In this document: piece after piece, positions 1 to 34,365 of the stretch
Layout: each line of letters starts with the position of its first letter
Numbering within the stretch: the first letter of the stretch is position 1
From: Ignavibacteria bacterium
Lineage (GTDB): Bacteria > Bacteroidota > Ignavibacteria > Tepidaquicellales > Tepidaquicellaceae
Length of the DNA: 34,365 nt
NCBI GenBank assembly: GCA_016929695.1
Contig: JAFGII010000120.1
Location: 1-34,365 of the forward strand
Direction of reading: 5' to 3'
The notes under the pieces: model-generated
What the model was told of the DNA's origin: nothing
What the model saw: the letters and a program-made list of their open reading frames with translations, nothing else
Databases searched by the model: none
Position numbers and translations under genes: made by a program

Positions 1-40
1 GATTACAAATCAACTGCTCTACCAACTGAGCTATGCCAGC
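1..40 (-). tRNA. tRNA-Thr (TGT), 5' part only
   Basis: On the minus strand the sequence begins GCTGGCATAGCTCAGTTGG, which gives an acceptor 5' strand, a TA linker and a complete D arm (GCTC/GAGC). An anticodon stem GTTGA and loop TTTGTAA follow, reading anticodon TGT (threonine). The molecule runs off the left edge just after the anticodon loop, so the variable, T and 3' acceptor arms are not visible. The adjacent gene at 220-2616 is on the same strand but about 180 nt upstream of the tRNA. Confidence 0.9.
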
Positions 41-219
41 AGGAAATACAAATATATATTAATTGGAAATGTAATTCAACGAAATTAACAATAACTTTTA
101 AGTTGCTAAAAGGAATAGGTTGAATCTTGAGAGTTTGAATGCGTTATCTCATCCTATGCACTTATGCTTATATGATGAGAACTTTCAGAGGATTCTAAAA
201 AAAGCAATTTTTTTATTGA

Positions 220-2616
220 TTAATTGCTGACTTTTAAAACCTGATCTATCTGTATTTTATCGCTTTTTAATTTATTCCAGGATTTTAACTGCTTTATTGA
301 GACGCCGAATTTATCAGCAATTGAACTGAGAGAATCTCCTTTTTTTACTTTATATGTTTTCTGTTTTACTTTTTTCTTTGGTTCTTCTTTTTTCTTTTCT
401 GTTTTAGCGGTTTCTTTTAAGGAATAAATAATTAATTTCTGGTCAATCATTATTTTATCGTCTTGTAATTCATTCCATTCTATTATTTCGGTAGTCTTAA
501 CACCGTATTTATCGGCTAATACAGTAAGATTTTCACCTGATTTTACAATGTGAGTTATTTTTGTCCCCTTCGGTTTCTTTGTTGTCTTTTCCGTTTTATT
601 TTCTTCTTTTTTCTTTTCAGGTTCTGTTAATCTTAATTTTTGTCCTATTATGATTTTATCATTTTCAAGATTGTTCCATTCCATCAATTTTACTATGGAT
701 AAACCATAGTCAATTGAAATTTGCCCAAGACTATCGCCTTCCCTTACGATATGTTCTTTAGCGTTCTTATCTATAGTCCTCTTTTCTTTTGGTTTTGACT
801 CTGTTTTAATTTCAGGTTTCTTTTCAACTTTTGTGTTTTCATTTTTTGGCTCTATAGTTTTTGTTTGATTGCTTTTTATATCTTTCCTGTATTCCCTTGG
901 TTTTTTAGTCTTATTGTAATTGTTTCCAATATCTTTATCATTTATTTCTTCTTCAATAAATTTAATTTCATTTTCAACTGATGTTGTGTCTTCTGAGGTG
1001 AATATTATCTCGGGTTCGTCTACTATTCCATAAAATTTGTTATACTGTTTCTTTGATAGATATACTGCCAGCAAAGAGCTGTCTTTGGGAAAACTTCCGT
1101 ATTTAAGGTCATTCCATAATCTCAGTTCTACCGGTCTTACTCCGAATGAGTCCGCAATTGCAGAAAGAGATTTTCCTTTCATGTATAAGAATTCTATTTT
1201 TTCTTTTCCTTCGGTTGTACCAAGTGAATGTATATCATCTGGTTTATATCCTGCAACTTTATAGGAAATTATCGGTTCACCTTCTTCGAATAATTTATTC
1301 TCGTTTCCTGCAAATTCAGGGGGTTCTCTTCCGTTTGTATCGTATTCAGGTGAATTTTTGTAATTTTTTTCGAATGTACTGAAACTACCTTTCGGAATTC
1401 TTAACTGATAAGGAACATTATAATTAGGAACCACATCTGCAGTCAATTCCGTATTCAGTCCCCGAATAGTCTCGACGTCTGTTTCAGAAAATTCCGCAAC
1501 TTTATCGAATGTAAGAGTACCAACGATATTAACCCTGTCAAATTCGATTAGGTTGGCAAATTCTACATTTTTAAAACCATATTCTGCGGGATTTCTGAAT
1601 ATCTCGGATAATGCGAGAATCGAAGGAACATAATTTTTCGTTTCGCCGGGAAGATAACTTCTGATATCCCAGAAATTAGTTGAACCGGCTTTGTTAACTG
1701 CACTTTGTATTCTACCCTGTCCTGCATTATATGCTGCAAATGCGAGGTACCAGTCTCCGAATACACGGAATAAATCTTTCAGGTGTCTTGCTGCAGCATC
1801 GGTTGATTTTTCGAAATCCCTTCTGTCATCCCTGTAACTGTCAGAATACAAACCGTATGCTGCACCTGTTGACGGCATAAACTGCCATAATCCGACTGCT
1901 CCTGCTCTGGATACTATTGTAGGATTTAAGCCCGATTCCTGTACGGATAAAAATACAAGGTCTTCAGGTACTCCGTGATATTTAAGGATTTTTCTCATCA
2001 TCGGGAAAAACTTACCTGACCTGTATAATGTTTTATCGACAAACGACTGGCCTCTGCTTGTGTTGGAAAAAAAGTCAAGATATTCTATTACAGGTTCGTT
2101 TTTAATAAATACTATCTCCTGACTTCCCGGAATTATTTCAGTATCTTCGGCATAAGTATTTGTGACAATTTTTTCGTAGTCTATGTTTAATTTATCTGTA
2201 AAATAAAAAGCATTACTGTTTTTGTCTATGTCTTTGTGCAATGTCAGATAATCCATTGTTATATTTCGTGCAAGGTCTTCATAATCTTTATTCCATTCCG
2301 AATAATTAGAACTCTCAGTGAATTTTTTATTAATCTTTCTAAGAACTTTCAGTGCTTTTTCAAATTCGGATTTTGAATCTACAGGTTCATTCTGATTATT
2401 TAATGACAGGGAGTTCTGATAATATCCCATACTTGCGGATAAATCCCCGTAAAAATTGACTGAATCAACGGCTCTGATTTTAGCCATTCTTTCTGCATAG
2501 GTTTCTACGGTAATTTCTTCCGAAGATGAACAACCCGATAAATAATTTATTGATATTATTAAAACCCCCGATATGACGATTGATTTTAGATATTTCAGAA
2601 TATTAATTTTTGTCAT
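220..2616 (-). CDS. mltD: Membrane-bound lytic murein transglycosylase D-like lipoprotein with LysM repeats
   Basis: Predicted to cleave peptidoglycan glycan strands non-hydrolytically in the periplasm. The 798-aa product starts with a lipoprotein signal (hydrophobic residues 10-26, lipobox LSGC, acylated Cys29). A family 1 (SLT) transglycosylase domain lies at about 190-350, with catalytic Glu227 in the VQESG motif followed by GAVGLWQFMPSTG and, later, AFAAYNAGQGR. The C-terminus carries three clear LysM domains (about 622-665, 690-735, 752-796), each with a GDSL- or GENL-type motif and a xWNxLxxDKI core, joined by Lys/Glu-rich linkers. A fourth, degenerate LysM-like stretch sits near 480-525 (MKGKSLSAIADSFGV). 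The layout matches MltD but with more LysM copies than the E. coli enzyme. It appears monocistronic. Family assignment is firm; the exact cleavage product is inferred from homology. Confidence 0.93.
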   Translation of the reverse strand: MTKINILKYLKSIVISGVLIISINYLSGCSSSEEITVETYAERMAKIRAVDSVNFYGDLSASMGYYQNSLSLNNQNEPVDSKSEFEKALKVLRKINKKFTESSNYSEWNKDYEDLARNITMDYLTLHKDIDKNSNAFYFTDKLNIDYEKIVTNTYAEDTEIIPGSQEIVFIKNEPVIEYLDFFSNTSRGQSFVDKTLYRSGKFFPMMRKILKYHGVPEDLVFLSVQESGLNPTIVSRAGAVGLWQFMPSTGAAYGLYSDSYRDDRRDFEKSTDAAARHLKDLFRVFGDWYLAFAAYNAGQGRIQSAVNKAGSTNFWDIRSYLPGETKNYVPSILALSEIFRNPAEYGFKNVEFANLIEFDRVNIVGTLTFDKVAEFSETDVETIRGLNTELTADVVPNYNVPYQLRIPKGSFSTFEKNYKNSPEYDTNGREPPEFAGNENKLFEEGEPIISYKVAGYKPDDIHSLGTTEGKEKIEFLYMKGKSLSAIADSFGVRPVELRLWNDLKYGSFPKDSSLLAVYLSKKQYNKFYGIVDEPEIIFTSEDTTSVENEIKFIEEEINDKDIGNNYNKTKKPREYRKDIKSNQTKTIEPKNENTKVEKKPEIKTESKPKEKRTIDKNAKEHIVREGDSLGQISIDYGLSIVKLMEWNNLENDKIIIGQKLRLTEPEKKKEENKTEKTTKKPKGTKITHIVKSGENLTVLADKYGVKTTEIIEWNELQDDKIMIDQKLIIYSLKETAKTEKKKEEPKKKVKQKTYKVKKGDSLSSIADKFGVSIKQLKSWNKLKSDKIQIDQVLKVSN

Positions 2617-2740
2617 AATTTAATTTTAATTATCTTTAAAATATATAGGTTAATCTGTATAATTTCAAGTTATTTATCAATTGAAGTATTTTTTTCTATT
2701 TGTTCTATAAGTAACAGATTGCATATCCTAATATTTGAGT

Positions 2741-2772
2741 AAAAAAAAAGAACGCCGTCAAAAGACGGCGTT
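2741..2772 (-). terminator. Rho-independent terminator of the small exported protein gene
   Basis: A 9-bp perfect stem (AACGCCGTC at 2751-2759, GACGGCGTT at 2764-2772) closes a 4-nt AAAA loop. On the minus strand it is followed directly by a C and a run of nine T (2741-2749). It lies just after the stop of the 2803-3159 gene. A shorter T tract on the other side could give weak bidirectional activity. Confidence 0.9.
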
Positions 2773-2802
2773 TTCTTGGAGGGAATATGGAGGTTTATAA
2801 AC

Positions 2803-3159
2803 TTATATCATTCTTATTTTATATGTGAATGACGAATTTGAATACACCGGGTCTGTCCATAAATTTCTTGAACTCACTTTTTTACTCAAGTATTCATTCA
2901 AAATGTGATTTTCACCTCTTATATAACTCACATATATTTTCCCGTTATCCGCTATATTTACTGTAACAAAAGAAATCCCTTTTAAGTTTTTATCACTGTA
3001 TGCCAGATATACAGGTTCATTAAGAACATCCTTGATTTCCTCATAAATCTGGATATCGAGGTCGCTTTTTGTAGCAGCGGAAATATCTTTGGCATTTGTC
3101 ATTGATAAGGGAACTATTGCCAGAATCGCAGTTAAGAATATTATTTTGAATAACTTCAT
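2803..3159 (-). CDS. Small exported protein of unknown function, possible TonB-C-like fold
   Basis: This 118-aa product has a clear Sec signal peptide (Lys at 2 and 5, hydrophobic core about 6-20, cleavage near TNAKD), so it is exported. The start is supported by an AAGGAG Shine-Dalgarno at 3168-3173, eight nt before the ATG. The mature part of about 95 residues alternates strands and turns. Its pattern (FVTVNIADNGKIYV, then LNEYLSKKV, then a WTDPVY and FTYKIRMI ending) loosely resembles small TonB C-terminal-like periplasmic domains with their V-x-V...G...I and terminal W-P...F-x-I signature. That resemblance is an inference by eye. No enzymatic motif is visible. The gene is divergent from rluD across a 119-nt AT-rich gap and ends at a strong terminator, so it is probably transcribed alone. 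Confidence 0.75.
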   Translation of the reverse strand: MKLFKIIFLTAILAIVPLSMTNAKDISAATKSDLDIQIYEEIKDVLNEPVYLAYSDKNLKGISFVTVNIADNGKIYVSYIRGENHILNEYLSKKVSSRNLWTDPVYSNSSFTYKIRMI

Positions 3160-3278
3160 TTTTTTGTCTCCTTAATTTTTTTTACTTTTTAAAAAACTTG
3201 TTTTTAGTTAACTTTAATTATTAAACGTAAATTTTTTGAAAAGGTTACAGCAGAAATAACAATTTACAATTTATTAAT

Positions 3279-4259
3279 ATGGACAGATATTATAAATTTA
3301 CCGTACCTGAAATAAAAGAAAAGGAAAGAATTGATAAATATATTACAAGATTTGTAGAAAACGCATCACGAACAAAAGTTCAGAAAGCAATAAATCTCGG
3401 TAATGTTCTTGTAAACGGAGAATACGTGAAATCAAATTATTTATTGAAACCAAACGATGAGATAGAAATTGAACTTCCGGTTCCCGATAAGCAGGATATT
3501 TTACCGGAGAATATTCCTCTGGATATTATATATGAAGATGATTATTTACTGATTATTAATAAACCTTCGGGTATGGTAACCCATCCTGCCTATAAAAATT
3601 ACAGCGGGACTCTGGTAAATGCTTTAATGTATTATTCAATGCAAAGCAAAGGCAGTTTGTCGGATTTAAACGGTTTCGAGAGAGCGGGTATAGTTCACCG
3701 TCTCGATAAAGATACATCGGGAATACTTGTCGTTGCAAAAGATGAAGTTACGCACAGGAAACTTGCCGATCAGTTTTTCAAACATAGTATTGAAAGGGAA
3801 TACATGGCTATTGTGTGGGGAAAATTTAAAAATAAACAGGGAATAATCGAGAATAGAATTTCCAGGGATAAAAGGAATAGGAAAAAAATGACAGTTACGA
3901 ATTCCGGGGATAACGGGAAAATTGCAATTACCGAATATAATGTAATAGAGGAGTATGAATTTTTGTCGCTTGTTAATTTGAAATTACGAACGGGAAGAAC
4001 ACATCAGATTCGAGTACATTTAAGTTCGTCAGGCCATCCTGTATTCGGAGATGAAATGTACGGCGGACGGGTACCCCATTCTGTTAATCTGACTGCAAAT
4101 ATGAAACTTCAGATTAATAATCTGCTCGAAATGATGTCCAGGCAGGCGTTACACGCAAGACTGCTTTCTTTTATTCATCCGCATTCAAAGGAAGAAATGC
4201 AATTCATCAGTGATTTACCCGAAGATATGTTAAAAATAATAAATATAGTAAAAAATTAA
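3279..4259 (+). CDS. rluD: RluA/RluD-family 23S rRNA pseudouridine synthase
   Basis: Predicted to isomerise uridines in large-subunit rRNA to pseudouridine. The 326-aa protein has an N-terminal S4 RNA-binding domain (about 15-65, RIDKYITRFVENASRTKVQ and VLVNGEYVKSNY). The RluA-type catalytic domain follows, with HRLDKDTSG at 140-148, which places the catalytic Asp at 143. Downstream motifs REYMAIVWG, LRTGRTHQIRVHL and GHPVFGDEMYGG are all family hallmarks. S4 domain plus full length fits RluD (sites 1911/1915/1917) better than RluA, but RluC-like specificity cannot be excluded. The gene is divergent from the exported-protein gene and convergent with the DUF302 gene. Confidence 0.92.
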   Translation: MDRYYKFTVPEIKEKERIDKYITRFVENASRTKVQKAINLGNVLVNGEYVKSNYLLKPNDEIEIELPVPDKQDILPENIPLDIIYEDDYLLIINKPSGMVTHPAYKNYSGTLVNALMYYSMQSKGSLSDLNGFERAGIVHRLDKDTSGILVVAKDEVTHRKLADQFFKHSIEREYMAIVWGKFKNKQGIIENRISRDKRNRKKMTVTNSGDNGKIAITEYNVIEEYEFLSLVNLKLRTGRTHQIRVHLSSSGHPVFGDEMYGGRVPHSVNLTANMKLQINNLLEMMSRQALHARLLSFIHPHSKEEMQFISDLPEDMLKIINIVKN

Positions 4260-4263
4260 TAAA

Positions 4264-4296
4264 TTATTTATTATTTCTTGAAAGAATATTAAATAA
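4264..4296. terminator. Possible AT-rich bidirectional terminator hairpin
   Basis: Between the convergent stops of rluD and the DUF302 gene, an AT-rich imperfect inverted repeat (TTATTTATTATTTCTT against AAGAATATTAAATAA) could fold with a very short loop. It has little GC, so its strength as a terminator is doubtful. The call rests on its position between convergent genes. Confidence 0.3.
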
Positions 4297-4324
4297 GGAA
4301 ATTAAGAACTGATAGATAATCACA

Positions 4325-4702
4325 CTAAATTGTTTCATCAATTATTTTTTTCAGGATAATATCGACAACACCTGCGATATTTTCGATACCTTTCATACCG
4401 AATCTCGATGCCATTATTGAAGGTTCAGGAGTCAATAATACTGTTTTACCATTATCCGAATATATGTTGATTTTACATGGCATTATGATACCGTATTCTT
4501 TATTGACATTAATTACATTGTTGGCAAATTTTGCATTACATACTTCAACAATCAAATAATCTTCAATCTCAAATCCTTTCTCTTTCAAGGTCTGTTTTAC
4601 GTTATGTATATGCAGAATTCTGAATCCGTTTTCTGTTACTTTTTCCTGTAACTTTTCTAATACTTTATCAAAAGGTTTAACGGTTTCCTTTTTATAATTC
4701 AT
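4325..4702 (-). CDS. DUF302 family protein
   Basis: This 125-aa protein has no signal peptide or membrane segment. The sequence matches the DUF302 pattern: an N-terminal helix (PFDKVLEKLQEKVTENGFRILHIHN), a core ending YLIVEVCNAKFANNVI, then IMPCKINIYSDNGKTVLLTPEP, where the conserved MPC-x-I...Y strand and following strand lie. The C-terminal helix carries multiple hydrophobics. DUF302 proteins are small alpha/beta proteins of unknown biochemical role that often sit near redox, sulfur or heavy-metal genes. The same-strand DUF2892 gene just upstream (5016-4795) is often found in similar settings, but a hairpin lies between them. Family call firm, function unknown. Confidence 0.85.
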   Translation of the reverse strand: MNYKKETVKPFDKVLEKLQEKVTENGFRILHIHNVKQTLKEKGFEIEDYLIVEVCNAKFANNVINVNKEYGIIMPCKINIYSDNGKTVLLTPEPSIMASRFGMKGIENIAGVVDIILKKIIDETI

Positions 4703-4744
4703 GTATGTTATTTTCAGATTTTAAATAATAATTTATAAAGCAAT

Positions 4745-4764
4745 ACCCGGTACTGATACCGGGT
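4745..4764. terminator. Hairpin terminator between DUF2892 and DUF302 genes
   Basis: A perfect 8-bp stem (ACCCGGTA at 4745-4752, TACCGGGT at 4757-4764) closes a CTGA tetraloop 30 nt past the DUF2892 stop. The T-rich tail is better on the plus strand (TTTTATTTTA) than on the minus strand. It could therefore act as an attenuator or partial terminator between the two minus-strand genes, or shield them from antisense transcription. Confidence 0.6.
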
Positions 4765-4794
4765 TTTATTTTAAATTCTGTTTTTAATGAAAAA

Positions 4795-5016
4795 TTACTG
4801 TTTTTTCTCTTCGGTTTTAAGGGGACAGGTGCTGACTCCTAACACCGAATATAATCCGCAGTATCCTACTAAAGAAGTCATTAACAATACAGCCGCAATA
4901 ATAAGAAGTATAATACCGAAAGTTCCGCTCACTACACCCGTAAAGAATAATATAGCCAATACTACTGCAAGTATAATTCTGATGATTTTATCTGTTGTTC
5001 CGATGTTTTTTTTCAT
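4795..5016 (-). CDS. DUF2892 (YgaP-like transmembrane) small membrane protein
   Basis: This 73-aa protein begins MKKNIGTTDKIIRIILAVV, the typical DUF2892 opening: a short amphipathic N-terminus with N-x-G-x-x-D-R/K-x-x-R. Two transmembrane helices follow, at about 11-28 and 33-50. A GYCGLYSVLGVSTCP segment comes next, whose Cys-containing C-P-L/Y motif is typical of the family. In other bacteria this domain forms the membrane part of YgaP-type rhodaneses; here it stands alone. The role is unknown. It lies immediately upstream of the DUF302 gene on the same strand, with a hairpin between them. Confidence 0.88.
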   Translation of the reverse strand: MKKNIGTTDKIIRIILAVVLAILFFTGVVSGTFGIILLIIAAVLLMTSLVGYCGLYSVLGVSTCPLKTEEKKQ

Positions 5017-5085
5017 TTTTTTAAATTTAGTTTATCAATACTAATTATAACAAAATTTTTTCCATAAGTGTTTCTTTTTGTCAGA

Positions 5086-5167
5086 ACTCATCCGATGGAC
5101 TTGTTCACAGAATGAGTATATCTGTATCCGCATTAATCTGCTAAATCCGTATATTCCGCGTTCGAAT
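5086..5167. repeat. Dispersed CTCATCCGA hairpin plus 11-nt-phased tail, copy 1
   Basis: The sequence starts with a partly decayed hairpin (ACTCATCCGA ... GAATGAGT). A tail follows in which ATCYGY-type words recur about every 11 nt. It aligns almost base for base with 22887-22940, in another intergenic gap 17.8 kb away. It fills the gap upstream of the cytochrome operon. No function is known to me. Confidence 0.75.
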
Positions 5168-5246
5168 ACCTGCTTTTAGGATTTTTTGAATAGAATTTCA
5201 ATTTCACATAATTCTTTTTATTTTTATCAATAAACAAGGAGCGAAT

Positions 5247-6668
5247 ATGGATTTTCCTATTTTTCATCTTGATTTTTTCGGAGACAGGTTACTGATAGCG
5301 GTAATAGCCGTGCTTCACGTTTTTATTAATCACGGACTTGCTGTAGGTTTTCTACCGATAGTTACTTTAATGGAATACAGGGGATACAGGTCGAAACTTG
5401 CAGGACTGAATGAAGCAGAAAAATGGGATAACCTCGCATATAAATTTATGTTTTTTGCATTTATCGTTACAACGACCATTGGGGCATTGACTGGAGTCGG
5501 AATATGGTTTTCCGCTGCACTGATAAGTCCCGCATCAATCGGGAGTCTGATAAGGGTATTTTTCCTCGTATGGTTCCTTGAATGGATAATATTTGTTCTT
5601 GAAGTTGTATTTATAATGATTTATTTCCTTACTTGGAAAAAATCCAACAACAATCTGAAAGCGAAAAGGAACCATGTGAGAACAGGTCTGGCTCTCGGTA
5701 TATTTTCATGGCTGACTATGGCATTTATTGTCGGTATACTCGGTTTTATGATGAACTCGGGAATGTGGATTGAAAACCGTTCATTAATCAGCGGTTTCAC
5801 AAATCCCCTGTACATTCCGCAACTTGCATTTCGTACTCCGATTGCATTTGTTCTTGCTGGCTCATTCGCTTTTCTGCTGACTTTTATTTTTCTGAAGGAA
5901 AAGAGCGAATTCAAGAATAAAGTATTAAAAAATATATCTACCTGGATGTTCGTGTGGACGCCGCACGTACTTGCAGCCGGTCTGTACTACCATTATATGA
6001 TACCCGATTTAATGAAAACCAATATTCCCGTTGCAATTGCGACACAGCAGTTCCAGGACTGGTATTCAACACTTTTATATTATCTGGGTGCAACAATAAT
6101 ATTCTCAATGATATTCACCGTATGGGTTGCATTTAAACCGTTCAGAGTTCCTAAATACGCTGCAGTTTTTCCGGTGATTGTAATATTGCTGACACTCGGT
6201 ACGTTCGAACGGGTAAGAGAATTTGTTCGAAAGCCTTTTGTCATTGAAGATTATATGTATTCTAACCAGTTGCGTCTTGAAGATTACGGAAAGTACAAGA
6301 CGGACGGTATATTAAAATATGCAACTTACACGGATGTAACCGAAGTTACTGAAGACAACAAATTAATTGCGGGGAAAAATGTATTTAATATTACCTGCAG
6401 CCGCTGTCACACTACTCAAAATGTAAATTCTGTAGTGAGAAAATTCGAGGAACTATTGTCTCCCGCTGGTCAGCCGCTTGACAGAAAAGCAATGGAGGAT
6501 TACATACCTGTAATGGATAAAGGGCGTTATTTTATGCCGCCTTTCCCCGGAAATGAATCAGAAGTTGATGCGCTTGTAGAATATATCTTATATCTTCAGA
6601 AATCTGGTGATAATCTTCCCGGTGCACAAACTACCGGTATAAATGTTTCTCCTCTAAGACAAAAATAA
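5247..6668 (+). CDS. Cytochrome bd-like oxidase subunit I with fused C-terminal cytochrome c domain
   Basis: This 473-aa polytopic membrane protein opens with a helix resembling the CydA first helix (RLLIAVIAVLHVFINHG). His24 corresponds to the CydA axial His of the high-spin heme. Later LTGVGIWF and a helix with Glu112 and Glu119 resemble the CydA TG and paired-Glu region. I cannot find the CydA quinol-binding Q-loop or a clear equivalent of the His that binds heme b558. The C-terminus is a soluble class I cytochrome c domain with CSRCH (Cys384, Cys387, His388) and a probable distal Met430 in FMPPFP. This fits the non-quinol branches of the bd superfamily, which may take electrons from cytochrome c; that is inference. 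AAGGAG sits 5 nt before the ATG. The partner gene follows after 12 nt. Confidence 0.75.
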   Translation: MDFPIFHLDFFGDRLLIAVIAVLHVFINHGLAVGFLPIVTLMEYRGYRSKLAGLNEAEKWDNLAYKFMFFAFIVTTTIGALTGVGIWFSAALISPASIGSLIRVFFLVWFLEWIIFVLEVVFIMIYFLTWKKSNNNLKAKRNHVRTGLALGIFSWLTMAFIVGILGFMMNSGMWIENRSLISGFTNPLYIPQLAFRTPIAFVLAGSFAFLLTFIFLKEKSEFKNKVLKNISTWMFVWTPHVLAAGLYYHYMIPDLMKTNIPVAIATQQFQDWYSTLLYYLGATIIFSMIFTVWVAFKPFRVPKYAAVFPVIVILLTLGTFERVREFVRKPFVIEDYMYSNQLRLEDYGKYKTDGILKYATYTDVTEVTEDNKLIAGKNVFNITCSRCHTTQNVNSVVRKFEELLSPAGQPLDRKAMEDYIPVMDKGRYFMPPFPGNESEVDALVEYILYLQKSGDNLPGAQTTGINVSPLRQK

Positions 6669-6680
6669 AATATTCTTAAT

Positions 6681-7673
6681 ATGTTTGCACAAAGTCAACC
6701 AATACCAAGGGATATACCGCTTCCGCTTCCGATGCCTGAATGGCTTCTGGTCTTTCTTCTGATTATATCCTTTTTACTTCATATATTGTTTGTAAATTTA
6801 ATGTTGGGCGGTACACTGCTGACTTTCATTCTCCAGATAATGGGATTAAAGAAAAAAAAATATGACAGGCTCGCAAGAGAAATTGAAATTACTATTACAG
6901 TAAATAAAAGTCTTGCAGTAGTTATAGGCGTTGCTCCTCTTTTAATAATTAATACTTTATATACTTTATATTTCTATTCTGCAAATGCTCTGACAGGTTA
7001 TGCGTGGATATCAATAATTCCTCTGGTAATTATTGCTTTTCTTATTTTGTATTATCATAAATACAAGTGGATTCAATACGAGAATAAAAAGAAAAAACAT
7101 ATCGCCATACTCGGTATTGCATTAATCGTTCTTCTGTTCGTGCCGCTGATATTTCTTTCAAATATAAGTCTTATGCTTTTTCCCGAACGATGGGCTGATG
7201 TAAGAGGATTCTTTTCGAGTCTATTGATAGAGAATGTAATCCCGCGATATTTACATTTCCTAACAGGTACTGTTGCAGTTACAGGACTTTTTATTTTCGG
7301 TTACTTTGGCAGGAAAAGTTATCCGATAAAAGAAAAACTTCCGGATTTTACCAAGGATGAAATAAAGGAAAAAGCATATAAACTAACTTTTTATGCTACT
7401 TTGTCTCAACTCGTGTTCGGTCCTCTTTTATTTTTTACACTTCCCTGGCATGGAGTTGACTGGAATCTTGCATATATAATAATAGCAGGCGTTTTAATTG
7501 CTGCGGTTGCTATGACACTGCTGTGGCTGGAATTAAAAAGAAAAGAACTCGGTAAAAGATTTATAATAATAATAATCCTTATTTCCATTACAGTTTTATT
7601 GATGGGGTGGGGCAGGCATACATACAGAGCAAATGTAATCGAACCCCACAAAAAACTTATGCAGGATTTTTAA
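6681..7673 (+). CDS. Second membrane subunit of the bd-like cytochrome complex
   Basis: This 330-aa integral membrane protein has about eight hydrophobic helices and starts 12 nt after the heme-c-fused subunit, so it is almost certainly co-transcribed. The first helix (SFLLHILFVNLMLGGTLLTF) has a His34 and a glycine-rich face laid out like the first helix of the upstream subunit (VLHVFINHGLAVGF). The two may therefore be distant paralogs, both CydA-like, rather than a classic CydA/CydB pair. Further His residues lie in helix or loop positions suitable for heme (PRYLHFLTGT, LPWHGVDW, GRHTYRANVIEPH). There is no heme c motif and no signal peptide. Association with the oxidase complex is well supported by context; the exact subunit type is not. 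Confidence 0.68.
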   Translation: MFAQSQPIPRDIPLPLPMPEWLLVFLLIISFLLHILFVNLMLGGTLLTFILQIMGLKKKKYDRLAREIEITITVNKSLAVVIGVAPLLIINTLYTLYFYSANALTGYAWISIIPLVIIAFLILYYHKYKWIQYENKKKKHIAILGIALIVLLFVPLIFLSNISLMLFPERWADVRGFFSSLLIENVIPRYLHFLTGTVAVTGLFIFGYFGRKSYPIKEKLPDFTKDEIKEKAYKLTFYATLSQLVFGPLLFFTLPWHGVDWNLAYIIIAGVLIAAVAMTLLWLELKRKELGKRFIIIIILISITVLLMGWGRHTYRANVIEPHKKLMQDF

Positions 7674-7730
7674 TAAAATTTCAGCACTCATACAATGAAT
7701 TAGTTCTGATTTATTATTTGTTGATTTAAG

Positions 7731-7850
7731 AATGAATCCGAAGGATTCAAATATTTATAACTGATATATATAGTCTACGACCCCGACGGGATCGAATATT
7801 TTTTTTTATTCTATTCTATAAATATGCAACTCATTGCGGAGTTGTTTTTA
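7731..7850. repeat. Cluster of three hairpins with constant TATAAAT arms
   Basis: There are three consecutive short hairpins: TGAATCC/GGATTCA (7733-7749), CGACCCC/GGGATCG with one mismatch (7778-7794) and CAACTC/GAGTTG (7827-7844). The first two are followed by AATATTT and the third is preceded by CTATAAATATG, the inverted form of the same arm. A related layout with a different stem occurs at 21440-21470. The piece lies in the gene-free stretch downstream of the cytochrome genes. Confidence 0.65.
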
Positions 7851-7929
7851 ATATAGAAAATTCCGCGTTCTTACGTTTTTTTCCTGTGTATTTTTTCTGC
7901 TATGACTAATTTCTGTTACTGACTTCTTC

Positions 7930-7956
7930 CTTTGCGTACTTCGCATCTTAGCGGTT
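7930..7956. repeat. 9-nt-period degenerate tract (CTTTGCGTA type)
   Basis: Three successive 9-nt units read CTTTGCGTA, CTTCGCATC, TTAGCGGTT. The same kind of tract recurs at 8668-8697 and, less regularly, at the right ends of 8077-8172 and 25131-25247. It is gap-confined and noncoding. Confidence 0.6.
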
Positions 7957-8076
7957 ATTTTTTTAATTATTTCTCAAATCCCCATTCACACGAAACAAAA
8001 TTTAAAATTCATAATTAATCTATTAGTTTTCAAATTCTGCTCAAAATGGCAAGAAAATTAATCAATATGCATTACT

Positions 8077-8172
8077 CATTTTTAACACTAAAGGCACAAA
8101 AATTTTTACGAAAAACACTAAAATATTTAAAAAAAACACTTCTTTGCGGTCTCTGTCTCTTTGCGCCTTGTG
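8077..8172. repeat. Dispersed intergenic repeat, copy 1
   Basis: The left end (CATTTTTAACACTAAAGGC and the ten or so following bases) is identical to 25131 onward. The remainder (AAACACTAAAAT, then a CTTTGCG-rich right end) follows the same order in both copies. The left half is built of ACTAAAG/GCACAAAAA words and the right half of CTTTGCG words, which are loosely complementary, so the whole resembles a decayed long hairpin. A 151-aa open frame through it is composed of repeat sequence and is not a believable protein. Confidence 0.7.
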
Positions 8173-8207
8173 AGAAATACGAAATGTTTGGTTCCTGCTT
8201 GTCCGGG

Positions 8208-8486
8208 TTAGGAATTATATTTCTGTTTCTTTCTCCTAATCATAAAATGCAGCGCAATCACCGGACAAATAAAAAACATCAGCGCAAACTGCCTCACTAT
8301 AACAATCGAATTCAAAACAGACTCCGCAACCATGTTTTTATCGAACGGTGTGTACTTTTCAGCTATTCCCATCCACGTATTCCAGAAACCGAATATTACA
8401 CCCAGAATAACAAGTGCAAACATCAGCAACACCAGAAAAGTATTAAACAGAAAATTCCTCCAGAAAATCATTTGTTCTTTTGTCAT
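8208..8486 (-). CDS. Small two-helix membrane protein, hypothetical
   Basis: I prefer the start at 8486 (MTKEQMIFWRN), giving 92 aa, over the upstream in-frame ATG at 8567, whose extra N-terminus looks like translated intergenic sequence. No strong Shine-Dalgarno is visible at either. The product has one hydrophobic helix near the N-terminus (FLLVLLMFALVILGVIFGF-like, about 12-32). A short periplasmic or cytoplasmic loop (WNTWMGIAEKYTPFDKNMV) follows, then a second helix (VRQFALMFFICPVIALHFM) and a basic tail RRKKQK. This charge pattern is protein-like and keeps one frame across an otherwise noncoding repeat gap. I do not recognise the family. It stands alone between the cytochrome genes and the divergent aminopeptidase gene. 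Confidence 0.5.
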   Translation of the reverse strand: MTKEQMIFWRNFLFNTFLVLLMFALVILGVIFGFWNTWMGIAEKYTPFDKNMVAESVLNSIVIVRQFALMFFICPVIALHFMIRRKKQKYNS

Positions 8487-8640
8487 TTGCTTACGATTTA
8501 AATTTATAAAATTTTTTTCCGTAAATACAGTCTCCCAAAACTTATTAATACTAAACAAAATAATCAAGTTTATCAGATTATCTTCTCATCCTCATTTTTA
8601 ACATTCCACTTTCTTCTTCTTTGCCTTTTCCACTTTATAA

Positions 8641-8697
8641 ACTTGTCACTTGTCTCTTTCTTTTTGTCCTTTGCGTTCGTGGCGTCTTTGCGGTTAA
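8641..8697. repeat. ACTTGTCAC plus 9-nt-period CTTTGCG tract
   Basis: The tract begins ACTTGTCACTTGTCTC, words that recur in the gap at 21510-21540. It continues into three 9-nt units CTTTGCGTT, CGTGGCGTC, TTTGCGGTT. It lies about 100 nt upstream of the aminopeptidase start and is not part of any coding frame. Confidence 0.6.
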
Positions 8698-8800
8698 TAT
8701 ATTAGTCATAAGTCAAAATTCATTATTAAATATATTCCCTTTTTTATTGTTTCCATTTTAGCAATATTTGTAAAATGTTTTATATAAAATTTATTAAATA

Positions 8801-10819
8801 ATGAAAAAATTAATTCTCACTGTTATTGCCCTTGCGGCAGTAATAAACCTGAGTTTCGCTCAGGATTACGAAAAAATGAGGGGTTCTGAAATTTGTTCAA
8901 TGAGGAAGTCAAAAATGCCAAAACCCGAAAAATACTTTCAGGATTCTCCGGGCTCACCGAGGCATTCTTTCGATGTCCTGAATTACAAACTCAATCTTGA
9001 TATTTACCATTGCTACTTCAGCCCGTATGCGAAGAATTTCAATGCATCGAATATTATAACATTCAGAGTAGATTCAACATTGAATAACATTAAACTAAAT
9101 GCTGTCAATACTTCAATGACAATAGATTCAATAAGATTATTGAGCAGCAGTTCACCGTTAACTTTTAACCATACATCGAATATTTTAACTATAAATTTGG
9201 ACAGGACGTATAACGTCGGAGAGGTTGTTAACGTTAAAATAAATTACAGACATTTAAATGTCAGTGACAACGCATTTTATGTAAGCAGTTCGGGTTATGT
9301 ATTTACGGATGCCGAACCAGAAGGTGCAAGAAAATGGTTTCCCTGCTGGGACAGACCTTCTGATAAAGCGACACTTGATTTAACTGTAAAAGTTCCGGTG
9401 TCCGTCAGACTGGGGTCTAACGGCAGATTAAATGATTCAACAATTGTAGGCGATTCGCTCTGGTATCACTGGGTAAGCCGTGACCCGATAGCAACTTATA
9501 TTATGGTTATGACATCGAAAATAGGATATGAAATAAATATTTCATACTGGCATTCAATTTCAAATCCGAATGACAGCATACCAATCAGATTATATCACAC
9601 TACAGGACAAAATATATCAAATGTAAGGAATGTAATATTACCAATGACGACATATTACTCACAGGCTTTCGGCGAGCATCCGTTTGAGAAAAACGGATTT
9701 GCATACGTTCCGAACAGTGCGGGATTTGCCTGGGGAGGAATGGAAAATCAGACACTGACGACTCTTAACAGTTGGGGTGAGAATCTGGCGGCACACGAAT
9801 ATGCGCATCAGTGGTTCGGCGATATGATAACCTGTGCTTCGTGGTCTAATTTGTGGATTAATGAAGGTTTCGCCACTTGGTCGGAATCATTCTGGATTGA
9901 AAGAACAGGCGGTTACTCGGCATATAAATCAATGATTAACAGCGATGCAAGCACATACCTTTCTCAGAATCCTGGCTGGGCTATTTCGGTGCCAACTTGG
10001 GATAGTGTTACGCCCAACTCGAATACTTTATTCAACTTCGCAATTACATATTGTAAAGCATCCTGCGTGCTTCACCTTTTAAGATACACACTCGGAGATT
10101 CATTATTCTTTGTAGGAATAAAAGCATACGCAACAGATACTGCTAACTTCAAATATAAAACTGCTACCATTAACGATTTCTTTACTAAAATGAGTACCGT
10201 AACGGGACAGGATTTATCGTGGTTCCCGGCTTCTTGGATTTACCAGCCGAATCACCCGCAGTATCAGAACGGGTATAACATTACAAATCTCGGAGGCGGT
10301 CAGTACCGCGTGAATTTCCTCGCCAAGCAGGTGCAGTCAAATCCGAGTTTTTTTCAGATACCGATTAACTTCAGAATATCATTTACTACAGGTTCTGACA
10401 CGACAATTAAGGTTATGAACACGACTAATAATCAGTTATTTACATATCATTTTTACCGTCAGCCGACCTCGGTCGTATTCGACCCGGGTAATGAAATCGT
10501 AATCAAGACCGCAACTCTTGTAGTTGGTATTGACGAGAACTCGACTGAAATTCCGGGAAAATTTGCATTGAGACAGAATTATCCGAATCCGTTCAATCCT
10601 ATTACAACGATTCAATACGATATCCCCGTAAATTCATATGTAAAAATCTCGGTTTATGACAATGCAGGAAAAGAAGTAAGTGTAATTTTGAATCAGTTTA
10701 TTAATGCAGGTAAATACACTACATCATTCAATGCATCTAAACTCGCATCCGGAATCTATTACTACAGACTTCAGGCAGGCAACTACACCGAAGTTAAAAA
10801 AATGACCTTATTAAAGTAA
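8801..10819 (+). CDS. Secreted M1-family zinc aminopeptidase with T9SS type A sorting domain
   Basis: Predicted to trim N-terminal residues from peptides outside the cell. The 672-aa protein has a Sec signal peptide (MKKLILTVIALAAVINLSFAQ). An M1 N-terminal beta domain follows, then the catalytic domain with the exopeptidase motif GGMEN (312-316). The zinc site is HEYAH with His332, catalytic Glu333, His336 and third ligand Glu355 in NLWINEGFATW. A beta-rich region follows, and the last ~85 residues form a type A C-terminal sorting domain (QNYPNPFNP, GKEV, GIYYYRL, KKMTLLK end). That signal sends the protein across the outer membrane by the type IX system, usually leaving it surface-anchored. 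It lacks the long C-terminal helical domain of cytosolic PepN, as is common for secreted bacterial M1 enzymes. It ends at a strong terminator, so it is monocistronic. Confidence 0.93.
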   Translation: MKKLILTVIALAAVINLSFAQDYEKMRGSEICSMRKSKMPKPEKYFQDSPGSPRHSFDVLNYKLNLDIYHCYFSPYAKNFNASNIITFRVDSTLNNIKLNAVNTSMTIDSIRLLSSSSPLTFNHTSNILTINLDRTYNVGEVVNVKINYRHLNVSDNAFYVSSSGYVFTDAEPEGARKWFPCWDRPSDKATLDLTVKVPVSVRLGSNGRLNDSTIVGDSLWYHWVSRDPIATYIMVMTSKIGYEINISYWHSISNPNDSIPIRLYHTTGQNISNVRNVILPMTTYYSQAFGEHPFEKNGFAYVPNSAGFAWGGMENQTLTTLNSWGENLAAHEYAHQWFGDMITCASWSNLWINEGFATWSESFWIERTGGYSAYKSMINSDASTYLSQNPGWAISVPTWDSVTPNSNTLFNFAITYCKASCVLHLLRYTLGDSLFFVGIKAYATDTANFKYKTATINDFFTKMSTVTGQDLSWFPASWIYQPNHPQYQNGYNITNLGGGQYRVNFLAKQVQSNPSFFQIPINFRISFTTGSDTTIKVMNTTNNQLFTYHFYRQPTSVVFDPGNEIVIKTATLVVGIDENSTEIPGKFALRQNYPNPFNPITTIQYDIPVNSYVKISVYDNAGKEVSVILNQFINAGKYTTSFNASKLASGIYYYRLQAGNYTEVKKMTLLK

Positions 10820-10842
10820 TCCGAACAATTAATATTTTCCTA

Positions 10843-10886
10843 TAAAAAAAACGTTCCCAAACGGGGGTTTGGGAACGTTTTTTTTA
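10843..10886 (+). terminator. Strong Rho-independent terminator of the aminopeptidase gene
   Basis: A long stem (AACGTTCCCAAAC ending at 10862, GTTTGGGAACGTT from 10867) closes a GGGG loop. It is flanked by an A run upstream and a T run downstream (TTTTTTTT), so it can act in both directions. Confidence 0.92.
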
Positions 10887-11092
10887 CTTGTCTTTCGCCC
10901 CGGCAAATTACTTCCTCACTTTCGCATCCGGATACCTTCGAAATTGGTTAAAATATTTTTTACTCTGTTAATATCTTCCAAAGAATCATAAAATATTAAT
11001 GTACCTTAAGTAGATATCTTTTAAATATGTTATACCGATATTTTATAAATTTCCAGCCCGCGACCTTCAGTCGTGATAATTCAAATGAAACC

Positions 11093-11129
11093 TAATCTTT
11101 TTAACCGTTTTAAAGGTTTCTAAAGATTA
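11093..11129. other. Nested hairpin in a gene-free stretch
   Basis: TAATCTTT (11093-11100) pairs perfectly with AAAGATTA (11122-11129), and inside it AACC pairs with GGTT. The surrounding 10887-11348 is gene-free and AT-rich. I see in it only this hairpin and a small CGAC/GTCG hairpin near 11060. The hairpin could mark the edge of the acquired region or be a leftover repeat. Confidence 0.45.
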
Positions 11130-11348
11130 TTCTTCCCCATTTTACTCATAATTTGAAAACTAATGGATTAAATTAATACCCGAACGGAATATTTAAACCG
11201 GATGAAAGAATACAGTAAAATCTACGCAATTCGTAAATTATGATATCTCTGAACATATATAAAAAACATTGTTTTAAATAAATAATAATATTATTATATT
11301 CGAGCAGCATAAAGACAACATTGCATTTGGTGAAACCATAAATCTTAT

Positions 11349-11732
11349 ATGTCAGAACAATTTCAAAATACTATAGATAAAGAAATTGTGACTGATGAAA
11401 TCCGGAAGGGATTGAATGATTTCAGATTATGGATGTAGCACAAACGTTACAGTGGAGCAACAATAAAAACTTACCTTTACGGAGCAAAAGGACAAAACAA
11501 ATTTTAACAATACAGCGAAAAAAGTTTGCAGGTAGTATTGAAACAATCTCTTGAAAAATCCGGAATTAAAAAACCTGTAACATTATATTGGTTAAGGCAT
11601 TCGTATGCTGCACATTTTCTTGTATCGGGTACTAATTTGCGGTACGTAAAAGAATTGCTAGAAAACAAAAACAGTAAAACAAAAGAGATTTATACACACG
11701 TAAGCACTAAAATTATTCAAAAAATCTTTTAA
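11349..11732 (+). pseudogene. Decayed tyrosine recombinase (integrase), two stops and a large internal deletion
   Basis: A single frame from ATG 11349 reads MSEQFQNTIDKEIV... then FRLWM, stop (TAG 11436-11438), HKRYSGATIKTYLYGAKGQNKF, a second in-frame stop (TAA), QYSEKSLQVVLKQ and on to 11732. The first part matches the N-terminal SAM-like (core-binding) domain. The second part jumps directly to the C-terminal end of the catalytic domain: LRHSYAAH with Arg and His, SGTNLRYVKELL, and IYTHVS with the nucleophile Tyr. The middle of the catalytic domain, with the first active Arg, is missing. The usual LGHKSS is ENKNS, so a catalytic His is lost too. About 128 codons remain of an expected 290-400. 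It looks XerD/phage-type, not IntI. It sits at the left border of the acquired sulfur block and may be the relic of its mobilising enzyme. Confidence 0.85.
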
Positions 11733-11781
11733 TGATTTATAAATGTTTTATAAATTGTAATTTTAATAATGTATTACATTT

Positions 11782-11821
11782 ATGGTACAAATACATTCCA
11801 AAATCAGGGGATTTGTACCAT
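11782..11821. repeat. Perfect 11-bp inverted repeat next to the integrase relic
   Basis: ATGGTACAAAT (11782-11792) and ATTTGTACCAT (11811-11821) are perfect inverted copies around an 18-nt spacer. They lie 50 nt after the integrase pseudogene and 205 nt before the SLC13 permease start. This could be a recombinase core site, an operator or a hairpin terminator with a short T tail. The rest of the 11733-12026 gap is AT-rich and shows nothing else. Confidence 0.6.
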
Positions 11822-12026
11822 TTTATGTTACATATAAACAAGTTACCAACAAGGCTAAAAAAAAAACAACGACAACGAAAATGACAGACAAAATGGTTAA
11901 AGAATGAAAAATGAAAACAAAATGATAAGGAAAGAAAAAAGATTTAGTTTTTTTCGATCCTCGAGAAAGAATAGCAGAAAGCACATATTATTTTAAAAAT
12001 GATTTTTTTGTACTCAACTTAAAATA

Positions 12027-13817
12027 ATGGAACCAAGTGTTATTATAGTTTTGCTAATACTTGCAGTAACAGTTATTATGCTGGTACTTGATGTCGTTCG
12101 AATTGATATTGTTGCTATTGGCTGTATGTTGGCGCTGGGCTGGACAGGAATATTAACTCCGCAGGATATGTTTTCCGGGTTCTCGAGCAATGCCGTAATT
12201 GCTATGCTGAGCGTGATGATTTTGGGTCGAGGCATTGCCCGGACGGGTATCATGGATGAATTTTCAAAATTTATTATCAAAAAGGCTGGTACCCGCAAGC
12301 GAAATCTGGTAGGCTTACTTTCCATTTCAACTGGTTTGCTGTCGGGTTTAATTCAAAATATTGGAGCGGCAGCACTTTTTCTGCCCGGCATTATGCAGGT
12401 TTCGCGCCGTACAAAGATTTCCCCATCATCGATTATTATGCCCATAGGGTTTGCTGCCATATTAGGGGGAACGCTTACCATGGTTGGCTCCGGACCGCTC
12501 ATACTGGTAAACGATTTATTAAGGAATGAAGGCCATGAAGCCTACAATCTGTTTAGTGTAACCCCTGTTGGTATTGTGCTTCTGTTTTCGGGCATCGGCT
12601 ACTTTTTGCTGTTCGGAAGCAAAGTTTTACCCAAAAAAGAGATTGGCGAAACAGGAAAATCCGAACAGGATAAACTGATAGAAAAACTGAATTTACCACA
12701 TAACATTAAATTGCTCTCCATTAAAACTGAGAGTTCCTTGATTGCTAAAACAACCGAAGAGGCTGGCTTGTGGAACATCTACAATGTTAACCTGCTGGGT
12801 GTCGGAAAAGGAAACGATGTGGTTTACGCCCCATGGCGTGAAACCAAATTTGAAGAGGGACAAACCCTTGCAATTTTGGGCTCTGCTGAGAATATAGAGC
12901 GGTTTTCCAAAGACTTTCAGCTTGACGACGTGTCTTCATCACGCTATTTCTCCGAAGATTTTAACCCTAATGTTAGCGGTTTTGCCGAGATAATTATTCC
13001 ACCTGATTCTGAACTCACTGGTAAAAGTATAAGAGAGTATTCTTTAAGAAAACGATATGCTGTTGAGCCGGTAATTTTATTTAATAAGGGAGAAAGAGTA
13101 GATGGTGACTTTTCTGATGTGGAAATACGCCCGGGCGATAGTCTAATAGTTTACGGTCGGTGGGACAAAATAAAGGATTTGAAAGAAAGCAATCATTTTG
13201 TTGTGCTCACAGGGTTTGATTTGGATAAAAAAGAGAAATCGAAAACCTGGCCGGCCATAGCTTGCTTTGCTTTTGCCATTACCCTGGCAATGGTTGGCTT
13301 TCCAATTTCAATGGCATTTTTAACCGGTGCCCTTTTTATGGTTTTTACCCGTGTTTTGAATATTGGAGAGGCCTATGATGCCATTGAATGGAAAGTAGTG
13401 TTTTTGCTGGCTGGATTAATACCCTTGGGTGTGGCTATGCAAAAAACAGGTACCGCCATGTTCCTTGCCGAATCCATTATGAGCGTGGTTATTGATTTGC
13501 ACCCTGTTTTCCTTGTGATTATGGTTGGGATTTTATCAACCGTTTTTTCACTATTCATGTCAAATGTAGGTGCCATTGTGGTGCTGGCCCCGCTGGTAAT
13601 GAGCATAGCCGGAATTGCCGGCATTGACCCTCGGCCACTTGTGCTCATGGCAGCCGTTTGTGCCGCAAACTCATTTATTTTGCCCACCCACCAGGTGAAT
13701 GCCTTCCTTATGTCGTCGGGCGGGTATCGCAATACTGATTACATAAAAGCCGGAAGTGGAATTACCATTCTTTTTCTGACCATTACTGTTTTTATTTTCT
13801 ATTTTTTCATAATTTAA
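12027..13817 (+). CDS. SLC13/DASS-family anion permease with two RCK_C (TrkA-C) domains
   Basis: Predicted inner-membrane importer or exporter of a small anion. The 596-aa protein has about five N-terminal helices (1-205) containing the re-entrant motif IQNIGAAALFLPG and TMVGSGPLILVND. A cytosolic part with two RCK_C domains follows (about 225-300, ending EEGQTLAILG, and about 320-390, ending RPGDSLIVYGRW). Six further helices include the second motif MSNVGAIVVLAPLVM and PTHQVNAFLMSSGGY. This split architecture is typical of bacterial DASS permeases often annotated as sulfate/sodium-sulfur transporters. The substrate is not readable. Neighbouring persulfide dioxygenase and YeeE/YedE genes suggest an oxidised sulfur anion such as sulfite or thiosulfate (inference). 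Codons are richer in CTG, GCC and GGC than in flanking genes, consistent with transfer. It heads a run of six same-strand genes. Confidence 0.88.
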   Translation: MEPSVIIVLLILAVTVIMLVLDVVRIDIVAIGCMLALGWTGILTPQDMFSGFSSNAVIAMLSVMILGRGIARTGIMDEFSKFIIKKAGTRKRNLVGLLSISTGLLSGLIQNIGAAALFLPGIMQVSRRTKISPSSIIMPIGFAAILGGTLTMVGSGPLILVNDLLRNEGHEAYNLFSVTPVGIVLLFSGIGYFLLFGSKVLPKKEIGETGKSEQDKLIEKLNLPHNIKLLSIKTESSLIAKTTEEAGLWNIYNVNLLGVGKGNDVVYAPWRETKFEEGQTLAILGSAENIERFSKDFQLDDVSSSRYFSEDFNPNVSGFAEIIIPPDSELTGKSIREYSLRKRYAVEPVILFNKGERVDGDFSDVEIRPGDSLIVYGRWDKIKDLKESNHFVVLTGFDLDKKEKSKTWPAIACFAFAITLAMVGFPISMAFLTGALFMVFTRVLNIGEAYDAIEWKVVFLLAGLIPLGVAMQKTGTAMFLAESIMSVVIDLHPVFLVIMVGILSTVFSLFMSNVGAIVVLAPLVMSIAGIAGIDPRPLVLMAAVCAANSFILPTHQVNAFLMSSGGYRNTDYIKAGSGITILFLTITVFIFYFFII

Positions 13818-13846
13818 TAATATAAAATCACTTAAAAGGAAATGCT

Positions 13847-15295
13847 ATGCTAATCAAACATTATTTCATCAACAAAATTGCGCACAGTTCATACATTCTG
13901 GCCGGTTCAGATGTTTCTGCCGTTATTGACCCGCAACGCGATACCGATGTTTACATTAAAGAGGCTCGTGCGCTGGGAGTAGAAATTACCCATATCCTGC
14001 AAACCCATCTGCATGCCGATTTTGTTTCGGGGCATATGGACCTGGCGGAAAAAACAGGAGCCAAAATTTACGTTGCCAAATCTGCAAAATGCACGTTCGA
14101 CCATGTGGCGGTTAGCGAAGGCGATACCATCGAGATTGAAAAAATTGTTATCAAAGTGCTCGAAACTCCCGGGCACACGCCCGAACATCTCTGTTATGTT
14201 GTAATAGATACAACCCGCGGAGAAGATCCTGTATGCGCCTTTGTGGGCGACACCCTGTTTGTGGGCGACGTGGGCCGTCCGGATCTTTTCCCCGATATGG
14301 CTAAAGAACTTGCCGATAAGCTTTATCACAGCTTGCACAATAAAATTCTTAAACTGCCCGATTTTTGCGAAGTGTTGCCAGCACACGGCGCCGGCTCTCT
14401 GTGCGGACGGGCAATGGGTGCCAAGTGGCGTTCTACCATCGGTTATGAGAGAAAATACAATGCTGCCTTGCAAATAAAAGACAAAGCCGAATTCATCAAG
14501 TCGCTTACCGAGGATATGCCCCCTGCCCCAGACCATTTCAGCCGTTGCAGCGATATCAACCGTAAAGGGCCTGCTCGTATTTCGAAGCTACCCAAAATGA
14601 AGGAGCTGAACGCGGAAGCCTTCAAAAAAATGATTGAAAAAGAGAATGTTGCTGTTGTTGATACACGTAGCTACCTTGCCTTTGGCAGCCAGCACATTCC
14701 CGGTTCCTGGAGCCTTGACTTCAACGGTAACCTGCCCACATTTGCAGGATGGGTGCTGCCTCTTGACAAAGACCTGCTGGTAGTTTCAGATAGTTTTCAG
14801 GAAGCAGAAAAAACCAATGTGTGGCTCAGGCGTGTTGGGCAGGACCGTATTGTTGGTTATCTTGATGGCGGTATGGCCGGCTGGGCAGTGAAAGGATACA
14901 TAACAAACCATATCACCCAGATCTCCGCCGAAGACTTGCATGAAAAAGTCATAGGTTCATCCAAATTTGTTTTGCTGGATGTAAGAGCAACTCAGGAATA
15001 TGAAGGTGGCCATATAGAGGGAGCTATTAACATCCCTGTGGCTGACCTGCGTCAACGGCACACAGAATTGAATAAGGAGAATGAAATTATTCTTATCTGT
15101 AGTTCGGGTAACCGCAGTAGTCTTGGTGCAAGTATCCTGAGCCAACATGGTTTTAAAAATCTGCATAATGTTGCCGGTGGAATTACCGGATACAGCGCAG
15201 CTGGTTATACAAAACGCTGCACCGTTTGTCAAAATCCACATGGCTCAAGGTTTTATTCAAAAGTGGAAGAAGTTAAAACTCATTTTAAACAATAA
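13847..15295 (+). CDS. cstB: CstB-like persulfide dioxygenase-rhodanese fusion
   Basis: Predicted to oxidise low-molecular-weight persulfides and transfer sulfur, yielding thiosulfate, in the cytoplasm. In the 482-aa protein, residues 1-245 form an MBL-fold persulfide dioxygenase domain. Its THLHADFVSGH motif gives His54, His56, Asp58 and His63; TPGHTPEHLCYVV and GDTLFVGDVGRPDLFPD supply further metal ligands. Residues about 265-365 form a rhodanese-like domain without a catalytic Cys (VSDSFQEAEKT where the loop should be). Residues about 370-470 form a second rhodanese with active loop CSSGNRSS and Cys418. The order MBL, inactive rhodanese, active rhodanese is that of Staphylococcus CstB, whose active Cys is in a similar position. 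AAAGGA lies upstream of the ATG. It is followed closely by YeeE/YedE genes, as in other sulfide-detoxification clusters. Confidence 0.9.
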   Translation: MLIKHYFINKIAHSSYILAGSDVSAVIDPQRDTDVYIKEARALGVEITHILQTHLHADFVSGHMDLAEKTGAKIYVAKSAKCTFDHVAVSEGDTIEIEKIVIKVLETPGHTPEHLCYVVIDTTRGEDPVCAFVGDTLFVGDVGRPDLFPDMAKELADKLYHSLHNKILKLPDFCEVLPAHGAGSLCGRAMGAKWRSTIGYERKYNAALQIKDKAEFIKSLTEDMPPAPDHFSRCSDINRKGPARISKLPKMKELNAEAFKKMIEKENVAVVDTRSYLAFGSQHIPGSWSLDFNGNLPTFAGWVLPLDKDLLVVSDSFQEAEKTNVWLRRVGQDRIVGYLDGGMAGWAVKGYITNHITQISAEDLHEKVIGSSKFVLLDVRATQEYEGGHIEGAINIPVADLRQRHTELNKENEIILICSSGNRSSLGASILSQHGFKNLHNVAGGITGYSAAGYTKRCTVCQNPHGSRFYSKVEEVKTHFKQ

Positions 15296-15298
15296 AAT

Positions 15299-15832
15299 AT
15301 GGAAACAATTGCATCAGTTTTTACAGCAACCAACTGGTCACCCTATGCTATAGGTATTGGCATAGGGCTTTTGAGCTGGTTGAGTTTTTTGATATCGGGC
15401 AAACCCATTGCCACATCCACTACCTTTGCCCGTGCAGGGGGAATGATTGAAGAGGTGATTACAGGAGATAAAGCCAGACAAAGACCCTACTATAAAAAGA
15501 TTAAACTCCAGATAAACTGGCAGTGGATGCTGGTTGTGGGTGTGGTTATCGGGTCATTTCTTTCAGCAATCATATCAGGCGATTTTCAGGTTGGGGTGTG
15601 GGTTCCATCACTCTGGACTTCAGCCTTTGGCAATAGTGCCGTTCTTCGAGTGCTTGTGGCTGTTGCAGGAGGCATTATCCTGGGCTTTGGTGCCCGCTTT
15701 GCCGGCGGTTGCACCAGCGGGCACGGCATTAGCGGCACACTGCAACTCGCAGTTTCAAGCTGGATTTCGGCCATCTTCTTTTTTATAGGAGGTATTATAA
15801 CTGCTCATCTTATTTTTAACGTATTTATTTAA
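15299..15832 (+). CDS. YeeE/YedE-family sulfur transporter, first half (one of two subunits)
   Basis: This 177-aa membrane protein with about four to five helices starts only 3 nt after the CstB-like stop. The hallmark GARFAGGCTSGHGISG carries the conserved Cys that in YeeE/TsuA-type transporters relays thiosulfate through S-H...S hydrogen bonds. The first half also has ISGKPIATSTTF, a YedE-like entry motif. Full-length YeeE proteins are about twice this size. Here the function is split between this gene and 16588-17163, as in the PmpA/PmpB-type pairs that accompany CstB or ETHE1 genes. Predicted role: import or export of thiosulfate or a related sulfane-sulfur species. Substrate is inference. 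Confidence 0.88.
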   Translation: METIASVFTATNWSPYAIGIGIGLLSWLSFLISGKPIATSTTFARAGGMIEEVITGDKARQRPYYKKIKLQINWQWMLVVGVVIGSFLSAIISGDFQVGVWVPSLWTSAFGNSAVLRVLVAVAGGIILGFGARFAGGCTSGHGISGTLQLAVSSWISAIFFFIGGIITAHLIFNVFI

Positions 15833-15845
15833 CAATAATCAAACG

Positions 15846-16577
15846 ATGAAAAAGATATTTTTAGCAATAATATTTTCTGGGCTACTCGCCCAAACTTATG
15901 GACAGTTTAGTTTGGATGTATCAGGCGGATTTGCTGCTCAAAGCTATAATAGGGTTCAAATTCCAAGCGAGCAGGGAACTGCTTTTGATTTGTATAAGGA
16001 TTTTAAAATTCAGGGACCTGCTTTGTACTATACCTTAAAACTTGGCTATTGTTTTAAGGAAAAAAATCATCTGTTTTTATTGTATGCACCTCTAAGTGTG
16101 AATTATGAGGGTGCTGCACCTTTTGATATCAGGTATCAGAACACAACTTTTCTTCAGGGTCAAAATATAGACGCGTACTATAAGTTTAACAGCTATAGAT
16201 TAACCTACCGGAGAGATGTGTACAGCTCTGAAAAATGGCTTTTGGGTGTTGGTTTAACTGCCAAAATCCGGGATGCTGAAATTCGTTTAACATCTGGCGA
16301 TGTCAGTGATTATAAAGATGATTTAGGCTTTGTACCGTTGCTCAATTTATACGCTGAATACAATTTCAACAATTGGTCGGCATTTTTTGAAGGTGACGGT
16401 TTGGCCGGTGGACCCGGAAGAGCTTTTGACCTGTATCTGGGAGGGAAAATACCAATTACTGAGCATCTGAAAATAAAGGCAGCATACAGAATGCTCGAAG
16501 GGGGAGCAGATGTAAGTTCTGTTTACAACTTTACTATGCTGCACTTTGCTAATTTAGGTTTGATTATAACACTTTAA
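15846..16577 (+). CDS. Probable outer-membrane beta-barrel protein
   Basis: This 243-aa protein has a Sec signal peptide (MKKIFLAIIFSGLLAQTYGQ, cleavage near YGQF). The mature chain has alternating hydrophobic and polar strands, many aromatic residues and Gly-Asp turns (YYTLKLGYCF, WLLGVGLTAKI, FDLYLGGKIP), and ends in a hydrophobic strand. This is consistent with an 8- to 12-strand outer-membrane barrel. I do not recognise a named family. It lies between the two YeeE/YedE half-genes with gaps of 13 and 10 nt, so it is in their operon. A role as an outer-membrane partner or sensor for the same sulfur solute is possible, by context only. Confidence 0.7.
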   Translation: MKKIFLAIIFSGLLAQTYGQFSLDVSGGFAAQSYNRVQIPSEQGTAFDLYKDFKIQGPALYYTLKLGYCFKEKNHLFLLYAPLSVNYEGAAPFDIRYQNTTFLQGQNIDAYYKFNSYRLTYRRDVYSSEKWLLGVGLTAKIRDAEIRLTSGDVSDYKDDLGFVPLLNLYAEYNFNNWSAFFEGDGLAGGPGRAFDLYLGGKIPITEHLKIKAAYRMLEGGADVSSVYNFTMLHFANLGLIITL

Positions 16578-16587
16578 AAAGAATACT

Positions 16588-17163
16588 ATGAACAAAGAAA
16601 ATATTGAGGAAAACAAAGGAGAAATCACGGATAAAAGACCCTTATTCTTTGGTTTGGGCTTTGGTATCCTGTTCGGTTTTCTGCTGCACAAAGGCGGTGC
16701 AACCAAATACGATGTGATTGTAGGTCAGTTACTTCTCACCGATTTTACGGTTGTAAAAATTATGCTTTCGGCAGTTGCCACAGGTATGATTGGTATTTAT
16801 TTTATGAAATCGCTGGGCTGGATTAAGCTTTCGCTCAAGAGCGGCTCGGTGGGTATGAATGTGATAGGTGCCTTGATTTTTGGTGTTGGCTTTGCTGTAC
16901 TTGGCTATTGTCCTGGTACCATTGCCGGGGCTATTGGCAACGGCTATTTGGATGCAATAACCGGCGGACTGGTTGGTATACTTTTAGGCACCTGGATTTT
17001 TGCTATAATGTATCCAAAACTAAAGGATGGAATCCTGAAAATAGGCGATTTTGGAGATATCACCATACCTCGCCTTTTAAAGGTAAACGACTGGGTGGTG
17101 GTTGTACCAGTGGTTGCCCTGATTGTGCTCTTGCTGGTTTGGATTGAGCAAGCAGGTTTTTAA
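16588..17163 (+). CDS. YeeE/YedE-family (DUF6691-type) transporter, second half
   Basis: This 191-aa membrane protein has a polar N-terminus (MNKENIEENKGEITDKRP) and about five helices. The key motif GYCPGTIAGAIGNGYLDA contains a conserved Cys in a glycine-rich membrane loop, the counterpart of the GGCTSGHG motif in the partner at 15299-15832. Together the two supply the duplicated halves of a full YeeE-like thiosulfate channel. The separation of the halves by an outer-membrane protein gene is unusual; in most clusters I know they are adjacent. Same strand and operon as CstB. Confidence 0.87.
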   Translation: MNKENIEENKGEITDKRPLFFGLGFGILFGFLLHKGGATKYDVIVGQLLLTDFTVVKIMLSAVATGMIGIYFMKSLGWIKLSLKSGSVGMNVIGALIFGVGFAVLGYCPGTIAGAIGNGYLDAITGGLVGILLGTWIFAIMYPKLKDGILKIGDFGDITIPRLLKVNDWVVVVPVVALIVLLLVWIEQAGF

Positions 17164-17177
17164 AAATACATCTCATT

Positions 17178-17525
17178 ATGGAAGTCAACCTGAAAGTTAT
17201 TTTTGAGTACTTGTACATTGTTATTGGCAGTATTGGCGTAGCCATTATTATGTGGGGAGTGGTTTTAACCGTATTTAGGTTATTAAAGCTGGAGTTCAGC
17301 AGGTTCAAACATAAGTCAATATACCGTGAGCGGGAATCGGTACGCCATCAATTTGCTTCGTACCTGCTGCTGGCACTGGAGTTTTTGATTGCAGCTGATA
17401 TTATTGCTACGGTAATACACCCAACATTCGAGGAAATTGCCATACTGGCTAGTATCGTAGTCATCAGAACAGTGATAAGCTATTTTTTGGAAAAAGAGAT
17501 TGAGAAGTTCAATGCTAATGAATAG
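17178..17525 (+). CDS. DUF1622 family membrane protein
   Basis: This 115-aa protein has three hydrophobic helices (about 8-32, 55-75, 80-102). Sequence features match DUF1622: a first helix with a conserved Gly, a cytosolic RERESVRHQFASYLLLALEFLIAADII block and a terminal IVVIRTVISYFLEKEIE. The family has no known function but is widespread as a small inner-membrane protein with a conserved R-x-x-L/F-x-x-x-L...E-x-x-x-A-D-I motif. It is the last gene of the sulfur block, 14 nt after the second YeeE half, and so probably in the same transcript. Confidence 0.88.
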   Translation: MEVNLKVIFEYLYIVIGSIGVAIIMWGVVLTVFRLLKLEFSRFKHKSIYRERESVRHQFASYLLLALEFLIAADIIATVIHPTFEEIAILASIVVIRTVISYFLEKEIEKFNANE

Positions 17526-17738
17526 GCAAAAGTTGTAATTAGGAAAATTTTATAACTGAAGCACAGTTGATAAACTGAGAATATTGAAACAGAATTGCGA
17601 GTCAAAAAGTGTAAGCTTTCTTCAGAACGAGTTAAACAAAATTTTTAAGGTAAAAATAAGTTGACAGAATTTATGAAAATATTTCATACTATTAACAGGG
17701 GAGAAAAACACTCAGTTGGAAAAGGCGATATATTTTAT

Positions 17739-17847
17739 TGCCGATTCAGTGCGTGTTTCAGCGTTTCTTCATCTAATAAACTTTCGTGTAACTTGACAGA
17801 TTTGTGCTTCGAAATCGGCAACAAAAACATACCACCAGCCGTTGTAT
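17739..17847 (+). repeat. Putative attC-like site 0, divergent
   Basis: TTGCCGATT (17739-17747) pairs with AATCGGCAA (17813-17821) as the base of a long hairpin. The region ends CCAGCCGTTGTATGC, whose GTTGTAT (17841-17847) is the same terminal box as in the attC-like site at 18725-18731. The sequence TTGTATGCAATTT after the cut point is nearly the reverse complement of the end of the cassette that follows. Its own R'' box is not clear, so it may be a remnant or another attC class. The 17526-17905 gap holds no believable gene. Confidence 0.55.
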
Positions 17848-17905
17848 GCAATTTAAATCGTCCATCTTTGTGAAGTTTTGCAATAAAATCTGAAATGAAA
17901 ATATT

Positions 17906-18571
17906 ATGACTTCAAATTTTGAAATTGGCAATAAAAAGAGGTATAAGGTTAGTAATTATAGAACATACAATGACAAAGTATTGGATACATATGATAATTG
18001 TATCTGGATTCCTATTTTTAAACTTAAAGATATAGACCGAAGTGTTGTTCAGGAATTACGGGATGATATAGATAAAATTCACATTTTAGATGTTGGGTGT
18101 GCAACAGGAAGACTTCTTGGAACCCTGTCTTTGGCTGGAGCAAAAAATTTATACGGTACTGATATTGCCCCGAATATTTTGAAGAAAGTCAAGGAGAAAG
18201 CAAAAAAACAAAATATAGATATTGACCTTAAAGTTTCTGATGCCGAAATTAATATTCCTTGGGCTGATAATAGATTTGATGTAATTACATTGACCGGAGT
18301 TTATCATCATTTTATTAACCCTGAAAAAGCATTAAGGGAAATGTACAGAGTTCTAAAAAAAAATGGGCGACTTATTATTATTGAGCCACGGTTTCCAATG
18401 GTAATTCGTCAGGTTCTCAATTTATACCTGAAAATTTTTATGCATGAAGGAGACCACAGATTCTTTGCTCATGAGAAAATAACTGAAGTGTCACAATCAG
18501 TAGGTTTCAGAGTGGATATTAAACCCGAAAATATCGCAAGGTTTATGTTAAAAACAGTATATCGAAAATGA
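17906..18571 (+). CDS. Class I SAM-dependent methyltransferase (Methyltransf_11 type)
   Basis: This 221-aa soluble protein has the Rossmann SAM-binding core: motif I LDVGCATGR at about 61-69, the acidic residue ending strand 2 in YGTDIAP, SDAEINIPWADNRFDVI around motif II/III, and a post-core VLKKNGRLIIIEPRFP typical of the Methyltransf_11/25 clan. The YHHF segment after LTGV is common in small-molecule C-, N- or O-methyltransferases of the UbiE/arsenite-like superfamily. The substrate cannot be read. It is the only gene of cassette 1, beginning 64 nt inside it. Its AAA/ATA-rich codon use differs from the sulfur block. A lone methyltransferase is a typical integron cassette cargo. Confidence 0.85.
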   Translation: MTSNFEIGNKKRYKVSNYRTYNDKVLDTYDNCIWIPIFKLKDIDRSVVQELRDDIDKIHILDVGCATGRLLGTLSLAGAKNLYGTDIAPNILKKVKEKAKKQNIDIDLKVSDAEINIPWADNRFDVITLTGVYHHFINPEKALREMYRVLKKNGRLIIIEPRFPMVIRQVLNLYLKIFMHEGDHRFFAHEKITEVSQSVGFRVDIKPENIARFMLKTVYRK

Positions 18572-18599
18572 AAAACCATAAAATAAATTGAAAAACTGA

Positions 18600-18731
18600 A
18601 TACAACATTTTGTATAAATAATGACAGAGAAAGTGTTAAATATCAATGTCTGTAGCCCGCTCAAACTTTATCACGGTTTGACAGGTAAGTACCACGCAAT
18701 CTGCTACTACACATAAAATTTACCGTTGTAT
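18600..18731 (+). repeat. attC-like recombination site 1 (132 nt)
   Basis: The site is bounded by R''-like ATACAAC (18600-18606) and R'-like GTTGTAT (18725-18731), which are perfect complements. A central TCAAAC...GTTTGA hairpin (18661-18666, 18676-18681) is flanked by further imperfect pairing. It aligns without a single gap to 20500-20631, with about 79% identity by my hand count. Length is close to the 120-130 nt of Vibrio cholerae attC repeats. It separates the methyltransferase gene from the aminotransferase gene. Confidence 0.7.
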
Positions 18732-18781
18732 CTCATTATATCTCAGACAACATAAATAAGAATTCTTTAATTAAATACAAG

Positions 18782-19996
18782 ATGATGACACTTGATGAAA
18801 AATTCAAAGCTCTTGAGGCAGACAACACACCTGGTCAGGAAGTTAGACAAGATATGGGATATCTGAATCCCTTAATGCGTGGCGAGAGGCTTGATGGCAT
18901 TCTTGTTGATTTCTCACATGGTGATGTAGACGCTTTTCCCCCAACACCTGGCTCTGATGTGGTTTGGAAAGAAGGCTTTGATAAAGGTGCTAGTCAGGCG
19001 TATACTGAGTATCGAGGATTGGCTGAAATAAGAAATAGATTGGCGGAGCGTCTCAGTAAATTTACCGAACGACCTATTGCAGCAGATAGCGAATTGATTA
19101 TAACCCCCGGAACTCAAGGTGCTTTATTTTTGGCATTAGGAGTTACAGTTGCTGCAGGCATGAAAGTCGCTGTAGTTGAACCAGACTATTTTGCCAACCG
19201 CAAACTTGTCAAGTTCTTCGATGGTGAAGTTGTACCTATTCCCCTTAATTACATTAGTTCTCTATCTGAACATGGTCTAGAACTTAATAGACTTAAAGAA
19301 GCATTTAAAAATGGGACAAAGGTTTTAGTCTTTTCTACACCCAATAATCCAACAGGGCTTGTATATTCAACAAAGACTATAACTGCGGTTGCAGCTCTCG
19401 CAATAAAATATGATGTTACTTTAATAGTGGATCAATTATATTCCAGAATGCTATACAGCGGAGAAAATTATACTCATCTTCGTTCCCTGGATACTCTCCC
19501 GGAAAATTTAATCACTATTATGGGTCCATCAAAGACCGAATCTCTCAGTGGATTTCGTCTTGGTGTTGCATTTGGCACACCCCAATTAATTGATAGAATG
19601 GAACGTCTTCAAGCAATCGTTTCTCTACGAGCAGCTGGTTACAATCAGGCGGTTCTTGATACCTGGTTTCAGGAACCTTCAGGCTGGTTGGAAAAACGAA
19701 TTACTGAACACGAAGCTATTCGTGATGAGTTGTTGAAAATTTTCAGAGCTACAAATTTGAAGACAGCAACCCCACAAGCCGGGAGTTATCTTTTCCCGCA
19801 ACTGCCACCTCTTAGCGTTGACTTACTAACTTTTATACGATTGCTTCGTATTCAGGCCAACTTGATAGTTACACCAGGTACCGAATTTGGTCCAACTTTC
19901 ACTGATAGCATACGGCTAAACTTTTCTCAGGATCGCATAGCGGCTATTGCAGCTGTAAAGAGAATCGTAAAAATGATAGAAATTTACAAATTATGA
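18782..19996 (+). CDS. PLP-dependent class I/II aminotransferase
   Basis: Predicted to transfer amino groups between an amino acid and a keto acid in the cytoplasm. The 404-aa protein shows fold-type I features: TPGTQGALFLAL for the phosphate cup, a substrate-side aromatic in EPDYFANRK, STPNNPTG with the pyridine-ring-stacking Asn, an IVDQLYSRMLY strand with the Asp that binds the PLP ring nitrogen, and the Schiff-base Lys251 in MGPSKTESLSGFRLG. SIRLNFS gives the carboxylate-binding Arg. A second in-frame ATG lies one codon later, so the start is either 18782 or 18785. Substrate unknown. It overlaps the RidA-like gene by 4 nt (ATGA), a sign of translational coupling; both are cargo of cassette 2. 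Confidence 0.9.
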   Translation: MMTLDEKFKALEADNTPGQEVRQDMGYLNPLMRGERLDGILVDFSHGDVDAFPPTPGSDVVWKEGFDKGASQAYTEYRGLAEIRNRLAERLSKFTERPIAADSELIITPGTQGALFLALGVTVAAGMKVAVVEPDYFANRKLVKFFDGEVVPIPLNYISSLSEHGLELNRLKEAFKNGTKVLVFSTPNNPTGLVYSTKTITAVAALAIKYDVTLIVDQLYSRMLYSGENYTHLRSLDTLPENLITIMGPSKTESLSGFRLGVAFGTPQLIDRMERLQAIVSLRAAGYNQAVLDTWFQEPSGWLEKRITEHEAIRDELLKIFRATNLKTATPQAGSYLFPQLPPLSVDLLTFIRLLRIQANLIVTPGTEFGPTFTDSIRLNFSQDRIAAIAAVKRIVKMIEIYKL

Positions 19997-20421
19997 GTAA
20001 TAGCAAAGAACAACCCGTTCCGCAAGGAAAATACTTATCCGCCATACGACACGCAGATTTGATTTACGTCTCGGGTATGACACCTCGCAAAAACGGGCAA
20101 CTTATTTATTCCGGAAAAATCAAAACTAAGGAGCCTGTAGAATCTAATAAAGATGCTGTCCGTTTGGCGGCTTTGAATGCATTAACAGCGGCACAGTCTT
20201 GCTTGAGTGATGGCGAGAGCATATCAATAATCCTTCAACTTAATGTCTTTCTTAACGCCGAGGAGGATTTTACTGCTCATGCCAAAGTTGCAGATTACGC
20301 ATCTGAACTATTAATTGAATATTTAGGTTCTAATTGTATTGGAAGCCGTGCTGCAATTGGTGTTGCTTCATTGCCTTCGAATGCCCCGATTGAAATAGCG
20401 ATTATTGGCAAAGTAGTTTAA
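19993..20421 (+). CDS. RidA/YjgF-family enamine/imine deaminase-like protein
   Basis: This 142-aa protein matches the RidA fold: N-terminal PVPQGKYLSAIRHADLIYVSGMTP, middle NALTAAQSCLSDGESI, and C-terminal GSRAAIGVASLPSNAPIEI. The Arg in that last segment sits where RidA uses Arg105 to bind the carboxylate of 2-aminoacrylate. RidA enzymes hydrolyse reactive enamine or imine intermediates released by PLP enzymes. Its 4-nt overlap with a PLP-dependent aminotransferase gene makes a direct partnership likely (inference). It is somewhat longer than E. coli RidA (128 aa) and belongs to one of the diverse Rid subfamilies. It is followed 79 nt later by the attC-like site. Confidence 0.88.
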   Translation: MSNSKEQPVPQGKYLSAIRHADLIYVSGMTPRKNGQLIYSGKIKTKEPVESNKDAVRLAALNALTAAQSCLSDGESISIILQLNVFLNAEEDFTAHAKVADYASELLIEYLGSNCIGSRAAIGVASLPSNAPIEIAIIGKVV

Positions 20422-20499
20422 TCTTATGAAAGTTCGATATACATTCTTAACAAAAAGCACATATCTTATTGAGAGAGCTGAAAAATAAAGAATAACGAG

Positions 20500-20631
20500 A
20501 TACAACATTTTATATAAGTAATGCCCGGAAAATTGTTAAATATCGAGGTTGATAGCCCGCTCAAACTTCATCAAGGTTTGACAGATGAGTGCCGCATAAT
20601 CTGCCACTGCTCATACAATTTACCGTTAGGC
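20500..20631 (+). repeat. attC-like recombination site 2 (132 nt), array end
   Basis: It starts ATACAAC (20500-20506) and ends GTTAGGC (20625-20631), a canonical GTTRRRY core. The gapless alignment to 18600-18731 (offset 1900, equal to the cassette length) includes the TCAAACTT...AAGGTTTGA central hairpin and the outer TATAAGTAATG/TGCTCATA pairing. Because the last six bases derive from downstream sequence, this R' does not match its R'', exactly as expected at the last attC of an array. Bases after it (TTAGGCGAAAATGCCT) contain a small palindrome but no further attC is visible. Confidence 0.72.
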
Positions 20632-20703
20632 GAAAATGCCTGATTTAAAGCAAATAAATAAATTCAAATAATTAAAAATTTAATAGTTAGGAGGCAGAAA
20701 AAA

Positions 20704-21264
20704 ATGCAGGTTTTGGAAATTATAAGAAGTTATACATGGATTTTTGTGCTCTTGTTTTCACTTTTAGTTATTTTACTTACATATACTAAAATGAAGGGTA
20801 CAAAACTTTTCAGAATCGGATTTGGATTATTCCGCGCTGTTATCTTTTTTGCTATCTTTTATAATCCTCTGATTGAACAGCCCCGTCTATATGACAAATT
20901 CATTTTACCTGTCAGCGGCTTAGTATTATTGGTTTCAGGTATTGTTCTTAATATTACCGGTACAAGAGAACTTGTGAAAACAAAACTTGGCGGAGTTAAG
21001 GGCATTCCCGATAAAATTATTACCGCAGGAGTATATAATATTATAAGACACCCGGTAAATTTAGGATTTATTTTTATATTCTGCGGATGGTATTTTATGT
21101 GGTCCGGTATTTATTCGCTTTATTTTCTTCCTGTTCTTGTAATCATCTTCATTTTCGTTTCATTCTACGAAGAAAGGAATCTTATAAAAGTATTTGGAGA
21201 TGAATATAGAAATTATAAGAAAAATACATGTATGTTCTTCCCAAAATTAAAAAGAAAAAAATAA
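20704..21264 (+). CDS. Isoprenylcysteine carboxyl methyltransferase / phospholipid methyltransferase-like membrane protein
   Basis: This 186-aa integral membrane protein has about five helices. The C-terminal half carries the ICMT/PEMT signature: GVYNIIRHPVNLGFIFIFCGW, then YEERNLIKVFGDEYRNYKKN, in which RHP, the Glu pair and EY...Y bind SAM. The family methylates small membrane or thiol substrates or lipids; the bacterial substrate is unknown. A canonical AGGAGG (20689-20694) lies 9 nt before the ATG. Its host-like codon use and the absence of a matching R'' box after it suggest it is resident chromosomal sequence just beyond the cassette array, although a decayed third cassette is possible. 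Confidence 0.85.
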   Translation: MQVLEIIRSYTWIFVLLFSLLVILLTYTKMKGTKLFRIGFGLFRAVIFFAIFYNPLIEQPRLYDKFILPVSGLVLLVSGIVLNITGTRELVKTKLGGVKGIPDKIITAGVYNIIRHPVNLGFIFIFCGWYFMWSGIYSLYFLPVLVIIFIFVSFYEERNLIKVFGDEYRNYKKNTCMFFPKLKRKK

Positions 21265-21273
21265 ATTGAGTAC

Positions 21274-21309
21274 TTTCTGTATTACTCACATTTTCACCTG
21301 ATACAGAAA
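21274..21309 (+). terminator. Inverted repeat after the ICMT-like gene
   Basis: TTTCTGTAT (21274-21282) and ATACAGAAA (21301-21309) are perfect 9-nt inverted repeats around an 18-nt loop, 10 nt after the stop. The stem is AT-rich and has no T run after it, so it is a weak terminator candidate or a repeat arm. Confidence 0.4.
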
Positions 21310-21340
21310 ACCCGGCTCCGCTATACCCGGTTTAACTTCT

Positions 21341-21545
21341 GTTGGTCGCCAACTACGCGTATTCACGGAACGTTGGTCGCCATTATAAAGCACAACCGAT
21401 ATATATTCTTTATAATCTAATCATTTTTAATAATCCCTTTTCTATAAATGTGTCACCACTTCGTGGTTCTCGAAACTTTACATTTTTAGTCCGCCGTAGC
21501 GGAAACTTACCACTTGTCACTTTCCACTTGTCTCTTGTCTTTACT
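21341..21545. repeat. Composite intergenic repeat region
   Basis: The region contains a direct repeat GTTGGTCGCCA at 21341-21351 and 21372-21382. A TTCTATAAATGTG arm is followed by a hairpin ACCAC/GTGGT (21455-21467), and a second hairpin TCCGC/GCGGA lies at 21490-21503. A tract of ACTTGTCAC/ACTTGTCTC words covers about 21509-21545. The arm-plus-hairpin layout matches 7815-7850 with a different stem, and the ACTTGTCAC words match 8641-8656. This explains the gene-free stretch between the convergent ICMT-like and TPR genes. Confidence 0.6.
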
Positions 21546-21561
21546 ACTTACTACTGCCTCC

Positions 21562-22719
21562 TCAGTTCACCGAAACCTGCCTGCCCGCAAGTGCCGAAAT
21601 CACCATCTGCTTTTCACTGTACAACTTATCAACACAGCCATTATACAGTTCGCGAAGTGCAGTATCCGTGTATTCGTCAGCACCGGATTTATTCAACTGT
21701 ATGGCTTTAAGATAATCCAGCGAAGCATCATAAAATTTGTTCATCCCATTGTATATATCACCTCTGATTCTATAATACGATGCTTTCTCCGGCTTGATTT
21801 CGATTGCTCTGTTGATGTCATCAAGCGCCTTTTGATATTCTTTCGTTATTATGAACGCTTCGCTTCTGTATGCCCTGTACAGGTCATTATCTTCCGAAAG
21901 TATTACCGCATAAGTCATTTCGGATAAAACATCCCCGATGAACATGCACAGTTCAGTTTTTATCAAAGCACTAAGGAAATGGTATTCCCCGTCATCCGGA
22001 TTTAATTTTATTGCTTTTTCGATATATTTGAGTGCTTTCTCGTAATTCTGCTCGATGTAGTAAATATCCGCAAACATATAATAAACGTATGACTCCTTTT
22101 TCGTTATTTTTAATGCCTTCCTTAACTGCTTCAGTGCTTTACCGTGATTTCTTAACTTTTCTTTATATGTTATCGCCCTGATTATATATGTATCGGGCAG
22201 TTCCGGAAAGAATTGCTCCGCCTTGTAAAGGTACTTGAATAAATGGTAGAAATCACCCTCTATTCCGCTGATCATTCCAAGTTCGATGTTTGTATGTGCC
22301 AGCAGTATTTTATTGTCTGTCCCTTTTAAAAGTTTTTCGTAATATTGCTTTGCCGTTTCATAATCCTCCTTCATTTTATATGCAAAACCTGTTTTGTAAA
22401 ATACCTCCTTGTTGCCTGAATCCAGTTCGTATGCCTTTTTCAGATTATCAATCGCTTCATCGTAGTTAAAAAATATCATTAATTCCAGACATCCGAGGTC
22501 ATAATAGTTTTCAGCATTCAGCGGCTCTGCAATTATTAACCGCTTTGAAAAATATTTTGCCAGTTCGTAATTTCCTGAATTGTAAGATGCTTTCCGCGCA
22601 AGGTGCAGGAAATCTAAATTCGTCGGCTCAAAATCCAGTGCTTGCCGGCATAGATCAAGCGCAGTCTCATAATCTCCTTCTTCCATTTTTTTTCTTGCTT
22701 TCTCAGACAGGTCTTCCAT
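21562..22719 (-). CDS. Cytoplasmic tetratricopeptide-repeat (TPR) protein
   Basis: This 385-aa protein consists almost wholly of TPR helix pairs, about ten of them. Clear units include MEEGDYETALDLCRQALDFEP near the N-terminus, NYDEAIDNLKKAYELDSGN, DYETAKQYYEKLL, NYEKALKYIEKAIKLNPDD and YQKALDDINRAIEIKPEKA. There is no signal peptide, membrane segment or catalytic domain, so it is predicted to be a cytosolic scaffold. GGAA precedes the ATG by a short spacer. It lies downstream of, and on the same strand as, the ARPP-1 and CARF genes. A CAACGTTG palindrome lies about 130 nt upstream of its start, matching one upstream of the ARPP-1 gene. Partner unknown. Confidence 0.85.
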   Translation of the reverse strand: MEDLSEKARKKMEEGDYETALDLCRQALDFEPTNLDFLHLARKASYNSGNYELAKYFSKRLIIAEPLNAENYYDLGCLELMIFFNYDEAIDNLKKAYELDSGNKEVFYKTGFAYKMKEDYETAKQYYEKLLKGTDNKILLAHTNIELGMISGIEGDFYHLFKYLYKAEQFFPELPDTYIIRAITYKEKLRNHGKALKQLRKALKITKKESYVYYMFADIYYIEQNYEKALKYIEKAIKLNPDDGEYHFLSALIKTELCMFIGDVLSEMTYAVILSEDNDLYRAYRSEAFIITKEYQKALDDINRAIEIKPEKASYYRIRGDIYNGMNKFYDASLDYLKAIQLNKSGADEYTDTALRELYNGCVDKLYSEKQMVISALAGRQVSVN

Positions 22720-22848
22720 AACAGTTCCTTTTAAATTTATGAAATTGTTTATCTAATTACCGTACTTATTGGGATTAAACCCTCCACACAATACAGTAAA
22801 AATAATATACATTTTTTTTTGTGACTGAAAATTTCCACTGCATTACCG

Positions 22849-22856
22849 CAACGTTG
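22849..22856. promoter_or_regulatory. CAACGTTG palindrome upstream of the TPR gene
   Basis: A perfect 8-bp palindrome in the upstream gap of the TPR gene. In gene direction it reads ACAACGTTGC, the same ten bases found upstream of the ARPP-1 gene (23987-23994). I saw no third copy in the window. A shared operator is inferred. Confidence 0.4.
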
Positions 22857-22886
22857 TTAACCTTTCCCCGAAAATGTAAAAATTTT

Positions 22887-22940
22887 ACTCGTCCGACGAA
22901 CTTGTTCATCGGATGAGTATATCTGTATCCGCTATAATCC
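22887..22940. repeat. Dispersed CTCATCCGA hairpin plus tail, copy 2
   Basis: ACTCGTCCGA (22887-22896) pairs with TCGGATGAGT (22909-22918) through one G-T wobble. The loop CGAACTTGTTCA and the tail ATATCTGTATCCGC repeat those of the copy at 5086. This copy is the better-preserved hairpin. Confidence 0.78.
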
Positions 22941-23004
22941 GCTTAATTCATGTTTTACGCGCCTTATAGTTTATTTACAACTTTTCTATGACTAACTATT
23001 CATC

Positions 23005-23907
23005 CTATAGCCCCAGCGATGTCAGATGTATCAGATGTTCTTCATACATCAGTTCCAGCCCCGTAAATTCTTTTGTTTCAAATCTTCTCTCATTTCCGGC
23101 ACCCAGACTCTTGTGTATCGAAAATTCCATATTATCGTATTTATCGAAAAAGTCATTTGTCTTGTATTTCGCCTCTGCTTCAGATAATGGTTGTAATGAT
23201 TCTTTCAGATGATATGTCTCCATTGCAGCCGACTGCAGTATCTTCGGAAAGTATTCGCTGTATATGTCTTCCCTGTTGAATACATCAATGTTCAGTATCT
23301 TGTTCTTTACAAAAACTGCCGTTCCGTTTGCTTCGGGTTTAATTTCAAATCCTTTTACATATTCATCGAATTCTCCCCGTTTACCCTCGTAAATCGAATT
23401 TAAATCCGATGTCTTGGATGACATTCCGTGCATTGTTTCATAATCATTAACTTTGCTCCAGAGGATATTCTGGGCAGAATAAAACAACTTCCCTAATTCG
23501 AGATTTTTCTTTAAATGGTATGCTTTCTCTGACCTTAATTTTGACGGGGCTATGTGTTCTGAAGAATGAAATTTCGATGAAGAATATCTCCATCTCCCTG
23601 CCTCCACACAACTCACGGGAATGTTGATTTTGGTATTGGGCGCTATCAGCATTGATGTATTAATTACCCTGTTTTGTTTTGCTCCCTGCAGTATGTCGCC
23701 GTCCATGAAAAATATAAACTTGTCCGAAAGATTGATTACGAATAAATCGTTTACACTTCCTCCTTCGCTTACCTCTTTTACCTCCACGTAATTCTTTTTG
23801 ATTGCCTCTGTGGATGATACATATTCAAATGTGTTCATCAGTTCAGTCTGAAACTGAACTACTCCGAGTGCCTGATTTTTCTGAAAATCAAGAATTTTTA
23901 CCAGCAT
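23005..23907 (-). CDS. ARPP-1 family domain protein
   Basis: This 300-aa soluble protein shows the ARPP-1 (formerly DUF) core: FIFFMDGDILQGAKQNR with GAKQNR at 75-80, NTSMLIAPNTKINIPVSCVEAGRW with IPVSCVEAGRW at 96-106, a conserved S-E-x-x-A-x-x-x-L-R segment, a W-x-x-V helix, and a C-terminal FNREDIYSEYFPKILQSAAMET block. The family name refers to genomic association with ADP-ribosylglycohydrolase and rhodanese-phosphatase proteins in predicted conflict or stress systems; biochemical activity is not established. The ATG follows a good AAGGAG. It lies 167 nt downstream of the CARF gene on the same strand, with its own leader containing palindromes, so it may have a separate regulated promoter. 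Confidence 0.85.
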   Translation of the reverse strand: MLVKILDFQKNQALGVVQFQTELMNTFEYVSSTEAIKKNYVEVKEVSEGGSVNDLFVINLSDKFIFFMDGDILQGAKQNRVINTSMLIAPNTKINIPVSCVEAGRWRYSSSKFHSSEHIAPSKLRSEKAYHLKKNLELGKLFYSAQNILWSKVNDYETMHGMSSKTSDLNSIYEGKRGEFDEYVKGFEIKPEANGTAVFVKNKILNIDVFNREDIYSEYFPKILQSAAMETYHLKESLQPLSEAEAKYKTNDFFDKYDNMEFSIHKSLGAGNERRFETKEFTGLELMYEEHLIHLTSLGL

Positions 23908-23947
23908 ATAAACTCCTTTCCATTTTATTTTTTTAAATTTTTTTCTT

Positions 23948-24011
23948 ATACAAATATATACTTTTATACCCCTTTATAAATTTCTGCAACGTTGTGGAAA
24001 TATATTTGTAT
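23948..24011. promoter_or_regulatory. Palindrome-rich leader of the ARPP-1 gene
   Basis: An outer perfect 12-nt inverted repeat (ATACAAATATAT at 23948-23959, ATATATTTGTAT at 24000-24011) encloses an inner palindrome TTC..CAACGTTG..GAA centred at 23990/23991. It lies 41-104 nt upstream of the ARPP-1 start. In gene direction the nearer arm reads TATATTTG, which resembles the Bacteroidota -7 element TAnnTTTG. The arrangement suggests a dimeric regulator binding over or near a promoter; that is inference. Confidence 0.45.
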
Positions 24012-24074
24012 GATAAACCTTACTCTTATACTATTCTAACGGAAAAAGTTTCAGAAAAAATTAATATTTCCGGT

Positions 24075-25034
24075 TCATTTTATCAAATTGATTTTTTCTT
24101 TCGGAATGCCCAGACCGTAAGATTTCGAAAATCTGGGACCTGTTGATGTTATTTCGTAGTAAAGTCTCAGATTGGCGGGCAGCGGATGTTTTCTGATTTT
24201 TTTATTCAGTTTAGAAACGGTTGAGCGGAAATTGCCGACACTGATATTCTCGAATAACGACAGTTTTTTCTTCAATGCCCTTATATTGATGTCATAGGGT
24301 TTGTAACTCTCCTCGAAATATTCGATAATCATTTCGCAGAATTCCCTCGGCATTGTATAACCCTGCACTTTCAAATCACTATCATTTTTTAAAATCTTAT
24401 TCAAAAAATACCTGTAATAGCAGAATTCAAGCGGCGAGAATTTGATAAGATTATTGTTGATGTGAATTTCGCTTTTGCTAATATTTATTACAACTTCAGG
24501 ATAAAGACTTCTTCTGAGATTTTCATTTTCGGTCTGGAGAATTTTGATTTTCGGAAGATGAGCACCGAGTTTCACCTTTGAAATCGGCGGTTTTCCCGTT
24601 TCGGGTTCGTTGCTGCGGATTAGTTCCAGCGGAAATTCCCCCGATTCCGCTATCAGTATCCAGCAAGCCTGCATTGCGGGCGTTCCGGATGCAATTGCCG
24701 CAGTTATGTTAACATTTTCGGGATTGAAGTTTTTAATCAGAAATGAAAGGAGTTTCGGATATATTTCGTTGTGGTCAACCACATCATCGAGTTCAAAATA
24801 ATGGCGTCTGACTTTTCCCGCATATTTCTTATTTTCAATTTCATTTTTTACGTAACGTGAGATGAAATCGTAATTTATATCGGGTTTGTAATAAGAAGTC
24901 CATAACAGATTTACTTCGTCAAATTTTCTGTTTTTCAGAACGGTCAGTACCGCTCCGTCATTTTTGTAGTTGAGTTTTCCCGCATCGTTTGTTCCGATGA
25001 AAGAAATTAATACCGATTTTTTATCGTTTTCCAT
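24075..25034 (-). CDS. Stand-alone RtcR-type CARF domain protein with probable winged-helix C-terminus
   Basis: In this 319-aa soluble protein, residues about 7-165 form a Rossmann-like CARF domain close to the sensor half of RtcR. It opens VLISFIGTNDAGKL, has FDEVNLLWTS after strand 2, the acidic YFELDDVVDHNEIY, and the ligand-loop motif NITAAIASGTPAMQACW (SGTPAMQ at 116-122). CARF domains bind cyclic oligoadenylates or, in RtcR, RNA ends bearing 2',3'-cyclic phosphate. There is no AAA+ sigma54 activator domain and no nuclease domain. Instead residues about 185-319 read like a DNA-binding winged helix (LIKFSPLEFCYYRYFL, later RSTVSKLNKKIRKH, as in OmpR/SARP-type wHTH). It is probably a ligand-responsive transcription factor. 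No CRISPR or rtcBA genes lie in the window. An AAGGAG-like site precedes the ATG. Confidence 0.78.
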   Translation of the reverse strand: MENDKKSVLISFIGTNDAGKLNYKNDGAVLTVLKNRKFDEVNLLWTSYYKPDINYDFISRYVKNEIENKKYAGKVRRHYFELDDVVDHNEIYPKLLSFLIKNFNPENVNITAAIASGTPAMQACWILIAESGEFPLELIRSNEPETGKPPISKVKLGAHLPKIKILQTENENLRRSLYPEVVINISKSEIHINNNLIKFSPLEFCYYRYFLNKILKNDSDLKVQGYTMPREFCEMIIEYFEESYKPYDINIRALKKKLSLFENISVGNFRSTVSKLNKKIRKHPLPANLRLYYEITSTGPRFSKSYGLGIPKEKINLIK

Positions 25035-25130
25035 TTTACATTTTCTCCTTTTATAATATAATAAAAGATTTTAAAATATGTAACATACAGGAACAGGACA
25101 ATTTTTAAATAAAAATTAAGAATAAAAAAT

Positions 25131-25247
25131 CATTTTTAACACTAAAGGCACAAAAATTTTCACTAAAAACACTAAAATTTTTAAATATTATATTTCTTTG
25201 CCTTTTTGCGTGAAATATGTAACGGAATTTTTAACCGTAAAGAGAGA
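25131..25247. repeat. Dispersed intergenic repeat, copy 2
   Basis: It shares its first thirty or so bases (CATTTTTAACACTAAAGGC onward) with 8077 and continues with AAAAACACTAAAATTT, then CTTTGCCTTTTTGCGTG, then an AACCGTAAAGAG word near 25233-25244. It lies in the gap between the divergent CARF and glucan phosphorylase genes. No coding content. Confidence 0.7.
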
Positions 25248-25322
25248 AAAAAATATATAGAAATAACGATATAGAAAAATTATCTTAAAAGTTTATAAAA
25301 TTTAAGAAACGATATATACAAC

Positions 25323-27410
25323 ATGGTAGAGATTATTAATCAGTTAAAAGAATTATCATACAACCTATACTGGTCTTTTAACAACGAATTCTTTTCAATT
25401 TTTGAGGAGATTAACAGGGGCTATTGGCGATGGAGTCAGAAAAATCCCGTTAAATTTTTAGCAACAATTAATCAGGAATATTTAATGGATGTTATAGAAA
25501 AGAGGAATTTACGGGTAAGGATTAATGCAATGTATAGAGATTTCAAGAAGTACATTAATGAGAAGGAAACTTATTTCAATAATAAATATTATACTTTTGA
25601 TTCTCCGAAAATATGCTATTTATCTGCCGAATACGGTATTGCAAAATGTCTGAAATTTTATTCCGGGGGACTTGGTACTCTGTCCGGTGACCATCTGAAG
25701 TCCGCATCGGATTTAGGTCTGCCGCTTGTTGCAGTAGGACTTGCTTATTCATTTGGATATATGCGGCAGTACATAAACAAAGATATGAGACAATCAGAAC
25801 TATATGAAACGAATGACTTCAATATGATGCCAATGACTTTACTGCTGGATGAAGATTACAGACCTTTAAAAATATGTTTAAATTTACCCGACAGGGAAGT
25901 ATATGCACAAATCTGGGAGTTGAAAATCGGACGCGTTAAATTATATTTACTCGATACTTTCGTGGATGAAAATAATGTTGAAGATAAAAGCATTACTGAT
26001 ATTCTGTACGGGGGCGGTTCAGAAAAGCGTATTCTTCAGGAAATTCTGCTTGGTATCGGCGGAATGCGAGTACTTGAATTACTTGGTATTGAAGCGAAAG
26101 CATTTCATATCAATGAAGGACATTCGGCTTTTCTGGTATTTGAAAGAATCAAGAATATAATGAATAAATTCAAAATCGAATTCGACGAGGCGAAAGATAT
26201 TTGCTATTATTCTAATATATTTACAACACATACTCCCGTTCCCGCAGGAATTGACATTTTTCCGAGATATCTGATGGAAAAATATTTCACTCATTATGCT
26301 GAAAATGAACTTGATGTCCCGTTCGACCGCCTGTTCCGTGAAGGCGATCTAAACAACAACGGGCACGATAAGTTCAATATGGCGATGCTGGCGATTAATA
26401 ATTCTAATTTCGTCAATGCCGTAAGTAAACTTCACGGCGTTATTGCAAGAAAAATGTGGTCTTTGCCTCCGGAACGCTCGCAGATTGCTTCTATCACTAA
26501 CGGCGTCCATATTAAGACCTATATGTCTATGCACTCGGAAAAATTGTATATAAAATATTTCGGAAAGGGATGGTTTAAAAATCAGAATGTCTGGAGTAGA
26601 GTGACTGAAATTCCGGAAGACGAAATTTGGAAGACAAGAAACAGGAACAGAAAATCACTTGTAAACTATGTCAGGGAACGAATTGCGGATAAATTAAAAC
26701 TGGTAAAAGAACCTGAAGAAAAAATTACGGATGTGGAAAACCTGCTTGATGAAAATGCGCTTACAATCGGATTTGCAAGACGCTTTGCTACGTATAAAAG
26801 AGGAAATCTGATTTTCAGAAATCCCGAACGGCTGAAAAAACTTATTACAAACACCGACAGAAAAATTCAGTTCATATTTTCAGGTAAAGCACATCCGCAG
26901 GATGAAGGCGGCAAGAATCTTATTGCTGAAATTATTTCTTATTCTGAAGATAAAAAATTCAAGAACAAACTTGTCTTTGTAGAGAATTATGATGTTGACG
27001 TGGCAAAATATTTAGTTTCGGGCTGCGATATCTGGCTGAATAATCCCCGCAGACCGCTGGAAGCATCGGGAACAAGCGGTATGAAAACTGTTGCGAACTT
27101 CGGTCTGAATTTTAGTATTCTTGACGGATGGTGGATTGAAGGACATTCAAAGGATTCCGGCTGGAGTATAAGCAGTCCTGAAAATTATGAGTCCCTCCCT
27201 CAGGAAGAAGTTGACAGAATCGAATCCGAATCGTTGTATGATATTCTTGAAAAGGAAATTATTCCGATGTTCTATAAACGAAATGACAAGAACGTTCCGG
27301 TTGAATGGATTAAGAAAGTTAGATCATCCGTCGGTTTGCTGGCTCCGGTTTTCAATACTGAAAGAATGGTGAAAGAATATAATGAATTGTTTTATATGAA
27401 AGTAAGGTAA
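25323..27410 (+). CDS. glgP: Alpha-glucan (glycogen) phosphorylase, GT35
   Basis: Predicted to release glucose-1-phosphate from glycogen or maltodextrin in the cytoplasm. The 695-aa protein belongs to the shorter, divergent phosphorylase group (TIGR02094 type). The N-terminal DUF3417-like start is NLYWSFNNEFFSIFEEI with YWRWSQKNPVKFL. The GT35 core has YLSAEYGIAKCLKFYSGGLG, AFHINEGHSAF, FTTHTPVPAGID and HGVIARKMW, with TNGVHIKTY shortly after. GFARRFATYKRG marks the C-terminal domain start. The PLP Lys588 lies in EASGTSGMKTVANFG. It is about 150 residues shorter than classical glycogen phosphorylases and lacks their N-terminal regulatory region, so allosteric control of the muscle type is not expected. 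The start at 25323 gives the conserved N-terminus intact. Confidence 0.93.
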   Translation: MVEIINQLKELSYNLYWSFNNEFFSIFEEINRGYWRWSQKNPVKFLATINQEYLMDVIEKRNLRVRINAMYRDFKKYINEKETYFNNKYYTFDSPKICYLSAEYGIAKCLKFYSGGLGTLSGDHLKSASDLGLPLVAVGLAYSFGYMRQYINKDMRQSELYETNDFNMMPMTLLLDEDYRPLKICLNLPDREVYAQIWELKIGRVKLYLLDTFVDENNVEDKSITDILYGGGSEKRILQEILLGIGGMRVLELLGIEAKAFHINEGHSAFLVFERIKNIMNKFKIEFDEAKDICYYSNIFTTHTPVPAGIDIFPRYLMEKYFTHYAENELDVPFDRLFREGDLNNNGHDKFNMAMLAINNSNFVNAVSKLHGVIARKMWSLPPERSQIASITNGVHIKTYMSMHSEKLYIKYFGKGWFKNQNVWSRVTEIPEDEIWKTRNRNRKSLVNYVRERIADKLKLVKEPEEKITDVENLLDENALTIGFARRFATYKRGNLIFRNPERLKKLITNTDRKIQFIFSGKAHPQDEGGKNLIAEIISYSEDKKFKNKLVFVENYDVDVAKYLVSGCDIWLNNPRRPLEASGTSGMKTVANFGLNFSILDGWWIEGHSKDSGWSISSPENYESLPQEEVDRIESESLYDILEKEIIPMFYKRNDKNVPVEWIKKVRSSVGLLAPVFNTERMVKEYNELFYMKVR

Positions 27411-27496
27411 CAAATTCAATTATAAATATTAAATTATAATTTGATTGATTAAGTGAATAAATTATTCAATATAATTAATTTTAAAATATAACTATT

Positions 27497-28447
27497 ATGG
27501 AAAAAGTATTAGTAATAGGGGCATCCGGACAAATCGGTTCTGAATTAACAATGTCTTTAAGGAATGTTTACGGCAATGAAAATGTTTTTGCTACAGATAT
27601 TAAACAACCGCCGCAGGATGTTCTGGAATCAGGTCCTTTTCAGATTCTTGATGCGATGAATGATAAGGAATTAATTCATTATGTTATTCGGCATAAAATC
27701 TCGCAGGTGTATCATCTTGCCGCAGTTCTGTCCGGCAATGCGGAAAAAATTCCGCTTCAGGCATGGGAAATAAATATGAAAAGTTTGTTAATCATTCTTG
27801 ATTTAGCCAAAGAGACTAGTCTGAAGAGATTATTCTGGCCGAGTTCAATTGCCGTTTTCGGGCATTCAACTCCAAAAAATAATACACCACAGTTGACAGT
27901 AACGGAACCAAATACGGTTTACGGAATAAGCAAACTTGCAGGCGAGAGATGGTGTGAATATTATTTCAATAAATATAAAGTTGACGTAAGAAGCATTAGA
28001 TATCCCGGACTAATAAGTTACAAAACTGAAGCGGGCGGCGGGACAACAGATTATGCAGTGGAAATTTATTATGAAGCAATTAAGAATAAAAATTACGAAT
28101 GTTTTTTAAAAGAAGATGCAACCCTGCCGATGATGTTTATGCCTGATGCAATTGAGGCAACAATCAAATTAATGGAATGTGAATCTTCGAAAATAAAAAT
28201 CCGTTCAAGTTATAATCTTGCTTCGATAAGTTTTAGTCCGGCGGAGATTGCTACTGAAATTAAAAGGCACATACGAGATTTTAAAATTACGTATAAACCG
28301 GATTTCCGGCAGCAGATAGCAGAATCATGGCCTCAAAGTATTGATGATAGTGCAGCACAGGCGGACTGGGGCTGGAAGTATAAGTATGGCTTAAGTGAAA
28401 TGACTAAGATTATGCTTGAGGAAATTAGGAAAAAATTCAGGAATTAA
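27497..28447 (+). CDS. tdh: SDR-type L-threonine 3-dehydrogenase
   Basis: Predicted to oxidise L-threonine with NAD to 2-amino-3-ketobutyrate, which is then cleaved to glycine and acetyl-CoA or lost as aminoacetone. The 316-aa protein is an extended SDR: NAD-binding GASGQIG at 8-14, an Asp ending strand 2 (ATDIKQPP), and catalytic Tyr142 and Lys146 in VYGISK with a Ser in WPSSIAVFG. The substrate-binding segment YPGLISYKTEAGGGTTDYAV followed by LPMMFMPDA is specific to the UDP-galactose-epimerase-like threonine dehydrogenases known from Flavobacterium and Cytophaga. This makes it much better than a generic epimerase call. A Kbl partner is not in the window. It sits 86 nt after glgP, transcribed the same way. 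Confidence 0.9.
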   Translation: MEKVLVIGASGQIGSELTMSLRNVYGNENVFATDIKQPPQDVLESGPFQILDAMNDKELIHYVIRHKISQVYHLAAVLSGNAEKIPLQAWEINMKSLLIILDLAKETSLKRLFWPSSIAVFGHSTPKNNTPQLTVTEPNTVYGISKLAGERWCEYYFNKYKVDVRSIRYPGLISYKTEAGGGTTDYAVEIYYEAIKNKNYECFLKEDATLPMMFMPDAIEATIKLMECESSKIKIRSSYNLASISFSPAEIATEIKRHIRDFKITYKPDFRQQIAESWPQSIDDSAAQADWGWKYKYGLSEMTKIMLEEIRKKFRN

Positions 28448-28560
28448 AAAAACACTCAATCTCATGGAGTTAAGTTTCTTTACTAAATTCCTGTTTTAAA
28501 ATCAGAATATTTCGTGAGGAGGTTTATACCGAGACTTTCCCAGTTATTTGATTATATTCC

Positions 28561-28596
28561 CTCATCCGACGAAAGTAAAGATTATCATCGGATGAG
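28561..28596. repeat. CTCATCCGA hairpin, copy 3, between convergent genes
   Basis: CTCATCCGA (28561-28569) pairs perfectly with TCGGATGAG (28588-28596) around an 18-nt loop. It lies between the converging ends of tdh and the NfeD gene and is followed by an A-rich stretch. It may serve as a terminator as well as being a member of the dispersed hairpin family. A more degenerate relative lies at 148-179, CTCATC/GATGAG. Confidence 0.65.
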
Positions 28597-28610
28597 AGAA
28601 AAAATCTTTA

Positions 28611-29084
28611 TCAATTATTATTTATAACAGGTTTAACTTTTAAAGTGATATTATCGCTTCCAATAATTTCCACGACTGTACCTGCTTTTATAACTTCTTC
28701 TGCTTCTGCTTTCCAGGATGTTCCTCTGAATTCAACTTTGCCTTTCAGTTCTCCCGGGATAATGTCGATTGTAACAGTTGCTTTTTTTCCGCGTATATCC
28801 TGGATATATTCATCGAGTTTCCTGTCATCTTTCGGCTCGAAAGTCTTTTCTTTTCCTCTGAAGATATTTTTACTTTTTTTTCTGAATAGTATTAAAGACA
28901 GGAGAGAAACTACTACAAAAATTGACAGTTGGAATGTCATATTTTCAAGTCCGAGAAGAGTTGCAATGGCTACCGCCCAGGCTCCTATACCGAAGAAAAA
29001 TATGATAAATCCGGGTACTGCCATTTCCATAAGAAAGAAGACTACTCCTGCTATAAACCAAACAACAGCTGAAAATCCTTCCAT
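28611..29084 (-). CDS. NfeD-family membrane protein (short form)
   Basis: In this 157-aa protein, residues 1-75 contain three hydrophobic segments with glycine-rich GVVFFLMEMAVPGFIIFFFGIGAW, the NfeD1b-type membrane anchor. Residues about 92-155 form the OB-fold NfeD domain (GKKATVTIDIIPGELKGKV, WKAEAEEVIKAGTVVEIIG). There is no N-terminal ClpP-like serine protease, so it is the short partner form. NfeD proteins pair with SPFH proteins and are thought to organise membrane microdomains. Here the SPFH gene lies immediately upstream with a 7-nt gap, the standard operon. Confidence 0.92.
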   Translation of the reverse strand: MEGFSAVVWFIAGVVFFLMEMAVPGFIIFFFGIGAWAVAIATLLGLENMTFQLSIFVVVSLLSLILFRKKSKNIFRGKEKTFEPKDDRKLDEYIQDIRGKKATVTIDIIPGELKGKVEFRGTSWKAEAEEVIKAGTVVEIIGSDNITLKVKPVINNN

Positions 29085-29091
29085 AGTTTTA

Positions 29092-30042
29092 TTATTTTTG
29101 TTTTATGTACGGTTGATTAGGAGGATTTTGTTTACTTGTTTCCGTAAATACCTTACCGATTGATGCAACCATAGCGGCAACATTCGATAAATCAGACGGA
29201 ATTATCATCGTATTGTTTGTTCTCGCAAGTTTCCCGAATTCGAGCAGGTATGCTTCGGCAATTCTCAGATTAACCGCATTCAGACCGCCTTCCTTATTGA
29301 TTGCATCGGCAATTTCACGGATACCCCAGGCAGTTGCTTTTGCGACTCTTTCAATTTCCTGTCCCCGTCCTTCGGCTTCATTAATTCTTTTCATTTTCTC
29401 ACCTTCGGATTTTGCGATTGCTTCCTGCTTATCACCTTCCGCACGATTGATTTTTGCCTGCTTATCACCTTCGGATTCTGCAATTAATGCACGTTTCTCA
29501 CGTTCAGCTCTCATTTGCTTCTCCATAGCATCTTTAATACTAACGGGAGGAAGTATGTTTTTTATTTCGTGACGGGTTACTTTTATTCCCCAGGGATCGG
29601 AGGCTTTATCAACCGCTGTTACAATCTCTAAGTTTACTTTTTCCCTTTCTTCAAAAGTTCGGTCAAGTTCAATTTTGCCTATTTCACTCCTCATTGTAGT
29701 CTGGGCTAACTGAGTCGTGCCGAATATATAGTTGCTGATTCCATAAGATGCTTTTACCGGGTCAACTACCTGTAAATACAATATCCCATCAACTTCTACC
29801 TGAATATTATCTTTAGTAATACAGGTTTGAGGCGGAACATCCACTACCATTTCTTTAAGTGAATGTTTATATGCAACTTTATCAATGAAGGGAACCAGAA
29901 TGTGAAATCCTGCTTCCAGAGTCGCATGATACTTTCCTAATCTTTCGATTATGAAAACCGTTCTTTGGGGTACTACCCGGGCGGTTTTCAATAATACGAT
30001 AAATAAGAAAATTATTAGAACTACAATTATTATTGATGCCAT
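29092..30042 (-). CDS. qmcA: SPFH/Band 7 (stomatin/QmcA-like) membrane protein
   Basis: In this 316-aa protein an N-terminal membrane helix (residues 2-18) is followed by the Band 7 domain (about 22-190): VVPQRTVFIIERLGKYHATLEAG, VPFIDKVAYKHSLKE, PPQTCITKDNIQVEVDGIL, YGISNYIFGTTQLAQTTMRSEIG and WGIKVTRHEIKNI. It continues into an Ala/Glu/Lys coiled coil with the repeated AEGDKQ/SEGDKQ/SEGEKM units, and a C-terminal oligomerisation region. This is the paraslipin/QmcA type that forms large membrane rings and partners NfeD. First gene of the two-gene operon. Its upstream 280 nt are AT-rich, with nothing I can name. Confidence 0.93.
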   Translation of the reverse strand: MASIIIVVLIIFLFIVLLKTARVVPQRTVFIIERLGKYHATLEAGFHILVPFIDKVAYKHSLKEMVVDVPPQTCITKDNIQVEVDGILYLQVVDPVKASYGISNYIFGTTQLAQTTMRSEIGKIELDRTFEEREKVNLEIVTAVDKASDPWGIKVTRHEIKNILPPVSIKDAMEKQMRAEREKRALIAESEGDKQAKINRAEGDKQEAIAKSEGEKMKRINEAEGRGQEIERVAKATAWGIREIADAINKEGGLNAVNLRIAEAYLLEFGKLARTNNTMIIPSDLSNVAAMVASIGKVFTETSKQNPPNQPYIKQK

Positions 30043-30322
30043 AATGATTAGGGTTTAGTTAATAAATTATCCAATCTTTAATTAATTTACACTGCAATAT
30101 AATAAATAATTTAAATAAATTCATTGCAAGTATTTTGGTTTAGATTGCAGTTGGAAAGTCAGGTTTCAGCAAGAATTACACAAAGTCAATTATAAATCTA
30201 TATTAACAAAAAAAAGAAAAGAAGTAAAAAAGAAAGAAAATTACTACTGTTATTAATTTAAATTTTGTCTAATTTTTTCGAGTTAGAGCAGACCTGAAAT
30301 AAAATTAAAATCGAATATAAAT

Positions 30323-31102
30323 ATGAATAATATCAAAACTTCATTTGAGAACCTGACCTGTACAATTATTTTAGATAATTCCGTAAAGAGGAATGCATTA
30401 TCCGATGATATGCTGCTGGAAATTCTTGATGTGATGAAAAAATTTAAATCCAGAAAAGCAAGATGCTTGATAATCAGGGCAGAGAGAGGTGCAAAAGTTT
30501 TTTCAGCGGGTTATGATATTTCAGAACTTGCAGGGGGTAACAGAGACATCCGGATACATAACAATCCGCTTGAAAAAGTAATTCGAATGATTGAATATTT
30601 TCCCGCACCTGTTATAGCAATGATGGAAGGGAGTGTATGGGGTGAAGCCTGTGAACTTGTATTCACCTGCGATATTTTAATCGGAACTTCCGATACTACT
30701 TTCGCAATAACACCCTCGAGACTGGGAGTGCCTTACAGTACGACCGGTATTAATCATTTTCTTAGTATGATAAGTATCGGAATTGTAAAAGAAATGTTTT
30801 TTACGGCGGAACCTGTTAATGCCGAAAGGGCTTATATGCTCGGTATTCTGAATCATATTGTTTCCCGTGAAGAAATTGAAAATTTTACTTACGAACTGGG
30901 AAATATAATTGTTAAGAATTCGCCGCTTACCATATCGGTAATAAAAGAACAGTTGAGATTATTATCACAAGCTAATCTAATGACTAAAGAAACACTGAAA
31001 CGAATACAAGAATTAAGAAACACGGTCTTTGAAAGTGAGGATTACCGTGAAGGAATAAATGCTTTTTTGGAAAAGAGAGAACCTGAATTTAAAAGGAAAT
31101 AA
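30323..31102 (+). CDS. scpB: Methylmalonyl-CoA decarboxylase-like crotonase (ScpB/YgfG type)
   Basis: Predicted to decarboxylate (R/S)-methylmalonyl-CoA to propionyl-CoA. At 259 aa it has nearly the length of E. coli ScpB (261) and follows it closely: KVFSAGYDISEL (oxyanion-hole segment), RMIEYFPAPVIAMMEGSVWGEACELV, TPSRLGVPYSTTGI with Tyr138 where the E. coli enzyme has an active-site Tyr, and a C-terminal EDYREGINAFLEKREPEF. One difference: the residue after SAG is Tyr64, where E. coli has His. The usual Glu pair of enoyl-CoA hydratases is absent, which supports decarboxylase over hydratase. Immediately followed, with TAA abutting ATG, by the zinc-ribbon gene. Confidence 0.9.
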   Translation: MNNIKTSFENLTCTIILDNSVKRNALSDDMLLEILDVMKKFKSRKARCLIIRAERGAKVFSAGYDISELAGGNRDIRIHNNPLEKVIRMIEYFPAPVIAMMEGSVWGEACELVFTCDILIGTSDTTFAITPSRLGVPYSTTGINHFLSMISIGIVKEMFFTAEPVNAERAYMLGILNHIVSREEIENFTYELGNIIVKNSPLTISVIKEQLRLLSQANLMTKETLKRIQELRNTVFESEDYREGINAFLEKREPEFKRK

Positions 31103-31318
31103 ATGATATTCATATTCGGATTCGGACATCAGACGGAATCAGACAGTGGTATCAGGGAAGAACTTTACTGCCCTTCCTGCCGGCGCAATGCAATAATAAA
31201 AATTATAATAATAAAGAAATGGATTACATTTTTCTTTTTACCGGTCTTTTCTTACAGTAAGAAAAGATTTCGCGTATGTGAATCCTGCGGTTATTCCGCA
31301 GAAATGCAAAAGGAATAA
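31103..31318 (+). CDS. Small zinc-ribbon protein
   Basis: This 71-aa protein has two Cys pairs, YCPSC (about 23-27) and CESCG (about 59-63), separated by a hydrophobic stretch with KKWITFFFLPVFSYSKKRFRV. This is the layout of the zinc_ribbon_15-type family, in which the ribbon flanks a conserved W-x-T-x-F-F-x-I/L-P segment. Function unknown. The ATG abuts the scpB stop codon, so translation is very likely coupled; scpB neighbours of this kind are not a pathway I recognise. Confidence 0.8.
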   Translation: MIFIFGFGHQTESDSGIREELYCPSCRRNAIIKIIIIKKWITFFFLPVFSYSKKRFRVCESCGYSAEMQKE

Positions 31319-31339
31319 TTTTACTGCCGGTGATTGTTT

Positions 31340-31450
31340 ATTGGTGGTTAGTTATTAATGGTTGATGTTAGTAATTAGATGTCATTGATTATGAGTAATT
31401 CTGTTTTCCGCTTTCTGCCTTCTGATTTCTGTCTCCTGCCACTTTTCCTT
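31340..31450. repeat. 11-nt- and 7-nt-phased degenerate tracts
   Basis: Words of the form TTRGTTATTRA recur about every 11 nt over 31341-31395. A tract of TTTCTGC, CTTCTGA, TTTCTGT, CTCCTGC units on a 7-nt period follows at about 31411-31440. The gap lies upstream of the S8 protease gene and shows no coding potential. Confidence 0.5.
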
Positions 31451-31535
31451 TAATCTAAACTGTTCAAATTTTTAACTTTATTAATTAATTTCAGAAATGT
31501 AGATTATATAAATTTTAAAAAATTAATTAAGCAGT

Positions 31536-34061
31536 ATGAAAAACAAAAACAAAATTTATTTGTTGGCAGGATTACTTGTATTAGGATTTCTGTTCCTAAA
31601 TTTCAGTAATCTCAATCAGCAGAATTATATCATGATGAATGACATAGTGATAAAAAGACTTGGCGATGGAGCATTATATCAAAAAGGTATTATTAACATC
31701 AAATTTAAAATTGACCAAAACATTACCGGTAAGACAAATTTCGGTATTTCAGGGCTGGACGGTTTGTTTGCAGAGCATTCGGTGAAAAATATCGAACAGC
31801 GTCATCCGTTGAATCCGAATATTGCTAAAAGAAAAATCGGTGATGAAGTTATTGCAAGAATTTACAAAGTTGAATATACATCAGAAAAAGACCCTTCGGA
31901 ACTTGCGGAAGAATTATTCAGTGCAAACAGAAATATTTTAGACTGGGCTGAACCGGACTATGTGATGGAATCTGATTTTACTCCAAATGACCCTTTCCTC
32001 GGTTCTCAGTGGTTTCTGACAAAAATAAGCGCCTATCAAGGGTGGGATTTATCTCAAGGAGACACGAATATTGTTATCGGAATGATTGATAGCGGAAGTG
32101 ATTTAGACCATCCGGATTTATTTGGGAACATTAAATTCAATTATCTCGAAAACCCGACAAACGGAATTGACGATGATGCAAACGGATATATCGACGACTG
32201 GCGCGGCTGGGATTTTGCGGGAGCGGATTATCAGAATCTATCTCAGGATAACGACCCGAATATTTACGGCTCAAATTGCGACCACGGCTCTCATACTTCG
32301 GGATGTGCATCTGAAGTTACAAATAACGGAGTTGGCGGTGCAGGTGTCGGATTTAAAACTAAATTATTAATTTGCAAGCACGGAGCGGATAACGATTATT
32401 CGGGAGGAGGCGTTTCGTTATTATACAACACAAACAACGGAATTATTTATGCTTATCAGAATAATGCAAAAGTAATAAACTGCAGTTTTGGAAGTTCAAC
32501 ATACAGTGCATATACTCAAACAATAGTTACGACTGCATGGGCGAACGGTTCAATACTTGTTGCTTCTGCAGGAAATGCCGGAACAAATACTCCGAGATAT
32601 CCGGCATCTTATGATTATGCTATCTCTGTAGCAGCGACTAATTCAAGTGACGTAAAATCGTGGTTCTCAAATTATCATACTACAGTTGATTTATGTGCAC
32701 CCGGAGAAAGCATATTCAGTACACTTTGGAATAATACATACACTAATTATGACGGTACATCAATGTCAGCACCAATAGTTTCAGGAGCAGTGGCATTAAT
32801 AAGAGCAAAATTTCCGACCTACACAACGCAACAAATAATAGATAAATTATTGGCAGGTGTGGATAATATATATGCAATTAATCCGGGATATGTAGGATTA
32901 CTCGGTTCCGGGCGACTCAATGTTTATAAATGTTTACTTGGCGGTTCAACACTACAGGCGAATTTTACAGGAAGTCCGACAAACATTAATCCCGGCGGAA
33001 GTGTTAACTTTACAGACCAGTCATCCGGCAGTCCGACAACCTGGAACTGGACTTTCGAAGGAGGGAATCCGGGAACATCCACGACTCAGAATCCACAAAA
33101 TATTATATATAATTCAATCGGTTCTTATGATGTTACTTTACAGGTCGGAGATGGTTCAACTACAAGTACATTAACAAAACCTGATTACATCGTCGTAAGT
33201 CCCGTAAGTCAGTATAAACTTGAAGAATCATTTGAACTTACGATATTTCCCCCGACCGGCTGGACAAAAATAAATCCGCTCGGCGGTGCCTCGACGGGCT
33301 GGTATCGAGTAGCAACAGGAACAACACCGGTACCCGGATTTGTCGGCGGAACAATTACATCTCCTGCTAACGGCGGAAATGCAGTAGCATTCTGCAATTA
33401 CATAACAGGAAATGCCAGCGGCGGAAGTTCCGGACCCTGCGACCAGTGGTTAATCACAAAACAGGTACTTGATATTCAACCTACGGATACATTGTCTTTT
33501 TGGTTAAGGAAATTCGGCAGTTATGTGGAAAATTTCGATGTTAAGATTTCGACAACAACTCCGACAGTTGCCGCAATGACAATCAGTGTGATGTCACAGG
33601 TTTATTCAACAGCGGATTCCGGCTGGGTATTACATAAATATGCACTCGGAAATTATGTGTCACCTGGAGCAAATATATACATAGGATTCAGGGAATATGT
33701 ATCTAATGTTGCAGTTGACGGTGCATCATTTTCATTAGACCTGGTCAGGGTTAGTTCACAATCAACCGGTATTATTGTTAATAACGGCGAAATACCGACA
33801 ACATATTCACTCGAACAGAATTATCCTAATCCTTTCAATCCGGAAACAAATATAAAATTCGGATTGCCGAAATCCGGGAATGTAAAATTAGCGATTTATG
33901 ATATTTCGGGAAAAGAAGTAGCGGTATTACTGAATGATTTCAAACAAGCAGGCAGTTACACATTCAATTTCGACGGAAGCAGACTTTCGAGCGGAGTATA
34001 TTTCTACAGAATTGTTTCAGGCAACTTTGTTGAAACGAAACGTATGGTTCTGATTAAATAA
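31536..34061 (+). CDS. Secreted subtilisin-like (S8) protease with PKD domain and T9SS sorting domain
   Basis: This 841-aa protein has an N-terminal signal/anchor (hydrophobic 9-24) and an inhibitor-like propeptide region to about 150. The S8 catalytic domain follows, with Asp185 (IGMIDSGSDL), His250 (DHGSHTSG) and Ser409 (DGTSMSAPIVSG), plus the oxyanion Asn region VASAGNAGT. Next are a PKD domain (about 475-555, PGGSVNFTDQSSGSPTTWNW), a jelly-roll choice-of-anchor-J-like domain (about 562-745, FPPTGWTKIN ... CDQWLITKQ) and a type A C-terminal sorting domain (about 760-841, QNYPNPFNP, GVYFYRIVSG, KRMVLIK). It is predicted to be exported by Sec then T9SS and to degrade extracellular proteins. 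The C-terminus is the same class as in the M1 aminopeptidase, suggesting a shared surface protein-degradation role. Confidence 0.93.
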   Translation: MKNKNKIYLLAGLLVLGFLFLNFSNLNQQNYIMMNDIVIKRLGDGALYQKGIINIKFKIDQNITGKTNFGISGLDGLFAEHSVKNIEQRHPLNPNIAKRKIGDEVIARIYKVEYTSEKDPSELAEELFSANRNILDWAEPDYVMESDFTPNDPFLGSQWFLTKISAYQGWDLSQGDTNIVIGMIDSGSDLDHPDLFGNIKFNYLENPTNGIDDDANGYIDDWRGWDFAGADYQNLSQDNDPNIYGSNCDHGSHTSGCASEVTNNGVGGAGVGFKTKLLICKHGADNDYSGGGVSLLYNTNNGIIYAYQNNAKVINCSFGSSTYSAYTQTIVTTAWANGSILVASAGNAGTNTPRYPASYDYAISVAATNSSDVKSWFSNYHTTVDLCAPGESIFSTLWNNTYTNYDGTSMSAPIVSGAVALIRAKFPTYTTQQIIDKLLAGVDNIYAINPGYVGLLGSGRLNVYKCLLGGSTLQANFTGSPTNINPGGSVNFTDQSSGSPTTWNWTFEGGNPGTSTTQNPQNIIYNSIGSYDVTLQVGDGSTTSTLTKPDYIVVSPVSQYKLEESFELTIFPPTGWTKINPLGGASTGWYRVATGTTPVPGFVGGTITSPANGGNAVAFCNYITGNASGGSSGPCDQWLITKQVLDIQPTDTLSFWLRKFGSYVENFDVKISTTTPTVAAMTISVMSQVYSTADSGWVLHKYALGNYVSPGANIYIGFREYVSNVAVDGASFSLDLVRVSSQSTGIIVNNGEIPTTYSLEQNYPNPFNPETNIKFGLPKSGNVKLAIYDISGKEVAVLLNDFKQAGSYTFNFDGSRLSSGVYFYRIVSGNFVETKRMVLIK

Positions 34062-34091
34062 TTATTTTTGTTTTCATATCTTGTATAATAC

Positions 34092-34130
34092 AAGCCGTGA
34101 TTGCTGCTTGCAGTCACGGCTTTTCGGTTT
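34092..34130 (+). terminator. Terminator after the S8 protease gene
   Basis: AAGCCGTGA (34092-34100) pairs with TCACGGCTT (34114-34122); the loop itself can form CTGC-TT-GCAG. TTCGG and TTTT follow. It lies 30 nt after the stop. Confidence 0.85.
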
Positions 34131-34365
34131 TAAAAACATTTTTTCGGTTTAAAGTTTTTATAAATGAAATGCAATAATCCGTGCAAAACGTAAGCCAGAT
34201 GACAGCAGAATTTTTTGAGCTTACTTGTTCCTGCTTGACCTGATTATTCCTTTAGTTCTGAAATTCTGTGTCCCGAGGACTCAGACATTTTTATATTGAT
34301 ATTTATTTTACTTAACCATAAAATATACCCTTTTAATAGAGCATTTAATGCAAATAGTTGTTGTA
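34131..34365. other. Noncoding right end of window
   Basis: After the terminator I see no open frame with protein-like composition, no tRNA and no clear repeat. It is AT-rich and probably the leader of a gene outside the window. Confidence 0.4.

Follow-up and report, generated by a model that had tools for sequence, protein, structure and literature searches.

How a gene cassette array came to be assembled in a genome with no recognisable integron integrase is the question raised by this locus, a stretch of 34,365 nucleotides (the window) from a host for which the initial assignment as Ignavibacteria-type is borne out. The initial annotation interpreted the locus as a CALIN, i.e. an array with no integrase of its own; the cassette array is real, but it is not integrase-less, in that a pseudogene integrase and an attI-like end are present 6 kb upstream on the same strand. 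The window is very probably a decayed chromosomal integron, of a type found across Bacteroidota, with an integrase that lacks the I2 helix ('I2-less') and that would have acted on ~132-nt bottom-strand attC.

The two 132-nt sites from which this interpretation began are present on the + strand, at 18600-18731 (site 1; left box ATACAAC, right box GTTGTAT) and 20500-20631 (site 2; left box ATACAAC, extended GAGATACAAC, right box GTTAGGC). They align without gaps (78% identity over 147 nt; 81% over 128 nt, E=4e-29, in a second alignment) and are the sole close copies of each other in the 2.78-Mb genome searched. A third, degraded attC of 132 nt (site 0, 17716-17847, + strand), with right box GTTGTAT at 17841, is matched by R1, a covariance model made from ten sites of the class, using class sequences only (41.4 bits, E=4.7e-7, cmsearch); the AAC of its left box is mutated to AAA, its arm duplex has a predicted energy of -16.6 kcal/mol and its longest helix is 14 bp. 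An Rfam scan of the window gave nothing beyond a partial tRNA. Elsewhere, a near-repeat, ATACAACATATTGTTTAA, at two contig ends (L013, L015) was considered as an attC and rejected, being one palindrome at a contig break.

The junctions of the array are chimeric at G^TTRRRY, with GTTRRRY/RYYYAAC boxes, as the initial annotation had claimed. Cassette 2 (18726-20625, + strand) has the start G^TTGTATCTC at 18725 and a left box of its own, GAGATACAAC, the two being complementary at 10/10 positions; the right box GTTGTATCTC (18725) is thus the exact reverse complement of the left box ending at 20506, to which the right box of site 2, GTTAGGC, is unrelated. Cassette 1 (17842-18725, + strand) starts G^TTGTATGCA at 17841 and has TGAATACAAC as its own left box (9/10 complementary). 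The window, therefore, has at least two co-oriented cassettes that end in attC and have G^TTRRRY boundaries. Family matches agree with the cargo first assigned, with sites 3' of same-orientation genes: a class I SAM methyltransferase (17906-18571; Methyltransf_11, E=2.7e-25) in cassette 1, and a PRK06207-type PLP aminotransferase (18782-19996; NF004854, 630 bits) followed by a Rid-family protein (19993-20421) in cassette 2. The following + strand region (20626-21264), with a PEMT-family methyltransferase gene (20704-21264; PF04191), is where either cassette 3 or the 3' flank begins; an attC closing a cassette 3 was looked for behind this gene and not found, GCCTAAC being missing from the + strand of the window.

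Upstream of the array is a decayed tyrosine recombinase (integrase) pseudogene (11349-11742, + strand), in two pieces with an internal deletion between them. The N-terminal piece reads MSEQFQ...LWM*HKRYSGATIKTYL and the C-terminal piece ...VTLYWLRHSYAAHFLVSGTNLRYVKELLE...YTHVS, with a frameshift ahead of SFNDL*, the C terminus being aligned with the KSPFDDL* of intact relatives. In our tree the remnant groups with the I2-less integrases L203, L210, L214, L218, L219 and L220 (support 100/100 for the group of seven and 99/95 for the inner six), all six of which have attI on the 3' side of the gene. The pseudogene is likewise followed by an attI-like region (11743-11848, + strand), alignable with the post-stop region of intact relatives (...ATATAAA..AGTTRRR...); relatives have an attI with GTTRRRY adjoining the integrase gene, and the R box of the window, GTTACCA at 11842-11848, is degenerate. 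A search for an intI elsewhere, as initially proposed, found no IntI over the curated cut-off, either in the genome that harbours the window or in the genomes sampled from its family; the integrase that accompanies the three attC is the I2-less remnant in the window itself.

The ~6 kb between the attI-like end and site 0 (11843-17841, + strand) is a probable cassette 0, for which the support is weaker than for cassettes 1 and 2, its start, TTACCAACA, agreeing with its end at site 0, AGTTGGAAAA, at 7/10 positions as reverse complement. It carries sulfur and transport genes, assigned by Pfam and all on the + strand: a CitMHS-family transporter (12027-13817), a metallo-beta-lactamase-fold/rhodanese protein (13847-15295), two Sulf_transp genes (15299-15832 and 16588-17163) and a DUF1622 gene (17178-17525), together with a protein with no assigned family (15846-16577). 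The order is thus integrase pseudogene, attI-like end (11842), cassette 0, degraded attC, cassette 1, attC, cassette 2, attC and PEMT gene, with all the integron parts co-oriented. With stops, a deletion and a frameshift in the integrase, and with the AAC of site 0 gone, the window integron is evidently inactive; since the pseudogene and attI-like end are retained upstream, it is best described as a dead integron and not as an array that is integrase-less by design. An empty-site comparison via flank genes in relatives was precluded, the right-flank TPR gene having no usable orthologue and the left-flank peptidase gene being multi-copy.

The relatives indicate how such arrays may have been built. 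R1 sites are present in 61 of 294 class genomes, often in several same-strand copies per contig; in other genera of the class the 132-nt site has different boxes and different neighbours. Its assignment to a VCR-sized attC family holds. Among 39 consecutive site pairs, from the relatives' arrays and that of the window, the left box matches the right box of the previous site at at least 5/6 positions in 16 (15 at 6/6), where shuffles give 1.6 expected and a maximum of 8 in 5000; matches to the site's own right box number 3/39. Matches to the previous site are the signature of cassettes circularising and inserting at G^TTRRRY, and duplication does not yield them. The proposal that the 132-nt repeat was simply copied with its neighbouring genes, in the absence of site-specific recombination, would fit with there being just two close copies in the window's genome, but is contradicted by this box-level chimerism and by recurrence of the site between different genes in many genera, as revealed by the search of related genomes that had been suggested, such that we consider it hardly credible.

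The available evidence is also that the arrays are linked to I2-less recombinases. In 56 recombinase loci all 39 distinct R1 matches are downstream and on the correct strand, the ~10 kb upstream being devoid of them. In 14 of 40 loci (control, 1/40) a right box close to the gene recurs, as an exact 10-mer, in the left box of a site downstream, 11 of these loci having attI 3' and three attI 5' of the gene. Similarly, in named genomes the exact 10-nt reverse complement of the first attC left box is found as the attI R box at 32 of 62 loci (upstream control, 1/62), for the most part at a constant 92-107 nt beyond the stop codon; 18 further contigs, which stop within 450 nt of the gene end, are outside this set. 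Where the downstream sequence was long enough, roughly half of the I2-less loci gave no exact 10-mer junction, and a few of the 32 matches, being away from the usual attI position, may be due to chance. An I2-less recombinase is present in 31/61 genomes with R1 sites vs 39/233 of those without (p=1.5e-7), the value for co-occurrence of R1 sites with true IntI being p=0.009.

It is unlikely, but of the alternatives the least so, that the window is an ordinary CALIN, with attC belonging to a classical IntI that acts in trans or has been lost, and with the nearby I2-less recombinase being incidental. True IntI over the curated cut-off are present in 52 of the 294 class genomes, and the blaVEB-1 case, as described in passages of PMC3518468, shows that IntI1 can move such a site, though, from the same passages, inefficiently at the veb1 attC. 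Classical IntI was, however, rejected as the partner, there being none in the window's own genome or the sampled family genomes, and no R1-type sites beside five of six IntI genes of the class (examined over ~20 kb); the sixth (L097) has one weak R1-type site (E~1e-7) 6.4 kb away. Furthermore, in Flavobacterium, Pedobacter and others it is by the I2-less gene that the attI junction is situated, and attC of the IntI type have other lengths and stems, as described below.

The recombinases beside R1 sites in the relatives' arrays, encoded by genes of ~290-345 aa, differ from IntI in a defined manner. That of L105 matches NF040815 (XerA_Arch, 'site-specific tyrosine recombinase/integron integrase') at 226 bits and is below the IntI cut-off with TIGR02249, the match being split at 181|238. 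A stretch of ~31 residues (I2 helix/patch III), present in most class IntI, is missing from 42 recombinases aligned with them, in the sense that <30% of the 42 fill those alignment columns, and IntI4 (2a3v) aligns to the I2-less family in two pieces, one on each side of the insert. Thus, in place of an IntI with the I2 helix/patch III, intact relatives have an integrase without the insert, of which the window copy is a pseudogene. Consistent with this, an AlphaFold model of the L219 protein (pLDDT 82.7; pTM 0.56, making domain placement uncertain) has a loop and no helix at the insert position, between helices 237-250 and 268-281. Foldseek with this model ranked XerA and IntI4 first, and by sequence the closest solved relatives are archaeal XerA/XerC-like proteins (4a8e, 5hxy). 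In our tree the Xer sequences form long branches within the I2-less group, so that the tree does not date the I2-less state. I2-less integrases adjoin 132-nt attC arrays in Ignavibacteria-class genomes and in other Bacteroidota, the named genomes with such an integrase including Flavobacterium, Pedobacter, Kaistella, Cyclobacteriaceae, Ignavibacteria and others. The I2 helix has been held necessary for cassette capture and present in no other protein (PMC7790495), and the insertion is described as 'not fully conserved' within an integron-like subgroup (PMC8138268); no earlier account of I2-less integrons was found in the open-access literature, from which most subscription papers and preprints are absent.

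The initial annotation had predicted a canonical hairpin with extrahelical bases on the bottom strand, as needed by IntI, and had staked its reading on it. This hairpin was not found, which we ascribe to the partner enzyme being different from IntI. Folded singly, neither site 1 nor site 2 is better than shuffles (z -0.46 and -1.23), as is expected after decay, but also if hairpins are irrelevant. It is in the alignment of relatives, and not in the window sites alone, that a bottom-strand hairpin with R and L boxes is apparent, with an 18-bp stem, TTGTATGAGTAGTGGCAG/CTGCCATTACTTATACAA, inside the AAC/GTT boxes. In the stem alignment 90% of cells pair, vs 29-50% after sliding by 1-3 columns, and nine cells are changed on both sides. 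Conserved G-T pairs are present on the bottom strand only (20 consensus pairs for the top vs 30 for the bottom strand), and, of 55 sites with firm arms, 51 have the better pairing on the bottom strand.

Next to I2-less integrases, most first-cassette attC measure 130-136 nt and their stems run unbroken for up to 20 bp; next to IntI of the class, the lengths range between 60 and 221 nt. Extrahelical bases in the L box were assessed by asymmetric loops, two or more of which are present in 1/28 attC beside I2-less integrases vs 7/8 IntI-type attC of the class (p=7e-6), with the caveat that the IntI-type set is small (8) and that the right ends of the compared attC were picked by best pairing. A subclade (L199, L202, L206, L215) has intermediate attC, in which loops are single. 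Because it is I2 that docks the extrahelical bases in the canonical system (PMC7790495), the joint absence of helix and bases here is coherent, and the missing bases would appear to match the missing helix.

A further alternative, which we consider less likely again than an ordinary CALIN, is Xer- or Cre-like action on double-stranded sites, with dif-module-like cassettes and the palindrome as a by-product. The nearest solved sequences are, as noted, of the archaeal XerA/XerC type, and Xer proteins, including XerA and XerH, act on dif in double-stranded DNA. By contrast, the complementary boxes of the attC are ~118 nt apart and meet only by folding of one strand, base pairing shows covariation and favours the bottom strand, and left and right boxes co-vary cassette by cassette.

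The decayed integron reading, as preferred, would involve an I2-less integrase related both to archaeal XerA and to IntI, which would recognise a ~132-nt attC folded from the bottom DNA strand and insert circular gene cassettes at an attI ~100 nt past its own stop codon or, in other subclades, upstream of its start. Cleavage would occur between the G and TT of GTTRRRY, each cassette bringing its own left box and borrowing the right box of the next. The window array would now be fixed, the integrase being a pseudogene and the attC stems mismatched. The sequences establish the junctions, the geometry of the array, the link with I2-less integrases, the lack of the insert and the anatomy of the sites; these point to the I2-less enzyme itself as the probable catalyst of cassette recombination and to a single-stranded attC as its likely substrate.

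The lineage may also be of relevance to resistance genes. A plasmid search with the integrase located, in Klebsiella pC39-334kb, the last part of an I2-less integrase, ending KSPFDDL, followed by ~80 nt of attI-like sequence, then GTTAGCGG and blaVEB-3; in most other plasmids similarity to this stretch begins at query position 117-128, i.e. at the cassette start. The blaVEB-1 attC, a functional cassette site, here in a class 1 integron (AP021942), matches R1 (73.4 bits, E=1.6e-16), being aligned over its whole length, terminal part included. Passages of Aubert et al. (PMC3518468) describe the veb1 attC as 133 bp, with one extrahelical base and a long terminal structure, and passages of PMC13148043 describe capture by Riemerella (Bacteroidota) of aph(3')-IVb with a 140-bp attC-like tail, without flanking homology or a recognised mobile element. 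Both reports fit an I2-less lineage, which these passages do not propose. We favour, with some confidence, the broader interpretation that there is a second widespread integron lineage in Bacteroidota, which uses single-stranded ~132-nt attC hairpins without I2 or paired extrahelical bases, such that I2 would be dispensable for cassette capture, and which would be the source of blaVEB in class 1 integrons, may explain the Riemerella capture and may underlie rAID clusters.

If so, a large I2-less integrase family with attI and arrays would make the origin of integrons directly testable and be a natural comparison for studies on the control of strand choice and second-strand cleavage; recombination of a single-stranded with a double-stranded site has been held unique to IntI (PMC7790495). 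It would also give the clinically important blaVEB cassette, with its odd, inefficient attC, a concrete lineage of origin. Some Bacteroidota arrays scored as CALIN may have an overlooked integrase, because integron surveys look for the IntI-specific domain.

In comparison with known systems, the window system would work like an integron, and we have filed it apart from the IntI family and plain CALIN, because the IntI insert and extrahelical bases were looked for and are lacking. It shares with IntI integrons (class 1, the Vibrio superintegron, and Bacteroidota/Ignavibacteria IntI; TIGR02249) attI, co-oriented cassette arrays, RYYYAAC/GTTRRRY boxes cut at G^TTRRRY and a bottom-strand hairpin, but differs in that the integrase is without the I2/patch III insert and the attC are of near-constant length (~132 nt), with stems that are long and for the most part unbroken, and no paired extrahelical bases. 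We know of no link between XerA/XerH and cassette arrays; these single recombinases (5hxy, 4a8e, 5jk0) are alike in being among the nearest solved sequences and folds and in having no I2 helix. CALIN, as defined by IntegronFinder (attC clusters lacking integrases; PMC9024848), are similar in having an attC cluster with no recognisable IntI, but here the remnant of a partner integrase is retained upstream, along with an attI-like end, and intact relatives keep an integrase of the other type.

The rAID (recombinase-associated acquired interbacterial defence) clusters of Bacteroidales, for which the mechanism of assembly is called open (PMC12247911), likewise have short, co-oriented genes behind a tyrosine recombinase and a motif that is conserved between these genes, and the recombinase of a P. 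distasonis plasmid with a rAID-like layout is 48% identical to the I2-less family, in one piece, over residues 75-344. The intergenic motif of these clusters is, however, a much shorter hairpin (R1 gave no match to that of P. distasonis), and their cargo is immunity genes; in place of T6SS immunity cargo behind the tyrosine recombinase, the window has a methyltransferase, an aminotransferase and a Rid protein. The blaVEB cassette, although carried today by class 1 integrons and having an attC with one extrahelical base, according to passages of PMC3518468, has in common with the window family a 133-nt attC that matches its model and, for blaVEB-3, a position by a truncated I2-less integrase with attI.

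The integrases that group with the window's integrase pseudogene, those of loci L203, L210, L214, L218, L219 and L220 in relatives, carry an additional N-terminal stretch of about 65 residues (KRIAV.FE...ARWS.TLK.WHLPDT), which has no Pfam match and which the L105 and L221 subclades lack. Elsewhere in the window, two further repeats are present, i.e. one of 72 nt, 89% identical, with its copies 17 kb apart (8076-8147 and 25130-25201), and one of 75 nt, 80% identical (5086-5160 and 22887-22961). Repeated pieces of a classical IntI gene occur at L137 in genome G153 (13109-13321 and 17655-17885), near an intact IntI.

At L138 (G194:C2), the identical sequence GTTCAGCAAGATTCG follows five of the six attC sites found, so several cassettes there share one start, which mismatches their own left boxes. 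The Chryseobacterium SNU WT5 plasmid (L321) has four near-identical elements, TTTCCCAAC GGCC...GGCC GTT..., at positions 10174, 12269, 14650 and 17719, with integron-like boxes; they are part of a cassette array that follows an I2-less integrase. The one at 10174 forms a mini-cassette at attI, nearly without genes. On Parabacteroides distasonis plasmid OY725747 (L323:5716-12810), a relative of the I2-less integrase is followed by T6SS-immunity and SMI1 genes, all in the same orientation, and the intergenic regions hold a repeated short hairpin motif, TAACAAAGCG...CGCTTAACCATTA. The rAID clusters of Bacteroidales may be short-attC relatives of the I2-less integron system.

In L105, L101, L187, L190 and L221, which belong to subclades other than that of the window remnant, attI is located on the 5' side of the integrase, from which the array diverges; attI has therefore switched sides during evolution of the I2-less family. 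The layout of these loci is the same as that of class 1 integrons.

Follow-up and report, generated by a model that had tools for sequence, protein, structure and literature searches.

A CARF protein with a putative winged-helix domain as the proposed activator of ARPP-1 and other swappable cargo through a recurring operator–promoter unit

The 319-aa CARF protein encoded at 24075..25034 (minus strand) of the window, the whole 34,365-nt stretch of Ignavibacteria bacterium DNA that was analyzed, is proposed to be a one-component, ligand-gated transcription activator of interchangeable neighboring cargo and defense genes, here ARPP-1. We assign this reading a probability of roughly 0.7. Control of ARPP-1 by this CARF transcription factor, through presumed DNA binding, is well supported. 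Computation yielded the CARF family and its cargo, and likewise the site, the spacing it keeps and where it stands relative to ARPP-1, namely before it.

The three minus-strand genes listed in an earlier note made from the sequence were found to be real, with ORFs for the CARF protein, for ARPP-1 (300 aa, 23005..23907) and for a TPR protein (385 aa, 21562..22719) that matched Pfam RtcR, ARPP-1 and TPR_2, respectively. The gaps between them are 167 nt (CARF–ARPP-1) and 285 nt (ARPP-1–TPR). The regulator assignment was based on the ORF call, the Pfam RtcR match, an alignment of relatives and an AlphaFold model (pLDDT 85.4). The window had no rtcB on record, but the genome carries the gene elsewhere (contig C96, 152 and 52 bits). 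A genome-wide search with the Cas10/Csm1 model gave only a 26.4-bit match, below the cut-off of 170, and two scans of viral contigs found no relatives of CARF or ARPP-1.

The sensor half (approximately residues 1-160, 24555..25034, minus strand) carries GTNDAG and SGTPAMQ motifs. RtcR (PF06956) was matched over residues 54-145 (E 1.9e-9) and by 13/13 members of the CARF-wHTH family, and Pfam returned no AAA+ or nuclease part, as had been claimed. The model aligned with Csm6 (6tug) over residues 5-163 (Z 17.6, rmsd 2.7, 153 aligned); together with the Pfam match, this places the protein in the CARF superfamily by its Rossmann-like fold. The NF038308 model (RtcR, CARF-AAA+-HTH) scored 31 bits, well below its cut-off of 650, TIGR02584 (NE0113) gave no match at E<=1, and when PDB sequences were searched with a profile of the CARF protein, a single irrelevant match came back (E 0.89). 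Since no basic residue follows SGTP in the family, ligand sensing is suggested to be RtcR-like, which would mean 2',3'-cyclic-phosphate RNA.

The C-terminal half (approximately residues 178-319, 24075..24503, minus strand) is a putative winged-helix domain, assigned from profile comparison and the model. It was matched to NE0113 CARF proteins by hhalign with a probability of 99.2 (E 2.3e-19), and its element order is winged-helix-like. The match to the OmpR-type winged helix was weak (hhalign probability 33, E 0.00046), and Pfam Trans_reg_C was not matched by CARF-wHTH members. The check for a DNA-binding fold in this half ended in a domain shared with NE0113 proteins and did not refute the earlier note. 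Read from its sequence, the 319-aa protein combines an RtcR-type CARF sensor with the C-terminal domain seen in NE0113 CARF proteins, which are CRISPR-associated.

The identity of ARPP-1, the predicted cargo or effector, was borne out by a full-length match to PF20208 (residues 5-296, E 1.2e-81, 274.8 bits, cut-off 27) and by Q78 and C100, which are invariant in 15/15 sequences. A Foldseek search with its structure model returned nothing under E 0.001, and in VIA the best Z was 4.2, which does not in itself establish a new fold. The suggestion that CARF and ARPP-1 belong together was examined in other genomes, and homologues adjoin in three from other genera (G012, G014 and G191). The two are same-strand neighbors in the window genome (G000), G012 and G014, and in G191 they lie within one gene run in which every gap is <=95 nt. 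In the CARF tree, three branches include members with ARPP-1 as cargo.

The relatives of the CARF protein head operons of type I restriction genes, reverse transcriptases, AAA/DUF3696 ATPases, DUF1016 nucleases, uncharacterized modules and ARPP-1, and one clade (f14) has other cargo. The only gene common to all 26 loci is that of the CARF protein. PADLOC assigned 184 families in 64 downstream proteins versus 10 in 51 proteins on the other side, which served as the control; much of this cargo consists of known defense genes, the neighborhood of a defense regulator. The protein is no isolated case but belongs to a broad family in which the cargo is exchanged.

The window locus carries the 20-bp near-palindrome TTGCCGCAACGTTGCGGAAA. 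The predicted operator TTTCCACAACGTTGCAGAAA lies at 23981..24000 (minus strand; 23.1 bits, p 0.00031 versus CARF-less loci), followed after 22 nt by the predicted -7 box TATATTTG (23951..23958, minus strand), 43 nt before the ARPP-1 ATG. CAACGTTG is a sequence within the predicted 20-mer site. The p values for sites before cargo refer to loci without a CARF gene, a background which replaced the first one because same-operon sequences held real sites. The near-palindrome precedes the cargo in 23/26 readable loci (one weak), is absent at L034, L010 and L106, and reached p<0.002 in 12/20 non-seed loci. The -7 box of Bacteroidota starts 22 nt after the site in 21 readings and 23 nt after it in 2, with four readings at other offsets (22-23 nt in 23/27). 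The site stands directly before ARPP-1 in the window genome, G012 and G014, the latter two having supplied no training sites for the site model, and before the ARPP-1 sub-operon in G191. The site recurs at a fixed promoter distance across many bacteria that are only remotely related. That the site might be an RNA hairpin or terminator was considered and rejected: no terminator turned up, and the fixed promoter spacing speaks against it.

Site plus box was found in 17/24 CARF-wHTH genomes versus 10/367 others, a contrast that is partly circular because the pattern was derived from some of these loci. In the window genome the only match was at the predicted ARPP-1 operator. When the -7 box is left out, the 17-base pattern occurs in 207/391 genomes and hence is no marker alone. 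The site is missing at ARPP-1 in 5/10 genomes having both CARF and ARPP-1. No -33 motif was seen in the spacer of the promoter. Upstream of the CARF gene there was no common palindrome, and the site model found none at p<0.01 against the first background.

The claimed three-gene module was supported for CARF and ARPP-1, which are neighbors with a shared promoter site, a feature beyond what the earlier note proposed, and was not supported for the TPR gene. TPR_2 matched the 385-aa protein in five stretches (E 2.5e-22), but the compared loci gave only one weak TPR match (23% identity), and the gene was rejected as a conserved member because close homologues are lacking in related loci. A second copy of ACAACGTTGC, an uncertain member, lies at 22848..22857 (minus strand), 129 nt before the TPR start; the -7-like box there is non-canonical and, at 38 nt from the palindrome, off the fixed spacing. 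That both intergenic regions have a 10-mer in common is nothing unusual, as 43% of shuffles show one, and what was rare against shuffles in this 10-mer, first spotted by eye, was its GC content (0.34%) and palindromic core (0.02%).

We infer DNA binding, dimerization, a ligand, activation rather than repression, and a defense role for ARPP-1. In the proposed mechanism, infection or RNA damage would give rise to a nucleotide or RNA end that binds the CARF dimer, whose two putative C-terminal winged-helix domains would then bind the 20-bp near-palindrome ending 22 nt before the -7 box. The bound dimer would help RNA polymerase to start at a promoter without a visible -33 motif, which would drive the genome-specific neighboring cargo. 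ARPP-1 would be one interchangeable effector of the defense regulon.

The protein could instead occupy the same site as a ligand-released repressor that leaves the promoter on signal, in the manner of BrxR and CapW, the latter being a WYL regulator of defense genes that acts by repression. This was considered unlikely. From its position at about -54 to -35, the site might also be used to block RNA polymerase, and the WYL defense regulator BrxR represses, according to the available text of PMC9122601; however, the 22-23 nt spacing of 23/27 box readings exceeds what a repressor needs, and the spacer shows no -33 motif. It was judged distinctly improbable that another conserved protein, such as a sigma factor or a wHTH-like protein of 368 aa, binds the site with CARF as a mere neighbor or modulator. 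Three genomes in which CARF had no match (G018, G019 and G024) carry similar sites ahead of ARPP-1, and the C terminus of the 368-aa protein resembles that of the CARF protein (E 3.6e-4), but G012 and G014 were the only genomes in which a 368-aa or sigma-like gene was seen next to CARF, whereas the CARF gene is the one constant of the 26 loci. We give very little credence to chance or co-inherited proximity of CARF and ARPP-1 with no regulation: the two lie on separate contigs in G023 and five more genomes, and ARPP-1 (82/391 genomes) is far commoner than CARF-wHTH, but each of the four adjacent pairs has a promoter site and ARPP-1 is spread over the CARF tree.

Most CARF proteins are familiar as effectors that respond to cyclic oligoadenylate. 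With its operator defined, a CARF transcription factor would offer a direct handle on the switching-on of non-CRISPR defense genes, and the reporter-ready promoter could identify the CARF signal. ARPP-1, whose activity is uncharacterized and which has no clear PDB fold match, would also join known restriction systems as a gene under inducible control. The operator–promoter unit could serve as a homology-free search key for new defense genes, of which ARPP-1, three-gene kinase/receiver-like modules and HARE-HTH/AAA genes would, if the reading is true, be the first finds. The odds seem about even for the broader view that a class of one-component CARF activators, undescribed in the literature searched (the 2020 CARF classification, doi 10.1093/nar/gkaa635, may mention the family), controls exchangeable sets of anti-phage genes in Bacteroidota and related groups via this conserved unit, with infection- or damage-born RNA ends (2',3'-cyclic phosphate) as the alarm.

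Among known systems, RtcR and the RtcR-like CARF-AAA+-HTH activators share the RtcR-type CARF, and in the available text on these activators (Rtc operon, R-M and CoCoNuT superoperons) the CARF gene comes first and restriction genes next, as in relatives of the window protein (PMC4012209, PMC11090510). The window protein differs in its NE0113-type C-terminal domain, in a promoter with a sigma-A type -7 box, and in the lack of AAA+, which therefore implies no sigma-54 mechanism. NE0113 CARF proteins (TIGR02584, type III CRISPR loci) have a homologous C-terminal domain, and two of their loci also hold ARPP-1, but the CARF part of the window protein matches RtcR and the CARF-wHTH loci are non-CRISPR as far as read. 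Csa3 of archaeal CRISPR likewise joins CARF and wHTH without an effector, and its structure (2wte) can be aligned with the sensor half as well as the C-terminal half of the model, but with an rmsd of 18. Csa3 binds cA4 (PMC8699464, in the part available), whereas the CARF-wHTH family lacks the basic residue after SGTP and sits at other defense genes. BrxR/CapW are, as here, portable sensor-wHTH regulators at diverse defense systems, although with a WYL sensor instead of CARF and acting as repressors; the available portion of PMC9122601 reports no operator–promoter unit common to unrelated cargo. ARPP-1 of the ARG-centered systems belongs to the same Pfam family, and its conserved Cys and Gln are also present in the window ARPP-1; its neighbors there, in the accessible text of PMC9503650, are ARG genes, HIRAN, a WYL transcription factor and a deacetylase, with no CARF regulator listed.

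The three minus-strand genes that the earlier note had proposed as a sensing module were confirmed in position by ORF reading. They encode the CARF protein (24075-25034), a full-length match to ARPP-1 (23005-23907; E 1.2e-81) and a protein that consists of TPRs according to Pfam (21562-22719). As had been claimed, the CARF protein carries no AAA+ or nuclease family, RtcR alone of these being matched by Pfam (E 1.9e-9, residues 54-145). Its closest named record is 61% identical and lies on an Ignavibacteria MAG contig, and the divergent gene upstream, at 25323, carries carbohydrate phosphorylase domains (Pfam). We propose that the CARF protein would be a ligand-gated activator of whichever defence genes adjoin it.

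The AlphaFold model of the CARF protein (13-row alignment) had a pLDDT of 85.4 and a pTM of 0.54, so confidence is high for the domains but not for their mutual arrangement. In structure comparison, residues 5-163 matched E. italicus Csm6 (Z 17.6, rmsd 2.7, 153 residues aligned), as well as further CARF proteins. The strand-4 motif was SGTP[AS]M, with no adjacent K/R, in 13/13 relatives; this basic residue is described as mostly absent from RtcR proteins (PMC4012209). The C-terminal half gave no convincing Pfam match in the 13 members scanned, and profile matches showed its homology with the C-terminal part of NE0113 proteins, which are CRISPR-associated (hhalign probability 99.2, E 2.3e-19, 140 columns). 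TIGR02584 spans only residues 5-171 of an NE0113 protein that shares this domain. The winged helix suggested previously remains putative; it is supported by the order of elements in the model (strands, helices, terminal hairpin) and by a weak alignment to the OmpR family (E 0.00046, probability 33; two controls, E 0.37 and 0.61).

The CARF gene was found in 5/29 family genomes, and at a threshold of 1e-10 its profile matched 59/391 class genomes: 24 with RtcR-type CARF-wHTH proteins (including G127 and G331, where the gene lies only on truncated contigs), 6 with a divergent clade, f14, and 29 with one half only. Outside f14 there were 30 loci, contigs of named records included, of which four that end within the CARF gene (L094, L095, L096, L104) were left out. 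Downstream of CARF, all but two of the remaining 26 carry type I restriction (L081, L082, L084, L085, L086), a three-gene module that is kinase- and receiver-like by eye (L079, 6215-9418; L087, 5887-9395; L093, 10531-13698; L080; L090), an AAA/DUF3696 ATPase (L077, L088, L091, L105), a reverse transcriptase (L008, L089 and L092, in the last fused to HisKin-conflict), ARPP-1 (the window, L032, L033), a DUF1016/YhcG nuclease (L010, L011; also in L085), a GHKL ATPase (L083) or a TPR and SIR2_2 gene group (L078). Scanned members of the three-gene module gave no kinase or receiver Pfam match, and 2/26 loci (L034, L106) had no defence-like gene downstream. With PADLOC at 1e-15, 64 downstream proteins matched 184 families, compared with 10 families, one member each, for 51 control proteins from the other side. 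In the tree of CARF proteins, ARPP-1 falls on three branches, and cargo and host family are shuffled. The f14 relatives are vertically kept, beside proteins of secreted type by eye (L099, L101, L102, L103), and partial sites occur in L098, L101 and L102; in this clade the regulator may serve a purpose other than defence.

The sequence ACAACGTTGC, first spotted by eye, precedes both ARPP-1 and the TPR gene, these being two of its three exact copies genome-wide; its core, CAACGTTG, also turned up in unrelated loci, in the stretch that separates CARF from the gene after it. A 20-base model was built on six loci (L008, L078, L079, L080, L087, L093), using no -7 information, and p-values were taken from 13015 background windows in 61 loci without a CARF gene. 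The window site scored 23.1 bits (p 0.00031), and sites at p<0.002 were present in 12/20 non-seed loci, the window counted. Further sites were seen in L032, L033, L011 and L085/L167, with a weaker one in L090, giving 23/26 loci; the model found none in L034, L010 and L106. Among 43 readings from 27 locus records, with both strands covered and with L085 and L167 coming from a single genome as two stretches, the box TAnnTTT[GA] started 22 nt after the site in 21 and 23 nt in 2, and at 0, 16, 45 and 47 in one each. Since the main sigma factor of the phylum is reported to use TAnnTTTG, at -12 to -5, as its -7 box (PMC7366714, PMC9723704), the site would span about -54 to -35. Before ARPP-1, the predicted operator (23981-24000, minus strand) is followed after 22 nt by the predicted box TATATTTG (23951-23958, minus strand), 43 nt from the ATG. 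A plus-strand -7-like TATATTTG (24001-24012) abuts the operator at offset 0, towards the CARF gene end.

The pattern TTGCNRCAAYRTTGC-N27-TANNTTTR, with one mismatch allowed, gave 33 matches in 27 of 391 genomes, with 21 of the 33 matches near CARF on the same contig; it occurred in 17/24 CARF-wHTH genomes vs 10/367 others (Fisher 1e-17, from a two-by-two table made by hand), a contrast that is partly circular because the pattern was derived from some of the same loci. G012 and G014, whose loci supplied no training sites, are outside this circularity. There the model found no site immediately after CARF, and the site lies directly before ARPP-1, beyond the intervening genes. In G191 one copy, for which TAnnTTT[GA] places the box at 16 nt, precedes hsdR, and a second, canonical copy stands before a group of 189-aa, 157-aa and ARPP-1 genes. 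Extra copies precede HARE-HTH-like genes (MTLHEEI start) at the ends of type I restriction operons (L084, 10125 onward; L081, 1-352). A strong site in G262, TTGCCGCAATATTGCCGAAA (contig C57, 814-863; L202), lies away from the CARF contig and is possibly a distant regulon member.

ARPP-1 was present in 82/391 class genomes. It neighbours CARF on the same strand in the window's genome, in G012 (where the order is CARF, a sigma70_r2 protein, ARPP-1 and, by eye, a vWA protein) and in G014 (CARF, 368-aa and 132-aa proteins, ARPP-1), and in G191 it ends a ten-gene run, with gaps of ≤95 nt, that begins with CARF and DUF1016 and continues with type I restriction. The ARPP-1 part of the proposed module thus stood. 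The membership of the TPR gene is unproven: the gene is not conserved, and the core palindrome precedes it without the spacing. The ARPP-1 model was confident (pLDDT 91.4, pTM 0.91), gave no clear match in the PDB, and Q78, C100, E102 and G104-R105-W106 were invariant in 15/15. Elsewhere ARPP-1 is divergent from WYL regulators (L039, 7918-9864; L176, 7901-10754; L178, 113-2988), and a 315-aa partner that belongs to no known family often follows it there. It also lies within type III-like CRISPR loci with cas1 and NE0113 proteins whose C-terminus is the same domain as the window regulator's (L164, 8355-10507; L165, 6460-10983). Some ARPP-1 proteins have an ExoX-like C-terminal tail, PF20600 (L037, 3191-4297), which the window's lacks.

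Activation is proposed from the fixed spacing of site and box and because no -33 motif is visible; its chief rival is repression. A second protein possibly binds the site as well. Ten genomes have both CARF and ARPP-1, and the site occurs at ARPP-1 or its group in five: the window's, G012, G014, G191 and G023, the last weak (11.7 bits; box at 22 nt) with CARF on a different contig. The model found none at ARPP-1 in G137, G206, G238, G310 and G336. Similar sites precede ARPP-1 in three genomes without a CARF match, G018 (22.2 bits), G019 (15.4) and G024 (16.9), followed by AT-rich stretches that do not meet the strict -7 expression. These loci carry a sigma-like gene (by eye) or the 368-aa protein, whose C-terminus resembles that of CARF (E 3.6e-4), and either could supply the second binder. 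The 368-aa family precedes ARPP-1 in L033 (12398-13504), L037 (1035-2141) and L038 (2244-3410), a locus type with site-like palindromes before ARPP-1 even where CARF is absent.

As the signal for the proposed activator, RNA ends are favoured, from the missing basic residue, the likeness to RtcR, whose ligand is reported as a tRNA half (PMC7790460), and the presence of rtcB elsewhere in the genome. Given the Csm6 fold match, cyclic oligoadenylate would be a possible alternative; a search limited, among possible cyclases, to Csm1 found none above cut-off in the genome.

CARF regulators of defence were predicted earlier (PMC4012209), and WYL regulators are described in the same role at defence genes (PMC9122601). 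RtcR-like CARF-AAA+ proteins are reported to head restriction and CoCoNuT operons (PMC11090510), whereas the window-type regulator is AAA-less. Within the literature searched, the new elements are a portable regulator that joins an AAA-less RtcR-CARF to an NE0113-type C-terminus, the predicted operator-promoter unit of this regulator, and ARPP-1 under predicted CARF control.
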